This document shows positions 1-64,000 of a stretch of 64,000 nucleotides of DNA, in pieces; position 1 is the stretch's first letter; every line of letters starts with the position of its first letter. Origin of the DNA: Deltaproteobacteria bacterium (GTDB lineage Bacteria > Desulfobacterota > Syntrophobacteria > Syntrophobacterales > Syntrophobacteraceae); assembly GCA_012517315.1 (NCBI GenBank), contig JAAYVE010000034.1, positions 1 to 64,000 on the forward strand, in the 5' to 3' direction. The notes beneath the pieces were generated by a model. It made no database searches. It had not been told where the DNA came from and worked only from the letters and a program-made list of their open reading frames with translations. The position numbers were made by a program, and so were the translations under genes.

Positions 1-105
1 CAGCGAGGAGGCCACACCCGTTCCCATCCCGAACACGGTCGTTAAGCTCCTCAGCGCCGATGGTACTGCGTGAGTGATTGCGTGGAAGAGTAGGTCGCCG
101 CCGCC
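1..105 (+). rRNA. rrf: 5S ribosomal RNA, 3' portion
   Basis: The segment carries the typical bacterial 5S core: the loop region reading CCACACCCGTTCCCATCCCG, then GAACACGG, GTTAAGCTCC and the GTAGGTCGCCGCC 3' end. The first bases of the gene lie outside the window, so it is 5'-truncated by the window edge. A strong terminator follows within 20 bases, so this is the distal end of an rRNA operon on the plus strand. Confidence 0.93.
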
Positions 106-120
106 CCAATCCCCATAACA

Positions 121-154
121 AAAGCCGGTCGGCCCATGGGCTACCGGCTTTTTT
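121..154 (+). terminator. Rho-independent terminator of the rRNA operon
   Basis: AAAGCCGGT (121-129) pairs with ACCGGCTTT (143-151), the inner GCCC-AT-GGGC extends the hairpin, and a run of T follows (to 154). It sits about 15 nt after the 5S 3' end. Confidence 0.9.
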
Positions 155-280
155 CGTTGGATCCTCACTTCGGCGTTTCTCTCACGAGATGCGCCTGTGG
201 CGGACATGCAGTATTTGACGGCAGCGCACAAGCAAGCAATAGACGATTTTTGTTGACCAGGCACCAAGCGCCCTCGGAGA

Positions 281-1375
281 CTACTCACAATGCCGAGCGC
301 ACTCGTTGAGGCCCTGCTGATAGTTTGCCATGCACTCCTCAAGGTTGTCTCTAAGCTTGCCGATTATGGCCTGATGACCAGGAAGCAAAAGATTGTCGCA
401 AGTGTAACGAACACAGGCTCCCGGATACTCTTCTCCTTCCAGCACGCATGCATAGTACGCATCCGGATCGCACCAGGGCGGGTCAGACGCATGGGGCGTG
501 TGTTCAACCGAAGATCTCACTGCCTTTCCCACACACTCGTACCACTTCTGCTGCTCCCTGTCCAAACAGTCAAAATAGTCGTCCACGTCCCTGCAGGAAA
601 AGTCTCCCAGATTCCACGCGACGGTCACGCCGGCTCGGCCTTTCGTGCAGGATGCGACACAAGGTGGGCTTTTTAGCTTTTGGAGATGGTTCAGCCTGCT
701 TTCGATACATCCAACCCCCATGATGGGAACAGGAACTGAAACCGACCAGGATCTGCGGCCCCTCATGATTCCATTCTTTCCCATCTCGTCCCTTATGCTT
801 GTACGCCCGAAGGAAACATCCCTGAAATATTCTCCATACTCTTGACATTGCACTCTCTCCCTGCCCTTCAGCTTTACCGCAGCCCCTGAGAGAGAGAACT
901 CATAGATGTTGGACTGGCTTCCCCCTTTGTGGATGATCAACTCATACATAGATCCCTCCTGCATCGGAGCGGTGCCAGATCCGGACAGCTCCCACAGGAG
1001 ACTCGGACACCCTTTTTTCGGTTCCAGCTCGACTGCATTTTCTTTGTAAGAATAGGAAACCAAGAACTCTTTTGCCCCGTAACGTTCAACAATCTTCTTC
1101 CTGGAGTGCAATGCAAACTTCCCTGTGATGAACACCGTCGAAGATCCCTTGATTTCCCACTCGGGTTCGCCGTGCAAGCCGACGTCCTGCTGCTCCCAGT
1201 GAAACCTTGCAGTTATGGTGGCAGTGATGCTCTCTCCAAAGACAGGTGCAGGCTTCTTGCTGCCGGACTTCGCTTCGGCATGAGTGTGCCCCAATCCAGC
1301 AAGAACGGCCCCACAGCAGATCGCTAGCGGCACTAGGAGTACCATGAGATCCGGCACTTTGTGACGTTTCTTCAT
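281..1375 (-). CDS. exported protein of unknown function, Cys-rich C-terminus
   Basis: I do not recognise this 364-residue protein. The start at 1375 is chosen because AAAGGGG lies 5 nt upstream and the first 35 residues (MKKRHK, then a hydrophobic stretch ending in HAEA) form a classical signal peptide. The mature part has a beta-rich look, with many cysteines in the last 120 residues (for example SPPCVASC, CLDREQQKWYEC, CEYxxC-like spacing, and RHCE at the end), which suggests a disulfide-bonded periplasmic or surface protein. It is the last gene of a minus-strand group with the DUF2330-like gene (41 nt gap) and an OmpA-type gene. An envelope role is inference from context. Confidence 0.7.
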   Translation of the reverse strand: MKKRHKVPDLMVLLVPLAICCGAVLAGLGHTHAEAKSGSKKPAPVFGESITATITARFHWEQQDVGLHGEPEWEIKGSSTVFITGKFALHSRKKIVERYGAKEFLVSYSYKENAVELEPKKGCPSLLWELSGSGTAPMQEGSMYELIIHKGGSQSNIYEFSLSGAAVKLKGRERVQCQEYGEYFRDVSFGRTSIRDEMGKNGIMRGRRSWSVSVPVPIMGVGCIESRLNHLQKLKSPPCVASCTKGRAGVTVAWNLGDFSCRDVDDYFDCLDREQQKWYECVGKAVRSSVEHTPHASDPPWCDPDAYYACVLEGEEYPGACVRYTCDNLLLPGHQAIIGKLRDNLEECMANYQQGLNECARHCE

Positions 1376-1416
1376 TGTGTCCCCTTTCAAGTCCCACATC
1401 AGACCATTATGCATTT

Positions 1417-2301
1417 TCACCGTGCGATGAGGTCCTTTTCAAAGGAGGACAGATCTCCGAATATGTGCCAGACCCGCAGCTTCATGTCCTCCCTGTGGCC
1501 GAGCAGGGCATCCATCTCCTCGTTCAGGCTCCTGAGCTCCGCGGAGCTGATGGATACCGGCGGGTGACGCAGTTCGACCTGTTCAATAGGGAAGCCCGAG
1601 AATTTGCCGAGGAGTCGAGGGGATAGGACCAGCAAATCGATGTCGGTCTGCCCTTCCGCAGTCCTTGTCACTTTCAAGGGGTAATAGAGGAACTTGGCGG
1701 CAAAGCGGAACTGGATCGCCTCGCTGGTCTTCGGCCTGGTATCCAGGGAGACCACGTCGAACACGAACCACTTGAATCCTTCCCGGAGATACGCGGCAAT
1801 GATGGGTTCGAGGGGTTCAGGCATGCTGGGGTTTGTGGCGCCAGCCGCCCGCAGCGTCTCTTCCACCCAGCGGATGAAACCGGCGCTGTCCAGAACGTGG
1901 GTGACCGTGATATCGTGCGCTCCGATTTTTTCATGAAAGGTCACTTCCCCTGCTGCCCCCCTGCCTGCGATCTCTCCCACCTGGAGACCCTGGCCCAGTG
2001 TAGCCGGGCGCAGCTTCCTTCTGATCAGGACATGGGCTCTGCGAAAAGTCTCCACGTCCCCTTTTTTCACCACGGGTTCCGAGGGCAAGGGAATGGCCTG
2101 CAGCACCTTCGTCGGCTGGGATGCCCTCAAGTCCATGGAGAGCAGAAGGATTTCCTCTTTCCCATTCCAGGCAATCATGGCTCTCTGCTTGGGTTCGAAC
2201 AGGGAGACACCCGGGATGAACGGCAGCATTGCCATGTCCCCCCAGGCCTGCTGCCCGCCTGCCAGCACAATCAAGAAAGAGAGAAAGAACACCTTCTTCA
2301 T
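1417..2301 (-). CDS. exported DUF2330-like protein
   Basis: 294 residues from the ATG at 2301, which has AAAGGGGGCAGG just upstream and opens a signal peptide (MKKVFFLSFLIVLAGGQQAWG). The mature N-terminus (MAMLPFIPGVSLFEPKQRAMIAW, then EEILLLSMDLRASQPTKVL) resembles the DUF2330 family of secreted proteins, which often begins with a similar 'pro-peptide-like' segment and a request for calcium or surface localisation is not known. The function is unknown. It lies 106 nt downstream of the OmpA-type gene and 41 nt upstream of the Cys-rich exported gene, so the three are probably co-transcribed from the promoter at 3447-3475. Family assignment is from memory of sequence style, so moderate. Confidence 0.68.
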   Translation of the reverse strand: MKKVFFLSFLIVLAGGQQAWGDMAMLPFIPGVSLFEPKQRAMIAWNGKEEILLLSMDLRASQPTKVLQAIPLPSEPVVKKGDVETFRRAHVLIRRKLRPATLGQGLQVGEIAGRGAAGEVTFHEKIGAHDITVTHVLDSAGFIRWVEETLRAAGATNPSMPEPLEPIIAAYLREGFKWFVFDVVSLDTRPKTSEAIQFRFAAKFLYYPLKVTRTAEGQTDIDLLVLSPRLLGKFSGFPIEQVELRHPPVSISSAELRSLNEEMDALLGHREDMKLRVWHIFGDLSSFEKDLIAR

Positions 2302-2407
2302 GGCCCTGCCCCCTTTGGTCTGTCTCAATCGAGGGGAACACCTCCGGTTCTGTCGGCAGTGCCTGGAACCCTGGAGGTCACGATGCCTGGAAAAGACAGC
2401 CCCAAGG

Positions 2408-3250
2408 CTATTTTGCAGTCGACGAAAGCTTCTTGAGCTCCACCCGCCTGTTCAAAGCCCTGCCCTCTTCCGTGTCATTGGATGCAACCGGCTGATCGAG
2501 CCCGTATCCTCTTGACGCCATCCGGGATTGCTGGATCCCGTGCTGGATCAGGTAGGCTCTTACGGCTCCGGCCCTCTTTTCGGAGAGCTTCTGATTGTAC
2601 TCCCGGGTGCCGACGCTGTCGGTGTGGCCCTGTATTTCCACGGCCAGGTCGGGGTAGCCTTTCATGAGTTTCACGATTTCGCTCAGGCTCTTTTCAGACT
2701 CGGATTTGATGGTCCACTTGTCGAAATCGAAATAGATTCCGTAAATCGCCACGTGACCTTCCAAATCGAGCTCCCGCTTGAGTTCTTCTGCACCCAGGAC
2801 CAGCTTCTTCTCAAAGCCCTTTTCTTCCACGACATCCAGTTCGCAATAATTCTCCCAGGTGTGCAGGCGCGCCCATAGTACTCTTCCGTCACTGAGGGGA
2901 ACCGTGAACTGGAGCTTGGTGTCGTCTTCCCTGAGGATGCGTCCTCCGCGCTCAAGGGCCGCCTGTTTGTAGTTTTCAATGATTTCAAGCTTGGAGAATG
3001 TCCTGTCCCCCTTCCGGTAGGCATAAGCGAGCGTCCAGTGTTTTCCCTTTGCGGTTTTCTCCTTCCTCTTTCCATCCTCTTCGATGGTGAAGGACTCGGC
3101 GCCGAAATCCTCAAAACGGCTGATACTCACCACAAAACCCGGTATGGCCTTAATGACGCAGTGTTCCTGTTGTGCCGTTGCGGGGTCTTTCGAAACCATC
3201 GACCCACCCAGCACTGCTGCAAGACAAAGGAACAATTTGACGTTTTTCAT
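2408..3250 (-). CDS. OmpA-family peptidoglycan-binding envelope protein
   Basis: 280 residues, start at 3250 supported by GGAGACGCGG upstream and a signal peptide (MKNVKLFLCLAAVLGGSMVSKDPATAQ). The C-terminal ~110 residues are an OmpA-like domain: YFDFDKWTIK, then LAVEIQGHTDSVG, YNQKLSEKRAGAVRAYL and NRRVEL, the known meso-diaminopimelate-binding core with its conserved Asp and Arg. The N-terminal part (IPGFVVSISRFEDFGAESF) is not a beta barrel and may be periplasmic. By family it tethers the envelope to peptidoglycan. It heads a three-gene minus-strand group and has a good sigma-70-like promoter about 190 nt upstream. Confidence 0.88.
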   Translation of the reverse strand: MKNVKLFLCLAAVLGGSMVSKDPATAQQEHCVIKAIPGFVVSISRFEDFGAESFTIEEDGKRKEKTAKGKHWTLAYAYRKGDRTFSKLEIIENYKQAALERGGRILREDDTKLQFTVPLSDGRVLWARLHTWENYCELDVVEEKGFEKKLVLGAEELKRELDLEGHVAIYGIYFDFDKWTIKSESEKSLSEIVKLMKGYPDLAVEIQGHTDSVGTREYNQKLSEKRAGAVRAYLIQHGIQQSRMASRGYGLDQPVASNDTEEGRALNRRVELKKLSSTAK

Positions 3251-3636
3251 CCGCGTCTCCTCTTTGACGGGTTTGCAAGCGGTCCAAGCCACGGGAGTGT
3301 GTGGCGCGAACCGGTTCATCTCCAATTTTGTCGCCTTGAGCGTTTGAAGAGAGCAGAGCGCCAAATCATGACGTTGGAGTCGAGGGAAGCGGATAAGGGG
3401 AGGCAGCAGAATCCAGTGGATGAAGAACAAGAAAATCGATACTCAAATTATAAAGAACCAGCCTCGGGAAAACAATGCATGCGATCAATCAACCCTCTCA
3501 CGGGAAACGACCCGCCGTAGCCCGTTCGATGGCGATTTTCTGGCAGCGCTCGGCCATGTTCCCCATGCTCTTCGGGGAGTGTCTCGAGAACCCGTTCTCT
3601 TTTGAGCGAAACGAACTGGAGAGCTCAAGGTGACTC
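3251..3636. other. intergenic region between ompA-type gene and pxpC
   Basis: No gene is seen here. It holds the minus-strand promoter at 3447-3475. Between the pxpC stop (3637) and that promoter there is GC-rich sequence without a clear terminator hairpin. Confidence 0.6.
3447..3475 (-). promoter_or_regulatory. sigma-70-type promoter for the OmpA-type operon
   Basis: On the minus strand TTGTTT (3475-3470) is separated by 17 nt from a perfect TATAAT (3452-3447). The predicted start of transcription near 3440 would give a leader of about 190 nt before the ATG at 3250. Motif match only. Confidence 0.55.
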
Positions 3637-4581
3637 TCACGAGGTCTCTAAAGTGGCAGCGATGTCCTCCAGGAAGGCACGCCAGAGGCGATAGGCATGG
3701 TGGGCCTCGTCCAGGGTGACCGGGCAAAACCGGAGGATGTCCCCTGGCTTGGCCTGGGCAATTCGCCAGAGGTCGGGGGTGATGACGGTGGCGATCTTCG
3801 CATATCCCCCTATGGTTTGTTCCACGAGGAGGATGATGGGTTTTCCATCGGGGGGGATCTGAATGTTCCCGGGCATGCTGGGCTCAGACACGATGCTTTC
3901 TGGGCATCCCGGGTCCCTCTGGATGGACGGGCCTTCCAGGCGGACCCCCATCCGGTCGGCATGGCTCGTGACGATGTATTGAGAAGAGAGGAATCTCTCC
4001 ATCTTTTGGTCAAAATACTCGTCTTGCGGCCCTGGGACCACCCGCAGGGTTTGGGCGTCAGAGTAAGCTGGGATCCATGGCAGACGTCTCGGTCGCGACA
4101 TGGATTCGCCCTCGCCCCTGAACAGGATGTCCCCCTCTTGAAGCCGCCTCCCTTCCAACCCCCCGAGCCTCCCCGCAACGTAGGTGGACCGGCTTCCCAT
4201 GACAAGGGGAACCTCGATTCCGCCAGTTACAGCCAGGTAACCGCGGCAGCCTTTTCGTGCCGAACCGATGAAGAGCATATCGCCAGCGCGGATGGCATGG
4301 GAGCGCCAGGGGAGGATGGGTTTTTCATTGACGCGGGCTGACATGTCGGCGCCCGTGAGGGAGACAACCCCTTCTGAGAGAACTTGGAGGCATGGGCCTG
4401 AGAAGGTCATTTCCAGTACTGCGGCCTCGCGGGGATTTCCCACCAAGAGGTTGGCCACGCTGCCGGCCAGTTCATCCAATACCCCTGAAACGGGCACCCC
4501 CACATGCTGGAAGGAAATCCGACCCCTGTCCTGCACCGTGGTGTACGGTCCCGGTGTCCTCACACGGAAGATTTGTCTCAT
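3637..4581 (-). CDS. pxpC: 5-oxoprolinase subunit C (biotin-dependent carboxyltransferase-like)
   Basis: 314 residues, the usual length for PxpC/KipA. The family shows in the start (RVRTPGPYTTVQDRGRISFQHVGVPVSGVLDELA), in NPREAAVLEMTFSGP and in GGYAKIATVITPDLWRIAQAKPGD near the C-terminus. With PxpA and PxpB it forms the ATP-dependent prokaryotic 5-oxoprolinase, which opens 5-oxoproline (pyroglutamate) to glutamate in the cytoplasm. Its ATG overlaps the pxpB stop by 4 nt (4578-4581), so the two are translationally coupled. Confidence 0.93.
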   Translation of the reverse strand: MRQIFRVRTPGPYTTVQDRGRISFQHVGVPVSGVLDELAGSVANLLVGNPREAAVLEMTFSGPCLQVLSEGVVSLTGADMSARVNEKPILPWRSHAIRAGDMLFIGSARKGCRGYLAVTGGIEVPLVMGSRSTYVAGRLGGLEGRRLQEGDILFRGEGESMSRPRRLPWIPAYSDAQTLRVVPGPQDEYFDQKMERFLSSQYIVTSHADRMGVRLEGPSIQRDPGCPESIVSEPSMPGNIQIPPDGKPIILLVEQTIGGYAKIATVITPDLWRIAQAKPGDILRFCPVTLDEAHHAYRLWRAFLEDIAATLETS

Positions 4582-5285
4582 GGAACACCCTCGGCGCTCA
4601 TGCCCTGAAACTCGTCCTCCGATATGGGGACAAATCGGATTCCATCCCCCACACTGTATGGGATCGGAGGGGTCCTTGCAGGGTTGAACAGGGTCAGGGG
4701 AGTCCGGCCGATGATGCGCCAGCCACCGGGGCTTGCCAGCGGATAGACCCCCGTTTGGGATTCTGCGATGCCCACGGAACCGGCCGGAACCCGGATCCTC
4801 GGCGTTTTCAGGCGAGGGGTCTGAAGAGCGGGATCGAGGCCGCCGAGGTAGCAGAACCCGGGGGCAAACCCGATGGCATAGATGTGATAGAGGGGGCGGG
4901 AGTGCAGACGGATCACCTGGTCCAGGGGAAGACCCGTGAAATGGGCGACAAACGCGAGGTCAGGCCCCCATTCGCCGCCGTAAGCCACTGGTATTTCAAT
5001 GAGGCGGGGCGATGGCAACGAGACATTGGCGAGTTGTTGCTGAGCCTGAAGGATTTGTCTCTTCAGCTCTGCAATCCCTGTCACGCCGGGATCGTAGATG
5101 ATGCAGAAAGAACGGTATGCAGGAACCACGTCCTGGAGCCCAAGGGGGCGCAAAATGCGGAGGAGTTCGGCCATGGTCCGAACTCTCTCATTCACGGCGG
5201 GATCGATTCCTTCTCCGTATTCAACAAGAAGCGCCCGATCGCCGTTCACTCGGAACCTAGGTTCAGGGTAGAGCGCGCCGGCCAT
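4578..5285 (-). CDS. pxpB: 5-oxoprolinase subunit B (KipI family)
   Basis: 235 residues. Family marks are EPRFRVNGDRALLVEYG at the N-terminus, the block PLDQVIRLHSRPLYHIYAIGFAPGFCYLGGLDPALQTPR, and VPAGSVGIAESQTGVYPLASPGGWRIIGRTP. This is the KipI-type subunit of the 5-oxoprolinase complex. In Bacillus the homologue also inhibits the sporulation kinase KinA; nothing here suggests such a role. It lies 58 nt after pxpA and overlaps pxpC by 4 nt. All three genes are in the order A-B-C, typical for this operon. Confidence 0.93.
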   Translation of the reverse strand: MAGALYPEPRFRVNGDRALLVEYGEGIDPAVNERVRTMAELLRILRPLGLQDVVPAYRSFCIIYDPGVTGIAELKRQILQAQQQLANVSLPSPRLIEIPVAYGGEWGPDLAFVAHFTGLPLDQVIRLHSRPLYHIYAIGFAPGFCYLGGLDPALQTPRLKTPRIRVPAGSVGIAESQTGVYPLASPGGWRIIGRTPLTLFNPARTPPIPYSVGDGIRFVPISEDEFQGMSAEGVP

Positions 5286-5343
5286 GACCTTTGAACCTTC
5301 CTCCCTCCTTCCTCCATTGTCTGAGTTGATGCACGGGTAGCTG

Positions 5344-6177
5344 TCACTTCCTCAGCCGGCTTTCCAACACCGATTCCCTGGGCATGCACCGCTGAATCAT
5401 CCTGCTCATGGGGAGGACCTCAACTCCTTGGGCATCAAGGGCCTTCCGTATGCTTTCCGCCAGGGTGACGGCACGGGGATTGTCCCCGTGGATGCAGAGG
5501 GTGTCCACGGACAATGGGACGACTGTGCCCTCGACGGCTGTGACGGAGCCTTGGGAGACCATCTGCACCGCCCGCTGTGCAACCTTTTCGGGGTCTTCGA
5601 TCACCGCACCGGGAAGCCGCCTGGAGATGAGCGTGCCATCACCGGCATAGGCCCTGTCGGGAAAACCCTCCAGAGCGATGGGAATGCCGATTTCCCCTGC
5701 AACTTGGATCATCCACTCCGCATGTTTCCCCGCCAGGGTCACGAGCAGCAGGGATGGTTCCAGGGCGGCCACTGCCTCGGCAATAACGCGGAAGATGCTC
5801 TCGTCCCTGACGCTCAGATTGTACAGGCTTCCATGTACCTTGACATGCTGTAGTTTCACGCCATAGGCACGACAAAAGCCCTGGGCTGCTCCCACCTGGT
5901 AAATGACGTAGTTCCTGATTTCTTCCGGGGAGCACTCCATGGTTCTTCTCCCAAATCCCATGAGATCGGGGAAGCCGGGATGTGCCCCCACTTCCACTCC
6001 GTTCGCTGCGGCCAGGGCAACCGTTCGATCCATGACCATGGGGTCCCCGGCATGAAAACCGCATGCGACATTCGCCGAAGTGATCCATGGAAGGATGTCC
6101 TCGTCACGACCCATTTTGTAGATGCCGAAAGACTCCCCCATGTCGCAGTTCAGATCCACCTGTGCCATCGCCACCAT
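5344..6177 (-). CDS. pxpA: 5-oxoprolinase subunit A (LamB/YcsF family)
   Basis: About 277 residues. The family signature VDLNCDMGESFGIYKMG follows directly after the start, then ITSANVACGFHAGDP, GVEVGAHPGFPD, KLQHVKVHGSLYN and IALEGFPDRAYAGDGTLISR. The start at 6177 is preferred because GGAAAGA lies just upstream; an ATG at 6168 starting MAQVDLN is equally possible, while longer forms would add residues unlike the family. It is the first gene of the pxpABC operon for conversion of 5-oxoproline to glutamate. Confidence 0.92.
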   Translation of the reverse strand: MVAMAQVDLNCDMGESFGIYKMGRDEDILPWITSANVACGFHAGDPMVMDRTVALAAANGVEVGAHPGFPDLMGFGRRTMECSPEEIRNYVIYQVGAAQGFCRAYGVKLQHVKVHGSLYNLSVRDESIFRVIAEAVAALEPSLLLVTLAGKHAEWMIQVAGEIGIPIALEGFPDRAYAGDGTLISRRLPGAVIEDPEKVAQRAVQMVSQGSVTAVEGTVVPLSVDTLCIHGDNPRAVTLAESIRKALDAQGVEVLPMSRMIQRCMPRESVLESRLRK

Positions 6178-6385
6178 TTCTTTCCGCTTCAGAAAATCCG
6201 TGATGGAATCCCGCCGCAATGCCCGCGGCTGTGAGAGGATGGCCGAGAACGGGAAACCAACCCCGCTGACATAAAAGGCATAAGCTTGCAAAGCCGGGAC
6301 ACGGGACTCTTTCTTTGCAGGAAATCGGATCCTGCAGCTTGAATATCTTTAGGGCAAATTATATTGTCAATAAAAGGAGGTGAAC

Positions 6386-6730
6386 ATGGAAGTACAAGAT
6401 GTAAAATCGTTTTTCGAAGACCACAAGGAAAAGCTTTTCTACGTGGGAATTCTTAAAAGCTCCCAATCCTGGTTTCCCTTCTGTGTTGTGAGCGATCCGG
6501 ATGAGACGGGATCACTGGACACTCTCCCCGTGTCCCGTTCCTACCAGTCCATCGTGGAGGTGGTCGAGGAGTATGCCCGCAGGATTCCCCATGTGGAGGT
6601 TTCTTTTGTCCATTACATGAACCGGGAGGAGATACTCCGTTTGATCGAAGACTACGGTTTGAAACATGTTGGTCTCATCGATGCCGATGGGGATGGATTG
6701 CGTTGCGGCTGTGGCTGCGGATGTGGCTGA
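6386..6730 (+). CDS. unrecognised small protein with (Cys-Gly)4 tail
   Basis: 114 residues, starting at the ATG at 6386 after an ideal AAAGGAGG (6374-6380) in the leader. I do not recognise the family. The body is a mixed alpha/beta sequence (FFEDHKEKLFYVGILKSSQSWFPFCVVSD, then SYQSIVEVVEEYARRIPHVEVSFVHYMNREEILRLIEDYG, HVGLIDADGDGLRC) and the protein ends exactly in CGCGCGCG, with a ninth residue context of LR before it. Alternating Cys-Gly tails are known from copper or zinc binding maturation proteins, so metal binding is a reasonable but unproven inference. Divergently arranged to pxpA; the 208 nt between them are AT-rich near the start. Confidence 0.8.
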   Translation: MEVQDVKSFFEDHKEKLFYVGILKSSQSWFPFCVVSDPDETGSLDTLPVSRSYQSIVEVVEEYARRIPHVEVSFVHYMNREEILRLIEDYGLKHVGLIDADGDGLRCGCGCGCG

Positions 6731-6830
6731 CCAGCTGGAATCGGTCCTTAGCGAGACGTTTTCTTCGGGATGAACCCCCGGAATGCTTCAATGGCCTATG
6801 AACCGGCAAATTGCTCGGGAGGAGGTTCTC

Positions 6831-7349
6831 ATGGCCCGAATCATTTATTGTCACCCCAGCCAGACGAAACATGAATACCACATCTACACCGATCTGGACT
6901 TTTGGGACGTCCGCCGGATCCTTAAAGGCCTTGCATTGGTGAGAAGGAATTTCGGAGACCAGCCTTCGGGAGACGAGTTTCCCACGCAGGTCCTGGGGGA
7001 CGGTCTGGGGCGTACTGTCATCAAAGAAGTGGAAAAGCGGTTGAAGCGAGCCATCATATCACCGCCTCGGCATGTCATTGTGCGGGCCATGGTGATGGAG
7101 GGTTTTTTCGAGTTCGACCCATTGGATTATTTCCCCGCCAGATGGTCCCGTGACCAGATGCTGCGGTTCGCGTACAGGCGTCTTCCCCTGGAGCAGAGTT
7201 CACTGTGCAGTCCTCACAAGACAATCACCATCGGGTGGAAAGGAGATCGGATCCGCGTGGAACGTGTGCAGAGAAGCGGGCAGCACTATCCCGTCGTTTC
7301 CACGGAAAAGGAAGCGGCTAAAAAACTGCAAGTGCCGAGTTGCTTCTGA
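6831..7349 (+). CDS. conserved-looking cytoplasmic protein, unknown function
   Basis: 172 residues from the ATG at 6831, preceded by GGGAGGAGG with 6 nt spacing. Not recognised. It is basic, with no signal peptide or membrane segment (ARIIYCHPSQTKHEYHIYTDLDFWDVRRILKGLALVRR ... GRTVIKEVEKRLKRAIISPPRHVIVRAMVMEGFFEFDPLDYFP). It lies 100 nt after the Cys-Gly-tail gene on the same strand, so the two may form a unit. Codon use is like that of its neighbours. Confidence 0.7.
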   Translation: MARIIYCHPSQTKHEYHIYTDLDFWDVRRILKGLALVRRNFGDQPSGDEFPTQVLGDGLGRTVIKEVEKRLKRAIISPPRHVIVRAMVMEGFFEFDPLDYFPARWSRDQMLRFAYRRLPLEQSSLCSPHKTITIGWKGDRIRVERVQRSGQHYPVVSTEKEAAKKLQVPSCF

Positions 7350-7626
7350 AGGAGGGTTTGCCACGGGCGGTTGAAGTGGTTTTGCGACGGGTTTGAGGGG
7401 ACGACTCAGCGCTCTTTCTGCCCGCAGTGGACGGACTCAAAGGGACTTTCGAGTGGGGAGAGGTTTTCTATGCGCTCGGCGACGGCGGTACGGGTCACGG
7501 TCGCCTGCGGGATGATTCCCATTATATTAGTATTTATATTTAGTAATACTGACTTTTGTGGGGTCTCTGCCCCGGAAAAGCCATGCAAAATAACTTCCTT
7601 TAACGACTTCACATTTGGAAATCGAG

Positions 7627-7655
7627 TTGACATTTCTCCAATAAACGTATATTCA
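7627..7655 (+). promoter_or_regulatory. candidate promoter for the acs cluster
   Basis: A perfect TTGACA (7627-7632) is followed after 17 nt by TATTCA (7650-7655), with an overlapping TATATT at 7648. Transcription from here would give a leader of about 440 nt before acsD. Motif evidence only. Confidence 0.35.
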
Positions 7656-8065
7656 ACGGTGGTCTGCCAGCTAAAAATCGGAGAGTGCCGTCCACTCCAT
7701 GCTAGCGGTTGACGCATCTCCCGAAGTGCCATCATTTAGAAATGACAGCAAGCATCGTCGATTTCTGCTGATTCGTGCTCCCTGCTGCTTTTCCTGTTCA
7801 AGTGCATACACTCTGTGATGCGGAGCCTCTTTCCCCTCTCAAGTCCATAAGCACGCCGAAGAGTTTTTTCCCATTCATGCAAGTGCATTCCAACGCCTTG
7901 GTGTAGCTGCCTCCCCGGCGGGGGGGTTGCGAGATGAAGGTTCCCGAAGTCAGCAAATAGGATCATGTTTAAGAAGAAGGCGGGTATGACCTGCTTCAAG
8001 GGTGTGCTCCGTTTATTGCAGCACGGTTTTTGAGCGGTGACCCGAAGGCGTTCACCCATGTGAGA

Positions 8066-8080
8066 GCAATTGGCAATTGC
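8066..8080. promoter_or_regulatory. dyad upstream of acsD ribosome binding site
   Basis: GCAATT-GGC-AATTGC is a perfect 6-3-6 inverted repeat ending 7 nt before the AAAGGAGG of acsD. It could be an operator or an mRNA hairpin that affects translation start. Low information content for a specific call. Confidence 0.3.
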
Positions 8081-8103
8081 ACACGAGAAAGGAGGATTCA
8101 ACC

Positions 8104-9048
8104 TTGGCTTTTCAACCATCAAAGCAGACTTATTCGGGGCAGATCAGAGAGGTGACTCTGGGCGTCGGTGAGAAGGCGGTCACGGTCGGGGGGAAGGCGG
8201 CGTATCCTTTTCATGGGTTTGAGGGGGCCATGGGCCATCCGCCGCGAATTGCCATGGAGATTTGGGACAAGGATCCCGGCGACGAATGGTCCGCGATGGC
8301 GAAAGAACCATTCAAAGATGTTTTGGGCGACCCCGCGGCGTGGGCCAGGAAATGTGTGAGTGAGTACGGGGCGGAGATCATTGTGGTCCAGACCAAGAGC
8401 GCCGACCCCAATGCAGACAACAAACCCGCGGCGGAGGTGGCTGCCGTTGTGAAGACCGTGGTGGACGCGGTGGATGTGCCGGTGGTGGTCTGGGGTGTGG
8501 CAAACCACGAGAAGGATGTGGAAGTGATGCGCCTCTTGACCGAGTCGTGTGCCGGCAAACGGTTGGCCATCTCTCCCGTGGAAGAGGGGGATTACAAGCA
8601 AATCGGCGCTGCGTGCCTCGGCTACAAGCACCTGGTGGTGGCTTCTTCCCCCATCGACGTGAATCTTGCCAAGCAGCTGAACATTCTCCTGGGGAACCTT
8701 GGGGTATCAAACAGCGACATCATCATCGACCCCACCACCGGAGGCTTGGGATATGGTCTGGAATATACCTATTCCGTCATGGAGCGCATCATGCAGGCGG
8801 CTTTGACCCAGGAGGACGAGAAGCTGCAGCAGCCCATGATCTGCAATGTGGGAAATGAGGTGTGGAAATGCAAGGAGGCGAACCTCAGCGCTGAAGAAGC
8901 CCCGGAATTGGGGGACCCCGTGAAGCGGGGGGTTCTTATGGAGGCGATCACCGCGGTGGATCTGCTTCTCGCAGGGGCGGACATCGTGATCATGCGGCAC
9001 CCCGATGCGGTGAAGTTGGTCAAGGGATTCATCCAGAAAATGATGTAG
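8104..9048 (+). CDS. acsD: corrinoid iron-sulfur protein small subunit (CO dehydrogenase/acetyl-CoA synthase delta)
   Basis: 314 residues. The TTG at 8104 is taken as start because AAAGGAGG (8088-8095) lies exactly 8 nt before it; no ATG fits. The sequence (PFHGFEGAMGHPPRIAMEIWD, then AEIIVVQTKSADP, VPVVVWGVANHEKDVEVM, DPTTGGLGYGLEYTYSVMERI) is that of the TIM-barrel small subunit of the corrinoid protein, which with AcsC passes the methyl group from methyl-tetrahydrofolate to acetyl-CoA synthase. First gene of the Wood-Ljungdahl carbonyl-branch cluster. Confidence 0.93.
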   Translation: MAFQPSKQTYSGQIREVTLGVGEKAVTVGGKAAYPFHGFEGAMGHPPRIAMEIWDKDPGDEWSAMAKEPFKDVLGDPAAWARKCVSEYGAEIIVVQTKSADPNADNKPAAEVAAVVKTVVDAVDVPVVVWGVANHEKDVEVMRLLTESCAGKRLAISPVEEGDYKQIGAACLGYKHLVVASSPIDVNLAKQLNILLGNLGVSNSDIIIDPTTGGLGYGLEYTYSVMERIMQAALTQEDEKLQQPMICNVGNEVWKCKEANLSAEEAPELGDPVKRGVLMEAITAVDLLLAGADIVIMRHPDAVKLVKGFIQKMM

Positions 9049-9156
9049 CCGTGGCGGGTTTGCCTGGTTGGGAGAAGAGTCTTTCCTCCCGGGCGAGGGG
9101 AAACCTTGTGAGCCTGTTTTATCAATGGCCCCAGGAAGGGGAAAAAGAGGTGAATC

Positions 9157-11121
9157 ATGGCAGATGAAGAAAAGAAAGCAAAGAAGATCAACTTCCGAGA
9201 CATGAGCATTTGTGAAGCAACGATTCAGATGCTTGAGAAAGCAGCCGCAGACGGGGTGGAAACGTCGTTTAGCCGGGCGGCCGACATGAAACCTTGCCCC
9301 ATCGGGGCCGATTCCGCCTGCTGCAAGCATTGCTTCATGGGGCCCTGTCGCCTCAATGCCAAGGATCCCTACTCCAAGGTCGGGGTGTGCGGTGCCACCA
9401 TCGATACCATCGCCGCGAGGAACTTTGCACGAATGGTGGCGAGCGGGGCTTCGGCCCACACGGACCATGGCATGTCCATGCTCGATGTGTTTCGAGAGGT
9501 GGTGCGCGGCAATATCAAGGATTACAGCATTAAGGATGAAGTGAAATTGCGCAATGTGGCGGCAAGCATCGGCATCCCTGTCGCGGATCGCGAAGTCATG
9601 GAGATTGCCAAGGATCTGTATGAGCAACTGGAAGGGACATACACCCAGGTGGAGGGCGAGATTCCCTTCACGAAAAGGGTTCCCCCCAAGACCCTGGAAA
9701 CCTGGCGAAAGCACGGTATCGTACCCCGAGGGGCCATGCGGGAGATCATGGAGATCATGCATCGGACTCACATGGGGGTCGACCAGGATTACGAGAACAT
9801 CGTGAAGCAGTGCTCCCGCACCGCCCTCTCCGACGGGTGGGGAGGCTCAATGGTGGCCACTGAACTCTCGGACATCCTTTTCGGCACGCCCAAGCCCATT
9901 GTGGCCGGTGTAAATATGGGCTTTCTCAAGGAAGACGAGGTCAATATCATCGTGCATGGCCATGAGCCCAACCTCTTCGAAACCATGATCGTCTCCTGTA
10001 ATGATCCAGCGAATATAGAAAAAGCCAAAGCGGCGGGGGCCAAGGGGATCAATTTGCTCGGCATGTGCTGCTCGGGTGCGGAGGTGCTCGGTCGCCACGG
10101 GGTTCCCCATGCAGGGAACTTTATGAGCACGGAGGTGGTCATCGCCACAGGGGCCGTGGATGCCATGGCGGTGGATGTCCAATGCATCATGCAGGCCCTC
10201 AGCAAGCTTTCCGAGTGCTACGGGACCAGGTTTTTCACCACCAACCCCAGGGCCAAGATCGATGGTGCGATGCACATCGAGTTCAATGAGCACACTCCGC
10301 GGGAATGCACTGACAGGATCGTGGATATGGCCATCGAACGTTTCAAGAATCGTCCTGAGCGCATTGTCATTCCCCGCCGCAAGGACATGGGCGTCCACGG
10401 CTTCTCCCACGAGTACGTGAATTACATGCTCGGAGGATCTTTCCGTGCTTCTTACAAACCCCTCAATGAAAATATCATCAACGGGCGCATTCGGGGTGTC
10501 GCTGGAGTGGTCGGATGCACGAACCCGAGGGTGAAGCACGATTATGTCCATGTGGAACTGGTGAAGGAGCTCATCAAGAACAACGTCCTGGTCGTGCAGA
10601 CCGGTTGCTCCCAAATCTCCCTGGCCAAGGCGGGTCTCATGAAACCGGACGCGGCGGTCCTGGCGGGCGAAGGGCTCCAGGAAGTGTGCGAGACGGTGGG
10701 TATGCCTCCTGTTCTCAGCCTGGGTTCCTGTGTCGACAACAGCCGCATCCTCATCGCCTGTGCCGAGATGGTTCGGGTGGGAGGGCTCGGTGACAGCATC
10801 GCCGATCTCCCCGTGGCCGGCGCGGCCCCCGAGTACATGAGCGAGAAGGCCATCTCCATCGGCCATTATTTTGTGGCTTCCGGGGTGTACACGGTTTTTG
10901 GCGTGACCTTCCCGAGTGTGGAGGGAACCAAGTTTCACAAGCTGCTCTTCGAGGGACTTGAGGAGATGGGTCTGGGCAAATGGGGATTTGCGAAAGATCC
11001 CTATGACATGGCACACTTAATGATTGACCACATCGACAAAAAGCGCATGGCCCTTGGCATCATGGGTGAACGGGAACGGAAGCTGTTCAGCATGGAAGAC
11101 CGAAGAGCCGCCGAGGGGTAA
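9157..11121 (+). CDS. cooS: anaerobic carbon monoxide dehydrogenase catalytic subunit
   Basis: 654 residues, full length for the bacterial Ni,Fe CODH. B/D-cluster cysteines are visible at 47, 55, 56, 59, 64 and 78 (PCPIGADSACCKHCFMGPC). C-cluster ligands are present: the His of IIVHGHEP (267-269), Cys304/305 (MCCSG), Cys343, Cys454 (VVGCTNP), Cys484 (QTGCSQ) and Cys525 (LGSCVDN). It interconverts CO2 and CO and, in the complex with AcsB, feeds CO through a tunnel to the A-cluster. Preceded by a spaced AAGAGG ribosome binding site; 108 nt after acsD. Confidence 0.97.
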   Translation: MADEEKKAKKINFRDMSICEATIQMLEKAAADGVETSFSRAADMKPCPIGADSACCKHCFMGPCRLNAKDPYSKVGVCGATIDTIAARNFARMVASGASAHTDHGMSMLDVFREVVRGNIKDYSIKDEVKLRNVAASIGIPVADREVMEIAKDLYEQLEGTYTQVEGEIPFTKRVPPKTLETWRKHGIVPRGAMREIMEIMHRTHMGVDQDYENIVKQCSRTALSDGWGGSMVATELSDILFGTPKPIVAGVNMGFLKEDEVNIIVHGHEPNLFETMIVSCNDPANIEKAKAAGAKGINLLGMCCSGAEVLGRHGVPHAGNFMSTEVVIATGAVDAMAVDVQCIMQALSKLSECYGTRFFTTNPRAKIDGAMHIEFNEHTPRECTDRIVDMAIERFKNRPERIVIPRRKDMGVHGFSHEYVNYMLGGSFRASYKPLNENIINGRIRGVAGVVGCTNPRVKHDYVHVELVKELIKNNVLVVQTGCSQISLAKAGLMKPDAAVLAGEGLQEVCETVGMPPVLSLGSCVDNSRILIACAEMVRVGGLGDSIADLPVAGAAPEYMSEKAISIGHYFVASGVYTVFGVTFPSVEGTKFHKLLFEGLEEMGLGKWGFAKDPYDMAHLMIDHIDKKRMALGIMGERERKLFSMEDRRAAEG

Positions 11122-11129
11122 GAAGTAAC

Positions 11130-11165
11130 GGGAAGTGCCCGATGCATTCGATTCGGGCACTTCCC
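11130..11165 (+). other. 13-bp intercistronic hairpin between cooS and acsB
   Basis: GGGAAGTGCCCGA (11130-11142) and TCGGGCACTTCCC (11153-11165) form a perfect 13-bp stem around a 10-nt loop, starting 8 nt after the cooS stop. No T-run follows on either strand, so it is not a classical terminator; an mRNA processing or 3'-end protection element is more likely. Confidence 0.7.
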
Positions 11166-11249
11166 TCCATGTCATGGAATGTCGGTCGGAAACCGATGCT
11201 GTTTTCTTGGGTTTGAGGGGAAAATGGCCCTTATGAAGAGGAGTGAGTC

Positions 11250-13469
11250 ATGTCAAGGTTAGTTGCTTTTGCCGCAATCCAAGGTGCATACAACATCGTC
11301 TCCAAGGCCGAAGGCACATTCAAGCGGGCCATGGACCAATACGGTCCCAATCAGCCTTTGGCTTTCCCTAATACGGCGTACTATCTGCCGATCATTTACT
11401 CCATACTGGGAATCAAGGTGGAAAAGCTGGCCGACGCGGAAGCGGTCATGAAGCGTTGCAAGGAGCTTCTCCCACCGCACGTGAAAACCAAGGGAAACAT
11501 TCACGTGCCATACCTGGGGCACCTACTGGATGCAGGGATGGCGGCCATTCTGGCGGAAGAGGTGGTGGAGGCCATCCGCTACGTGGATGATCCGGACTTC
11601 TACCTTCCCAGCGAAGAAGTGGACCTGGATAGAGGGAAGATTTGGCTGGGTGCCGCGGACGACACGGTCATGCGCAAACGCGGTATCGAATTCGTGGACG
11701 GGAGTGCACCGGGTTTTGCCGCCATCGTGGGTGCGGCTCCCAACCCCGAAATAGCCAAGATGATCGCCGAGGACTACCAGAAAAAGAACCTTTATGTATT
11801 CATGTGCGCCAACCAGGGTGGGACAACTTTCAGTGAACAGCTCATCCAGGCAGGGGTCCAGATCGGCTGGAACACCCGCCTCGTTCCCTTTGGACCGGAC
11901 ATTTCCGCCGCCGTTTTTGCCCTCGGTTTTGCCAACCGGGCAGCCATGGCGTTCGGCGGGGTACAGCCGGGTGATTACGAAAAAATCCTTCTTTACAACA
12001 AGGACCGCGTGTTCGCTTTCGTGAACGCACTGGGTGAGGTGAACGCGGAATGGGCCGCCAACGCCGCCGGCGCCGTGAACTGGGGCTTCCCCACCCTCGC
12101 CGATACGGACATCCCGGAAATCCTTCCCTATGGTGTTTGCACCTACGAGCATGTTGTCGCCAACGTCCCGTACGAGCAGATGACAGCCAAATCCATCGAA
12201 GTGCGCGGATTGAAGGTGGCTGTCACCGAAATTCCCGTGCCGGTCTCCTACGGACCGGCTTTTGAAGGGGAGCGGGTTCGCAAGGACGACGTGTATCTGG
12301 AATGCGGGGGTGGACGGACTCCTTGCTGTGAATGGGTGAGAATCGCCGAGATGGACGCGGTGGAAGATGGCAAGGTGGAGGTCTTTGGCCCGGACATCAA
12401 GGATGTGCAGCCGGGAAGCCGCCTTCCTCTGGCGGTGCTCGTAGAGGTTGCCGGCAGGAAGATGCAGGAGGATTATGAACCGATCCTCGAGCGGCAGATC
12501 CACCACCTGGTCAACTACGCTCAGGGGGTCATGCACATCGGGCAGAGGGACATCGCGTGGTATCGCATCAGCAAACAGGCCGTGGAGAAGGGATTCACCC
12601 TGGAACACATCGGAAAGATTCTCCACGCCAAGTTTCACCAGGATTTCGGGGCCATTTTCGACAAGTGCCAGGTGAAGATCTATACGGACGAAGCGAAGGT
12701 GAAAGAACTGCTTCCTATGGCTCAGGCTTCTTACAACACCCGGGACGCCCGCATCGAGGGCATGACGGACGAAACGACGGAAACCTATTACTCTTGCACC
12801 CTGTGCCAGTCTTTTGCTCCCACCCACGTGTGCGTCATCAGCCCTGAGCGCACGGGGCTTTGCGGGGCCTATAACTGGCTGGATTGCAAGGCATCCAACG
12901 AGATCAACCCCACCGGTCCTAATCAGCCCGTACAAAAGGGAGAGACCCTTGACCCGAACCTGGGCAACTGGAAAGGTGTCAACGAGTTTGTCTTCAAGGC
13001 CTCCCGCCAATCCATCTCGAGCTACAACTTTTACAGCATCGTCTACGATCCTATGACCACTTGCGGGTGCTGTGAATGCATCGCCGCGGTGCTTCCCATG
13101 TGCAATGGAATCATGACGGTGAACCGGGATTACACTGGGATGACGCCCAGCGGCATGAAGTTCACGACCTTGGCAGGAACCATCGGCGGCGGCAACGTGA
13201 CCCCCGGTTTTGTCGGCCACAGCAAGTACAACATCACCCAGCGCAAATTCATCTCGGGAGACGGTGGGCTCAAACGGCTCGTGTGGATGCCGAAGATGCT
13301 CAAGGAGGAAATCCGCGAGCGCCTCATCAGGCGGGGGGAGGAGATGGGGATTCCCAACTTCATCGACATGATTGCGACGGAAGAGCAGGGAGTCACAGAA
13401 GACGAGATTTACGCGTTTCTGGAGAAGGTGGGCCATCCTGCCCTCACGATGGAATCCATTCTTGGATGA
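11250..13469 (+). CDS. acsB: acetyl-CoA synthase (CODH/ACS alpha subunit)
   Basis: 739 residues, full length including the N-terminal domain that contacts CODH. All A-cluster ligands are in place: the [4Fe-4S] cysteines 516, 519, 528 and 538 (YSCTLCQS, THVC, GLCGAY) and the distal-nickel CGC motif at 605-607. These sit exactly ten residues later than in the Moorella enzyme. It joins a methyl group from the corrinoid protein, CO and CoA into acetyl-CoA in the cytoplasm. Start ATG with GAAGAGGAG upstream. Confidence 0.97.
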   Translation: MSRLVAFAAIQGAYNIVSKAEGTFKRAMDQYGPNQPLAFPNTAYYLPIIYSILGIKVEKLADAEAVMKRCKELLPPHVKTKGNIHVPYLGHLLDAGMAAILAEEVVEAIRYVDDPDFYLPSEEVDLDRGKIWLGAADDTVMRKRGIEFVDGSAPGFAAIVGAAPNPEIAKMIAEDYQKKNLYVFMCANQGGTTFSEQLIQAGVQIGWNTRLVPFGPDISAAVFALGFANRAAMAFGGVQPGDYEKILLYNKDRVFAFVNALGEVNAEWAANAAGAVNWGFPTLADTDIPEILPYGVCTYEHVVANVPYEQMTAKSIEVRGLKVAVTEIPVPVSYGPAFEGERVRKDDVYLECGGGRTPCCEWVRIAEMDAVEDGKVEVFGPDIKDVQPGSRLPLAVLVEVAGRKMQEDYEPILERQIHHLVNYAQGVMHIGQRDIAWYRISKQAVEKGFTLEHIGKILHAKFHQDFGAIFDKCQVKIYTDEAKVKELLPMAQASYNTRDARIEGMTDETTETYYSCTLCQSFAPTHVCVISPERTGLCGAYNWLDCKASNEINPTGPNQPVQKGETLDPNLGNWKGVNEFVFKASRQSISSYNFYSIVYDPMTTCGCCECIAAVLPMCNGIMTVNRDYTGMTPSGMKFTTLAGTIGGGNVTPGFVGHSKYNITQRKFISGDGGLKRLVWMPKMLKEEIRERLIRRGEEMGIPNFIDMIATEEQGVTEDEIYAFLEKVGHPALTMESILG

Positions 13470-13967
13470 TGGAGAAAGAGCCTCTGACTGTTTACCCATC
13501 GGGGAAGACACCCGAAACACGGTCCCGGTTGGGGATGCAAAGGGAGGAAGGAAACACTCAACTGCCGCATGGGAGTGGAAGTGTGCATGCGGTGCGTTTT
13601 CCAGGCTTTCAGATTATGCTGCAGCGGGGACGGCGCCATGGCGTGTGAAAGGCAAGTCGGCGCCGCTTCCCGTTTGTGGTTCCCATCCGCCTCGACGGCC
13701 CTGCGTCGGGGCGGGTCCTTGATGAAGAGGCCTTTTGAATGGGGGCGCGCGACTTTTCGAAGGTGAGGGTTTGGTCAGCCTGGAAGAGAGATTTGGCTCC
13801 TTTCCGGTCGGGACGTTAAGGCGCCTGGAAGGAGATGATCGCCGTGTGTGGGAGGGGGAATCCTTTGGGAACTTCGGATTCTCTGGTAAGAGGAATGGCT
13901 TGATGAGTTTGAACCGTACCATGAGCTGATCCAAATGGATTGTGACCTGCGATGAGGAGAGAAACAG
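13470..13967. other. 498-nt gap inside the acs cluster
   Basis: No gene that I can support; short open frames here have poor codon bias. A CCGCAT/ATGCGG inverted repeat (13565-13570 and 13587-13592) is followed by a short T-run (GCGTTTT) and could be a weak terminator or pause site. This gap may separate acsB from acsC-acsE into a second transcription unit. Confidence 0.5.
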
Positions 13968-15317
13968 ATGGGCTTGACGGGTATTCAGATTTTCAAACTG
14001 CTTCCCAAAACCAACTGCGGGGAGTGCGGAGTTCCAACTTGCCTGGCCTTTGCCATGAATCTGGCATCGGGAAAAGCTGAACTGGACAAGTGCCCTTATG
14101 TATCTGAAGAGGCCAAGGAGAAACTGGCGGCGGAGTCCGCTCCACCCATTCGCCCTGTAACGATCGGGACCGGCGACTATTCGGTCAAAGTGGGTGGCGA
14201 GACGGTCATGTTTCGGCACGAAAAGACCTTTGTCAGTGCGCCTGGCTTGGCAGCCCTTGTGACCACTGATGAGGACGAGGCGAGTGTCGACGGCAAGATG
14301 GAGCGCTTCAAGGCATGCCAGTACGATCGTGTCGGATTGAAGCTTCGCGCTGAGATGTTTGCGGTGAAGGACACATCGGGAGACCCGGCCAAGTTCGCCG
14401 CCCTTGCCAAGAAGGTCTCCGATGGGACGGGAGCCGCTCTGATCTTGATATCCGACAATGGAGACGTGTTGAAAGCGGCGACACAGGTGGTGGCGGACAA
14501 GAAGCCGCTACTGTGCTCGGCCACTGCCGGGAATGTGGACGCCATGGGTGAATTGGCCAAGGAAGTGGCCTGCCCGCTGGTGGTCAGGGGCGATGGGACG
14601 CTGGACAGTGTGATTGCCCTGACGGAAAAGCTCACGGCCATGGGGTGGAAGGACCTTGTCATCGACACCGGCACCCGGGAGATGAAGAAGGCGTTCGAAG
14701 AACAGATCCTCATACGCCGTGCAGCACTGAAGGATCGCTTTCGTCCGCTGGGCTTTCCCACACTCATAATGGCTAATGAAATGGCCGGAGACCCGATGGA
14801 GGAATCCCTGGTCGCGGCGACATTCGTGGCGAAATACGGTGCCCTTATCGTCCTGAGCGACTTTCAACCGCACAGCCTCTTCCCTCTCTTCCTCGAAAGG
14901 CTCAACATTTACACGGATCCTCAGCGGCCCATGACCGCAGAGCAGGGCATTTATCCCATCAACAACCCCGATGAGAATTCCCCGGTCCTGGTTACCTGCA
15001 ACTTCTCCCTCACTTACTTCATCGTTTCGGGGGAGATTGAATCCAGCCGGGTGCCTTCGTGGCTCTGTGTCCAGGATACGGAAGGCTTGTCCGTTATGAC
15101 CGCCTGGGCCGCAGGTAAGTTTTCGGGAGAAACGGTGGGGACCTTCCTGAACAAGTGTGGAATCAAGGACAAAGTGAAGCACAAGACGGTCATCATTCCC
15201 GGCTATGCTGCAGGGATCAGCGGAGAACTGGAAGAGGAACTTCCGGGATGGACGGTCACTGTGGGCCCGCGGGAGGCCAGCCAAATCCCCCGGTTCCTGA
15301 AGGCCATGAAAAGCTGA
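13968..15317 (+). CDS. acsC: corrinoid iron-sulfur protein large subunit
   Basis: 449 residues. The N-terminal four-cysteine [4Fe-4S] domain is seen as C17, C20, C25 and C42 (KTNCGECGVPTCLAFA ... DKCPYV), followed by the TIM barrel and a C-terminal cobalamin-binding part (NNPDENSPVLVTCNFSLTYFIVSGEIE, GYAAGISGELEEELPGW). The protein carries the cobalamin cofactor that accepts the methyl group from AcsE and delivers it to AcsB. Start ATG with GAGGAGAG upstream. It is separated from acsB by 498 nt and followed by acsE after 154 nt. Confidence 0.95.
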   Translation: MGLTGIQIFKLLPKTNCGECGVPTCLAFAMNLASGKAELDKCPYVSEEAKEKLAAESAPPIRPVTIGTGDYSVKVGGETVMFRHEKTFVSAPGLAALVTTDEDEASVDGKMERFKACQYDRVGLKLRAEMFAVKDTSGDPAKFAALAKKVSDGTGAALILISDNGDVLKAATQVVADKKPLLCSATAGNVDAMGELAKEVACPLVVRGDGTLDSVIALTEKLTAMGWKDLVIDTGTREMKKAFEEQILIRRAALKDRFRPLGFPTLIMANEMAGDPMEESLVAATFVAKYGALIVLSDFQPHSLFPLFLERLNIYTDPQRPMTAEQGIYPINNPDENSPVLVTCNFSLTYFIVSGEIESSRVPSWLCVQDTEGLSVMTAWAAGKFSGETVGTFLNKCGIKDKVKHKTVIIPGYAAGISGELEEELPGWTVTVGPREASQIPRFLKAMKS

Positions 15318-15471
15318 CACGGTACGGAAAGGGGCCGAAGTCTTCACGGGGAAAAATGGTTGGGGGCCGTGAGGTCTTCTTCACGGGCCGGATCGAACGG
15401 GGTTTGAGGTGAGCAGGTAACTCCCCGCAAAGAGGAGAGGGTGATCTGGACCCATGCCACAAGGAGGGTAT

Positions 15472-16356
15472 ATGAAGCTCATTGGAGAGAATTTGAACAT
15501 AATGAGCAAGAAGTATGGAAAGGCACTCAAGGAGCGGGATGCGAAAACCTTGCAGGAACTGGCCATTCAGGAGGCCGAGGCCGGTATGGACTGGATTGAC
15601 CTCAACATCGGTCCGGCAGGCAAAACGGGGGAAGAGCTCATGTCCTGGCTGGTTCCCGTGATACACGAGGTAGTGGATCTTCCCCTTGCCCTGGACACGT
15701 CGAACATCAAGGCCATTGAGGCCGGACTCAAGGCTCACAAAAAGGGAAGGGCGCTCATCAATTCCATCATGGTCCGTCCGGAGAGGATGGACGCCCTTTT
15801 GCCGCTTGCCGCCCAGTACGAGGCCGATTTCATCGGACTGTTGTGGGGTCCGGAAGGAATGCCCCGGGACGAAAACGAGCGGGGGGCCCTGTGTGCCGAG
15901 TTGGTGTTTAAGGCGACCGGGGAATTCGGAATCGCTCCAGAACGCATTTTCATCGATCCTATTCAGACGCCTGTCAATGTGCAACAGAACCAAATCATGA
16001 GTGTTCTGGAATTCATGAAGATGTTCCCGGACATCGCCCCGGGTTGCCTGAGCACCATCGGGTTGTCCAACGTATCCAACGGGCCTCCGGAACACCTGAG
16101 ACCCATCCTGAACCAGGTCATGCTCATCATCTGGAAAAGGCACGGAATGTACTCGGCCATCGTGGACACCTTCGACAAGCCTCTCCATGACATCGCCCGG
16201 GGGAAAAGGCCTGAAATAGAGGCTCTCGTTCACAAGGTCGAGGACGGGGAACCCATCGACATGGCCTCCCTTTCCAAGGAAGAGCAGGATTACGTGAAGA
16301 CGGCAAAGGTCATCCTGGGCCACAACCTTTATTCGGATTCGTGGCTGGAGATTTAG
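15472..16356 (+). CDS. acsE: methyltetrahydrofolate:corrinoid iron-sulfur protein methyltransferase
   Basis: 294 residues from the ATG at 15472, preceded by AAGGAGGG with ideal spacing. The pterin-binding (dihydropteroate-synthase-like) barrel is recognised from LIGENLNIMSKKYG, IQEAEAGMDWIDLNIGPAG, LPLALDTSNIKAIEAGL, and GCLSTIGLSNVSNGPPEHLRPILN. It moves the methyl group of methyl-tetrahydrofolate to the Co(I) of AcsC-AcsD. Last gene of the cluster; cooC and metF homologues are not seen in this window. Confidence 0.95.
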   Translation: MKLIGENLNIMSKKYGKALKERDAKTLQELAIQEAEAGMDWIDLNIGPAGKTGEELMSWLVPVIHEVVDLPLALDTSNIKAIEAGLKAHKKGRALINSIMVRPERMDALLPLAAQYEADFIGLLWGPEGMPRDENERGALCAELVFKATGEFGIAPERIFIDPIQTPVNVQQNQIMSVLEFMKMFPDIAPGCLSTIGLSNVSNGPPEHLRPILNQVMLIIWKRHGMYSAIVDTFDKPLHDIARGKRPEIEALVHKVEDGEPIDMASLSKEEQDYVKTAKVILGHNLYSDSWLEI

Positions 16357-16814
16357 CCGAGGCGTGCGGAGACTTTCAGGATCTGTCCCATCGTGATGGA
16401 ATGAGGCCGGGAGAGGAGAGGCGGCTGAAAGGTGCCTCAGTGCGTGGGCTCCTCCCCTGCCCTTTTCCCGAGAGGGAGAATCCGGGTCAACGGATGCAGG
16501 CAATGGCAGGCTCGGTTTCTTCCCGGATCCCCACCTCCTGCCTGCATGATGGCTCGATTCTTGCTAGGGGAGATGGATCCCCCCGGATTGAGAGCAAGAT
16601 TCAGCCACCTCACGAACCTTTCCCCTCCCACCAGGGATCCCCTCCTGCGACAACCGTTCTTGCGGCGATCCATTTCCACAACCCTTTACCCATTTCGGCT
16701 CTTGCAGGCTAGAGAGAGTTGTGCTTTAAATTGTTGCGATTCCCGCAACTTGTTCTCATCGGGTCGGATTCCACATGACTCCGCAAAGCCAAACACTTCA
16801 GGAGGGAAAGAATC
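16357..16814. other. intergenic region upstream of ppdK
   Basis: No gene supported. An 8-bp inverted repeat (ATGCAGGC near 16494, GCCTGCAT near 16541) may end the acsE transcript but lacks a T-run. The distal part carries the ppdK promoter candidate and a small hairpin, GTTGCG-ATTCC-CGCAAC (16733-16749), which would lie at the very 5' end of the ppdK message. Confidence 0.5.
16702..16730 (+). promoter_or_regulatory. candidate sigma-70 promoter of ppdK
   Basis: TTGCAG (16702-16707), a 17-nt spacer, then TTTAAA (16725-16730); transcription would start close to the GTTGCG hairpin at 16733. Motif match only. Confidence 0.4.
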
Positions 16815-19568
16815 ATGGCGCCCAAGTACGTATACTTCTTTGGTGGAGGCAGCGCTGAAGGTAATGCTCAGATGAAGGGCCTTCTGGGTGGTAAGGGTGC
16901 GAATCTGGCGGAAATGGCATCCCTCGGGATTCCTGTTCCTCCTGGGTTTACCATCACGACGGAGGTGTGCAAACGCTATTACGAGAGCAATGGTGACTAT
17001 CCTTCTGAACTCAAGGGCCAGGTGGAAGAAGCGCTTCACACGCTGGAGGAGATGATGGGCCGCAAGTTCGGGGATCCCGACAATCCTCTCCTCGTTTCCG
17101 TGCGATCGGGAGCGGCCGCCAGCATGCCGGGCATGATGGACACGGTTTTGAACCTGGGTCTCAATGATCAAACCGTCTGGGGACTTGTGAAGCTGACGGG
17201 GGACGAGCGATTCGCGTTCGACTGCTACCGCAGGTTCATCTCCATGTATGGGGATGTGGTTCTCGGTTTGAAGCCGGAATCCAAGGACGAGCACGACCCA
17301 TTCGACGCCATCCTCGATGAATTGAAGAAAAAGCGGCAAGTGGAATATGACAACGAGCTTTCGGCAGACGATTTGAAAGAACTGGTGGAGCGTTTCAAGT
17401 CCCTGGTGAGAGGCCGCAAGAAATTGGAATTCAGGCAGGACCCCCACGACCAACTCTGGGGTGCCATCACGGCGGTCTTTGGGTCCTGGAACAACCCCAG
17501 GGCGATTGCTTACAGGGAACTCAACAACATCCCGGATGACATGGGAACGGCGGTCAATGTGCAGGCCATGGTTTTTGGGAACCTCGGGGATGACTGCGGT
17601 ACGGGGGTGGCCTTCACCCGGAACCCTGCAACAGGTGAAAACACCTTTTACGGGGAGTACCTCATCAACGCGCAAGGGGAAGACGTTGTGGCGGGCATTC
17701 GCACACCGCAGCCCATCAACAAGGCGCAGAAAGGCGACAGCAACGCCCTTTCCCTGGAAGAATCCATGCCCGAAATCTATGCGCAGCTGGAACAGGTTCG
17801 CAGCAAGCTTGACCGCCATTACCGGGACATGCAGGATATCGAGTTCACCATCGAACGGGGGAAGCTGTGGATGCTCCAGACGCGCACGGGGAAGCGGACC
17901 GGCTTTGCTTCCTTCAAGATCGCCGTGGATATGGTGAGAGAGGGGATCATCAGCAAACAGGAAGCCCTCATGCGTGTGGACCCGGATCAGCTCAATCAAC
18001 TTCTGCGCCCTACGTTCGACCCCAAGGCCAAGATGGAGGCTATGCGGGATGGTGCGCTTCTCGCCACCGGCTTGAACGCAGGACCTGGGGCCGCCACGGG
18101 GAGGGTGGTTTTCAATGCAGCCGATGCGGAGGAATGGGCCAGAAAAGGGGAAGTGGTCATCCTGGTTCGATTGGAGACATCCCCCGATGACATCCGGGGC
18201 ATGCACGCTTCCCGGGGCATCCTGACCGCCCGTGGCGGAATGACCTCCCATGCGGCACTGGTGGCACGGCAGATGGGTAAGGTGTGTGTTGTGGGTTGCG
18301 GAGCCCTCGAAATCGACTACAGGGCCCGTCGTATGACCATCGGGGACAGGGTGATCCGCGAAGGCCAGTACATTTCTCTGGACGGCACCACCGGGGAAGT
18401 GTTCGCAGGACAGATACCCACCCGACCGTCTGAGATCCTGAGAGTGCTCATCGACAAGAGTCTTGCTCCCCAGAGGTCCCAAGTCTATCAGGACTACGTG
18501 GCATTGCTGGGATGGGCTGACGAGTTCCGGCGGTTGGAGATTTGGACAAATGCCGACCAGCCCAACCAGGCGGAAGAAGCCATCGCCTTCGGTGCGGAGG
18601 GGATCGGGTTGTGCCGCACCGAGCACATGTTTTTCGAAGGGAACCGCATCGATGCCGTTCGGGAGATGATCCTTTCGGAAGAACTGGAAGGGAGAAAGCG
18701 GGCCCTGGCCAAGCTTCTTCCCATGCAAAAAGAGGATTTCAAAGGGATTTTCAGGGTCATGAAGGACAAGCCGGTCACCATCCGCACCCTGGACCCGCCC
18801 CTCCATGAATTCCTGCCCCATGATGAGAAAGACATTCAGAAGCTTGCCGGCAAGATGGGGGTCTCCTTCGACCAGCTTTACGCAAAAGTGGTCAGCCTCC
18901 ACGAGGCAAATCCCATGCTGGGTCACCGTGGGTGCCGGCTGGGAATCGTCTACCCTGAAATCACGGAGATGCAGGCGCGGGCCATCATGGAGGCGGCCTG
19001 TGAGGTGGCAAAAGAGGGTATCGACGTCCATCCGGAAATCATGATTCCTCTTGTGGGGCATGTGAACGAATTGAGGAACCAGCGGAAAGTGGTGGAGAGT
19101 GTGGCTTCGGAAGTGATGAACCAGTATGAAGTGAACATCCCTTACCGGGTGGGGACTATGATAGAAATCCCCCGAGGTGCCATTACGGCGGATGAAATCG
19201 CCCAAGTCGCCGAATTTTTTTCTTTCGGAACCAACGATCTCACGCAAACGGTTTTTGGCATCAGCCGGGACGACGCAGGCAAATTCCTGCCTCCTTACTT
19301 GACGGAGCGCATCTGGGAGAACGATCCTTTTGCCCGTCTCGACCAGGTGGGGGTGGGATCACTCATGCAGATCGCCGTGGAAAAAGGCCGCTCCGTGCGC
19401 CCCAATCTGAAAATCGGCATCTGTGGAGAGCACGGCGGGGAACCGTCCTCCGTCGAATTTTGCCATCGCATCGGATTGGATTATGTCAGTTGTTCGCCGT
19501 ATCGGGTTCCTGTGGCCACGCTGGCCGCCGCCCAAGCGGCTATAAAGGAAAAGATGGCCGGTTCGTAG
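16815..19568 (+). CDS. ppdK: pyruvate, phosphate dikinase
   Basis: 917 residues, slightly longer than the usual ~875-890. Domains in order: N-terminal ATP-grasp ([21 protein letters not shown]), the phosphohistidine domain with catalytic His479 in [15 protein letters not shown], and the C-terminal PEP/pyruvate barrel with [24 protein letters not shown] and the proton-donor Cys893 (YVSCSPYRV). It interconverts pyruvate + ATP + Pi and PEP + AMP + PPi. Placed after the acs genes it plausibly takes acetyl-CoA-derived pyruvate to PEP for gluconeogenesis. Ribosome binding site CAGGAGGG upstream. Confidence 0.97.
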
Positions 19569-19755
19569 GAAGTTTTTCCTCGATGGATTGGTTGGACCAT
19601 ATGCCCAGAAAACATTTGAAGAAATAGTTCCTCCCGCGGTTTCTTGCCGATGCGGTTGCCCCAACTCCGGTCCCATGGCAGAGGGGGCGGCGGTTTGCAA
19701 GAGGCACAGCTCGATCGGTGTTTCTCACGTCAACCCTGAGCATTGGAGACAGACC

Positions 19756-20688
19756 ATGGAACGCCCCATTCGCCTACGACGCTCGATTCTCTCCGTGCCC
19801 GCCAACCGCGGGAAGATGGTTCAGAAAGCGTTCACGCTCCCCGTGGATTTTCTCATGTTGGACCTGGAAGACAGCGTTCCTGTTCCTGAAAAGGAAGATG
19901 CCCGAAGTCACGTGGTCCAGGCGCTCAAGGAACAGGACTGGCAAGGGAGGGTCCGTGCATATCGCATCAACGCCATGGATACCCCCTTTGCCTATCGTGA
20001 CATCATCGATATCGTCGAGGCCGCAGGAGACCGAGTGGACGTGATCGTGGTTCCGAAGGTCAACCATCCGGCGGAGATCAAGGCCATCGACTACCTGCTC
20101 ACTCAAATTGAGATGCGCATGGGTTTTCGGAATTCCATCGGCCTGGAGGCTTCCATAGAGACCGCCGAGGGGATGCTGCGGGTGGAGGAGATCGCTTTCA
20201 GTTCTCCCCGATTGGAGGCCTTGGTGTTCGGGGTCGCAGATTACAGTGCTTCCCTCACCATGATGAGCAAGGGGGTGAGCGGCCACGGGGACGCCGAAGA
20301 GTTCTACCCGGGTCATCGCTGGCACTTTCCCCTGAGCCGAATGGCCATGGCGGCCAAAGCGGCGGGACTTGCGGCCATTGACGCGCCTTACGGGAACTAC
20401 AAGGATCCCGACGGACTCAAGAAGTCATGCCTTTTGAGCGCAGCCCTTGGGTATGACGGCAAGTGGGCCATTCATCCGGATCAATTGGGTGTCATCAACG
20501 AGATGTACACCCCTGCCGTCGAGGACGTGGAAAGGTCCCGGCGGATCCTCGAAGCGTACGGGCAAGCCCAGAAGGAGGGTTGCGGCTCCTTGGCCATGGA
20601 CGGAAAAATGGTGGATGCCGCTTCCATCCGTGTGGCGCAGGTCATCTGCTCCCAATGGGAAGCCATCAGTAAGCGGGAAAAACGATAG
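19756..20688 (+). CDS. HpcH/HpaI-family CoA-ester lyase (malyl-CoA/citramalyl-CoA lyase-like)
   Basis: 310 residues from the ATG at 19756 (GGAG 7 nt upstream). Family marks: RRSILSVPANRGKMVQKA, VDFLMLDLEDSVPVPEKEDAR, VIVVPKVNHPAEI, the metal-ligand Glu and Asp blocks GLEASIETAEGM and LVFGVADYSASL, and KWAIHPDQLGVINE. Enzymes of this family cleave or form beta-hydroxyacyl-CoA esters such as malyl-CoA or citramalyl-CoA; the substrate cannot be told from sequence. Its stop is only 8 nt before the ATG of the histidine kinase. Confidence 0.88.
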   Translation: MERPIRLRRSILSVPANRGKMVQKAFTLPVDFLMLDLEDSVPVPEKEDARSHVVQALKEQDWQGRVRAYRINAMDTPFAYRDIIDIVEAAGDRVDVIVVPKVNHPAEIKAIDYLLTQIEMRMGFRNSIGLEASIETAEGMLRVEEIAFSSPRLEALVFGVADYSASLTMMSKGVSGHGDAEEFYPGHRWHFPLSRMAMAAKAAGLAAIDAPYGNYKDPDGLKKSCLLSAALGYDGKWAIHPDQLGVINEMYTPAVEDVERSRRILEAYGQAQKEGCGSLAMDGKMVDAASIRVAQVICSQWEAISKREKR

Positions 20689-20696
20689 TCAGCAAC

Positions 20697-22319
20697 ATGG
20701 AACTTGCAGACAAATCCTTGCTGCCGAAGCCCATAAATCCCTGGGCGGAATATCGGCGTCAGCATGATGAACTCCAGATCCTTTTCGACATTTCGTCGGC
20801 CCTTCACTCATCCCCTCATCTGGAGGACGTGCTTCAGCGGGCCCTGACATCCATCTCGGGGACCCTGAAGCTGAAAATGGCTGCTTTGTACCTGGTTAAA
20901 GAAGTCTTTGACGATTACTGGCTGCTGGAATTGGCCGCTCACCACGGTTTCACCGCAACGCTCATCAACTGCATCCAATCCCTTTCCATTTCCACGGAAG
21001 TGATCAATCGCTTCTATTACCTGAAACCCGTCAAATGGTTTCCCACGCGCAAGCTTGTTTTCGCCAAGCTCCGGGAGCGCATGGACGAGGTGAATGTGCA
21101 GGAAATCATCTGCATTGCCCTCATGACCCAGAAACGGGTGCTCGGCCTGCTTTACGTCACCAACGACCAGTTGATGCTTGGTCGTGAGAAGCGGGAGTTT
21201 CTCTCGACAATCGGTCACATGATCGGAGTGGCTATCGAGAACGCGAAGCTCTTTGAATCCGTGGAACGGGCGAAGAGCGAACTGGAGATCACCTTCGACG
21301 CCATTCAGCACAGCATTTTCATCATCGATCCGAAACTCCAGGTCCTCCGGGTGAACAAGACCAGCGAGACGATTTACGGAAAGGGCGAATCAATTGTTGG
21401 AAGGAAATACACAAAGGTCCTCTACAATCAGGATCATCCCCATCCGGAATGCCCCATCTGGGCATGCTTGTGGAGAGCCGAACCGGTCCGGCGGGAAGGC
21501 CCCCACCCCCGGTGGGGCGGCTATTATCACTATTACGCATTCCCTGTTCTGAACAAAGCGGGAACACTCGAGAGAGTGGTTTACTATGAAAAGGATATGA
21601 CGGAAGCCCGGAAGCTGGAACAGAGGATGCACCAGTCCGAACGTTTGAAAGCTCTGGGTACGCTGGCTGCCGGTATCGCCCACGAGATACGCAATCCATT
21701 GGCAACAATCAATTTCAACACCCAGTTGCTCCATCGGGAGCTTGCGCTGGAACCGAGCCAGGCGCAGATGTTCCAGGACATTTTTCTCGAGATCAAGAAG
21801 ATCGATCGCATAGTGCAGCAGGTGCTCCAGTTTGCGAAGCCGAGGGAACCCCAGTTCCTCCCCAATCAGCTGAATGAGGTGGTGCAATACTGCCAGGACC
21901 TGTCCAAAGCTTACCTGCGAAAGACCAAAATCGAATTTGTCACCGAACTGGCCGAAGACATTCCTCCCTTGGTCATGGACTTCAACCAGATCAGCCAGGT
22001 GATCATGAATCTCCTCATCAATGCCATTGAAGCCATGCCCGACGGAGGGCGAATCACTCTCAAGACCTACCGGCAACAGGATTCCATGAGCGTCGTGTTC
22101 GAGGTGTGCGACACGGGGCCGGGCATCATGGATGAGGACCGAGAAAGGATCTTCGATCCCTTCTTCACGAGGAAATCCGAGGGGACCGGTTTGGGGCTGA
22201 GCATCTCCCGCCAGATACTGGAAAAGCACGGGGCCTTCATCGAAATGGAGAGCCCGGCGGGGGGTGGCGCAATCTTCCGGGTCGTTTTCCCCGAATCCGC
22301 AGAATCGCCCCCCCGTTGA
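20697..22319 (+). CDS. soluble sensor histidine kinase (GAF-PAS-HisKA-HATPase, NtrB-like)
   Basis: 540 residues with no membrane segments. A GAF domain covers about 25-185 and a PAS domain about 195-305 (DAIQHSIFIIDPKLQVLRVNK). The HisKA box has the phospho-acceptor His329 (GIAHEIRNPL). The ATPase has its N box (IMNLLINAIEAMPDGG), G1 (VCDTGPGI) and F/G2 boxes (FDPFFTRKSEGTGLGLSISRQIL). The PAS region holds an unusual Cys/His-rich insert (NQDHPHPECPIWACLWR) that might bind metal or haem (inference). No response regulator is adjacent; the architecture fits kinases that partner with sigma-54 activators. Confidence 0.92.
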   Translation: MELADKSLLPKPINPWAEYRRQHDELQILFDISSALHSSPHLEDVLQRALTSISGTLKLKMAALYLVKEVFDDYWLLELAAHHGFTATLINCIQSLSISTEVINRFYYLKPVKWFPTRKLVFAKLRERMDEVNVQEIICIALMTQKRVLGLLYVTNDQLMLGREKREFLSTIGHMIGVAIENAKLFESVERAKSELEITFDAIQHSIFIIDPKLQVLRVNKTSETIYGKGESIVGRKYTKVLYNQDHPHPECPIWACLWRAEPVRREGPHPRWGGYYHYYAFPVLNKAGTLERVVYYEKDMTEARKLEQRMHQSERLKALGTLAAGIAHEIRNPLATINFNTQLLHRELALEPSQAQMFQDIFLEIKKIDRIVQQVLQFAKPREPQFLPNQLNEVVQYCQDLSKAYLRKTKIEFVTELAEDIPPLVMDFNQISQVIMNLLINAIEAMPDGGRITLKTYRQQDSMSVVFEVCDTGPGIMDEDRERIFDPFFTRKSEGTGLGLSISRQILEKHGAFIEMESPAGGGAIFRVVFPESAESPPR

Positions 22320-22517
22320 GCATTTGCTCGCCCACTATAGCGAAGAGCGGCTGCATCGCCACGTTGCTTAGCTCAGCCCCCCTCATGGGGAGAGGGAGTT
22401 CCCGATCTATCGGCTACGGGGGCAAAGCCGCTCAGAGCCGGTATTCACTCCATAGCGGCCGACCGGAAGGGGACATTCCACTTGCCCTCAATCCTTGGGA
22501 TTCCGTCAGGTTCTTCC

Positions 22518-24602
22518 ATGAGGAAATCCATCAAGACTCTTATCGTGACCCTGGTGATCGCGTTTGGGCTTTTCCTTCGCCTATCCTGCTTTCTTGACTG
22601 GCGGGAACATGGGGATGTCTATCTTTTTGGAAACGATCCCATCCTCACGACCTTCGATGGATACTACTATTTGCGCTATGCAAGGGACTTGGTGGAGGGG
22701 AATTACGGGCGCGTCGACGAACTCAGAGGGGTTCCCGGGAATCCTTTGCGACCCATCCCCCCACCTCTGCTTTCGGTAGTCACGGCAGCCGTTGCGAGGC
22801 TCTCCGGTGCTTCCGTGGACTGGGTTGCGACATTGATTCCCGCCTATATCGGAGTCCTGCTTTTTTTCCCTCTCTATTTTCTCGCAAGCCGATGGGGGAA
22901 TTTTTTCTCCGCTGTGATCGCCGGACTCATGGGGCTGTCCACGCCGTATTACGTTCGGCGCACCTCTGCCGGTTGGTACGACACCGATTGCGGCGTCGTG
23001 ACTCTGACCATGCTGGCGGTGCTTCTGGCATTTTCCGTCGCGGCCAGTGAAGGGCGCAGAAGGATCGCATGGCTGGGGGCGGCGTTTCTCAACCTTCTGG
23101 TGTTCGTCATGTGGTGGGACCAGGCCCCGGAAGTGACCATGGCCATCTGCGTCATTCCCTTCGTTTCAGCCTACCTTTTTCTCATGGGTCCACGGAAGAG
23201 GGACTTGCTGCCGTTGGTCTCGGTCTTCCTCGTGGTGGGGATCCTGCTGACCCTGTGGAAGGGGATCGGCTTCTGGGAGAATCTCTCCAAAGCCCCCTGG
23301 GATTTGTTTCGATACATTTCCAAGGCGGAGGAACCGCATTTCCCCAACATCGGTCTCACCATTTCCGAGCAGGTGCGGGTGCCTTTGAAAGGGATCGCTG
23401 TTCTCTCGGCGGGCAGTTGGTTCCTCTTTGCCTGCGGTATAATGGGTTTCGGACTTCTCGTGGTCGGGCATCCCCGGAACGGCAGCCTTTTGGCCGTCCC
23501 CATCGGCTTGGGCTTGCTGACCTTTTATGCGAAAAGATTTGCCATCTTTCTGACACCGGTTGTTGCCCTTGGGGTGGGGCACATCTTCTTCCTCCTTTGG
23601 AAGTTGGCCTACGAAACGAGGCCCAATTGGTTCTGGAAAGGGGTGTTCTGCCTGGCATGCGCAGGAATGGTCCATGGTATCTGGATGGTCGGTGTCATGA
23701 TTCTTGCGGGCAGGTATCAGCCCGTTGAGCCGCCGCGGGTGGTGGAGGGTCTCGTACTGGCGCAGCAGGACACGCCTGAGAACAGTGTCGTGTGGGCTTG
23801 GTGGGACCACGGGTATCCCGTCATGTACTGGAGCAGGCGAGGCACGATCAGCGACGGTGCCTTCCACGGGGGGGAACTCTCCGTAGTGGGAGCCTTTCCC
23901 TTCGTGACCTCATCTTACAGACAGTCGGCGAACTGGATGCATTTCCACGTGGCAAGGGGTCTGGAGGGTTTTCAGAAGATCTATGAAAGAGTCGGGAGCG
24001 TACCTGCCGGGATGGCCCTGATCAAGGCCATCCTGGCGGCGGGTCCTGAGAAGTGCAGGGAGTTTCTCCGGAGAGCGCAGCTGGAACCGGAGGCCGAGTG
24101 GATTGCTTTCTTCTTTCCTCCACGAGACTCGAGAAAGCCCGTTTATCTGCTGGTGGATGAACGCTTGGTGGGCACCAGTTACTGGTGGTATTGGCTGGGA
24201 TCCTGGGATCCGGAAAAAAAGGAGGGAACCCATCCCGTCTTCAGGTCGTTTGCCGGTGTGAAGCAGGATGGGAAGGATCTCACCGGGACACCTCCCTTCA
24301 CTGTGGACCTCGAAGAAGGACTCTTTGAGTCCGGCAAGGTCTCCCTTCCCATTTCCCGCATTGTCTTCTTTGACGGCAGCAGTTGGCAATCCATGAACTA
24401 CCCGGGGGATGGCCTGGTCTTTCAATATGATGACAAGACCGGCTGGGGGGCGCTGTGTTCACCGGAGGTTTTCGAGTCTGTCTTCAACAAGCTCTTCTTT
24501 CTTCGAATGGCGGATGTGCGCTATTTCAAGCCCACCCGCCTCAAGACATCCTCTTTCCAGCTTTGGGAGGTCCATGGGGAACTGCCCCCCAGTGTGGAGT
24601 GA
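22518..24602 (+). CDS. STT3/PglB-type oligosaccharyltransferase
   Basis: 694 residues; about a dozen N-terminal transmembrane segments and a C-terminal periplasmic domain. The catalytic marks of the family are all visible: Asp47 in TTFDGYYYLRYARD, the D-x-D of GWYDTDCG (155-157), the TISE form of the TIXE motif (281-284) and WWDHG (428-432), the variant of WWDYG that binds the acceptor Ser/Thr. By family it moves a lipid-linked oligosaccharide to Asn of exported proteins. No glycosyltransferase or flippase genes are in the window. The start could instead be the TTG at 22482, which has the better ribosome site (GGAAGGGG). Confidence 0.88.
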   Translation: MRKSIKTLIVTLVIAFGLFLRLSCFLDWREHGDVYLFGNDPILTTFDGYYYLRYARDLVEGNYGRVDELRGVPGNPLRPIPPPLLSVVTAAVARLSGASVDWVATLIPAYIGVLLFFPLYFLASRWGNFFSAVIAGLMGLSTPYYVRRTSAGWYDTDCGVVTLTMLAVLLAFSVAASEGRRRIAWLGAAFLNLLVFVMWWDQAPEVTMAICVIPFVSAYLFLMGPRKRDLLPLVSVFLVVGILLTLWKGIGFWENLSKAPWDLFRYISKAEEPHFPNIGLTISEQVRVPLKGIAVLSAGSWFLFACGIMGFGLLVVGHPRNGSLLAVPIGLGLLTFYAKRFAIFLTPVVALGVGHIFFLLWKLAYETRPNWFWKGVFCLACAGMVHGIWMVGVMILAGRYQPVEPPRVVEGLVLAQQDTPENSVVWAWWDHGYPVMYWSRRGTISDGAFHGGELSVVGAFPFVTSSYRQSANWMHFHVARGLEGFQKIYERVGSVPAGMALIKAILAAGPEKCREFLRRAQLEPEAEWIAFFFPPRDSRKPVYLLVDERLVGTSYWWYWLGSWDPEKKEGTHPVFRSFAGVKQDGKDLTGTPPFTVDLEEGLFESGKVSLPISRIVFFDGSSWQSMNYPGDGLVFQYDDKTGWGALCSPEVFESVFNKLFFLRMADVRYFKPTRLKTSSFQLWEVHGELPPSVE

Positions 24603-24614
24603 CTCAAACGAAAA

Positions 24615-24650
24615 GACCCTCTCCGCTTTGTGCTCACGGCGGAGAGGGTC
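24615..24650 (-). terminator. terminator of the pilY1 operon
   Basis: GACCCTCTCCGC (24615-24626) and GCGGAGAGGGTC (24639-24650) form a perfect 12-bp stem. Reading the minus strand a TTTTCGTTT run follows, so it ends the pilY1 transcript. It lies between two convergent genes and may also act on the STT3 transcript. Confidence 0.8.
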
Positions 24651-24682
24651 CGATGCTCATTCAAACGAACTGTTGGACTGTG

Positions 24683-27600
24683 TTAATCCTCTTCGTAAGT
24701 CCAACCCTTGATGACGGCCTTCTGGTTTCCTCCTAGATCCACACCCAGCTTGACCAGCCTGGCATCGCTTGTCTGGACAAGGAGGTTTTCCCCCTTGGAA
24801 TCCAGCACGGGACGGCTCGGCATGCCGGATCCCAGACTGACTTTGACAGCTCCCACCTCAGCAGGGGGAGTACTGGACCAGGTGCCCGTTTTGGCGTCGC
24901 GGTAACGCACCACCACACCTCCGCCTTCCACGATGGGCACGTGGCTGAGGGGACGGCACATGTAGTCGAGGACGTAAAGGTAGGCGGTGCCGCTGGGAAC
25001 ACACGGGTCCGTACTGGGAACGAAAGTGGTGAAGAAAACGTAGCCGCCGGCAACCAGGGCGGAATCGATGACCCTTTCACCGGGTGTTTCAAAATCGTAC
25101 ATACAGGTGAAGCAATTGTCCCCATCGGCATGGGTGACATTCTGGCCGGAGATCTCTTCGGTTTTCACCCAGCGGTAAGTCCCGGAGGAAGCCCTGCATT
25201 TTTCATGAACTTCGAAAGGAGGCGTGGTGATGGACGTGATCTCCGTGGTGGTGTTGTCACCACAGGGTATGGGCGCGGAGACGTCCTGCATCATGCAGTA
25301 GAAAGTCATGGTCGCGTTATCCGTCCGGTCGTTGCTGGCCTCCGTCACGTCGGTGAACTTTCCCGTTCCGAAAAAGACGCGCAAGTGTCCCGTATCGTCA
25401 AGGGCCGCTACAGGCGTGACGGTGATGGGCTGGCGCGATCCACGAAAAGGATTGGCGTTGGCATTGGTGATCGCCTTTGTCTTCCGGGTGATCATGCAGC
25501 TTGGGGAAGTGGAATTGTCGGAGTAAGTCTCCAGGATGTTGTAGAGTGTGCCGTTGTAATCGCCCGCGAAGAGGACGTCCGTGAAGCCGTCCTGTGTCGC
25601 TCCGTGGGCAATGCTGATCCCCGACTCGTTGAACAGGTCAAAGGCCGCCACGTTGGAAATGGCGTGGGGCAGCACGTAGGTGGCGTTGTCGTTGACGTGA
25701 AAGTAGCCGAGATAATCGGTATCATCCAAGAGCGCAGCCCACGTGGTTTTCCAGAGGTCCGTGCCGGTATCCAGGTCGACGGCGTGAAAGGTGGGATAGT
25801 ATAAGTACTTCCACTCGCTGATCTGCTTGAGGGAAAGAGTCGCGCTGGCATGCACGAGGTCCGGCCTGAATGCGTGAATGCCCCCCCCGAAGAAGGCGAC
25901 GTACGGGTCGTTGGAACCGGTTGTGTTCAGTCGGCCCATGTACGGAAGGGACATGGACAGGGGCGCTGTCTTAAGCAGGTCGTAGTAGGCCGTATATGAG
26001 GCGGCCGCCGTAGACCGGGGAAAATCCTTGAGGAGAGAGTGCTCCCACAGTACGGTGGCATTGTCCGGGTTGGTGATGTCCAGAGCGAAATGGACGTCGC
26101 CCCCTTCCCTTTCCCCTCCCAGCAGGACGGTCCGCCAAAGATCTGCCGTGAGGGAATCCTTGTCGTGGTCGATCCTGGCTTCCCACGCCTGTGGAGAGAG
26201 GTCCACCGTGTAGCGGTGCCTGCAACCCGCGCTGGTTCCATAGGTGGAGACAGCCAGGTCCTGCAGTTCCGAAAGAAGGTTGCTCGGGATATAGGCCCAG
26301 TTCTCCTTCCCAAGGGTGTTGGCTTCCGTGGCGTTGTCCGCCGGGTCGAACACCCATCGGTTCCCCGGGGAATCCCAGATTCCAAGGTTGAAGGCGTGGA
26401 GCATGGCATCATTGCTTCCCACGTAGACCATCTGCTTCCTGTGCTTGTGGTTGGCAAGGTAATTGTAAAAGCAACGATCGTCCGTGACCCCGCTGCCGCA
26501 GTCGAGGTTGGCCGCCTTGCGGGGGACTGAGGCGCGGCTGGGTGCTCCCACCACCACAGGGGTGGAGTACACGATGTCTCCCAGGATCCAGCCGTCCCTG
26601 TCCCGTGTGGCTGTAGCGGTGATATCCTCGCCCCTCGTCCAGTTGAGGGCGATCTCCTGGTCGCCTTCCGATGTGGCGTTTCCGTCCCCGTCGAAATCAA
26701 TGCGATTGCTCATGGGTGTGGCTAGGGAAGTGAGGTTGAGGGGGTTGAAAGCGACCTTGGCGTTGGAGAGCCAGGTGAAAAGGAACCGGTTGAGATGAGT
26801 CTGGCTCCGGAGCCTTTCCCCTCCGTCCCAGCAGTGTCCGTCGGGAAGGTCATTGCAGAAGCGGCTTGGATAGCGGGGATCCTGAAAGCCGTACATTTCA
26901 CCGCTGCAGGCGGTGCCGCTCCAACTGCATCCCGTGATGCTCCTGCACACCGTTTCATCGTTGAAGTCGGAGCATCCGAGATAGGGGCGGTAAGTTTCCA
27001 GGTGTCCCTGCCACGTGTACACGGATGGGTTGGTCTCGTCGTAGGCTTCGAAAGCGGCCCGAACGACAATGTCTCCCTGGTGTACCTCCTGGGTCACAGT
27101 TGCCACGGCACCCGCAGATCCCTCTTTCTGGAGAATCTGCCCGAAGGCCTTGTCCACCGCCTCGAAGAGCTTTGCCGGGTTGGCCACGAAGAAGTAGTTG
27201 TCGGGGTCGGGATCGCTGGACGTGCTGCTTGTCCACTCCATTCTCAGGTCAGGCAGGTTGTTGTTGTTCAGGTCCGTGAACCCACCGTACTTGGCGGCGT
27301 ACCAGAGGGGGGGCTTCAGGTACTGTGCCGTGCCGGTTCCCCCGTTGAATTTCCTCAGGTGGTAGACCCCGCTGGTGCCGGTTGTAGTGCACGAGGCGGT
27401 GGAACCGGTCGTCTTGCACACGCATTCCGTGGCCGGGCTTGTTGGTGTGCACTTGTGCTTGGAATCGTCAAAAACGAAAGTGCTCAGACTCGAATAGAGT
27501 TGCTTGTACATGGCATCGGCATCCGTACCCGTGATGACGTAACCCAATTCCATGGGAGCCCCGGAAGTCTTACGATAAACCCAATTCTCCACGGCCAGTT

Positions 27601-29686
27601 CGCTGCCGTTCTTCGTCCAACGCAGGCGCTGGGTCCAGTCCTTGTCATAGTCGGAAGCCTGCAAGGAATCTTCCCATACGATTTCCAGTTCACCGACGTT
27701 CGGATCCGCGTGGGGTACGATACGAGACTTAACGTAACTGCAGTTGCTCTTCTTGTTTACATCAGCGGGCCATGCGACACAGACAGGGGAAATGGTGACC
27801 GTGTTACTGGAAGAAAGCTGCACATTGATGGTCGGGAGGGGATTGGACAAGGCGACCACCATCGTCGAGGGGTTTTGCTGTCCAGAAGCTGTGGAATGCA
27901 GATCCGTCGTTTTGGCGAAATGAGTTACGGCTGCGCTGTAGTAGCTGCCGCGCACCTGGGGATAGCCGGGACAAACCCCCCGGATGTTGCCAAGGCTATA
28001 ACCGCTTTTTTCGGAGCACATGCCGTCGGCGGTACCTCCGGAGACTTCCCCCACAAAGGTTTCAGCAGGTAAAGACTCCTGTGCGCCGATGTTGTTCGCT
28101 CCGCTCTCCACATCGATGCTCTTGCTGCTTCCGGTGATGATATCCGTCCCCGCGAGGGAACCGCTGAACATCGTACTAGAGGTGCCGTAGATGGGAAATA
28201 CACTTCCCGGGAGTTGATCGTCATCATATGAAGGGTAAATGTCAGAAAGCACAAAGATATAAGGTTTGGAGCAGTAAGGATGTGTGGCGAACGGGTCGTC
28301 CCAATTCACTGCCGCACTGAAACCAAAGTCAGCGTAGTCGTTGCTGTCGGTGAAGGCACTGGTAGGTGAACCTGCGCCCGAAAAGTAGCGGCCTGCCTCA
28401 TAGATCATCTCGGAAATGGGATTGCCCCAATTCCTGTCGCCGTCGGTGCCTTCCCCCATGGCACTTCCAGGGCCGCATACAGTGGAATAGCAGGTGTATT
28501 TTCCGCCGCCCGTGTGATTCCGGAGGTAAACACTATTCAAAGCCTTTATGATTCCAGACACATTTTTGAATGTCCCGTCAGCATTGATTTCGTTATTGAT
28601 GCTGCCCACTGTTTTTCTCAGGACGCCTCCAGAGAGATTCTTTCGATAGCTGCCCGACAGGAGGCCAAAGTGTATCGCATCATTCTCGCCGTATTTTTGA
28701 AGAAGTCCCGTGGGCTTGTAGTGTCCCCCATAGTTTTTGCACGTGGCTGTTTCCTGGGTGCCGATGTAGCCGGGGACGCAAGCTCTCACCCTGACGGCGA
28801 AATCGCCCAGTCTCTCTGAGGAGGGAGGGGCGTCGTTATCTGGGTAGCTTTCGCCATCCTTGTAGTAGCCCTCCTCCACTTCCGCGGCATCCCAGTTGTA
28901 GTATTCTCCCTTGGCGACCCGGATGACGGGGTATCCGGTTAGGCCGGCGTTGGCACAAAAGGTCATGCCGCTGAAACAGTTCACGTTGTATATAGTAAGG
29001 GCGGTTTGATTGTAAGGAGTGAGCTGTGGGATGTCGTTTGTACCGGTGGGCTTGTAGACTTTGGCCCAGGAATGTCCTTCGTCCGGAAGAAAGACCCTCC
29101 GCAGGACGGTCTCGTAATTGGGACTTGCATTGTCCACTTCTCTATGCCCTCCGTAAAGGACTTTGCGGAGGACGTCCATCCGCGACATGGAGACCCAGTT
29201 GAGGAAATTTCCGCTCCAATTCCCCGAAGAGCAATAATGGCTCGTGGCGGCTTCCACCGGTTCAAAGTACTTGGAGGTGCTGTTGTACGAATAGCACATG
29301 GAGGAATCGAAGTATCCATAGTAATCAATGGAATTATTGTAGGTCAGATCGAGTACTCCGTCGCCATCGAGATCGGACGTGTCGTTGTACGCCTCGAAAA
29401 AGGCCGTGTGGTCCTTGCTCATGACAAGCATGACCATGGGGGGCACGTTGGTGCTGATGAAGGGAGGAACTTTGCAGGAGTTGCTTGCGGCGTGCAGGTA
29501 TCCCCGAGTGCCGACGAGCAGGCCGACACAGGAGGCAAGGATTACGAGAAAGCTTAAAAGATGGAATAAATGGGAGCTTGCAACCCGCCCGATCCGTCGG
29601 CGTCGTCCTAAGCCTTCCTGCTCCCCAGCATTTTGTCCCGAGATGGGGAGGATCACTCGCAGTTTCTTAAAAGACAGGGAATGCAT
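24683..29686 (-). CDS. pilY1: PilY1-type pilus tip adhesin/assembly protein
   Basis: 1667 residues from the ATG at 29686 (AAAGGG upstream). A hydrophobic signal segment lies at about 40-65. The N-terminal half is VWA-like, with FISTNVPPMVMLVMSKDHTAFFEAYND and an EF-hand-style Ca loop DLDGDGVLD (105-113). The C-terminal half carries the PilY1 beta-propeller (GDIVYSTPVVVGAPSR, VYVGSNDAMLHAFNLG, WAYIPSNLLSELQDLA, LLGGEREGG, FFGTGKF). The family is exported with type IV pili, primes pilus assembly with minor pilins and can bind calcium and host or surface ligands. It is the last gene of the minor-pilin operon, 101 nt after pilX. Confidence 0.93.
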   Translation of the reverse strand: MHSLSFKKLRVILPISGQNAGEQEGLGRRRRIGRVASSHLFHLLSFLVILASCVGLLVGTRGYLHAASNSCKVPPFISTNVPPMVMLVMSKDHTAFFEAYNDTSDLDGDGVLDLTYNNSIDYYGYFDSSMCYSYNSTSKYFEPVEAATSHYCSSGNWSGNFLNWVSMSRMDVLRKVLYGGHREVDNASPNYETVLRRVFLPDEGHSWAKVYKPTGTNDIPQLTPYNQTALTIYNVNCFSGMTFCANAGLTGYPVIRVAKGEYYNWDAAEVEEGYYKDGESYPDNDAPPSSERLGDFAVRVRACVPGYIGTQETATCKNYGGHYKPTGLLQKYGENDAIHFGLLSGSYRKNLSGGVLRKTVGSINNEINADGTFKNVSGIIKALNSVYLRNHTGGGKYTCYSTVCGPGSAMGEGTDGDRNWGNPISEMIYEAGRYFSGAGSPTSAFTDSNDYADFGFSAAVNWDDPFATHPYCSKPYIFVLSDIYPSYDDDQLPGSVFPIYGTSSTMFSGSLAGTDIITGSSKSIDVESGANNIGAQESLPAETFVGEVSGGTADGMCSEKSGYSLGNIRGVCPGYPQVRGSYYSAAVTHFAKTTDLHSTASGQQNPSTMVVALSNPLPTINVQLSSSNTVTISPVCVAWPADVNKKSNCSYVKSRIVPHADPNVGELEIVWEDSLQASDYDKDWTQRLRWTKNGSELAVENWVYRKTSGAPMELGYVITGTDADAMYKQLYSSLSTFVFDDSKHKCTPTSPATECVCKTTGSTASCTTTGTSGVYHLRKFNGGTGTAQYLKPPLWYAAKYGGFTDLNNNNLPDLRMEWTSSTSSDPDPDNYFFVANPAKLFEAVDKAFGQILQKEGSAGAVATVTQEVHQGDIVVRAAFEAYDETNPSVYTWQGHLETYRPYLGCSDFNDETVCRSITGCSWSGTACSGEMYGFQDPRYPSRFCNDLPDGHCWDGGERLRSQTHLNRFLFTWLSNAKVAFNPLNLTSLATPMSNRIDFDGDGNATSEGDQEIALNWTRGEDITATATRDRDGWILGDIVYSTPVVVGAPSRASVPRKAANLDCGSGVTDDRCFYNYLANHKHRKQMVYVGSNDAMLHAFNLGIWDSPGNRWVFDPADNATEANTLGKENWAYIPSNLLSELQDLAVSTYGTSAGCRHRYTVDLSPQAWEARIDHDKDSLTADLWRTVLLGGEREGGDVHFALDITNPDNATVLWEHSLLKDFPRSTAAASYTAYYDLLKTAPLSMSLPYMGRLNTTGSNDPYVAFFGGGIHAFRPDLVHASATLSLKQISEWKYLYYPTFHAVDLDTGTDLWKTTWAALLDDTDYLGYFHVNDNATYVLPHAISNVAAFDLFNESGISIAHGATQDGFTDVLFAGDYNGTLYNILETYSDNSTSPSCMITRKTKAITNANANPFRGSRQPITVTPVAALDDTGHLRVFFGTGKFTDVTEASNDRTDNATMTFYCMMQDVSAPIPCGDNTTTEITSITTPPFEVHEKCRASSGTYRWVKTEEISGQNVTHADGDNCFTCMYDFETPGERVIDSALVAGGYVFFTTFVPSTDPCVPSGTAYLYVLDYMCRPLSHVPIVEGGGVVVRYRDAKTGTWSSTPPAEVGAVKVSLGSGMPSRPVLDSKGENLLVQTSDARLVKLGVDLGGNQKAVIKGWTYEED

Positions 29687-29787
29687 GACTGACCCTTTCG
29701 TGAAGCTTGTCAACTCATGGAAGATAGTCTCTCTTGCTATGCCGCCGAGTCCCCGAGGCTCTCCTTCATCCTGAAGTGCCCGCGAAA

Positions 29788-30288
29788 TCAGCGGGACACC
29801 TTCTCGGCCAGATTGTAGAGCACCGATTGGGAATTGCCTTTCGTGCTCGGCATGGCGATGTCGCTCTGACCTCTGGTTAGGTAGTGGCTTCTGTAGTAGC
29901 CTGAACCCCCTTGCCAGTTCATCATCCAACCCGGAGGGGGAGTAGTATTGTAGAAGTCCCTGGCGGAGTAGATTTTTGGTGTGATCTTTCCGCTTCCAAG
30001 GGCCTGATTTGGGGTGAGACTGGCCGGAGTCACTTCCGAAATGGGAGTGGTGGTGGGAAGTTCGATGAGGTTGGTGTCGATGGCACGGATGGAGAGCCAA
30101 CAGGCACCCTCGGCTTGGTGAAAGTTCTCCTCCATACGCTGATTGGCACTGGTGATCTTGAACCCACTGCGCGTCTCCAGCATGAGCCACATGCCAAAAC
30201 AGGCGAGGAGCGTGACGAGCATGAGGGCCAGCACGATGGCCAGCCCTTTTTCATCTCTCATGAGCAGGTCTGTCGCCGTTCTCTTCAT
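29788..30288 (-). CDS. pilX: PilX-like minor pilus assembly protein
   Basis: 166 residues from the ATG at 30288 (AAGGATTGGG upstream). The N-terminus has the PilX_N pattern RDEKGLAIVLALMLVTLLACFGMWLMLETRSGFKI, a short basic leader and one hydrophobic helix, followed by QAEGACWLSIRAI. The usual Glu5 of prepilins is not present (GLAIVLAL), typical of this GspK/PilX-like group, which caps pseudopilus or pilus tips. It lies between pilW (90 nt) and pilY1 (101 nt). Confidence 0.82.
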   Translation of the reverse strand: MKRTATDLLMRDEKGLAIVLALMLVTLLACFGMWLMLETRSGFKITSANQRMEENFHQAEGACWLSIRAIDTNLIELPTTTPISEVTPASLTPNQALGSGKITPKIYSARDFYNTTPPPGWMMNWQGGSGYYRSHYLTRGQSDIAMPSTKGNSQSVLYNLAEKVSR

Positions 30289-30378
30289 ATCCCAATCCTT
30301 AGCAATTGCGGTTTCCTCCAGCACCCTTCGGTTTGGGGTATGGCGAAGGGTGCAGTGGTTGGTTGCGGGGGCTTTTCC

Positions 30379-31392
30379 TCAGCGGATTCTGTTGTAGGGC
30401 GTGATGGTCGTGGTGAACACATGGTATTCGTACCCGCATTCATCGGAACCTGGAGTGGCGCCGGAGCGGTTCCCGTTGGCCGGTCTGCAGGAGTTTCTGT
30501 CATCTATGGGCCTGGTGCGCTCCCGGCTTCGCGTGACGACACTCAGGTCCAGTCGCCTGATTTTGCTCGAATCGAATGAAGCCATCTGGCATGTGGAGCA
30601 TCCGCTGTTGCCGTAGGTATTGTTTCCGTCGTCCTGGTACACCACCTGAATATCGACAACGTCCTCTGCCATCGGTTGCCTGTCGCCCCCAGTGTCTTTG
30701 GACTGCTTCCTCAGAACCAGGAGTCCCGAACTGGGATCTGCCGAAGCCACATGGCAATTGGGAGTGAGGGCACTGCCCAGGTCCAGGCAGTAACGAACGG
30801 CCGGGGTCACCTTGCTTCCCGCCGCAACCGCACTGTCCAGGGAACCGGAGCCGTCCGTATTCCTCGCAAAAGAACGACCCGAGGAATCCTCCCACACGAT
30901 CACCGGAACGTTCTTGAAGTCGTTGTTCCCATCCCCGTTGATATCCCCGGAATCCACGAGGGAAGTCCCCGAATACCGGGCACACGCGGCACAATCACTG
31001 TCCACCATCCGGATGAGTCGATCCGTTGTCTTGGTGGCATTGTGCATATCGATTTCCAGGAAACCGGCATCGTTCACGTAGATCTCATCGGGGCCGGTAG
31101 CGTTACCATCCACAATGAAGAAGGCGAGTTCCGGCCTCACAGACCAACCGGCCAAAGCCAAATCTTCTTTAATCATGCTGATGGCTTTCTGGTTGTCCGC
31201 AAGGGCGGTCTTCATGGAATGACCACTGCGATAGCTCCTGTATTGGCTGATGAAGATGCCGATGCTGAGGGTCATGACCACCGCAGTGATGGCGACGGCG
31301 ACCAGGAGTTCTACAAGAGTCAGTCCAGCCTCTTGCCTCCTCAAGGCAGAATCACGAAATCGGTTCACTTTCCTCAGGAAAACCATAGACAT
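30379..31392 (-). CDS. pilW: PilW-family minor prepilin
   Basis: 337 residues. The prepilin cleavage/methylation site is QEAGLTLVELLVAVAITAVVMTLSIGIFISQYRSY, with cleavage after the Gly and Glu at +5. The start at 31392 has GAGG 5 nt upstream; 31386 is an alternative. The body is a large globular domain with Cys pairs (DSDCAACARYS, GCSTCQM). By family a minor pilin that helps prime type IV pilus assembly with PilV, PilX and PilY1. Confidence 0.88.
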   Translation of the reverse strand: MSMVFLRKVNRFRDSALRRQEAGLTLVELLVAVAITAVVMTLSIGIFISQYRSYRSGHSMKTALADNQKAISMIKEDLALAGWSVRPELAFFIVDGNATGPDEIYVNDAGFLEIDMHNATKTTDRLIRMVDSDCAACARYSGTSLVDSGDINGDGNNDFKNVPVIVWEDSSGRSFARNTDGSGSLDSAVAAGSKVTPAVRYCLDLGSALTPNCHVASADPSSGLLVLRKQSKDTGGDRQPMAEDVVDIQVVYQDDGNNTYGNSGCSTCQMASFDSSKIRRLDLSVVTRSRERTRPIDDRNSCRPANGNRSGATPGSDECGYEYHVFTTTITPYNRIR

Positions 31393-31417
31393 GTCATCCT
31401 CAGAGCTCGATTGGTTC

Positions 31418-31858
31418 CTAATTGGACAACACATGATCCGCATCGTAAATGGTTGCCAGTTGGACAGGCCGCGCGACGGTGTTCTTTCTGCCCTGGGCCA
31501 TGCGCAGTCTCTCCTTCCAGGTCACAGTCACCGATACCTGCACGGATCCACTCCAGGGAGGGGTCGGTGCCGTGACCGTGCAGGTGAAATCGTTCGATTC
31601 CGAGGCTGGATAGTTGGGGGCTCCGAAGGCCGGGCAAGTCACTCCGTTGACCTTGGCAGGGTCCCGAAGCATCTCCAGATTTCGACGGGCGATTTCCATA
31701 GCCTGGGTTCTTCGGGTATCGCTCCACTCCATGCGAACCGAGGAATAGTGCAATCCCATGAGGATCACGAAACCGATGGCCATGGCCCCGAGACCGACGA
31801 GGACCTCGATGAGGGTGAACCCCGCCTTAGTAATTCCATCCTTCTGGCATTTGAACAT
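31418..31858 (-). CDS. pilV: PilV-like minor prepilin (type IV pilus modification protein)
   Basis: 146 residues with the type IV prepilin signature KAGFTLIEVLVGLGAMAIGFVILMGLHYSS and the AMEIARRNLEMLRDP continuation seen in PilV. The ATG at 31858 has GGGGAGA upstream and overlaps the end of the fimT-like gene by 32 nt, so translation is probably coupled. 25 nt before pilW. Confidence 0.87.
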   Translation of the reverse strand: MFKCQKDGITKAGFTLIEVLVGLGAMAIGFVILMGLHYSSVRMEWSDTRRTQAMEIARRNLEMLRDPAKVNGVTCPAFGAPNYPASESNDFTCTVTAPTPPWSGSVQVSVTVTWKERLRMAQGRKNTVARPVQLATIYDADHVLSN

Positions 31859-32333
31859 TGATTCTCCCCACGCTTGAAACAGTCACGTTTCCGTCTTCCC
31901 AGGATGCTTCCGCATTGTTGATCGCAATTCTTGGAAGGTTGCCTTTTGGAATTCCTCGGTTGTTGAACCTGAAAGCACAGCCGTTCCTGATTTCCACCCC
32001 TTTGTATTCCTGTGCAATATTGACCGATTCGATGAGCGTGTCGTTTGCGCCGATTGTGAGGTCTTTTTCCGGGTCGATGAATACCCTCACGCGGTCCGTG
32101 CCGCTGTCTGCGACTACTGCACAACTGGTGTTCTTTTCGATCGACTGCATCTGCGCCTGTTTCACAAGCCATTGGACGCGTTTGATGGCGGCTTGGCATC
32201 GCTGACGCTCGAGAGTCCCACTGAATCCCGAGTATCCCACCCCGATGAGAATGGCTGCAATGGCCACGACCACAACCAGTTCCACGAAGGTGAACCCACC
32301 TTCGTGGCGGAGCAGCAAAGACGGCTTTTTCAT
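31827..32333 (-). CDS. GspH/FimT-family pseudopilin
   Basis: 168 residues; start at 32333 chosen over a GTG-less upstream ATG at 32357 because AGGAG lies 8 nt before it. Prepilin site HEGGFTFVELVVVVAIAAILIGVGY with Phe at +1 and Glu at +5, and the typical GspH/FimT tail (RGIPKGNLPRIAI). A minor pilin of the initiation complex at the pilus tip. Confidence 0.86.
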   Translation of the reverse strand: MKKPSLLLRHEGGFTFVELVVVVAIAAILIGVGYSGFSGTLERQRCQAAIKRVQWLVKQAQMQSIEKNTSCAVVADSGTDRVRVFIDPEKDLTIGANDTLIESVNIAQEYKGVEIRNGCAFRFNNRGIPKGNLPRIAINNAEASWEDGNVTVSSVGRINVQMPEGWNY

Positions 32334-32353
32334 GGAGCGGGCTCCTGCGTGTT

Positions 32354-33031
32354 TCATTGTTGGCTGATGGAAATGGTATACGCTAAAAGGACCTGGCCAC
32401 CGGAAGAGTCTGCAGCAAGCAATTCCACAGGAAAACTTCCTGCGGTCCCCTTGGGAACGTTCCAGTGCACTTGGTTCTTTCCGCCGTCCAATGTCATCCC
32501 TTCGGGGCCACGCTTCAGAGTGAGGCTGACTGGATCCCCGTCCTGGTCCACCGATTCGAAAGTGGCTATATAGAACCCGTTGTCCTCCAGTCTTTCCTCT
32601 ACCTTCCGGACGGTCGGGGGGGCATTTTGGACAGTCGCATAAGCGCGCACCGCCCGGGATTCTTCCCTGCGCTCACCTACGAAAACCAGAACCTCAATCT
32701 TGTCGCCTTTCCGGGTGGGACGCTGGAGTTGAGCATCCGGGGATTCTTGCGCGACTTCGCCGTTGACCATCCAGCGATAGTAAAGGGACTGGAGAGTTGG
32801 TGCGGTTTCCTGAAAGAGCACCTCTGCTTTGATTGTGTCAGACACTGTGGGTGCTGCGGGTTTGATGACGACGGATTTCACATCCAGTGCGTTGGCGAAG
32901 GGCGAATCCTGCGTAAAAGCGATGGGTGCCGATGCCACGTGACACAAGACCATGAGGAAAAAAAACGCGTAAAACCGGAGGCCAAACGCTCTGGAATCAT
33001 TCAGGTCAAATCTGCAAGATGCCCCATTCAT
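32354..33031 (-). CDS. exported Ig-fold-like protein in the pilus operon
   Basis: 225 residues from the ATG at 33031 with GGGAG upstream. A signal peptide (LRFYAFFFLMVLCHVASAPIAFTQ) is followed by what reads as two beta-sandwich repeats: SVVIKPAAPTVSDTIKAEVLFQETA ... YRWMVNG and FESVDQDGDPVSLTLKRGPEGMTLDGGKNQVHWNVPKGTAGSFPVELLAAD, the second like the 'putative Ig' / cadherin-like domains. No prepilin site. Its place between the pilin and the FimT-like gene (31 and 20 nt gaps) suggests a periplasmic partner in pilus assembly. Not a standard member of this operon as far as I know. Confidence 0.75.
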   Translation of the reverse strand: MNGASCRFDLNDSRAFGLRFYAFFFLMVLCHVASAPIAFTQDSPFANALDVKSVVIKPAAPTVSDTIKAEVLFQETAPTLQSLYYRWMVNGEVAQESPDAQLQRPTRKGDKIEVLVFVGERREESRAVRAYATVQNAPPTVRKVEERLEDNGFYIATFESVDQDGDPVSLTLKRGPEGMTLDGGKNQVHWNVPKGTAGSFPVELLAADSSGGQVLLAYTISISQQ

Positions 33032-33062
33032 AGGTGCATAGGCTCCCTTTTTTTGTGATCGA

Positions 33063-33563
33063 TCATTTGAATATCCAGTCGAAAAGTGAAAACCCGATGG
33101 CATCGGGGGTTTTAACCTGAGGATTGGACTCATCCGCTGTGATCTCCAGGCGGTCCGCCGGGGCATATGAGTAGTATTTTTTGGTAGCTGCGATAGTGAA
33201 ATTCTGGGTGTTGGCCGCAGTGATGGAGACGCGGTAACCTTTATTTGTCAGAAATTGCGTTTGGGTGCACAGTGAACAATCAGAGAGGCATCGCGTGTCC
33301 GCTGCAGTGTATAGCGACGTGAGGCATCCGGCTGTCCCTGCATACCTCAGGTTCCTTTCGAAAAAGATCTCCTGGTCCATTCGCGCGTTGACAAGGGCCG
33401 TGACAGCCTCGCTCTGGGTGGTGCGGTTCATGTAATTGACATAAGCTGGTATGGCGACCGTGCTCAGGATGGCCAGAATGCCGACGACGACCATCAACTC
33501 CACGAGAGTGAACCCCTTTTCATTCGATGCGTTCGACTTCATCCTCTTGCAATGGAACTTCAC
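33063..33563 (-). CDS. type IV pilin-like protein (PilE/PilA type)
   Basis: 166 residues. The GTG at 33563 is taken as start because GGGAGA precedes it by 6 nt; the ATG at 33542 lacks a spaced site. Prepilin signature NEKGFTLVELMVVVGILAILSTVAIPAYVNYMNRTTQSEAVTAL, with Glu5 and the long alpha1 helix. Four Cys in CLTSLY-TRCLSDCSLC form probable disulfides in the globular head. It heads the operon, so it may be the major pilin or a minor pilin of it. Confidence 0.88.
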   Translation of the reverse strand: MKFHCKRMKSNASNEKGFTLVELMVVVGILAILSTVAIPAYVNYMNRTTQSEAVTALVNARMDQEIFFERNLRYAGTAGCLTSLYTAADTRCLSDCSLCTQTQFLTNKGYRVSITAANTQNFTIAATKKYYSYAPADRLEITADESNPQVKTPDAIGFSLFDWIFK

Positions 33564-34124
33564 TTCATCTCTCCCTTCAAGCACGCGATGGATGGTCCTC
33601 AATCCCCAAAAGCCGGCCGTTCTCAGATCTCCAAACATCAAACGGAAGCGTCTAGCCTGTGGACAAGGGATTGCAGAGGATTTCGGGCTGAATGCAGCAC
33701 CCTCTTCATAGTGTTTCGATCCTCAGCATCCATGACTCTTCGAGCCGCCACAATTCCCGTCAGACCAAACCTTCCAGACATTCTCCTGTTCCTCTTAAGG
33801 CTTCAGGTCCGCCCATGCTGCATCCTCGAGCAGGCATTGCAAGGCATGGTCGGGGGCTAGATCTAATCTCGGATCAACAGGAAATTTTCTTGAAGTATTT
33901 TTTCAAGACCCTCCTCACGTTCCAAGAAAACAGATTTGAAGGGGGCTGTGAAGGAGGCAAAGCGGAGGCAAAGCGGCTTCGCAGGGAGGCAGGGAAGGGT
34001 CGACCCAGTGGACACCAGGGTCCGGATGACTTATCGTTTTGTCAACTGAAATGACAGGAAGATGGACCTTGCGAGCCAAAATTGCCCGTCTGGCTATGAG
34101 CATTTAAAATCAAGGAGGTGCTCC
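33564..34124. other. intergenic region between the pilin operon and the ferritin-like gene
   Basis: Divergent region with no supported gene. It has a tandem 11-bp repeat GGAGGCAAAGC (33953-33963, 33964-33974) and a short dyad TGTCA-N7-TGACA (34040-34056) about 70 nt before the ferritin-like start that could be an operator. I found no sigma-54 site for the pilin. Confidence 0.5.
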
Positions 34125-34664
34125 ATGGAAGGAAAAGACTCCATCGACATATTTTGTTCTGCATTGGAAATGAAGCAGCGCAAGAGAGAACTGTATGAGA
34201 ACGCCATGAAAGCTTGCCCAGACCAGGTTGGGATGGAGACTTTCCGAATGTTGAGAGATGCGGAAAGTATGAGCATTCAGAAGATGGAGAAAGTTTATGA
34301 GGAACTGAAAAAAGGCAGCGTATCGGCAGATTCCTGCCGGATGACCGCTTTTGAGGGAGAGGACCGAAGGGACTTCATCAGGAGCATTGCTGCCGAGCAG
34401 AAGAAAGTGTCCAAGGCATGTTCCGACGACGTGGCAGCCATTGAAAGCGGGCTTAAGCTCGAGGATGCGAGTATGAGACTCCTGGGTGGCCAGTTGAAGA
34501 GCAGTTCGGATCCATTGCTGCGAGAATTCCTGCAGCGGTTGATTGCGGAGGAGAGAGAGCATTACATCATGCTGGCGGACTTGAAGTTTTACTATTTGGA
34601 TACTGGCAATTGGTTCCTTGAGAAAGGAAAGCAAACCCTCGACGGGGCGGGCGCGGCGGCGTGA
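34125..34664 (+). CDS. ferritin-like (rubrerythrin-type) diiron protein
   Basis: 179 residues from the ATG at 34125 after AAGGAGGTG. The helical pattern with E-x6-Y (EMKQRKRELYENAMKA), DAESMSIQKMEKVYEEL and the C-terminal EEREHYIML (ExxH) matches the rubrerythrin fold; the second half-site reads DAESMSI with no His, so the diiron site may be asymmetric. There is no C-terminal rubredoxin domain. Such proteins remove peroxide or act in iron handling in anaerobes. First of a run of redox genes. Confidence 0.75.
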   Translation: MEGKDSIDIFCSALEMKQRKRELYENAMKACPDQVGMETFRMLRDAESMSIQKMEKVYEELKKGSVSADSCRMTAFEGEDRRDFIRSIAAEQKKVSKACSDDVAAIESGLKLEDASMRLLGGQLKSSSDPLLREFLQRLIAEEREHYIMLADLKFYYLDTGNWFLEKGKQTLDGAGAAA

Positions 34665-34992
34665 GGAATTGATTCATGGTTCTCTGGAGCGAAATGGATC
34701 AGGGGTGCAGATGAGAGAAGATGATTGATTTCGGGTGCAATTGATTCTACTATTATGTTACGTCCCATCTCATCTGCGCTTCGTTTAAGACCAGAGATCT
34801 TCTGTTCTCATTGAAGCACCTGGCCGCTGCTTTTACACTTCATTAGATCATTTGTTGTTTGATCGGACGGAGATTTCGTATCTTACATCGAGAATCCGCA
34901 TCTTCATACTTGAACCTCCAACATTTAGAGACTGTCAAATGCGAGGAGGCGTTGGTGGAAATCTCAGTTCACACGGTCAAGGGAGGAATTTT
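34665..34992. other. intergenic region with a long-range inverted repeat
   Basis: No gene supported. GCAGATGAGA (34707-34716) is perfectly complementary to TCTCATCTGC (34768-34777), and the 51 nt between them are AT-rich and contain repeated TTGATT and GGGTGCA words. Confidence 0.5.
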
Positions 34993-35580
34993 ATGAACCA
35001 GATCTCTAACCGAATTTTCACCCTGATTTGTGCTATGTTCATTTCCTTGAATTTTTTCCAATCCTTGTCCCAGGCAGCCAACAATCCTCCTGCGGAAGGG
35101 GAAAAGTTTCCCGAGATCAGGCTTGCGATTCCACAAAAGGGTGACGACTCGAAGTACCTGGGGCTGGATAATGAAAAGTTTTTCCAAATTCCAAAGATCA
35201 AAGCTGAACTTGTTCTTGTAGAAGTGTTCAGCATGTACTGCCCATTCTGCCAGAAAGAAGCTCCCGCAGTGAACAATCTTTATAAGCTGGTCCAATCTGA
35301 CCAAAATTTGAGCAAGAAGATAAAGCTTCTAGGCATCGGCGTAGGGAATTCGAACTATGAGGTGGAGGCTTTCGGGAAACACTACGCCGTGCCTTTCCCC
35401 CTGCTTCCTGATCCCGACTACAAGATTCATGATGCCATGGGGCAGGTGAGAACCCCTTATTTCATTGCTGTGCGGATCTTCCCCGATGGTTCTCACAAGG
35501 TGGTTTACTCCCAGGCCGGCGGGTTCGGAGATGCAAAGGAATTCCTGAGCTCGTTGTTGAGCAAAGCGAAAATGAAATGA
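34993..35580 (+). CDS. periplasmic TlpA/ResA-like thiol-disulfide protein
   Basis: 195 residues, start at 34993 with GGGAGG upstream. Signal peptide (MNQISNRIFTLICAMFISLNFFQSLSQAA), then a thioredoxin fold with the active site MYCPFCQKEAPA (C83, C86) and the cis-Pro region VRTPYFIAV. Family members pass electrons in the periplasm, for example to cytochrome c maturation or to peroxidases. It lies 13 nt before the exported peroxiredoxin and probably works with it. Confidence 0.85.
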   Translation: MNQISNRIFTLICAMFISLNFFQSLSQAANNPPAEGEKFPEIRLAIPQKGDDSKYLGLDNEKFFQIPKIKAELVLVEVFSMYCPFCQKEAPAVNNLYKLVQSDQNLSKKIKLLGIGVGNSNYEVEAFGKHYAVPFPLLPDPDYKIHDAMGQVRTPYFIAVRIFPDGSHKVVYSQAGGFGDAKEFLSSLLSKAKMK

Positions 35581-35593
35581 GGAGCTGCATGCC

Positions 35594-36199
35594 ATGATCT
35601 CCAAACGTCGGGTGATGGTATACTTAATCTCTTTTTTTGTTTTCGCCTTCTCACCGTTCTTGCCTGTGGCCGGGGCGGGTGACTTCAAAGACAGCATATA
35701 TAAAGGTGAAAAGCTCAAGCCCATTGACAGCCAATCTCGGCTCAAGGTGGGTGACAAAGCTCCTGACTTCTCGCTTCCCTCAACAGCGGGAAGGCAAGAG
35801 TCCCTGAGCAGCTACCTGGGAAAAAAGAACGTCGTTCTCTCCTTCGTGCCCGCTGCATGGACGCCTGTATGCTCTGAACAATGGCCCGGCTATAATATTT
35901 TAAGAGATGAGTTCGAGCGGCTGGATGCAGTGTTATTGGGCATTACCACAGACAATGTTCCCACCCTTTATGCATGGACCGAGCAGATGGGTGGGGTGTG
36001 GTTCCCGGTGCTTTCCGACTTTTGGCCGCATGGGGCGGTCTCTGCAAAATATGGAATCCTGCGGTCCTCAGGTGTTTCTGAAAGGGCCTTGTTCCTCATA
36101 GACAGGAAAGGAGTGATCCGCTACATCGACATCCACGATATCAATGAGCGGCCGAGTACGGAATTGCTCATGAAGGAACTGGGGAAGTTGAAGCAATGA
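35594..36199 (+). CDS. exported AhpC/TSA-type peroxiredoxin
   Basis: 201 residues. Signal peptide (MISKRRVMVYLISFFVFAFSPFLPVAGAG), then KVGDKAPDFSLPST and the peroxidatic motif PAAWTPVC (Pro86, Thr90, Cys93), and the FPVLSDFWPHGAVSAKYGI block of the AhpE/BCP class. No clear resolving Cys is visible, so it is probably a 1-Cys type needing a partner such as the adjacent CPFC protein. It would reduce peroxides outside the cytoplasmic membrane. Confidence 0.87.
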   Translation: MISKRRVMVYLISFFVFAFSPFLPVAGAGDFKDSIYKGEKLKPIDSQSRLKVGDKAPDFSLPSTAGRQESLSSYLGKKNVVLSFVPAAWTPVCSEQWPGYNILRDEFERLDAVLLGITTDNVPTLYAWTEQMGGVWFPVLSDFWPHGAVSAKYGILRSSGVSERALFLIDRKGVIRYIDIHDINERPSTELLMKELGKLKQ

Positions 36200-36282
36200 T
36201 GAAAGACGTCGTCCATAATTCTTTCCCGTTTGAGTTGGGTGTTCGGCGGAATCTGCCGGAAGAAAATTGAAGGAGGATGATG

Positions 36283-36468
36283 ATGGCAAAGAAGGAGAGA
36301 CATCTTGTTAAGGGAGTGTGCCCGCAGTGTGCGTGTGGAGATGTATCGTTCGTGCCCTCGGAAGACATGAGAAAGAAGTATATCGGGTCGGAGGAGGAAA
36401 TCGAGATCTTGTGCCCGACATGCGGGACAAAGCACAAGGGAAAACTCGTCGTGGAAACGGAGGAGTGA
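36283..36468 (+). CDS. zinc-ribbon miniprotein
   Basis: 61 residues; three ATGs in a row (36277, 36280, 36283) follow AGGAGG (36271-36276), and the third has the best spacing. Two CxxC knuckles, CPQC (with CGDV after) and CPTCG, make a small zinc ribbon, with an acidic C-terminus. Function unknown. Same strand as the redox genes around it. Confidence 0.78.
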   Translation: MAKKERHLVKGVCPQCACGDVSFVPSEDMRKKYIGSEEEIEILCPTCGTKHKGKLVVETEE

Positions 36469-36549
36469 AGGAAGTACCGGCGGTACTGCAAAAAGATGCG
36501 GGTTGGTTCCAGGATGTTCAAGTCTAAAAATCTTTAAGGGGGAGGAGTC

Positions 36550-36750
36550 ATGAAAACGCCTGCACATTGTCCAGGATGGGAGAATTTCAAGAACCTGAGT
36601 TCGTTTGTGTGTAAGTGTCCTGAGTGTGGAAAGGAAAAGGAGATCTTCTCGGACGAGTTTCACAAGGCGCATGTGTGCTCGGGCTGCGGCAAGGAAATCG
36701 ATTTTTCGCGATGCACCTTGGAGGGATCAGGAGGCAAACCGATTCCCTGA
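36550..36750 (+). CDS. zinc-ribbon miniprotein, second type
   Basis: 66 residues after GGGGGAGGAG. Cysteines at HCPGW, CKCPECGKEKE and CSGCGKEIDFSRC give two CxxC knuckles plus extra Cys, resembling short zinc-ribbon proteins found next to metabolic and redox genes of sulfate reducers. Not recognised as a named family. 82 nt after the first miniprotein. Confidence 0.78.
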   Translation: MKTPAHCPGWENFKNLSSFVCKCPECGKEKEIFSDEFHKAHVCSGCGKEIDFSRCTLEGSGGKPIP

Positions 36751-36898
36751 AAACACGTCTAAGCTGGCTGGACGGTACCGATCGATCACATCCATCCTTT
36801 TCTTTTCCCGCCTACAAACCTCACGGGGGGGCAGAATGGTCCCTCCCGACAACCATTCATACCCACTGAGCCTGGAAAGCTCTGATTGGAGTTGAGCC

Positions 36899-38965
36899 AT
36901 GCCCAATCGACTGCTCAATGAAAAGAGCCCTTATCTGCTGCAGCACGCAAACAATCCCGTAAATTGGTATCCCTGGGGAGAAGAGGCATTTGAAAAAGCC
37001 CGAACTGAGGACAAGCCGGTTTTTCTATCCGTCGGTTATGCAACATGTCACTGGTGCCATGTGATGGAGCGGGAGTGTTTTGAAGATCTTGATGTGGCGA
37101 GAGTCCTCAACGATTATTTTGTCGCCGTCAAGGTGGACCGGGAAGAACGTCCCGATGTGGATCAGATCTACATGAGCGTCTGCCAAGCCCTCACGGGGAG
37201 AGGCGGCTGGCCTCTATCGGTTCTCATGACCCCTGAGGGAAAACCTTTCTTTGCGGGAACGTACTTTCCCAAGACGAGCCGTATAGGAATGCCGGGTTTT
37301 CTAGATATCCTCCTGCAGGTGGCGGGGCTTTGGAAAAACGATCGGAATCGCCTCTCAAAGATCGGCCAGCAGGTCACCCATGCCATTCAGCCAAAGAAAT
37401 CGACGGCGAATGGCAGAGCGCCCGACCTGGAGTTGCTCAGGAACGGATACCTTCAGCTTCAGTCGGCCTTTGATGAACGCTGGGGAGGATTCGGGGGGGC
37501 GCCGAAGTTTCCAACGCCCCACCATCTGACATTTCTCTTGCGTTGGCACAGGCGAAATCCTGGTTCGGAAGCGCTGAAAATGGTGGAAAAAACGCTTCAG
37601 TGCATGCGCGACGGAGGGATTTTCGATCACCTCGGATATGGATTCCATCGGTATTCGGTGGACGAACGATGGCTGGTTCCCCACTTCGAAAAGATGCTAT
37701 ACGACCAGGCCATGTTGGCCATGGCCTACACCGAGGCCTTCCAGGTGACAGGTCACCCGGCATATTCTCGTGTGGTTCGCGAGATTCTTGAGTACGTTCT
37801 GAGAGACATGACGCACCCTCATGGCGGATTCTACTCTGCCGAGGACGCGGACAGCCAAGGAGAGGAGGGTCTGTTCTACGTCTGGACCCCGCAGGAAATC
37901 AGGCAGGTTCTGGGAGAAGAGAAAGGGGAAATCTTCTGCAGCTATTACGATATAAGTGCTTCAGGGAATTTCGAAAACGGGATGAGCATTCTCCATGTCT
38001 CCCGGCCTTACGCGGCGGTTGCCCAGAGGTTCGGGATGAATGTCGACCAACTGAAGGACCTGCTCCAAGATTGCAGAAGGCGCCTTTTCGATGTGAGGGA
38101 AGGGAGAATCCATCCCCTGAAAGACGACAAGATCCTCACATCCTGGAACGGCTTGATGATAGCGGCCTTGGCCCGTGCTTACCAGGTGTTGCATGATCCT
38201 GGACACCTAGAGGGTGCCTCCAGGGCTGCCCATTTCGTCCTCGACAAACTCAGGGATTCCAGTGGGAGACTTTATCGCCGCTACCGGGAAGGGGAAGCGG
38301 CTCACCGGGGATACGCCGACGATCACGCTTTTTTTATCTGGGGTCTGCTGGAACTCTACGAGGCAACCTTCGAAACCCCATACCTGGAGCACGCGATTTC
38401 GCTTCAGCAGGTCATGCTGGAGCACTTCTGGGATGAAGAGAGCCATGGGTTTCGCTTTTCGGCGGATGACGGCGAACAGCTCATTGTGAATGATCGGGAA
38501 ATCTATGACGGGGCAACACCCTCCAGTAATTCCGTGGCTGCCCTGAACCTCATGCGTCTCGGGCGTCTCACGGGAAATGTCATGTGGGAGGAAAGAGCGG
38601 ACCGGGTTCTCAAGGCGTTTTCAGGACTCGTGGGAGATTACCCGTCCGCGTATACCCAATTTCTCAATGCAGTGGATTTTTCGATAGGTCCTAACAAGGA
38701 AGTCGTGTTCGTGGGTGAGAGGGGAGATTCGGAAACCGAGGAGATGATCCGATTCTTGCACACTGTGTTTGACCCAGGGCGAGTGACGGCTTTCAAAGAC
38801 ACCTCTGGGCAAACCGGGGATTTGGGGCGCTTGGCTCCCTATGCCGCAGCCCTAAAACCGGTCCATGGGAAGACGGCAGTTTATATCTGCGAAAACCACG
38901 CGTGTCGGCAGCCCTTATCCGGACTGGCTGAGCTCAGGAACGCGTTTTTGGCTGATGGTGAGTGA
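36899..38965 (+). CDS. DUF255 thioredoxin-domain protein (YyaL/SPATA20 family)
   Basis: 688 residues, typical length. The N-terminal DUF255 thioredoxin-like domain has [23 protein letters not shown], the CHWCHVME motif and [13 protein letters not shown], followed by [19 protein letters not shown]. The C-terminal ~450 residues form an (alpha/alpha)6 barrel like N-acylglucosamine epimerases or cellobiose epimerases ([32 protein letters not shown]). The cellular role is not established. It is cytoplasmic and follows the zinc-ribbon genes. Confidence 0.92.
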
Positions 38966-39266
38966 GGCGACCGTCTCGTGCAATCGTCCTGCAATACCTT
39001 TATAGCCTCGAACCAGGGAGTGAGTACGACTCCCTTGTCCCGATTCGGCTTTTGAAACACTTTATCGCCGGGGATCGCTCCAGCATCACTCAGCGAGGCG
39101 ATGGCGGATTTGGAAGAATCATGGCGTGATTGTGGCTGAAAATGAAGCATTTGGCTGGATTATGGCGTGATTTTCTTGTGCCGGGGGGGACTGCAAATGG
39201 AGAAGGAACTGTGTGAGTCCGCCCCTTTTCGCCCTCTTAGCGTTTTCTCCTGGTTATTGAAGGGGA
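38966..39266. other. intergenic region upstream of the sigma-54 promoter
   Basis: No gene. It holds a 7-bp hairpin AGGGAGT-N7-ACTCCCT (39015-39035), possibly ending the DUF255 transcript although without a T-run, and the paired dyad sites at 39117-39172. Confidence 0.5.
39117..39172. promoter_or_regulatory. paired dyad sites, candidate enhancer-binding sites
   Basis: AATCA-TGGCG-TGATT (39117-39131) is a perfect dyad and its core ATGGCGTGATT recurs at 39162-39172, 41 nt apart (about four helical turns). The copies end 136 and 95 nt before the sigma-54 -24 element, the usual distance for activator sites. Confidence 0.5.
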
Positions 39267-39282
39267 TGGCACGCTCGTTGCT
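39267..39282 (+). promoter_or_regulatory. sigma-54 (RpoN) promoter
   Basis: TGGCACG-CTCG-TTGCT matches the RpoN consensus TGGCACG-N4-TTGCW in every conserved base, with the GG and GC at the correct spacing. Transcription should start near 39293. Confidence 0.8.
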
Positions 39283-39292
39283 TCTCTTAGTG

Positions 39293-39363
39293 TGTACAAG
39301 AGAAACCAACTCTTTCCTCCTCAAAAGCTAACCGGTCCTAGCCCCTCCGGTTAGCTTTTTTTT
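39293..39363 (+). ncRNA. candidate sigma-54-dependent small RNA
   Basis: About 71 nt between the predicted RpoN start and the end of a strong terminator. The parts are a small 5' hairpin (AAGAG 39298-39302, CTCTT 39310-39314), an unpaired UCCUCCUC (39315-39322) complementary to Shine-Dalgarno sequences, then the terminator hairpin with a CCCCUCC-containing loop and eight U. There is no ORF. It could be a trans-acting Hfq-type RNA that blocks ribosome binding sites. It could also be a leader-terminator (attenuator) of the flavoprotein gene at 39521. Structure and promoter are seen; function is inference. Confidence 0.6.
39323..39363 (+). terminator. strong Rho-independent terminator
   Basis: AAAAGCTAACCGG (39323-39335) pairs with CCGGTTAGCTTTT (39347-39359) and eight T follow the GC stem (39356-39363). 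One of the best terminators in the window. Confidence 0.92.
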
Positions 39364-39520
39364 GCCTTTTTGCCAGCGCGCACGGAAGCAGGTGGAAGGA
39401 TGCGCGCGGCGACTTGCGACAAGCCGCTGTGTATTTCCAGTCTCGGGGAGGCGCGGACGCGTGTTTCAATCGCATGTGGCCTGTGCCCCTGAAGTCCCTA
39501 TTGAACGCCAGGACGGAGCC

Positions 39521-40387
39521 ATGGACACAGAGAAAACATTGCTGGGACTGATCGCTTCCCCCAGGAAATTCGGGAATTCGGAGCTATTCGTCAAGGAAGT
39601 TTACCGGGGGTTTCCAAAAGGGTGGCAACTGCGACTCATCAGGCTTCCGGAACTTGACGTCAGGCCGTGCAGGGCCTGCTACCAGTGTTTGTTCGGCGAG
39701 ATGAAATGCCCCCAGGACGACGACATGGAGATCCTGCTCGGTGAACTTGCAAATTGTGATGCATACCTCGTTGCTGCGCCGACCTATTTTCTAGGGGCGA
39801 ATTCCACTCTGAAGAGGGTTCTGGATCGAGGATTGAGTTTTTATGCAGTGATGGAGAGACTCTGGGGAAAGCCCGCTGCAGGCGTAGGGATTGCCGGAAT
39901 TGAAGGTTTGGAGGGACAGACGAAACTCGACATCGATCGTTTCATCAAACTCACCTTTGGAGACCTGAGGGAGACGGCCATTCTTTATGCTGCCTTGCCG
40001 GGCGAGATCTTTCTTGCGGAGGGAGGAAGGGTGGCCGCCGCCCGCTTGGCTGAAGCCATCCTGAGGGACGCAACGAACGCTCCATGGAGGGACGGTTTAT
40101 GTCCCATATGCGGGGGGGACACATTTCGCTTCCTCCCCGATGACCGGGTTCGGTGCATGCTCTGCAGTAACACGGGCACCTTTTCCTGCAGCGATGGCAC
40201 AGTCAGGATGGATATCCGTGAAGGAGGGCACCCCCTGTTCAGAGACCTCGAGAGTGCCCGCAGACACTTGGAGTGGCTCAGGTCGATGAAAGACCGGTTT
40301 ATCCAATCGAGGAAAGAACTCAAAAAAGTCACGGTTCAGTACACCCGGACCGGGACTTGGGTGCGTTCGAAGAAAGAATTGGACTGA
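39521..40387 (+). CDS. iron-sulfur flavoprotein with C-terminal zinc ribbon
   Basis: 288 residues, start at 39521 with GGAG upstream. A flavodoxin/NADPH-FMN-reductase fold (LLGLIASPRKFGNSELFVKEV, YLVAAPTYFLGANSTLKRVLDR) carries the compact cluster motif C-x2-C-x2-C-x6-C (CRACYQC ... KC), typical of Isf proteins with FMN and a [4Fe-4S] cluster that handle electrons or reduce O2 and peroxide in anaerobes. Uncommon is the added C-terminal zinc ribbon CPICG ... CMLC. It starts 158 nt after the strong terminator. Confidence 0.85.
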   Translation: MDTEKTLLGLIASPRKFGNSELFVKEVYRGFPKGWQLRLIRLPELDVRPCRACYQCLFGEMKCPQDDDMEILLGELANCDAYLVAAPTYFLGANSTLKRVLDRGLSFYAVMERLWGKPAAGVGIAGIEGLEGQTKLDIDRFIKLTFGDLRETAILYAALPGEIFLAEGGRVAAARLAEAILRDATNAPWRDGLCPICGGDTFRFLPDDRVRCMLCSNTGTFSCSDGTVRMDIREGGHPLFRDLESARRHLEWLRSMKDRFIQSRKELKKVTVQYTRTGTWVRSKKELD

Positions 40388-40453
40388 TCCTGCCTGTAAG
40401 GTGCGGCTTTCTTTCCGGTCCTCGCGGTGGATGGGGCATTTGAGTGGAGGGAA

Positions 40454-41356
40454 TCACTCGCCATCGCGTCCATCGGGAACCAGACAAGTCGACCCATCGG
40501 ACTCCGTGACCAACTTCAAGCCGAAGATGGGCAACAGCTCCGAGAAGCTTCTCCCAAAGACAAGCCGTCGGTTTTCGTCGGGGATGTTCAGGCGGTCGCA
40601 AAGGAACGTGCGGAAATGATCTTCGTAGGAAAGGAGGCGCAGCACTTCCTCGACCGAGTCTCCGCCCGTTTGGTGCAGCTTTTCAAAGGCCTTGTGCAGG
40701 CGTTCAAAGCTGCATCGCTGGTCATGCTCCTCCATGAGATCCAGCAGCAGGTCCACTCCCTGAAACAATTCCGCCCGCGTGAGGTGGGGCATGTCGGTCA
40801 ACCGGGTTGTGGACCTGGGGTCCCAGCAGGCTTGCGCCCGGCATTGGAGAGGACGGTGTAGATATATCGTGCACTGATCTGTTTCCCCGTCGAAGAAGCA
40901 ACATTCCGTGGAGCCAGGTTTTTCCCGCAACTTGATCCTTTCTTCGGTCAAGATGGTCAGGCCCTCCTGGAAAGGAGACCGGACAGGTTCTCCCGCACGC
41001 AGTGTGTAGATGTCCGCCCAAGGGATTTTTCCCTCCCGCAGCAACTCGAGGTCCTCCGAATGCAACGTGGGGCTGCCTTTGCGGCAGCATTCTCCGCACC
41101 CTACGCAAGTGGGGAGGGGGGTCTTGGCGGCCTGTTCACTCAATTGGATCAGTTTCTTCCATGCTGCCAAGCGCTCGTTCGGGGCCATCTTGGGCCATTG
41201 CAGCTGGATTTCCTGGTAAAGGAGTTCTCTCTCCAATTGCCGCTGAACGCGCTTCACAGGGATATCGTTTTTCTCTTCTTCGACGATGGAACGGAGGAGG
41301 TCCTCCAATTGCTTCATGAGGTCTTGGGTGTTCCATGCGGCTAAGGCAACCGGCAT
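40454..41356 (-). CDS. YkgJ-family cysteine-cluster protein
   Basis: 300 residues from the ATG at 41356 (GGAAGG 7 nt upstream); an ATG at 41392 with AAGGAG farther away is possible. After an alpha-helical N-terminal ~90 residues comes the YkgJ-type block CVGCGECCRKGSP, then STECCFFDGETDQCTIYLHRPLQCR, a zinc- or iron-chelating cysteine cluster (CxxC-x2-CC ... C-x8..C). Function of the family is unknown. It may pair with the next minus-strand gene upstream, which also has an N-terminal cysteine group. Confidence 0.85.
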   Translation of the reverse strand: MPVALAAWNTQDLMKQLEDLLRSIVEEEKNDIPVKRVQRQLERELLYQEIQLQWPKMAPNERLAAWKKLIQLSEQAAKTPLPTCVGCGECCRKGSPTLHSEDLELLREGKIPWADIYTLRAGEPVRSPFQEGLTILTEERIKLREKPGSTECCFFDGETDQCTIYLHRPLQCRAQACWDPRSTTRLTDMPHLTRAELFQGVDLLLDLMEEHDQRCSFERLHKAFEKLHQTGGDSVEEVLRLLSYEDHFRTFLCDRLNIPDENRRLVFGRSFSELLPIFGLKLVTESDGSTCLVPDGRDGE

Positions 41357-41519
41357 GGGTTTCCCTTCCAATGTGTTGAGCGTCTGTATCATGGGTCGTT
41401 TGTGCACTCCTTGGTGAACGCGTTCCCCCACCACCAGTGGGGTGGGACCATTTTCGCCACACCGCAAGTTGCGATGGCAGCAGAGCTCTCCGGCAGCCTT
41501 TCGGTTCCGCCGAAGCGCT

Positions 41520-42356
41520 TCAGGTTCGAAAGAGTAACCCGGCCATTTCCATGATTACCGCTTCCAATTGCCGAACCGCCCCGTAGCCGGCGAATTCCCA
41601 CCCCAGATCGAGCCTCAGGAAATCGAGAAGATCCCCCTCAAATGGGAGCAGGTGGGTGAACACGGCGGATTCTTCCCTTGAGGGAGGTCTCGCAGCGGAA
41701 TGATTATGGATCCTATCCTGCAGTATTCGGCACAGGGTTTCGTCAACCCAGCAAGTATGACCTTTTGGAGCGTCGGATTCAAGAGCCAGGCGAAAAAGGA
41801 AACGGTGGGCAATGGGATTCCATGCGGGGTCGGTGATGAACGTCCGACGGCGCAGCAACTCTCTCACCGACCAGTTCTCATCCATAGCTTCCCGATGAAG
41901 CCTTTCCAGTACCGGGGGGCCCCAGAGCAGGATATGAAACAAGGGATTTGTCCGACGACTGGAGAAAAGAAACGAATCGAAGTCTCCCACCAGGGAAATC
42001 CAGAAGTCTTGGACTTCAGCGCTCAACCGCTCAAAGGCCTTTGCAGCCCGGCAGCTTTCCCGAGCGCACTTTTCGCCGTAATCTATAAGAAAACGCAGGT
42101 CTTGCCCGCCGTTGCGGGATGGGTGGAGGAGGCATCCCGCCCGGCGGCCCTCTTCATCGAGAAAGCCCAGTGCCCAGCAGGAGAAACCGACAATTGGGCG
42201 AAACATGGGGCCATTTCGAAGATAGTCCAGGCGGTTGGCCCTAAATTCCCGCTTCAGAATCGCCTCATGGTCCAGATGATCATAATTCCGGGGACGAATG
42301 GGCGGACAGCAGGCGAAGCAGGAAAGAAGAGGTGAAGGACTGCAAAGGCTTGCCAT
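41520..42356 (-). CDS. unrecognised protein with N-terminal Cys motif
   Basis: 278 residues, start at 42356 with GGAAGGTGG upstream. The N-terminus has CFACCPPIRPRNYDHLDH, reminiscent of the CxxCC start of proteins that bind metal clusters, then CLLHPSRNGGQDLRFLIDYGEKCARESCRAAKAF. The rest is helical without membrane segments. Same strand and probably same unit as the YkgJ-type gene. The stop is 163 nt before that gene's start. Confidence 0.72.
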   Translation of the reverse strand: MASLCSPSPLLSCFACCPPIRPRNYDHLDHEAILKREFRANRLDYLRNGPMFRPIVGFSCWALGFLDEEGRRAGCLLHPSRNGGQDLRFLIDYGEKCARESCRAAKAFERLSAEVQDFWISLVGDFDSFLFSSRRTNPLFHILLWGPPVLERLHREAMDENWSVRELLRRRTFITDPAWNPIAHRFLFRLALESDAPKGHTCWVDETLCRILQDRIHNHSAARPPSREESAVFTHLLPFEGDLLDFLRLDLGWEFAGYGAVRQLEAVIMEMAGLLFRT

Positions 42357-42511
42357 CGGTTTCCACCTTCCTGAGTGTTTGTGTTGATGCGGTCATTGCC
42401 TGCGGCGGAAGACACACCTCCCCCTCCCTGCCGATTGACACCCATCAGGGGCTTTGTTATGTTTCCCAATCTCGTGGGTCAGTTTTTGGTACAGAGTGAA
42501 AGGAGCGTAAA

Positions 42512-42760
42512 ATGCCCATTTATGAATTCCGTTGCGTGGATTGCGGGCATGTTCAAGAAGTGCTTTTCACCAGCAGTTCGGATACGGTCCAAATACGTTG
42601 TCAGGAGTGCGGGTCTGAGGTTCTCGACCGCGTGATCAGCCGAACAAGCCATGTTATGGGGGCATCCAGAGGGGAGAGCTCATCGCCTAGCATGACCACG
42701 AGGAGCTGCGGACCGGGAAACAGCTGTACGACGCTCCAGCTCCCGGGACACACCCGCTGA
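42512..42760 (+). CDS. FmdB-family zinc-ribbon protein
   Basis: 82 residues starting MPIYEFRCVDCGHVQEVLF with CQECGS later: the FmdB/CxxC_CxxC_SSSS zinc ribbon. Ser/Thr-rich tail (GESSSPSMTTRSCGPGNSCTT) as is usual in the family. GAAAGGAG upstream. Described as a putative regulator in methylotrophs; role unknown here. Divergent to the 41520-42356 gene, convergent with ftsY. Confidence 0.9.
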   Translation: MPIYEFRCVDCGHVQEVLFTSSSDTVQIRCQECGSEVLDRVISRTSHVMGASRGESSSPSMTTRSCGPGNSCTTLQLPGHTR

Positions 42761-42847
42761 GATATCCCCTTTCACAAGGGTTTGCGGGAGGACAGTGGGC
42801 TGGTTTGTCCGCAATAGGGAAACGCCGGCCCCTGTGCCTCTCAGCAT

Positions 42848-44008
42848 TCAGAAGAGAGCGTGAGTGAATTCATCGGGGTCGAAGGGCCTGAGGTCATCCA
42901 GCCCCTCCCCAATACCGATGTAGCGCACCGGAATCTTGAGCTCTTCTGAAATCGCAACGATAATCCCTCCTTTTGCGGTTCCATCGAGCTTGGTCAGAAT
43001 GAGGCCGGTGAGGCCGATGCCCTCCTTGAACATGCGTGCCTGGGACAGGGCGTTTTGCCCCGTGGTGGCGTCCAAGACCAGGAGGACTTCGTGAGGGGCG
43101 GAAGGCAGCTTCCTGTTGATGACCCGATGGACCTTTTTCAGTTCCTCCATGAGGTTCACCTTGGTGTGCATTCTTCCCGCAGTATCCACGATGACGATGT
43201 CCACCTCTCGGGAGAGTGCCGCATCCATCGCGTCGAAGGCCACCGCCGAAGGATCCGCCCCGCTCTGCTGATGAATGACAGGCACTCCGGCTCGTTCCCC
43301 CCAGATCAGGAGTTGTTCGACCGCCGCTGCCCGGAATGTGTCCGCCGCAACGAGCAGGACTTTGTGGCCATCCTCCTTGAATTGCTTTGCCAGCTTCCCG
43401 ATGGTCGTCGTCTTTCCGACTCCGTTGACACCAACCACCATCAGGACGTGAGGCCTCTGTGACGGGATGCGCCACATGCGATCAGAGAGGGGTGCCGTGA
43501 GGATGTTCCTGATTTCCTCCCGCAAATGCTCCCGCAGCCTCTCCGGACTGCTGAGTTCCTCTCTCTTGATCTTTTCCGTTACGTTGCCGATGAGGAGTTG
43601 AGCGGTCCGGACCCCCAAATCGGATGTGATGAGGATTTCCTCCAATTCGTCCAGAAGCTGGAGATCGATGGTTTTCTTGCCGAGGATGAGGCGATCCATG
43701 CGACTGACGAAGTTTTCCCGGGTCTTGTGAAGTCGCTGCCGCAGCCTTTGGAAGAAACGGCTTTCTTCCCGTACCGTTTCCAGTTGCTCCACCTGGGAAT
43801 CGGGGGAATCCACCCGATCGAGGGGTTCCTCTGCTGCCTCCCCCAATTCGTCTCCCTCCAAGGTGATTTCGGGCGCTTCATGGACAGGGACCGATTGCGG
43901 CGTTCCTCCCATTTCCGATATGCCTTCGTCGGGAGGACTGACGGAAGGTTCCATTCGTTGTGAAGCGCCTTCCAAGTCGTCCTTTTTCCTGCGTTTGAAC
44001 CATCTCAT
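42848..44008 (-). CDS. ftsY: signal recognition particle receptor FtsY
   Basis: 386 residues from MRWFKRRKKDD at 44008 (TTGGGGGA upstream). Acidic N-terminal A domain (about 1-110), N domain helices, then the SRP GTPase: GVNGVGKTTTIGKLAKQ (P loop), DTFRAAAVEQL, DTAGRMHTKVNLMEELKK, TKLDGTAKGG and GIGEGLDDLRPFDPDEF. It receives ribosome-SRP complexes at the inner membrane. Single transcription unit as far as seen. Confidence 0.97.
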   Translation of the reverse strand: MRWFKRRKKDDLEGASQRMEPSVSPPDEGISEMGGTPQSVPVHEAPEITLEGDELGEAAEEPLDRVDSPDSQVEQLETVREESRFFQRLRQRLHKTRENFVSRMDRLILGKKTIDLQLLDELEEILITSDLGVRTAQLLIGNVTEKIKREELSSPERLREHLREEIRNILTAPLSDRMWRIPSQRPHVLMVVGVNGVGKTTTIGKLAKQFKEDGHKVLLVAADTFRAAAVEQLLIWGERAGVPVIHQQSGADPSAVAFDAMDAALSREVDIVIVDTAGRMHTKVNLMEELKKVHRVINRKLPSAPHEVLLVLDATTGQNALSQARMFKEGIGLTGLILTKLDGTAKGGIIVAISEELKIPVRYIGIGEGLDDLRPFDPDEFTHALF

Positions 44009-44314
44009 GTATTGATCATCCCCCAAGAAGAGAGTGGATTGATGCCCTTGCAATAAGGTATTTTGGTTCCAAACCGACTGTGCGTGGCTTGAGACGCATG
44101 AGGCAGACGCGAAAAGCCTGAAAGGGAGCCTTGCCAAAGAGGAGACTCAATCCGTCAGGTTGAGCGTCCGTCACGGTGCCCGTTTTGCGATCATGAAGGC
44201 ATGTCCACACACTCGGGGATACACTCCCACGTGCTCCGGCGCAGAGTAAAATACAGGGTTCCGGTTTTGTCAATCGGAAGACAGCATCGATGCTTTTGAG
44301 AAAGGGGGGATTTT

Positions 44315-44968
44315 GTGAGGATCTTTGATGACCGCGAGATGCTGAGATCAGAACTCATCAGTGTCTGTCATCGACTGCGGGAAGGTGGGTTCGTGGCGGC
44401 TACCGACGGCAATGTGAGCTGCAGATGCAGTGACACACTGCTTCTCATCACGCCGAGCGGTGTTCCCAAAGGGGAACTGGAAGCGGAGGACGTTCTGGCA
44501 GTGGACTTGGCGGGTTCGGTGTTGGCTGGAGAGGGGAGACCATCCAGCGAGATTCGGATGCACCTCCTGGTGTACAAGAAGCGCCCGGATGTGATGGCTG
44601 TGGTCCATGCCCATCCACCCATGCTCACGGCACTCACCCTCGCCGGCATCCCTTTTCCGGCCGACCGGCTTCCTGAAGTCTGGCTCGGCATCGGTGCCGT
44701 TCCCACCGCTCCGTACGCGACGCCTTCCACCGAGGAAGTTCCCCGATCGATCGACCCATTTGTGAAAAACCACGAGGCAATGCTCCTTGAGCGGCACGGC
44801 TCCTTGACCTTCGGCAAGACTCTCCATGAGGCGTATTTGCGGCTGGAAAAGTTGGAACATGCAGCCCACACGCTCTTTTATGCTTATCTTCTCAACCAGG
44901 GAATGCCTGCTCCCATGGCTGGCGACGCGTTGCTGAAGCTTGAAAGACTGAAGAAGAGCAGTGGTTGA
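44315..44968 (+). CDS. class II aldolase/adducin-family protein
   Basis: 217 residues with a GTG start (AAAGGGGGG 8 nt before). Zinc ligands of the fuculose-phosphate aldolase type are visible: HAHPP (two His) and the C-terminal His of KLEHAAHTLFYA, with the catalytic Glu of SSEIRMH. NVSCR, PSGVPKGEL and ERHGSLTFGKTL are typical of the family. Substrate not predictable; fuculose-, rhamnulose- or methylthioribulose-phosphate-like sugars are the usual candidates. Confidence 0.9.
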   Translation: MRIFDDREMLRSELISVCHRLREGGFVAATDGNVSCRCSDTLLLITPSGVPKGELEAEDVLAVDLAGSVLAGEGRPSSEIRMHLLVYKKRPDVMAVVHAHPPMLTALTLAGIPFPADRLPEVWLGIGAVPTAPYATPSTEEVPRSIDPFVKNHEAMLLERHGSLTFGKTLHEAYLRLEKLEHAAHTLFYAYLLNQGMPAPMAGDALLKLERLKKSSG

Positions 44969-45152
44969 GACGATTTGTGATTGGCGGTGCAGCTGGATGC
45001 AGGCGACTGCAATCGCCGGTATCGCCGCCAAGATCATGCTCAAATGGGGCGTCTTTCGGGGTTGTATGAGTATTGTCCCAAATGCCGTTCCCGACCATCG
45101 AGACGTCAGAAGGATCCATGGGTCGCGAAAGGGGGAAAAGGGATGAAGGAAC

Positions 45153-46220
45153 ATGGTCCGGACACTGAAGAGACGAAGAGGGGATTCTGTGGTTTCAAAT
45201 AGCACAAAGAGCATGCCTGGGATCGGAACGCGTGGGGGTGACACTTTGGATCACCTGAAACGGTCCCTTCTCAATACGTTCACTTCCCCTTTTCTCGACA
45301 GGCAGTCCGCGAAACGGCGTGAAACCGTTCCATGGCACCGTCGCTTGAGCGACGCCTCAAGCCTCGTTATCCCCGTCTGGCGTTCCCGGAATCTTTTCAG
45401 CAACGGGGACATGGTTCAGCCAGTATTCCTGAGGGGGGCGGATGGGGCGGATCTCTTGCCCCACGCGGACTGCATCGTTTTTTTGGGTAGGCTAGGTGAG
45501 CACTGCTATTTTGCGGTTGGGTTGAAGGAGAACGGCTCCGAGGCACCGGAAGCAGTGAATCAAAAAGGACAGTTCAAGGATCTGAGGATCATGGGACCTC
45601 TCCTGGATCGGGACCAAGGGAGTCTTCTGGCGTATTCCCGGGCTATGGTCCATTGGCACGGTCGCCACCGTTTCTGTGGTGACTGTGGAAGCCCCACCCG
45701 CAGTGAGGAATCCGGCCACAAGAGGGTCTGCAATAATGAAAAGTGCGCGCGGGAGCATTTTCCCAGAACAGATCCAGCGGTGATTGTGCTGGTGGCCTGC
45801 GAGGACCGGTGCCTTTTGGGGCGGCAACGGGTGTGGCCAAAGAGTCTCTACTCGGTGATTGCAGGCTTTGTGGAACCGGGTGAGAGCGCGGAACAGGCGG
45901 TTGCCCGGGAGGTTTGGGAGGAGACCTCCGTCAAGGTGAAAGACGTGGTGTACCATTCGTCCCAGCCTTGGCCCTTCCCCGGCTCCATAATGCTCGGCTT
46001 TACGGGGAAAGCCCTTGCATCGGACATCCGCTTGAACGACCAAGAACTCGAAGATGCGCGATGGTTCACAAGGGAAGACATCGTTGCCGCTCTCAAGAGG
46101 GGTGAGGTGCGCCTGCCGGGCAAAATCTCCATCGCTTACCGCCTCATCGAGGATTGGTTCGATGCGGAATCGCCCTCAAGCCTCACCGAATACCTGAAAT
46201 CCACGGCCATGGGGCGATAG
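45153..46220 (+). CDS. nudC: NAD(+) diphosphatase / NADH pyrophosphatase
   Basis: 355 residues, a little longer than usual because of a variable N-terminal domain. The zinc ribbon (CGDCGSPT, CNNEKC), the linker FPRTDPAVIVLV, the Nudix box GFVEPGESAEQAVAREVWEETS and the NudC signature SQPWPFPGSIMLGF are clear. The Nudix box ends in EETS where EExG is usual, a minor deviation. It hydrolyses NAD(H) to NMN and AMP and can remove NAD caps from RNA. Start at 45153 has AAGGA close to the ATG. Confidence 0.93.
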   Translation: MVRTLKRRRGDSVVSNSTKSMPGIGTRGGDTLDHLKRSLLNTFTSPFLDRQSAKRRETVPWHRRLSDASSLVIPVWRSRNLFSNGDMVQPVFLRGADGADLLPHADCIVFLGRLGEHCYFAVGLKENGSEAPEAVNQKGQFKDLRIMGPLLDRDQGSLLAYSRAMVHWHGRHRFCGDCGSPTRSEESGHKRVCNNEKCAREHFPRTDPAVIVLVACEDRCLLGRQRVWPKSLYSVIAGFVEPGESAEQAVAREVWEETSVKVKDVVYHSSQPWPFPGSIMLGFTGKALASDIRLNDQELEDARWFTREDIVAALKRGEVRLPGKISIAYRLIEDWFDAESPSSLTEYLKSTAMGR

Positions 46221-46350
46221 GGGAGATGTGCAGCAGAGCGTGTGTGTGCGAATTGCTTTTAGATTTGACGGATGCGCACAGAAAATGGAGTGGGAGGGCT
46301 CGGAAGCCCTGCCGGGTGGACTTCCATTGGAATGAGCAGGAGCTTGTTTG

Positions 46351-46716
46351 ATGCGCCGGTTCTTTTTTCCCGCTTTCTTGGTGATGCTGCTGTCTTTCTG
46401 GGTCCCTGGAGACGCGTTCGCTTTTCGTTGTGGAACGAGGCTTGTGAACATCGGTGATGCTACGTGGGAGATCCTTAGAAAATGCGGCCCCCCCACGTGG
46501 CAGGATGCGTGGGAGGAAGACCGCATCGACAGGGCTTTCGGCTACTCCTATCCGGATGACAGCGGCACATACGGAACCCGCGTGCCCACCGCCGTTGTCG
46601 TGCGGGTCATCATTGAGGAATGGACGTACAATCTTGGTCCCAGCCAGTTCATTCGTATTCTCAGGTTTGAAAACAACCGGCTTGCGAGTATCGAAACGGG
46701 CGAATACGGCTACTGA
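46351..46716 (+). CDS. exported DUF2845 protein
   Basis: 121 residues; ATG at 46351 with AGGAG 8 nt upstream. Signal peptide (MRRFFFPAFLVMLLSFWVPGDAFA) then FRCGTRLVNIGDATWEILRKCGPPTW and EEWTYNLGPSQFIRILRFENNRLASIETGEYG, which is the DUF2845 pattern. Unknown function, periplasmic or outer-membrane associated. Confidence 0.87.
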   Translation: MRRFFFPAFLVMLLSFWVPGDAFAFRCGTRLVNIGDATWEILRKCGPPTWQDAWEEDRIDRAFGYSYPDDSGTYGTRVPTAVVVRVIIEEWTYNLGPSQFIRILRFENNRLASIETGEYGY

Positions 46717-46798
46717 CACAGATATCGATAGTGTCTTACGGGACTGGCAGGCGTTTGAAGCCCTCCCCTGCCCGATTCCAAGTGCGTGCGGCGGCCCC

Positions 46799-47209
46799 TC
46801 AGAAAGCCGCCCTGACTTTTTCCAGCATTTGGTCCAGTTGGCCCGGCGAATAGGATTTTGCCGGCCATGACCTCAGGAAATCGTCTTGCTCCAGGCGCGG
46901 AATGAGGTGGAAATGAGCGTGATCCACCAATTGGCCGGCAGCTCGAAAGTTGTTCTGGAGCAAATTGAGGCCTGGGGCTCCCGTGGCTTTCAGGACCGCT
47001 CTGGCCACTTTCTGACACAAAACGATGCACGCCTCGAGATCCGCTGGGTCCATTTCCAGGATTGTGGCGCTATGCTTCTTGGGGATGACCAGTGCGTGAC
47101 CGGGGTTAATGGGTCCGATGTCTAGGAAGCTCAATACCCTCTCGTTTTCATGGATTTTGGCGCAGGGGATTTCGCCTCCAGCGATTTTGCAAAAGATACA
47201 GTCGGCCAC
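46799..47209 (-). CDS. HIT-family nucleotide hydrolase
   Basis: 136 residues with a GTG start at 47209, supported by GAGGAGAAAG upstream and the family N-terminus ADCIFCKIAGGEIPCAKI. The histidine triad is HAHFHLIP. HIT proteins cleave nucleoside phosphoramidates or Ap4A-like compounds. Convergent with the DUF2845 gene. Confidence 0.93.
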   Translation of the reverse strand: MADCIFCKIAGGEIPCAKIHENERVLSFLDIGPINPGHALVIPKKHSATILEMDPADLEACIVLCQKVARAVLKATGAPGLNLLQNNFRAAGQLVDHAHFHLIPRLEQDDFLRSWPAKSYSPGQLDQMLEKVRAAF

Positions 47210-47643
47210 TTCTTTCTCCTCGTCCTGCGGGTAATGAAGGGTTTCCACAAAACGGGTCCGCGTCGAGTCCCGGCAGAACCGAATGACTGAGCGCGCCCGA
47301 AAATTCCCGGTGCAAGGGGGATAGCGATCTTCGAGGGATCTCTCCGGGCCCGCCCCGTTTTGCAGAAAAAGGGAAGCCATTCCCTGAGCGGACGGATAGG
47401 CGGATTCTCTGTCGAACCCTCCTGACAAATGCGGCTGGTGGGGTAGGTAAGCCGCTGGTCCGCCGAGTCAGCCGGAATCAGCCCCTGAACAAGGCTTGGG
47501 GGAGAATCTACCAGAGATGATTTGGGCTGTAAAGAAACGGAATCCTCCCGAATCTCGTCCAACCGGTGATTTTTGGATAGGTGGGACTGGACTTTGGGTT
47601 TGGGACGTTCCACCATGAGTCCTTTTGGAAGGAGAATGGCGTC

Positions 47644-48228
47644 ATGAAAGTGCTTGGTATCTATGGGTCGCCTCGGGAAAAGGGAAATACGGACCTCATG
47701 CTGGATGCGTTCCTGGAAGGAGCCGCCTCGGCGGGAGGCCTGATCCAGCGGGTCTATGTGCGGGATCTCCGGTTCGGTGGGTGTGTGGAATGCGGCGGGT
47801 GCGACGCGACGGGGGAATGCATTCAGGATGATGACCTGGTTCAGGTTTATCCCATGTTGGATGAAGCCTCTCACCTGGTGGTGGCATCGCCCATCTTCTT
47901 TTACGGCGTGACAGGGCAACTCAAGCTCCTGGTGGATCGGTCGCAGGCGCCCTATATGCGTAGAGATCTAATGAAGAAGCAGGGAGAGGATCCCATGCTC
48001 CAGTCTCGGCGCAGGGGCTTTTTGCTCAGTGCGGGAGCCACCAAGGGCAAGCGCCTCTTCGAATGTGCCATCATGACCGTGAAGTATTTTTTTGATGCGC
48101 TTTGCGTCCACTATGTGGGGGAAATCTGCTACCGCGCCGTGGAGGCCAAAGGTGCCATCCGCGAGGTGCCAGCGGCACTGGAGGAGTGCTTTCGTGCCGG
48201 CAGGGTCTTCCTGGAGACGTCCTCATAA
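47644..48228 (+). CDS. iron-sulfur flavoprotein (Isf-like NADPH-dependent FMN reductase family)
   Basis: 194 residues, start at 47644 (AAGGAG upstream). Flavodoxin-like fold with the FMN loop GSPREKGNTDLMLDAFLEG and the compact cysteine motif C-x2-C-x2-C-x5-C (CVECGGCDATGEC), as in Isf. SPIFFYGVTGQLKLLVDR is the second FMN contact. A paralogue, without the zinc ribbon, of the protein at 39521. Convergent with pyrD. Confidence 0.9.
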   Translation: MKVLGIYGSPREKGNTDLMLDAFLEGAASAGGLIQRVYVRDLRFGGCVECGGCDATGECIQDDDLVQVYPMLDEASHLVVASPIFFYGVTGQLKLLVDRSQAPYMRRDLMKKQGEDPMLQSRRRGFLLSAGATKGKRLFECAIMTVKYFFDALCVHYVGEICYRAVEAKGAIREVPAALEECFRAGRVFLETSS

Positions 48229-48258
48229 GAGAGCTTTTGGTCTTTGGCCGGAGGGGGG

Positions 48259-49263
48259 TCAGGCTTTTTCCCCGCCGTCTTCGGAGAGATGACAGGCTTC
48301 ATCGGCAAAGGGAAACAGGCAGCGGGTATCCAGGGTTCCGATAAATTCTTCGATGGACCGGATGCCTTCCACCTCCAGAAACCGTTTCATTCCTTTCACG
48401 ATCTCCAGGGTAACCGACGGGCGCACAAAGTTGGCGGTGCCTACCTGGACGGCTTTGGCCCCAAGGAGGAGGAATTCGAGCGCATCCGTTGCATTGGTGA
48501 TTCCACCGATACCGATGACGGGGCATTGGACGGCCCGGATCACTTCATGGGTGCACCGCAGGGCGATGGGCTTGATGGCCGGACCGGAAAGCCCCCCCAC
48601 AATGTTTGCGAGCTTGGGGCGCCTCGAAAAAATGTCCACGGCCATTGCGGCAACGGTGTTGATGCATGAGAGCATGTCGCTTCCCGCCTGCACGACGGCT
48701 TTGGCAATCTCTGCGATTCGCGTGACGTTCGGGGTGAGTTTGGTGATGAGAGGCAAGGTCGTCGCCTCCCGAACCGCCTGGACCACGCGGCAGGCCATGT
48801 CCGGCTCTGTGCCGAAGACCATGCCCCCTTCCTTCACGTTCGGGCAGCTGATGTTGATTTCCAGGGCCGCCACCCCTGAAATGCCGTCCAGTCGAGCAGC
48901 CAGTTCAGCGTATTCCTCGACGGAGTTCCCGAAGATGTTCACGATGACGGGGACTTCAAGACGTTTTAGGTACGGGAGCTTCTTTTCCAGGAAGTGCTCC
49001 ACACCCACGTTTTCCAGGCCGATCGCATTGATCATGCCGGCTGGAGTTTCGGCGATGCGGGGAGGCGGGTTGCCGGCCCTGGGCTCGAGAGAGAGGCCCT
49101 TGACGACGATGGCCCCCAATTCCCGGACATCCACGAAATCTGAGTATTCCTCGCCGTACCCGAACGTACCCGAGGCGACCATGACGGGATTCTTGAGGTG
49201 CAGCGGCCCTAGCTGTACAGAAAGCTCGGGGGTGGTGCCGGGTGCGCTTGAACTTTTGTCCAT
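48259..49263 (-). CDS. pyrD: dihydroorotate dehydrogenase, class 1B catalytic subunit
   Basis: 334 residues. The N-terminus LGPLHLKNPVMVASGTFGYGEEY and the catalytic Cys in INISCPNVKEGG define class 1 (Cys base); the neighbouring pyrK makes it 1B. FMN contacts NPVMVASG, GIGGITNATDALEFLLLGA. It oxidises dihydroorotate to orotate, with electrons leaving through PyrK to NAD+. The ATG at 49263 lies 55 nt inside the 3' end of pyrK, so translation is coupled. Confidence 0.95.
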   Translation of the reverse strand: MDKSSSAPGTTPELSVQLGPLHLKNPVMVASGTFGYGEEYSDFVDVRELGAIVVKGLSLEPRAGNPPPRIAETPAGMINAIGLENVGVEHFLEKKLPYLKRLEVPVIVNIFGNSVEEYAELAARLDGISGVAALEINISCPNVKEGGMVFGTEPDMACRVVQAVREATTLPLITKLTPNVTRIAEIAKAVVQAGSDMLSCINTVAAMAVDIFSRRPKLANIVGGLSGPAIKPIALRCTHEVIRAVQCPVIGIGGITNATDALEFLLLGAKAVQVGTANFVRPSVTLEIVKGMKRFLEVEGIRSIEEFIGTLDTRCLFPFADEACHLSEDGGEKA

Positions 49264-50078
49264 TGGATGGCTTCCGCTCGAAAAATGGGTCCGTCTTTGC
49301 AAACATGCACGTATCGTTCTGCAGACCGTCCATGGTGTGAGACAGCCGGCAGTGCACAGCCCAGGCACGCTCCGACTCCGCACGCCATGAGCGCCTCAAG
49401 GGAGAGCTGGGACTCGATGCCCCGCGCAAGGACCCACCTGGCCACGTGAAACTGCATGGCCAGAGGTCCGCAGGCAAAGACCCGGCGCGGCTCGCCTGTT
49501 TCCTTACCCACAGCTCTTTGGAACATGTCCGTGACGCGTCCGTGAAAGCCGCCGGTCCCGTCATCGGTGCTCACGTGTGAGGAAATCCCAAGGGATTGCA
49601 GGAAGTGATCGGGGAGGAGTTCCGATGCCGTGCGGGCACCGTAAAAGAGGTGAATTTCCGGACGCTCTCGTTCAAGGGGGGTGACCAGGAGACGGGAGAC
49701 GAGCTGAAAGAGAGGGGCGATGCCGATTCCCCCGGCGATGAGGGCCACCGGGTAGGCGGCGGAATCTTGCACATCGAACCCATTCCCAAGGGGCCCCAGC
49801 AAATCCACGGTTTCCCCGGGCCGCACCCTGGAGAGCCACCAAGTGCCCCGCCCCACCACGCGGTAAAGGAATTCGATGCATCCTTCCCCGGGGAAGAGGC
49901 GATGGAAGGAGAGAGGTCTCCTCAGAAGAGGGTCCACCCCCTCTCTCACCTGGATCATGGCAAACTGCCCCGCCGTGGCACTTCGGGCGATCCCGGGAGA
50001 ATGCAGCCTCAACCGGAAGGTCTGCCGTGCGACAGGTTCATGTTCGAGGACTGAAGCCGTTTCCTGAAGCTTTTTCAC
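49209..50078 (-). CDS. pyrK: dihydroorotate dehydrogenase electron transfer subunit
   Basis: 289 residues. The GTG at 50078 fits the family start (KKLQETASVLEHEPVARQTFRLRL) and has AGGAAG 9 nt upstream. FAD site RPLSFHR, NAD side GGIGIAPLFQL, and a C-terminal [2Fe-2S] motif CGVGACLGCALP with a fourth Cys in YVHVCKDGPIF. Its reading frame runs 55 nt into pyrD; the pgeF stop lies 13 nt upstream of its start. Confidence 0.94.
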   Translation of the reverse strand: MKKLQETASVLEHEPVARQTFRLRLHSPGIARSATAGQFAMIQVREGVDPLLRRPLSFHRLFPGEGCIEFLYRVVGRGTWWLSRVRPGETVDLLGPLGNGFDVQDSAAYPVALIAGGIGIAPLFQLVSRLLVTPLERERPEIHLFYGARTASELLPDHFLQSLGISSHVSTDDGTGGFHGRVTDMFQRAVGKETGEPRRVFACGPLAMQFHVARWVLARGIESQLSLEALMACGVGACLGCALPAVSHHGRSAERYVHVCKDGPIFRAEAIQWTKVQAHPAPPPSFLYS

Positions 50079-50091
50079 GGGAAAGATCTTC

Positions 50092-50877
50092 CTATGGCTT
50101 CCAGCCCAAGACCGCTGCATTACGGCCGGTTTTGCCTTCACCCCGGTGGGAGAAGAACCGGTCTTTCGCACAAACCGTGCAAATACCGGCGGTTTCAATG
50201 TGTTCCGGGTGTAATCCGGCATCGACCAGGCAGGCTCGGGTGATCCGCCAGAAGTCGAAATGCAGCGGCTTGGTCTCAAAGGGATAAAAGGACGGGGGAA
50301 GCTCCTCTCTGTAGTTCCTGAATTCTGCGCAGCAGGGACCAAGAGACGGGCCGATGGCTGCCAAAAGGTCCCCCGGCCTGCAGCCCAACCGTTCCTTCAT
50401 GAACTGCACCACCTTCACAGGGAGTTGGGCAACACTTCCTCTCCATCCGCAGTGGACATTGGCGATCACCCCGTTAGTGGCGTCCACCAGGAAAACGGCT
50501 TGACAATCCGCAGTCTTGATGAGAAGTCCCACACCCCGCAGGCGGGTCACGAGGGCGTCGCCGGGTTGCAGGAGGAGAATGGGTTCGCGGTCTCTGGCCC
50601 GTGCAATGGCTGCCTCATCGATGAGGTGGATCCCGTCGCCGTGAACCTGCCGGCTCGAAACGAGGGTTTCCAGGCCCATGGCGGACTTCACTCTCGATAG
50701 GTTCTCCCTCACCGCTTCCAGGGAGTCTCCATTACTCCATGCAACGTTGAGGGTGGCGTAAGGGGGACGGCTCACCCCCCCATGGCGGGTGAACACGCCA
50801 TGGACAAGGTCGGCCACGGAAGAGAGATTTCGGAAGCGATGAAAAGGGAGCGGCGAGAAGGGAATCGATTCGGACAT
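50092..50877 (-). CDS. pgeF: laccase-domain protein (peptidoglycan editing factor PgeF/YfiH)
   Basis: 261 residues from the ATG at 50877 (GGAG upstream). Typical DUF152 blocks: HGVFTRHGGVS, LVSSRQVHGDGIHLI, DALVTRLRGVGLLIKTADCQAVFL, ANVHCGWRGSVAQL and AAIGPSLGPCCAEF, ending in ICTVCAKDRFFSHRGEGKTGR. The zinc-binding His and Cys of the motif are present. First gene of the unit pgeF-pyrK-pyrD on the minus strand, 13 nt before pyrK. Confidence 0.93.
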   Translation of the reverse strand: MSESIPFSPLPFHRFRNLSSVADLVHGVFTRHGGVSRPPYATLNVAWSNGDSLEAVRENLSRVKSAMGLETLVSSRQVHGDGIHLIDEAAIARARDREPILLLQPGDALVTRLRGVGLLIKTADCQAVFLVDATNGVIANVHCGWRGSVAQLPVKVVQFMKERLGCRPGDLLAAIGPSLGPCCAEFRNYREELPPSFYPFETKPLHFDFWRITRACLVDAGLHPEHIETAGICTVCAKDRFFSHRGEGKTGRNAAVLGWKP

Positions 50878-50968
50878 GGACTGGACTCCGGTACAGGATT
50901 TATTGACACAATGAGTTTGATTGTTACATTTGATGGAAAAATTGACCACGGGAAAGGATAAAAATATC

Positions 50969-51436
50969 GTGCAACCGAGCAGCGTTAAAGAGTGCATGAT
51001 GGTCACGATGGAGTACACCGTCAAGACCATTGACCCGTCTGGCAAAACCAACCAGATGCCCCCCACCACGTGCAGCTTTGTATACGGAGTGGATGCGCAA
51101 TACAAGTCCGTAGAAGCGGCCATCAGGGACAAATCCCCTGGGGAGCGTGTAGTGGTGCGGGTTCCCCCCGAAGAAATCTTCGGGGCCTACGATAAGGGCC
51201 TCGTCCGCGAGTTGCCCCGGTGTGATTACCGGCAGGAGCGACTGCGCCCGGGAAAAATGTACAGGGAGATCCGGAAGAAATCACTGGTGCAGTTCATGGT
51301 GAGAGAAGTGAGGGATGATGTCATCGTCGCGGACTTCAATGACCCCAATGCAGGGACCCTTGCGGAATTCGACATCATCATCAAGGATGTGCGAGAGGCC
51401 ACCAGGAGCGAAATGGCTCCATCCTGCAGCAGATGA
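50969..51436 (+). CDS. SlyD-like FKBP-type peptidyl-prolyl isomerase
   Basis: 155 residues if the GTG at 50969 is used (GGAAAGGAT 9 nt upstream); ATG at 50933 or 50996 are alternatives. VTMEYTVKTIDPSGKTNQ and CSFVYGVDAQYKSVEAAIRDKSPGERVVVRVPPEEIFGAYDKGLVRELPR follow the SlyD pattern with an insert-in-flap domain. A second FKBP/PPIase function and chaperone activity are known for this family. It is divergent from pgeF and convergent with tagF (4 nt between stops). Confidence 0.78.
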   Translation: MQPSSVKECMMVTMEYTVKTIDPSGKTNQMPPTTCSFVYGVDAQYKSVEAAIRDKSPGERVVVRVPPEEIFGAYDKGLVRELPRCDYRQERLRPGKMYREIRKKSLVQFMVREVRDDVIVADFNDPNAGTLAEFDIIIKDVREATRSEMAPSCSR

Positions 51437-51440
51437 GAAT

Positions 51441-52220
51441 TCAGGGGACACTCCACATGCTGACGAAGTCCGTGAGATTCAGTGCCCTTCGAAAGAGAGC
51501 AAGGTATGTTCTCTGCGAACTACCTCCCATGAAGACCACTTTGGGCACCTCCTTAAGGTGAAGCTGGAACAGATGCTGCCAGATGTGGAGGGTGAAAAAC
51601 CGGTCCCAGAAGGGATTTTCGTTCATTGAGACAAGAATCTCCGATTGGCGCAGGGAATCCATCACCTTATCTTCAATTTCCAGAACGAAGCGGAACTTAT
51701 CATCGTGGCGGCCGGACCCCGCGGACCTTCTGCGAATGTCCTCAAGTTCGAGGCGCACCTTTTCATAATCGGGCCAATGGGGGTCGGGGTCCCTGAGACG
51801 CGTCACTTCCTCTTCGAGGAACCGCAGATCACGGTATTTCCGGGTGGAGATGGCCTCCATCTGGTTCCATGTTTTTTCGCAAGCCCATTGCACTTGGCAC
51901 CATCTGCTCTGCCATCCCTGCAGTCTTCCACTCCCAAGAATCATGAGGGGATAGGGGCGACCCACCTGGTCGATGCTGTCCTTGAGGATTCCGCAGGAAA
52001 TGGCGTCGTTGCCCGACCCACGAACCCAGAAGCGCCACGACAGCATGGCCCCCACGGAATCCTTTTTGGCTGCAATGGAGCGGTAGCCCTTTTCCACCCA
52101 ATCCCCGAAGGCATCGAAAATAGTATTCTTGTGCCCAAGACGGAAATAGTCCGAGGCGGAAGGATGTTTGCCGCAGACTCCCCACTGCCAGTGCTGCTTG
52201 AATCCTAATTGTCCCAGCAT
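51441..52220 (-). CDS. tagF: T6SS-associated protein TagF (ImpM family)
   Basis: 259 residues with the TagF/ImpM N-terminus WQWGVCGKHPSASDYFRLG and the MLSWRFWVRGSGNDAISCGILKDSIDQVGRPYPLMIL block. TagF is a post-translational repressor of T6SS assembly in systems with the threonine phosphorylation pathway. Its start overlaps the tssM stop by 16 nt. Last gene of the cluster. Confidence 0.9.
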   Translation of the reverse strand: MLGQLGFKQHWQWGVCGKHPSASDYFRLGHKNTIFDAFGDWVEKGYRSIAAKKDSVGAMLSWRFWVRGSGNDAISCGILKDSIDQVGRPYPLMILGSGRLQGWQSRWCQVQWACEKTWNQMEAISTRKYRDLRFLEEEVTRLRDPDPHWPDYEKVRLELEDIRRRSAGSGRHDDKFRFVLEIEDKVMDSLRQSEILVSMNENPFWDRFFTLHIWQHLFQLHLKEVPKVVFMGGSSQRTYLALFRRALNLTDFVSMWSVP

Positions 52221-55200
52221 ACGGCGATCTTGTTGGGCGTGGCCAGTTTGGGCACCTCGGGAACCTTTGGAAGGACGGGTTCTTTGGGCTTTGGGGGACC
52301 TCCAGGGGACCCGAGAATGCGGTATCTTACTGTGATGTGCCGAATCCCCATCCGCTCCAGTTCCGGAACGGCCTCCGGGAAATCCTCCGCCCGGAAGGTC
52401 CTCTCCCCCCTGGGAAAAGATCTGAGGAACTTGCGAAAGGCTTCGGCTCCCCCCCAGGTCCGGACCAGTCGCACATTGCCCACGTCGATTTCCAGCATCA
52501 CGTCCTGGCAGATTTCCGGGGAATACTTGAAAGTCTTGGAACAGTCGTAGTTGAAGTTGCTCAGTCGCTGCGGTCCCGTGTGACAGTGAAGGGTCAGGTG
52601 CGTGGCGTGAGGCTGCCTTTGTGCGTCGGGATTGGCGTGGGTGGGAAGTCCATAAATGGTGATGCCGGTACCGGTGTCAGGGCCGCCACCACCTCCCCCT
52701 GCCGTTGCTGCTGCCGCCTTGGCTGCCGCTTCGGCCGCAGCCCTGTCGGCTACCCCCTTCTTGTAGGCCGCGATGGCTGCAGGAATGGAACTCCCTTTGT
52801 TCAGGAACTCGAAAAAGACCTTTTCCATCGCGATGTTATCCCCTTTCACATCCGTGGCGTAATACCCTCCCCGGTTGGGATTCCGCCCCACGAAGGGAGC
52901 CGCGGTGCCCTTGACAAACTTCCACGCAAATCCGTTTTCCCCCACAAGACGCTCCAGTGCCGCCAGCGAATCGGAAACCCCCAGCGTTTCGGCTATGACT
53001 TCTTCTTCCCACCGTTTCTGGAGGTGACAAGCGGTTTCCTTGCGCATGTATGTCCACAGAAAATCAAGAGGGCCGTTGGCCACCTTCCAGAAAGGTTCCT
53101 CCTGGAGAGACCCTGCGGAGAGGACACTTTTCAAGGCCCCCCCCGCTCGGGTCGCGGCGAAGAAGGGGGCCTGTCCCGTGACCTCATCCTGGCTGAAAAC
53201 CTGGAATGTGATGTCGTAGGACAGCTTGGTGGATTCCGACACTTTGGAGAGGTTTGACAAGGCCGCCACGTAATCACGGTAGGCCTGGACGGCCTTGGCC
53301 TGGGACTCGAAGGAAATCCCGGGCACCTTGCTCACCGTCTTCTCGAGATCGGTAATGATCTGCCTGCCTTTCTCCGCTGCTTTCCCCAGCAACCCTTTCT
53401 CCTGGGCGAGGGTTTCCGCGGAGAGTTGTGCCCGCACCAACTGGAGACGGTGCAGCAGCCGCTGCCATCCCGGCAGTTCCCTGTTCAGGGCGAAGGGTTC
53501 CAGTTCCTCACCGGAACGGGCGAGGACCGAGAAATAGGGGCCGTCGTCGGTCGCCACCCGGGAGGCCATCTTCTGCCATTCGTCGCGGCCTCTGAGCCTG
53601 TCGACTCCTTTTGGGAAAAAGACCAGAAAGTCGTTCCAAGCCTTCAGGTACTCCCCCTGGTACCATTCCGTAAACTCCGCCTTGGCCGGTGCCAGGATCT
53701 GAGGGGCCACGAGAGCCTCTTCCATTTCGGCGATGAAGGTGTCCATCTCCTTCTTCCCCTGGCGGGTGAAAGCACGGGCGACCAAGACCTCGTCCTTAAG
53801 TGGCTGGCTCCCACCCCAAAACTGCTCCATGGTCACCGGGGAGAGGGTCGGCAACGCATTGGCCCAACCCACCAGCCAATGGATGTTGCGTTCGACGGTG
53901 AGGACATGATCGAACCATTTCTGGAGCATTGTCGCCTCAGTGTTCAACTGGCTCAAATCCTGCCTCCACACCAGGTAATAAAGGTAAAGCAGGCCGAAGA
54001 GGTCTTTCTTGATGGGGGCGGTGACCGGCGTGGCGATGGCGAGAGCCGGATCGTAGGACGGCTGCGGTTTGCCCTGCAGGGTGGAGAGACCGTGACCCGC
54101 CAGGCGGGCTTTGAGGAGGTTGATCCGTCGAACCAGATGGGAGACGTGCTGCCCAACGACCGCATCGGGCGTGCTGAGGGAAAAGCCCGCAATTCGTGCA
54201 AACATCTGTTCATCGAAGGCTGAGAGGAAGCTCTTCTGAAACTGCCGGCAGTAGAATTCCTTGAGCAGGATTTCCACCTCGAGGCTCTGGTTCAGGTAGA
54301 ATCGTGGAATGAACCATCCCCGGTTGGCCTCCTCGACCTTCAGGATGGCCAGGCGAAAGCGGTCCAGGGTCATCATGTCCGTGAGGATTTCGCCTCGAAA
54401 CTCCGCCCGCTCGGTAAATTCGTGGGTCACCAGTCTGAGAGTCCGCAAATTCTTCACGAAGGAGAAACTGAGGAGACCGCAGATGGCAAGTCCTACCGCG
54501 ATCCAGGACGTGAGGCCGAGATTCCTTGTGATTCGACTCCATTCCAGGGCGCGCTTCGTAGGGGCGAAGAGTCCCCTGTCCCGGGGCAGGATCTTGGAAA
54601 AGAAATCATGCAGAAACAGGCCCTTGTTCGTTCCCGGCAGGATGTCCTTTTCCTCCAGGAGACCGAGGGCGTTGAGGAAATGGGAATAAGGGGTCCCTTC
54701 CTGCCGCCCGCTGCTGAAGTAAAGCCCCCGGAAGATCGGCGTCTCCTGGTAGGGGTTCTGCTGAAACGCGATCTTCATGAAAGATTCCAGGCCCGGCCGC
54801 AGCTTTTCGAATTCCTCCGGAAAAAGAAGCAGGGGTGGGTCGACCTTCTTGGATTCGCAGTGGTGCAAAATGAGGAGTCGAAGGTCCCTCAGGCGCTCCC
54901 CGATTCTTTCGAAGGCGGTGTCCAGGAACGACACCACGTCGGTGGATAGGTCCTGATTGACATGCCCCATGGCCTGGTCCAGGGATTTCTCGGGGAATTG
55001 ATTGCAGAACTGGGTCATTCCCTGGGCGAGATCGCACTTGGTCACCAGGAGATAGACGGGAAATTTGGCTCCCAGAACCCGCATCAACTCGTCGATGCGG
55101 CGGCGTACACTCCGGGCGTCTTCACCTAGGGTTTCCGGGGCGGCCGTCAACAGTTTGTCCGCTGCCACGCTGACGATGAGACCGTTGATGGGTTCCTTCT

Positions 55201-55807
55201 GGCGGTACTTGGCAAGGAGCGTGAGGAATCTCTGCCACTCCTCCTTGTCCCGCTCCTCATCCACCCGGATGGTGTATCTTCCCGCCGTATCGATGAGGAT
55301 GGCCTGTTCAAAGAACCACCAGTCACAGTTCCTGGTCCCTGAAATTCCCGAAATCCTGGTGACTTCCGCAAAGGAGGAAGAAAGCCTGGCACTCTGGATG
55401 GCCGTAGTCTTCCCGGCGCCGCTTTCTCCGATAATGAGATACCAGGGGAGCACGTAGAGGGGATTTCCCCTCTTGCGCAGATGGGAGCGCTGCAGGGCTC
55501 CGATGGCCTCTTTCCAACGGTTCTGCAGTTCTTTGGCCTCTACCCGGTCCCTTTCAGCCAAGTGCTTCAGCTGGGCCTCATCCTGCTCGATGATCTGATC
55601 GACAAAATCCTGTTCTCTGCGCCTGGACCAGATCTTTTTCAAGACCCAGAGAGCGACACAGACCCCAATGAAGCCCAACAGAACAAAGAAACCCACCCAC
55701 CAGGGCCAGTCGAGAAACAGGACTCCCCCAAAGATGAGGAGGATCACGATGACGACAACGGCCACGAAAAACAGGATCTTGAGAACCTTCAGCAAGGTCT
55801 GCTTCAT
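52205..55807 (-). CDS. tssM: type VI secretion inner-membrane protein TssM (IcmF)
   Basis: 1200 residues. Two N-terminal membrane helices (about 10-60), a Walker A GESGAGKTT (127-135) in the cytoplasmic domain, a third helix near 430-450, then a large periplasmic domain. A low-complexity linker of Ala then six Gly precedes the C-terminal domain (TLHCHTGPQRLSNFNYDCSKTFKYSPEICQ), which in TssM contacts TssJ. The ATG directly abuts the tssL stop. It forms the membrane complex with TssJ and TssL. Confidence 0.95.
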   Translation of the reverse strand: MKQTLLKVLKILFFVAVVVIVILLIFGGVLFLDWPWWVGFFVLLGFIGVCVALWVLKKIWSRRREQDFVDQIIEQDEAQLKHLAERDRVEAKELQNRWKEAIGALQRSHLRKRGNPLYVLPWYLIIGESGAGKTTAIQSARLSSSFAEVTRISGISGTRNCDWWFFEQAILIDTAGRYTIRVDEERDKEEWQRFLTLLAKYRQKEPINGLIVSVAADKLLTAAPETLGEDARSVRRRIDELMRVLGAKFPVYLLVTKCDLAQGMTQFCNQFPEKSLDQAMGHVNQDLSTDVVSFLDTAFERIGERLRDLRLLILHHCESKKVDPPLLLFPEEFEKLRPGLESFMKIAFQQNPYQETPIFRGLYFSSGRQEGTPYSHFLNALGLLEEKDILPGTNKGLFLHDFFSKILPRDRGLFAPTKRALEWSRITRNLGLTSWIAVGLAICGLLSFSFVKNLRTLRLVTHEFTERAEFRGEILTDMMTLDRFRLAILKVEEANRGWFIPRFYLNQSLEVEILLKEFYCRQFQKSFLSAFDEQMFARIAGFSLSTPDAVVGQHVSHLVRRINLLKARLAGHGLSTLQGKPQPSYDPALAIATPVTAPIKKDLFGLLYLYYLVWRQDLSQLNTEATMLQKWFDHVLTVERNIHWLVGWANALPTLSPVTMEQFWGGSQPLKDEVLVARAFTRQGKKEMDTFIAEMEEALVAPQILAPAKAEFTEWYQGEYLKAWNDFLVFFPKGVDRLRGRDEWQKMASRVATDDGPYFSVLARSGEELEPFALNRELPGWQRLLHRLQLVRAQLSAETLAQEKGLLGKAAEKGRQIITDLEKTVSKVPGISFESQAKAVQAYRDYVAALSNLSKVSESTKLSYDITFQVFSQDEVTGQAPFFAATRAGGALKSVLSAGSLQEEPFWKVANGPLDFLWTYMRKETACHLQKRWEEEVIAETLGVSDSLAALERLVGENGFAWKFVKGTAAPFVGRNPNRGGYYATDVKGDNIAMEKVFFEFLNKGSSIPAAIAAYKKGVADRAAAEAAAKAAAATAGGGGGGPDTGTGITIYGLPTHANPDAQRQPHATHLTLHCHTGPQRLSNFNYDCSKTFKYSPEICQDVMLEIDVGNVRLVRTWGGAEAFRKFLRSFPRGERTFRAEDFPEAVPELERMGIRHITVRYRILGSPGGPPKPKEPVLPKVPEVPKLATPNKIAVCWDN

Positions 55808-56485
55808 CTAGATCACTTTCGTGAAGAAGTGCTCCACGATGTTGTTCAGGGCAAAGTTGTAAATGAAGAACAAAATACCGTAGAGGAGAACAGGGGCCCC
55901 AAGGCACAGGAGCACAAGTGCGGGGAAATGCATTCCGTGTTTCTGGATGACGGGTTCGGCCACCCCCGACTGGTAGGCGTCGGGAAACAGGTCCGCTCTC
56001 TCCAGAGATGGAATCCCGACGGAGCTGCCGAGAAGGAGTTTGAGGTTGGAAGATTCCACCTGGGAGAGGAGAAACTCGTCGCCGGCGTGGCAGTAACGCC
56101 CCATGAACCCCAGAGCCAGGCAGAGGTAGTAGACTTCACGGACTTCCCTCTGGTGCAGTCCCAGAGCATTGAGGCGTTCAAAGAACTCCTCCCCGGCATC
56201 CGTGGTCTTGTAATAGATGCGCTGGAGCTGTTCCCGCTTCCAGCGGTCCTTCTCCTTCCACGGGGAATTGAGGATGCTTTCGTCCACCCAGGCGCACACG
56301 GCAAATCGGGCGAGGTCGAAATCGTCCCGCACGAACGCATCCTTTTTCAAGCATTCCTCACTTCGAGTGAGGCTTCTCAGGACGTCCGCCTTCACCTGCT
56401 CGTAAGGCGGCTGTTTTTCTCCCACCGTCTTGAGGAAATACGCCGTGTAGGCGATGAGTTCCATGAAGCAGTCGGTCAAACGCAT
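55808..56485 (-). CDS. tssL: type VI secretion protein TssL (DotU family)
   Basis: 225 residues; DotU motif ECLKKDAFVRDDFDLARFAVCAWVDESILNSPWK, GEEFFERLNAL and the conserved YYLCLALGFMGRYCHAGD, then one C-terminal transmembrane helix (LVLLCLGAPVLLYGILFFIYNF). No peptidoglycan-binding domain. It ends directly at the tssM start and is 2 nt after tssK. Confidence 0.95.
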   Translation of the reverse strand: MRLTDCFMELIAYTAYFLKTVGEKQPPYEQVKADVLRSLTRSEECLKKDAFVRDDFDLARFAVCAWVDESILNSPWKEKDRWKREQLQRIYYKTTDAGEEFFERLNALGLHQREVREVYYLCLALGFMGRYCHAGDEFLLSQVESSNLKLLLGSSVGIPSLERADLFPDAYQSGVAEPVIQKHGMHFPALVLLCLGAPVLLYGILFFIYNFALNNIVEHFFTKVI

Positions 56486-56487
56486 AA

Positions 56488-57879
56488 CTAGGTCCTCCTC
56501 ACCACCATCAGTTCCACTTCCAGGTCCTCAGGGGCCGTGTCCCAGTACATAGCGATGTTCTGGCCCCTTTCGATCATGGACCAGTGGTCCCCGTGGTGGT
56601 CTGCCTGGAAGTAGATGCAGTGCGCCCGCCTTGGGAGTTCCTGGGGGGGCACCGGGAGATGCTCCAGCTGAAGACCCGGCAGCGCCCGGGCGATGAGGAT
56701 GGGCAGTTCCTCCCTGCAACTGATTTTGATGATGGTTGCCAGGGAGTCGAGCACGTGTTTGGGATCTTCGTCGGTCTTGAAGACCAGGAAATAGCGGTTG
56801 CGGCCCTCGAAGATCTGGGGGGCCAGTTCCGCGGCATAGTAGGTACCGTCGTAGACGAGGCGGATGACGTAATCCGGCCCCGCCGTAATTTCGTCCAGGA
56901 GTTGGGTGATGAGGGCCTGGGCAAAGGAGAAGCACTCCCAGATCTTGAAGTGGTCGTAGTCGGGGAGAAGCCGGGTGCCGTCCTCCAGTTCCCCTCGGAC
57001 ATTCACCCTGCTGGAGAAGGTGGAGAGTTCACCCACCAGCTGCCTCAGCAGCCCATAGACCATCCAGGGGTGAACCCGCCTCACTTCCGTGATGTGATGG
57101 AACACGGGGACGTAGCGGTTCAGGGAGCGCAAAGCGAGGAGGTAGACCATGTCTCTTGCGCCGAACTCTGCAGTGTGGATTCCCCTCTGAACCTTGTATT
57201 CCTCCAGTTGATGGCTGCGGGCAGTCAACTGGTCTCGGATTTCCTTGGTGATTCTGAGAAGGGTTTCCGATGCGAAGACGCTGACGGACGGTGGCACAAA
57301 CCGGGACGAAAGACGGATTTCCTCGCCGAATCGTTCCAACTGGGCCACGGGGATGAGTTCATATTCCCCGAGTTGATCCTTCTCCGTTTCCCAGAACACT
57401 CTCACCACATGGTAGAGGCGCCTCAGTCCGGCCGTCGGCCCTCCCTCATGGATGTCGCTCAACTCCTCCGCGTCGGCTTCCGCTGCAAAGCGCGTCGTGA
57501 TCCCGGCGATGCTCTTGAGTGACTCGAGGGTGGTGACATTTTCCTTGTTGAGGTTCCAGCGCTTCAACCCCAGGAAGACCGTGAGAGGTTTCCCTCCTTC
57601 CACCCAAGCTTCCTCGAACGACCGGGGTTCGACGAGGGCATTTCCAGGAAACGTGACGTAAGTGCCGTCGGGAAAAATCATCTCCCCCTTCAAGGGATTG
57701 AAGGATCGGGTCGCCAGGGCCGCACGGTGCACTTCCAGTTCCCCCACTCCCCAGAAGTAAGGCGAAAGGTAGTCGTTGAAAGGCGTGAGGAGAGACTGAA
57801 AGGAGAGGTCCATATACTGGAAATGCTGTGGCTGCAGGAACAGCCCCTGGTGCCAAAGAATGGGTCTCTGGATGGTCAC
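56488..57879 (-). CDS. tssK: type VI secretion baseplate protein TssK
   Basis: 463 residues starting MTIQRPILWHQGLFLQPQHFQYMDLSFQSLL, the TssK signature, with CISGS-free barrel body and the C-terminal domain (FLVFKTDEDPKHVLDSLATIIKISCREELPILIARALPGLQLEHLPVPPQELPRRAHCIYFQAD) that binds the TssL/TssM cytoplasmic side. It connects the baseplate to the membrane complex. The ATG overlaps the tssJ stop by 4 nt. Confidence 0.95.
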   Translation of the reverse strand: MTIQRPILWHQGLFLQPQHFQYMDLSFQSLLTPFNDYLSPYFWGVGELEVHRAALATRSFNPLKGEMIFPDGTYVTFPGNALVEPRSFEEAWVEGGKPLTVFLGLKRWNLNKENVTTLESLKSIAGITTRFAAEADAEELSDIHEGGPTAGLRRLYHVVRVFWETEKDQLGEYELIPVAQLERFGEEIRLSSRFVPPSVSVFASETLLRITKEIRDQLTARSHQLEEYKVQRGIHTAEFGARDMVYLLALRSLNRYVPVFHHITEVRRVHPWMVYGLLRQLVGELSTFSSRVNVRGELEDGTRLLPDYDHFKIWECFSFAQALITQLLDEITAGPDYVIRLVYDGTYYAAELAPQIFEGRNRYFLVFKTDEDPKHVLDSLATIIKISCREELPILIARALPGLQLEHLPVPPQELPRRAHCIYFQADHHGDHWSMIERGQNIAMYWDTAPEDLEVELMVVRRT

Positions 57880-58430
57880 GGTCTTTCTCCATGGTCGATC
57901 AGGGAGCGTGATCCCAGGTGCAGTCGGATCCTGAAGGGGCCTTGTCCGGCGCCCCGGCTGGATGCCTCCCTTGCGGGGAGCCGGTACAATCGGACGGCGT
58001 TTCGCTTCTGGATCGGGTAGTAGCCGGCAACGATGCCCACGTACCGTGCATCCTCGGCACGATCCATTTCCACCGTCTGCTCCTCCCCCGGTTGAAGCAC
58101 GATCCGCCTGGCGGCGGCCACCGAGGGGTCGACCCGATCGCAGTCCATGAGTTCGATGAGTCCTTTTTCATCCCCGGAAAGCTGCTGGAAACGGTTGGAA
58201 TCCGTGAGTTGATATACACAGAGGTGCAGGGCGTGGGCAAGGCTGTCGTAGAGGTTCAACTGGATGTCTGCGGTCACCTGGAGGATGATGGTCTCGGGAA
58301 GCACGACGGAGGGGGTGACAGCGGCCGGTTCCTTTTTCTTCCAGAACTGCCCGAAGCAAGGGACAACCCACAAGGCTGAAAACAGGATCACCATAAGGGC
58401 AAGCGAGAATAGCCGCACTCGCGCCTTCAT
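57876..58430 (-). CDS. tssJ: type VI secretion outer-membrane component TssJ-like
   Basis: 184 residues from the ATG at 58430 (AAAGGAGGGG upstream). A hydrophobic signal (MKARVRLFSLALMVILFSALWVVPCFG) contains a Cys but with Pro at -1, so the lipobox is atypical. The TssJ transthyretin-like fold shows in IILQVTADIQLNLYDSLAHALHLCVYQLTDSNRFQQLSGDEKGLIELMDCDRVDPSV and YVGIVAGYYPI. It anchors the T6SS membrane complex at the outer membrane. Overlaps the next gene upstream and tssK by 4 nt each. Confidence 0.82.
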   Translation of the reverse strand: MKARVRLFSLALMVILFSALWVVPCFGQFWKKKEPAAVTPSVVLPETIILQVTADIQLNLYDSLAHALHLCVYQLTDSNRFQQLSGDEKGLIELMDCDRVDPSVAAARRIVLQPGEEQTVEMDRAEDARYVGIVAGYYPIQKRNAVRLYRLPAREASSRGAGQGPFRIRLHLGSRSLIDHGERP

Positions 58431-59188
58431 GAAAAATCCCCTCCTTTCTCGCTCAGCAGTTGCTGGCAAACCCTTTCAAATTCTCTCGACAAGTCCTGCG
58501 TACTGCGTTCCGATTCGAACCATTTCCGGATCCGGTCGTACTTTTCCTTGTAAACATCCAGGAGTTCGGCCTTTCGCATGAAGCCGAACTTCAGGCCCTT
58601 TTCCGATTCCCCGGAGAGCTTCTCGGGGTCTAGTTCCTCAAGGACCTTGGTCATTTGAGTTCTCGCCGCCCTTCGAAAAGCCTGGTTGGCCGTCAGAAAC
58701 GCTCCCTTGATCTGCTTCAGGTGCGTCTCCAGTGACGCTGATTCCCGGTCCCCTCTCAAATCGGCGCTGATGAAATGGCGGATGGTTTGAAGACCGGGAT
58801 CCTCTCCCAGGAGAGTGCTTCGTATGACGGACACCAACTCATTGAGGTTATCGAGGATCGTGTTGAGGGAAGTGGCCAGTTTTCCCGAGATCTCCGGGGA
58901 GGGGGACGCGAGATCCAGGCTGGAAATCCTCTCCCCCAAGAGCAGCGTGAGGAGGTGGGCCAGGGGGTGTTCCTCGTGATCGGCCGGCCGAGTCCCTTGC
59001 GGTTTGGAGGAGGAGAAGCCTGCCAAGATCTTGTCCAGGTAAGCGATTTTTTCGTCGGGGGATGCTCCCGCAAGCTTGGCCGCAAGACAGGCTTCCACCC
59101 GCTCTTTCGCATTCTCCGGGTGGGAAGCGATCAGTTCCCGGATTTCCTCGGCCACCTTGCTGAGGGAACCCTCTGGTAAGAGGCCCAT
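58427..59188 (-). CDS. TagH C-terminal-domain-like T6SS protein without FHA domain
   Basis: 253 residues, all helical, no signal. The second half reads LLGEDPGLQTIRHFISA ... HLKQIKGAFLTANQAFRRAARTQMTKVLEELDPEKLSGES ... KAELLDVYKEKYDRIRKWFESE ... REFERVCQQL, which follows the plan of the C-terminal domain of TagH (ImpI/VasC) FHA proteins, where DPxxLE, WelYrehY and FxxaYexQ occur. The FHA domain that normally forms the N-terminus is absent. 39 nt after the large gene upstream; overlaps tssJ by 4 nt. Assignment is by motif memory, medium confidence. Confidence 0.55.
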   Translation of the reverse strand: MGLLPEGSLSKVAEEIRELIASHPENAKERVEACLAAKLAGASPDEKIAYLDKILAGFSSSKPQGTRPADHEEHPLAHLLTLLLGERISSLDLASPSPEISGKLATSLNTILDNLNELVSVIRSTLLGEDPGLQTIRHFISADLRGDRESASLETHLKQIKGAFLTANQAFRRAARTQMTKVLEELDPEKLSGESEKGLKFGFMRKAELLDVYKEKYDRIRKWFESERSTQDLSREFERVCQQLLSEKGGDFS

Positions 59189-59227
59189 GAAACGCTCCTT
59201 TACAGCATTTCCCCAGGAGAGGTCCGT

Positions 59228-61423
59228 CTAGCCGTTTTCCCCTTCTTCCTGCTTCCTGTTTTTACGGGGGTGAATAATGACCGTCTCCATCAGGATTTCA
59301 TCTTCAGGATGCCTTGAAACGGGTTTGCCATCATTGCCCTCAGCTTCAGCCCCGTCAAAAAGCACCTCTTTCTCCGCCTGTTCGTCCGTCCCCCCAGGCT
59401 CGGTTCCGGTGACCATGGGCGTCTTGGGTCCCCCTTTCTTGGCGGGTGAAAGGATCACCGTCTCCGGAAGGAGATCCTTCGCCTCGGACGGAGGGGGCCC
59501 CAGGATGACCGTTTTTTCCGACTCGTCGGTCTCGGGTGCTTCGCTTTCCCTGGATCCGGGAGGAAGTTGGGGACCCCCGGGTGAAGCAAGGGACACGGGG
59601 GGCGTTCGGTTTCCCTTGGGGGAAATGATGAGAGTGTCGGGGAGGCCCTCCAGCTCTTCTTCCGGCCTGAAGTCCAAGGGGAGAGTGTCTTCCATGGAAA
59701 ACCGGCTCGGCACGACAACCGTTTCCGTTTCTACCTCCAGGTCCTCTCTGACCTCGGCCGCGCGCTCCGCCTCCCACTTCTTCTTGATTGCGAGGAGCAC
59801 CCGCAGAACGGCTGCATCGCCGGTGTCCTTTGACGGCTCCACCTTCGGGGATTCTTCGGAAAAGAGCTGACCGACGATTCTCCGGCGCAGGGACCGCAAG
59901 GACTCAAGAAACTCAGGGCCGTTGAAGGTCAAATGGCCCGACGAGCCGGCCCGAATCAAGCTCCACCCCAGATCCAGGCTCTCTTCCCAGATATTTTGCC
60001 ATTCCCGGGGAAGGATTTCCTCTGGGCGGGGAACCCAGTAGATGTTTCCTGGGAGAAAGACGGACGAGAGGCCGTCTTCAATCTTCTCCCCCTTGCCTGT
60101 CGATTGTGAGGCGACCCGGCTGTCCAGAACGAGGCGAACGGTCCGGCAGACTTGCGCGGGGTTCTGAGCCGAATTGGAAAGGAGGGTGCAAAACCAGGTC
60201 ATTCCGAGGGAATACAGGGGGTAGGAAGGGGGGAGGTTTTGAGCCGACAGGGAGTCGCCGATGCTTCCCGAAATGTCGATGCATCGGATCTCGAAATTCC
60301 AGAAGTAGGGCAGTTGGCTGTTCTTTCCTGTGAGCTTGACCCAAGTCCGGTCCAGGGAGGCCGCAGGCTGAAACATCCGCTGAGAATGACCCGAGCCCAA
60401 GATTTCATCGGCGAGCTGAGCCAGAAATGTCAGCTTGAGGTAAAGCGTCTCCAGGAAGAACCGGGCGTCTTCGCGGAAAAGAAAGGACGATCGTCCTTCC
60501 ACCTCGTCCCTGTACTGGGTCAGATGCCCCATCCTGCCCAGGGCCCTCTGTTCCCGCAACCTGCTCTCCAGTTCGTGCCAGGATGCTCCGGACACCAGGG
60601 CCAGGAAGTCGGTCGCTTCCAGGGGCATGGATTCGAACATGAGGAGAAAGAATGGGTAAAAGGAAAACGGCACGATCCGCCACGATGCCTTCTGCTCGGG
60701 GCCGTGGCACGAACCGATCTCGCTGCAGCCGCGGCATGGAAACCCGTCGGGCGCACGCCCGCTGTCCAGGAGACGACCCCATTCACGAACCAGGAAGGCA
60801 CGGTCCTTGACAATGGGAGGGTCGTAGCTCCCCAGTTCGCTCGCATAGAACCGTAGAGTGCTGGAAGTCTCGCTGCAGGAGGAACAAAACAGGTAGCGGT
60901 TGAGACTCGCTGAAAACCCGGGAAGCCCGGCCTTTTCGAGGAGGGAGTCTGTGCGGCAAAGTCCCAGGATGGACCCACAATTGGGGCACGGAGGGGGGAA
61001 AAAGAATTCCCGGGTCTTGCAAAAGAAGAGTGATCCAAATGGAAGCAAACGCCCTTCTTCGTCCGTTTGCGCCGCAAAGCTCATGAGGAAAAACCGGGCG
61101 GGTTCCTTTCGATAGAAGGCGAAGGCATTCCGCCAGAGATCTTCTACGGCGGGGTTGTTCCATGGGGAAGCGGGGTCTTTGCCGATCCCGTAACAGTCCT
61201 TTTGCACCAGGAGCATGATGTCCCTGAGAACAGATCCCGAGTCCGTGAGGAAACGGCCGTGAAGCATGCGGCAGATGGGGTCCCGGTCGGACAGAATGAG
61301 AAACGGAAAGGGCACCTCTTCCAGGGCTGTGGAGCCCCCCGAAAAAAGAGACAGGTTCAGGTGGGCGCATTGCCCCTCTTTTCGGAGATAAGGAAGCAAC
61401 GACGGGGCATCGCTTTGTTTCAC
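59228..61423 (-). CDS. T6SS-cluster protein with repeated phosphothreonine-like motifs
   Basis: 731 residues; the GTG at 61423 has AAGGA 7 nt upstream. I do not recognise the family. Residues 1-~510 are globular with Cys pairs that look zinc binding (CPNCGSILGLC, CSSCSETSS, CRGCSEIGSC). Residues ~545-731 are a charged, Pro-rich, likely disordered tail. The tail holds five copies of Thr-Val/Leu-Val/Ile-Val/Leu/Ile, mostly preceded by Glu, Asp or Lys and followed by Pro: Thr568, 597, 638, 655 and 714. All fit the pThr+3 hydrophobic rule of many FHA domains. First gene of the T6SS cluster, so a phospho-regulated scaffold or kinase substrate is likely (inference). Confidence 0.8.
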   Translation of the reverse strand: MKQSDAPSLLPYLRKEGQCAHLNLSLFSGGSTALEEVPFPFLILSDRDPICRMLHGRFLTDSGSVLRDIMLLVQKDCYGIGKDPASPWNNPAVEDLWRNAFAFYRKEPARFFLMSFAAQTDEEGRLLPFGSLFFCKTREFFFPPPCPNCGSILGLCRTDSLLEKAGLPGFSASLNRYLFCSSCSETSSTLRFYASELGSYDPPIVKDRAFLVREWGRLLDSGRAPDGFPCRGCSEIGSCHGPEQKASWRIVPFSFYPFFLLMFESMPLEATDFLALVSGASWHELESRLREQRALGRMGHLTQYRDEVEGRSSFLFREDARFFLETLYLKLTFLAQLADEILGSGHSQRMFQPAASLDRTWVKLTGKNSQLPYFWNFEIRCIDISGSIGDSLSAQNLPPSYPLYSLGMTWFCTLLSNSAQNPAQVCRTVRLVLDSRVASQSTGKGEKIEDGLSSVFLPGNIYWVPRPEEILPREWQNIWEESLDLGWSLIRAGSSGHLTFNGPEFLESLRSLRRRIVGQLFSEESPKVEPSKDTGDAAVLRVLLAIKKKWEAERAAEVREDLEVETETVVVPSRFSMEDTLPLDFRPEEELEGLPDTLIISPKGNRTPPVSLASPGGPQLPPGSRESEAPETDESEKTVILGPPPSEAKDLLPETVILSPAKKGGPKTPMVTGTEPGGTDEQAEKEVLFDGAEAEGNDGKPVSRHPEDEILMETVIIHPRKNRKQEEGENG

Positions 61424-61808
61424 GGCGGAATCCTTAATGGAGGCCAAGGGGAGCGCTTTCGCTCCAAGGTCGCGCGGAGGCGAGGGACAGGTCGTAACCG
61501 TTTGAGTATTATGGTGAAGCGGAAAATCAAAGTCAAGGCGCAAAGTGGGTTGCCATCACTCTTCGCGATCCAATCTTGAAGAAGGCAATGTTTGTTTGAA
61601 AGCGATGGGGATTTTGAACAATACCCCATCGTGTCGGTCATCCACAAAGGGGTCACCGAGCTCTGGCCAGGCAAAAACCCGACCGCCGCACGCTCTACCG
61701 GCACCGCCTCGCGGTGGCGGGCAAGTATCGCACCGGGGTGCACAAGGTCGCTTTGGAACGGCGTTGAAGCATAAACCAGGAGGCCGTTTCAAAGACGTTC
61801 CCCTCCCT
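61424..61808. other. region between the T6SS cluster and the transporter genes
   Basis: Contains the gene remnant at 61580-61768 and a hairpin GATGGGG-N13-CCCCATC (61604-61630) that might end the minus-strand transporter transcript, though a clear T-run is missing. Confidence 0.45.
61580..61768 (+). pseudogene. frameshifted gene remnant
   Basis: Two adjoining frames with coding-type GC in third positions: 61595-61678 reads FESDGDFEQYPIVSVIHKGVTELWPGKNP and 61681-61768 reads DRRTLYRHRLAVAGKYRTGVHKVALERR then a stop. They join smoothly if one C is added in the AAAAACCC run at 61673-61680. No start codon with ribosome site is seen, so it is also 5'-truncated. Not recognised; it could be a decayed end of a mobile-element or basic nucleic-acid-binding gene. 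Confidence 0.35.
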
Positions 61809-62474
61809 TCACCGGATGCGGCCGCTTACATGGAACGTCCGTTCCAGGTAGATGGAAATGCGCGAAGCGGCATAGGTCATGATGAGGTAGAGCAGTCCCA
61901 CCGCAAGGTAGACTTCGAAAGCCCGAAAAGTCCGCGTGTAGATCAACTGGCTGACACGGGTCAACTCCGTGATGGCCAGAACGGAAACAAGAGAGGATTC
62001 CTTGAGGAGGGCGGAGAAGGAGTTGACGAGAGGGGGGATGGCCACGGAAACGGCCTGGGGCAAGATCACGTGGATCATGCTCCTGCCCCAGGAAAAACCC
62101 AGGGCATAGGCCGCGTCCATCTGGCCTCGGCAGACGGAAATGAGTGCCCCCCGGATGATTTCCGAAATGTAGGCCCCCCCGTTCAAGGAGAGGCCGATGA
62201 TGCCCGCAGCGTAGTTGTCCAGGGTGAAACCGATACTTGGCAGGCCATAATAGATGAAAAAAAGCTGGATCAACAGCGGAGTGCCCCGAAAGACCTCCAC
62301 GTAGGGTGCCAAGAGTTTCCGGTGGAAATCGGATTTCGACCGGAAGACTCCGACAAAGAGTCCGATGCACAGGGCACAAATAAACGAGACCAGGGACAGC
62401 TTGATGGTGACCCAAAGACCCTCGATAAGCAGAGGTGCCGCATTGGCCAGAATGTCGGGGCGCAGTCCGTCCAT
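61809..62474 (-). CDS. polar amino acid ABC transporter permease (HisM/GlnP family)
   Basis: 221 residues with five to six membrane helices and the family's ATPase-contact loop GAYISEIIRGALISVCRGQMDAAYALGFSWGRSMIHVILPQAVSVAIPPLVNSF. FRGTPLLIQLFFIYYGLP is typical of GlnP. It lies 16 nt after the binding-protein gene. No ATPase gene follows, so the transporter would need an ATPase encoded elsewhere. Confidence 0.93.
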   Translation of the reverse strand: MDGLRPDILANAAPLLIEGLWVTIKLSLVSFICALCIGLFVGVFRSKSDFHRKLLAPYVEVFRGTPLLIQLFFIYYGLPSIGFTLDNYAAGIIGLSLNGGAYISEIIRGALISVCRGQMDAAYALGFSWGRSMIHVILPQAVSVAIPPLVNSFSALLKESSLVSVLAITELTRVSQLIYTRTFRAFEVYLAVGLLYLIMTYAASRISIYLERTFHVSGRIR

Positions 62475-62490
62475 GCCGTGGTGAAAAAAC

Positions 62491-63267
62491 TCACTCGACC
62501 TTCAGCCATTTATCGTGGATCTTCTGATAGGTTCCATCCGCTTTAATAGCAGCCAAGGCGGTATTGATCCTCTTTGTCAGTTCGTCCGAGCCCTGCGGCA
62601 TCACCATGACGATCTCGGCTTCGGCCAAGGGTTGCCCGACAACCTTGTAGGAAGGGTCGGTCTTGATCTGGTTGACGGCATACGCGTATCCGACAATGAC
62701 GGCGTCAATGCGCTTGAACTTGAGGTCGGTAAACGCTTCGGGATTGTAATTGTATCGCTTGATCTCCTTGAACATGTCCTTCATCTGGTCGGCCATCTGC
62801 TCACTGCCCGACCCGAGCTGAACCCCGATCACCTTTCCTTTCAGATCCTCCTTGTTCTTGATCGCGCTTTCGTCCTTTCGGACCACGATCACGTCGGGGA
62901 GCTTGTAATAGACATCGCTGAAGCTGACGCTTTCCGATCGGGCCTCAGACTTAGACATGCAGGTGATGAGGATGTCATAGTCGCCTTTTTTGAGCCCACC
63001 GAGGAGACCCTGCCATTCTGCGTCCATGAGTTTCACCTTGACGCCGAGCTTCTCCCCCATTGCCTTGGCCAAGTCGATGTCAAACCCCTCAAATTCCCCT
63101 GTTTTTTCGTTCTTGGACTCGAAGGGCGGATATTGGGCGCAGAACCCGACAACCAGTTCCCCTTTACCCTGCACCTTTTGCCACGAATTGTCCGCGATCG
63201 CCGCCAGGGGCAGCAAAAGGGCCATCAGACAAACTGCCGTGAAAACCGTTCTTTTTCTGAAAATCAT
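62491..63267 (-). CDS. periplasmic amino-acid-type substrate-binding protein
   Basis: 258 residues with a signal peptide (MIFRKRTVFTAVCLMALLLPLAAIADN) and the family-3 solute-binding pattern FEGFDIDLAKAMGEKLGVKVKLMDAEWQGLLGGLKKGDYDILI, DLKGKVIGVQLGSGSEQMADQM, and QGSDELTKRINTALAAIKADGTYQKIHDKWL. Ligands are usually polar amino acids or similar; the Arg/Asp ligand-binding residues are present (SKSEARSE). It is 18 nt after the TudS-related gene and 16 nt before the permease. Confidence 0.93.
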   Translation of the reverse strand: MIFRKRTVFTAVCLMALLLPLAAIADNSWQKVQGKGELVVGFCAQYPPFESKNEKTGEFEGFDIDLAKAMGEKLGVKVKLMDAEWQGLLGGLKKGDYDILITCMSKSEARSESVSFSDVYYKLPDVIVVRKDESAIKNKEDLKGKVIGVQLGSGSEQMADQMKDMFKEIKRYNYNPEAFTDLKFKRIDAVIVGYAYAVNQIKTDPSYKVVGQPLAEAEIVMVMPQGSDELTKRINTALAAIKADGTYQKIHDKWLKVE

Positions 63268-63285
63268 TCCCTTCTCCCAGTTTTG

Positions 63286-63813
63286 CTATTCGCTGTCACA
63301 TGGGTTTTCCTCGTCCACGGCCAGGAAGGGGATATGGATCCCTCTGCCTTTGAGAAGCGTTGCAAGGACCTCCATGAACACTCCCTGGCTCTCAACCATT
63401 ACCAGTTGGCTCAACTGTCGCCGAATCCCTTCCCCTGTCCCGATTTCTCCGCCAGTGTACCCCATGCACGTCCGATGAACGCCACAATTGGGGCTGCCAT
63501 CCATTCCGAGAATCCCGACGATCTCATACCCGCCGCGGATGAACGCTTCCATTTCCGTCACCGCAGCCCGGAGAATCGCCTCGCAATGACTCCTGAAGTT
63601 TGAATGGTCATACTGCTCTCGGGTCATTCCCCAGCGGTTGGTGCCTAGGTAGGTGAGTTCAGGACATGGCAGTTGGATGAGCCCAAGTCCCGCGTCCAAA
63701 TGTTCCTTCACCACCTCCTTGTGAACGCCGCGGACCTTGGCCAAGGGATAGACCTTTGCGTTGGCATTGAGGATGCAATGCACCACCACAAGGATTTTTC
63801 GGGCGCGTTTCAT
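63286..63813 (-). CDS. TudS-related putative desulfidase (CD3072 family)
   Basis: 175 residues, start at 63813 with GAGGGA upstream. VHCILNANAKVYPLA, QLPCPELTYLGTNRWGMTREQY and GILGMDGSPNCGVHRT supply the three conserved Cys expected to hold a [4Fe-4S] cluster that removes sulfur from thio-compounds, as in the thiouracil desulfidase TudS. It heads an operon with a binding protein and permease, which may import the thio-substrate (inference). Confidence 0.85.
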   Translation of the reverse strand: MKRARKILVVVHCILNANAKVYPLAKVRGVHKEVVKEHLDAGLGLIQLPCPELTYLGTNRWGMTREQYDHSNFRSHCEAILRAAVTEMEAFIRGGYEIVGILGMDGSPNCGVHRTCMGYTGGEIGTGEGIRRQLSQLVMVESQGVFMEVLATLLKGRGIHIPFLAVDEENPCDSE

Positions 63814-64000
63814 GTTGGTCCCTCTGCACCACCGCAATTCCTTCCGGCGAGTCGCGGTGCATGGCCGGATGATGTCACGGAGCAGTGATCCCTTCCGGGT
63901 GAAAACGAGCATGCAGCTCTACCGGAACACTGGAAAAAGGCGATCATGGTCCACATAATGGTTCAAATGCAGCGTGTAAAATCGCAAAAATCTATGGAAG

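Follow-up and report, generated by a model that had tools for sequence, protein, structure and literature searches.

The window, the whole stretch of 64,000 nucleotides analysed here, carries a short block with a sigma-54 promoter and an intrinsic terminator upstream of an FMN reductase gene, and this raises the question of whether the block encodes a regulatory RNA of its own and what such an RNA would act on. The earlier note on this DNA had proposed a consensus RpoN promoter with a start near 39293 and a 13-bp terminator with eight T ending at 39363, and both were found as described. The pattern TGGCAC-N5-TTGCW occurs once in the 64 kb, where shuffled sequences lead one to expect 0.03 sites, and the start was placed from the −24/−12 spacing. 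The 71-nt RNA is predicted to fold with −21.5 kcal/mol (z −5.2), and none of 200 shuffles was equally stable. In the predicted fold a 5-bp 5′ hairpin is followed by unpaired UCCUCCUC and by the 13-bp terminator with an 11-nt C-rich loop. The layout suggested earlier held for the fold, the exposed segment and the C-rich loop, and less so for the 5′ hairpin, the right arm of which (CUCUU) lies within the invariant seed. The coordinates are collected in Table 1. The window also holds a 5S rRNA gene at positions 1–106, its 5′ end cut by the window edge.

Table 1. Features of the small RNA locus and of related loci in the same and other genomes (G, genome; C, contig; L, locus)
Feature	Position	Strand	Remarks
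Enhancer (UAS) repeat TGGCGTGATT, copy 1	39122..39131	+	element upstream of 66/68 class I/II copies
Two tandem enhancer repeats, TGGCTGGATT A TGGCGTGATT	39152..39172	+	11-nt period
Sigma-54 (−24/−12) promoter TGGCAC-GCTCG-TTGCT, TGGCACGCTCGTTGCT	39267..39282	+	perfect match, conserved in the family
Small RNA, class I copy, ~71 nt	39293..39363	+	start inferred from promoter spacing
5′ hairpin (AAGAG / CTCTT)	39298..39314	+	moderately supported
Invariant seed AACUCUUUCCUCCUC	39308..39322	+	complementary to SD regions of porin and lipoprotein mRNAs
Intrinsic terminator, left arm AAAAGCUAACC, loop UCCUAGCCCCU	39323..39363	+	T8 to 39363
FMN_red (NADPH-dependent FMN reductase) gene, neighbour	39521..40387	+	partly syntenic; RNA not dependent on the gene
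Histidine kinase and response regulator (REC, sigma-54 AAA+, winged helix), window genome	G000:C56, about 104.3–107.3 kb		
Class III copy of the window genome	G000:C13:37171-37240		
Class III siblings	L149, L154, L155, L160, L179-L182, L184 (also L146, L158)		

The proposal had been tied beforehand to conservation in relatives. A DNA search of 60 relatives gave matches in 49, and in most other genera of the family an RNA core of 65–70 nt was 92–98% identical while the flanks were lost. The family (f1) is Syntrophobacteraceae, since its member MAG_BA129 (JARLHO010000041.1) carries the RNA. A covariance search of related genomes, as suggested earlier, was performed with a model built from 20 copies and found the RNA in 37 of the 39 genomes of the order, with 1–5 copies per genome, and in three genomes of two families outside the class. 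The order as a whole has thus retained promoter, transcript and terminator, whereas the neighbouring DNA diverges.

The copies fall into three classes, of which class I includes the window copy, and the seed AACUCUUUCCUCCUC is common to all of them, so that a 15-nt pyrimidine tract is near-invariant throughout. In class II the terminator differs and its loop is CUGCCCC. The terminator loop of class III is CCUCCUCC, and the class III promoter, which does not belong to the sigma-54 type, reads roughly TTGAC-N7-TTATNAT and is accompanied by neither a sigma-54 box nor an enhancer. A first reading of this promoter as an ordinary TTGACA-17-TATAAT was not borne out by a scan. In an alignment of 53 class I/II rows, both sides had changed in 9 of the 11 terminator pairs, and the covariation score was reached by none of 500 shuffles. 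Paired cells made up 97% in the terminator and 86% in the 5′ hairpin, which indicates that the latter is less constrained. No conserved open reading frame was found, as had been claimed: only 7 of the 68 class I/II copies have a start codon with a frame running through the seed, and these few are scattered over all three frames.

The covarying terminator also bears on whether the block merely serves the FMN reductase gene as a sigma-54-driven leader or attenuator. In favour of this, that gene has the same orientation as the block and is syntenic in many Syntrophobacteraceae. However, no element covaries more than the terminator, the nearest downstream ORF lies on the opposite strand at four loci (L012, L016, L018, L044), the neighbours differ in families f2 and f3, and paralogues adjoin unrelated genes, which together make a leader most improbable. 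A DUF255 protein also neighbours the RNA locus, being too widespread to be informative.

An Rfam 15 scan of the window gave only the 5S rRNA at the gathering score, and no Rfam match was obtained at 13 loci with paralogues or distant copies. The RNA reached the gathering score of neither MicA nor RybB nor any other Rfam 15 family; Qrr (RF00378), the best meaningful lead, scored 18.4 against a cut-off of 50 bits. This agrees with the earlier statement that no described RNA with exactly this layout was known. To judge from the sequences, this is a real RNA family, absent from Rfam.

The sigma-54 promoter (TGGCAY-N5-TTGCW) is exact in 54 of the 68 class I/II copies and has one mismatch in another 13, so that 67/68 have at most one, and it is conserved even though the flanking DNA of the copies has diverged. 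None of 1693 control windows drawn from the same loci came within one mismatch, the best having two. Upstream of the promoter lie tandem 11-nt repeats (TGGCGNGATTN) forming a putative enhancer, with the family consensus TGKCSNGATT, also written ATGGCGTGATT. At least two repeats, spaced 11 nt (commonest) or about 20–21 nt, precede 63/68 copies versus 9/1693 controls; as both consensus sequences were read from the same data, the controls test specificity and are not an independent discovery. Allowing for up to two mismatches, seven whole genomes have a double repeat at 13 places. Eight of these belong to RNA genes, where a sigma-54 promoter follows about 100 bp further on, and no sigma-54 promoter was found at the remaining five.

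Searching for the sigma-54 promoter combined with the seed, we found further copies in families f39 and f54, and a reversed control pattern gave no match. At all f39 and f54 loci that include the upstream flank, the RNA lies 230–270 bp downstream of a gene for an NtrC-type response regulator, of the REC/AAA type with a Fis HTH_8 domain at its C-terminal end, and in the loci read the enhancer is a GTACAAAATTTTGTAC-like palindrome. The best match of this regulator in five genomes of the order, 59–63% identical in the receiver and AAA+ domain only, is encoded directly after a histidine kinase gene. In the order's protein the HTH_8 domain is absent, and the C-terminus was modelled as a winged helix (pLDDT above 90 in the domain), for which there is a precedent among sigma-54 activators in DVU0151 (PMC4641369). 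From the best hits, rather than from a tree, we infer that the Fis-type and winged-helix regulators are orthologues. At L188 (G319), two tandem RNA copies, each with its own sigma-54 promoter, lie between a Fis-type regulator gene and era.

The winged-helix regulator is single-copy in nearly all genomes of the order, the window genome included, where its gene adjoins that of a histidine kinase, and it is also present in the sister families f4–f6. In f5 its gene is directly followed by four to five tandem TCCGGATTATG repeats, TGGCAAGAAATTTGC, an RNA with a variant seed and a terminator, the sigma-54 promoter sitting between the enhancer repeats and the RNA. The seed of the RNA has drifted to AACTCTTTTTCTCCTTT at the f5 loci L274, L275 and L280. 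In an f6 genome (G043), the winged-helix domain (C383:602-817, minus strand) lies just upstream of two RNA copies on the same strand. Such adjacency was found in the sister families and not in the window genome itself. Among draft assemblies of the order, G032 and G036 have the regulator and gave no RNA match, and the draft assembly G017 has the RNA and gave no winged-helix match. A conserved −24/−12 promoter at the right distance, an enhancer that the regulator putatively binds, and a regulator gene adjacent to the RNA in f5, f6, f39 and f54 are the marks of a sigma-54-dependent small RNA; adjacency and enhancer together argue strongly for a link between regulator and RNA.

As for the targets, the earlier note had expected pairing with the AGGAGG sites of many genes. 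Pairing with Shine-Dalgarno sequences found support, but this view was too broad. Short partial matches in the DNA search of relatives proved antisense to gene start regions, and a pattern-based target search showed that AACUCUUUCCUCCUC together with the terminator left arm is complementary over 20–24 nt to two separate ribosome-binding sites, one of an outer-membrane porin gene (at least 12 genomes) and one of an Lpp-like alanine-zipper lipoprotein gene (at least six). The pairing segment is therefore longer than the anti-Shine-Dalgarno stretch first pointed out, and AAAAGCUAACC would serve a second role in target pairing. The porin matched NF033939 (E 2e-32) and the lipoprotein NF040598 (E 1e-6 for the copy of G006, weaker for that of the window genome), both under the curated cut-offs. 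In G011 the target site is a perfect 24-nt complement of the class I sequence of the window. In the window genome, the porin start is TTAGCTTTTTAGGAGGAAAGAG-ATG, matching at 21/22 positions, and the lipoprotein start is CAGCTTTTAAGGAGGAAAGAGTC-ATG; the predicted duplexes have −37.6 and −35.9 kcal/mol, respectively, and the best among 83 ORF starts in the window has −29.3 kcal/mol. Since 7 and 18 of 31938 arbitrary window segments equalled or exceeded the porin and lipoprotein duplexes in stability, energy alone would not single these two genes out.

They are singled out by three observations: the block is kept, it recurs in an unrelated gene, and cognate pairs beat swapped ones. Upstream of the complementary block the porin leader is only 32% identical, whereas the block itself is kept, and it is common to the start codons of two unrelated gene families. 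When RNAs and porin sites were swapped among genomes, only 19 of 20000 permutations were as good as the cognate pairs. Compensatory changes were seen in G009, where the RNA has AAAGAC and the mRNA GTTTTT, and in G015, where the linker is one base longer in both; in the g7 genomes the linker is mismatched to the porin mRNA. Porin-like and lipoprotein genes of f54 genomes are likewise preceded by start sites that complement the local RNA. Conserved predicted pairing with porin and lipoprotein ribosome-binding sites is characteristic of small RNAs that repress outer-membrane proteins, and its conservation and compensation argue strongly for these two genes as targets. They also speak against the pyrimidine tract binding or titrating a protein instead of mRNAs. 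The near-invariance of its 15 nt in all three classes would fit such a role, but complements that co-vary with the RNA exactly at the start codons of two unrelated gene families would not, and we regard it as very unlikely.

Strong Shine-Dalgarno sequences share GGAGGAAA by nature, and the seed contains CCUCCUC, so the RNA might simply damp the translation of many, perhaps most, messages that have a strong ribosome-binding site, and have no dedicated envelope targets. GGAGGAAAGA start sites also before HU and small membrane-protein genes in several genomes point the same way, and on this side we also count that perfect 15-nt seed complements outside RNA genes are very rare, almost all matches being RNA genes. 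However, in the porin leaders, as in the lipoprotein leaders of G000 and G001, the complementary stretch extends several nucleotides past the Shine-Dalgarno sequence into TTAGCTTTT, which is unneeded for ribosome binding. The stretch has persisted where the remaining leader diverged, and it compensates changes in the RNA. We thus consider a generally acting anti-Shine-Dalgarno RNA unlikely, though less so than protein titration. A small ORF, Qrr membership, a leader or attenuator and generic anti-Shine-Dalgarno action were all considered and ranked lower.

A few other start sites were noticed. HU gene starts of five genomes (L395, L398, L407, L285, L287) carry GGAGGAAAGA and may be targets or merely have a strong ribosome-binding site. 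At L345, in G036, where no RNA copy was detected, the start of an LpxC-like gene carries TTTGAGGAGGAAAGAG, the same kind of complement. Seven porin leaders (L356, L357, L358, L361, L367, L368, L317) have a second GGAAAGAG about 25–30 nt upstream of the Shine-Dalgarno sequence; it is complementary to CUCUUUCC and possibly forms a second pairing site.

Comparative evidence thus supports the sigma-54-driven small RNA with an anti-Shine-Dalgarno segment that the earlier note had proposed. In the reading that we prefer, with a probability of roughly 0.77, sibling RNAs controlled by a two-component system and sigma-54 repress abundant outer-membrane proteins; transcription, activation by this regulator, repression and the inducing signal are predictions. 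The locus would encode a trans-acting small RNA under the control of a histidine kinase and a response regulator whose genes lie elsewhere in the genome; the response regulator would bind the TGGCGNGATTN repeats and drive sigma-54 RNA polymerase. Like its siblings, the RNA would pair through AACUCUUUCCUCCUC, and class I also through the AAAAGCUAACC that follows. In the porin and Lpp-like lipoprotein mRNAs the duplex would span the Shine-Dalgarno sequence as far as the start codon and block ribosome binding, so that the RNA most likely represses translation. Porin and Lpp usually rank with the most abundant proteins of the envelope, so envelope or osmotic stress is a likely inducing input, and the RNA would be the RNA arm of an envelope response.

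Among known systems, MicA, RybB and MicL, as well as FoxI and FoxJ, are likewise sibling RNAs with common targets. The predicted repression of a major porin by pairing at the mRNA start recalls MicA, RybB and MicL, an Lpp-type lipoprotein as predicted target recalls MicL, and the C-rich seed is similar to that of FoxI and FoxJ of Fusobacterium (PMC11005410). MicA, RybB and MicL are sigma-E-dependent RNAs of enterobacteria, and such sigma-E RNAs safeguard the envelope of E. coli; in contrast, sigma-54 and a two-component activator are predicted here, and the present family differs from all five in having no Rfam match and in belonging to a different phylum with a different porin family. Qrr of Vibrio, controlled by LuxO, shares the response-regulator activator, sigma-54 and several paralogous RNAs, but differs in seed, targets and the DNA-binding domain of the regulator. 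Pxr of Myxococcus, reported only from myxobacteria (PMC5568312, PMC5684412), is sigma-54-dependent and lies directly downstream of the NtrC-type regulator gene nla19/pxrR (PMC5568312), a position like that in the f5, f39 and f54 loci; it differs in its three stem-loops and developmental role, being compared by description and not by sequence. In Desulfovibrio vulgaris, a sigma-54 regulator lies beside the Dv_sRNA2 gene (PMC3333781), and the DVU1419 regulon is listed as envelope stress plus ncRNA (PMC4641369); the regulator–RNA adjacency of Dv_sRNA2 and the sigma-54 ncRNAs of the DVU0679 and DVU1419 regulons resembles ours, again by description only.

The analysis predicts a whole chain from sensor kinase through regulator, enhancer and RNA to targets in sulfate-reducing and syntrophic bacteria, in which little is known of RNA regulation. 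As a predicted sigma-54 counterpart of the sigma-E envelope RNAs, the family would represent an independent convergence on the silencing of porins and Lpp. It would also be a natural experiment, in which the DNA-binding domain of the regulator and the enhancer changed together and the downstream RNA stayed. On balance we favour, with some reservation, the wider view that a dedicated two-component/sigma-54 module, and not sigma-E, controls the RNA arm of outer-membrane homeostasis in parts of Desulfobacterota. In this module the same REC/AAA+ type of regulator would remain tied to the RNA, its Fis or winged-helix DNA-binding domain would be exchanged together with the enhancer, and the sibling RNAs would diversify and spread around the genome.
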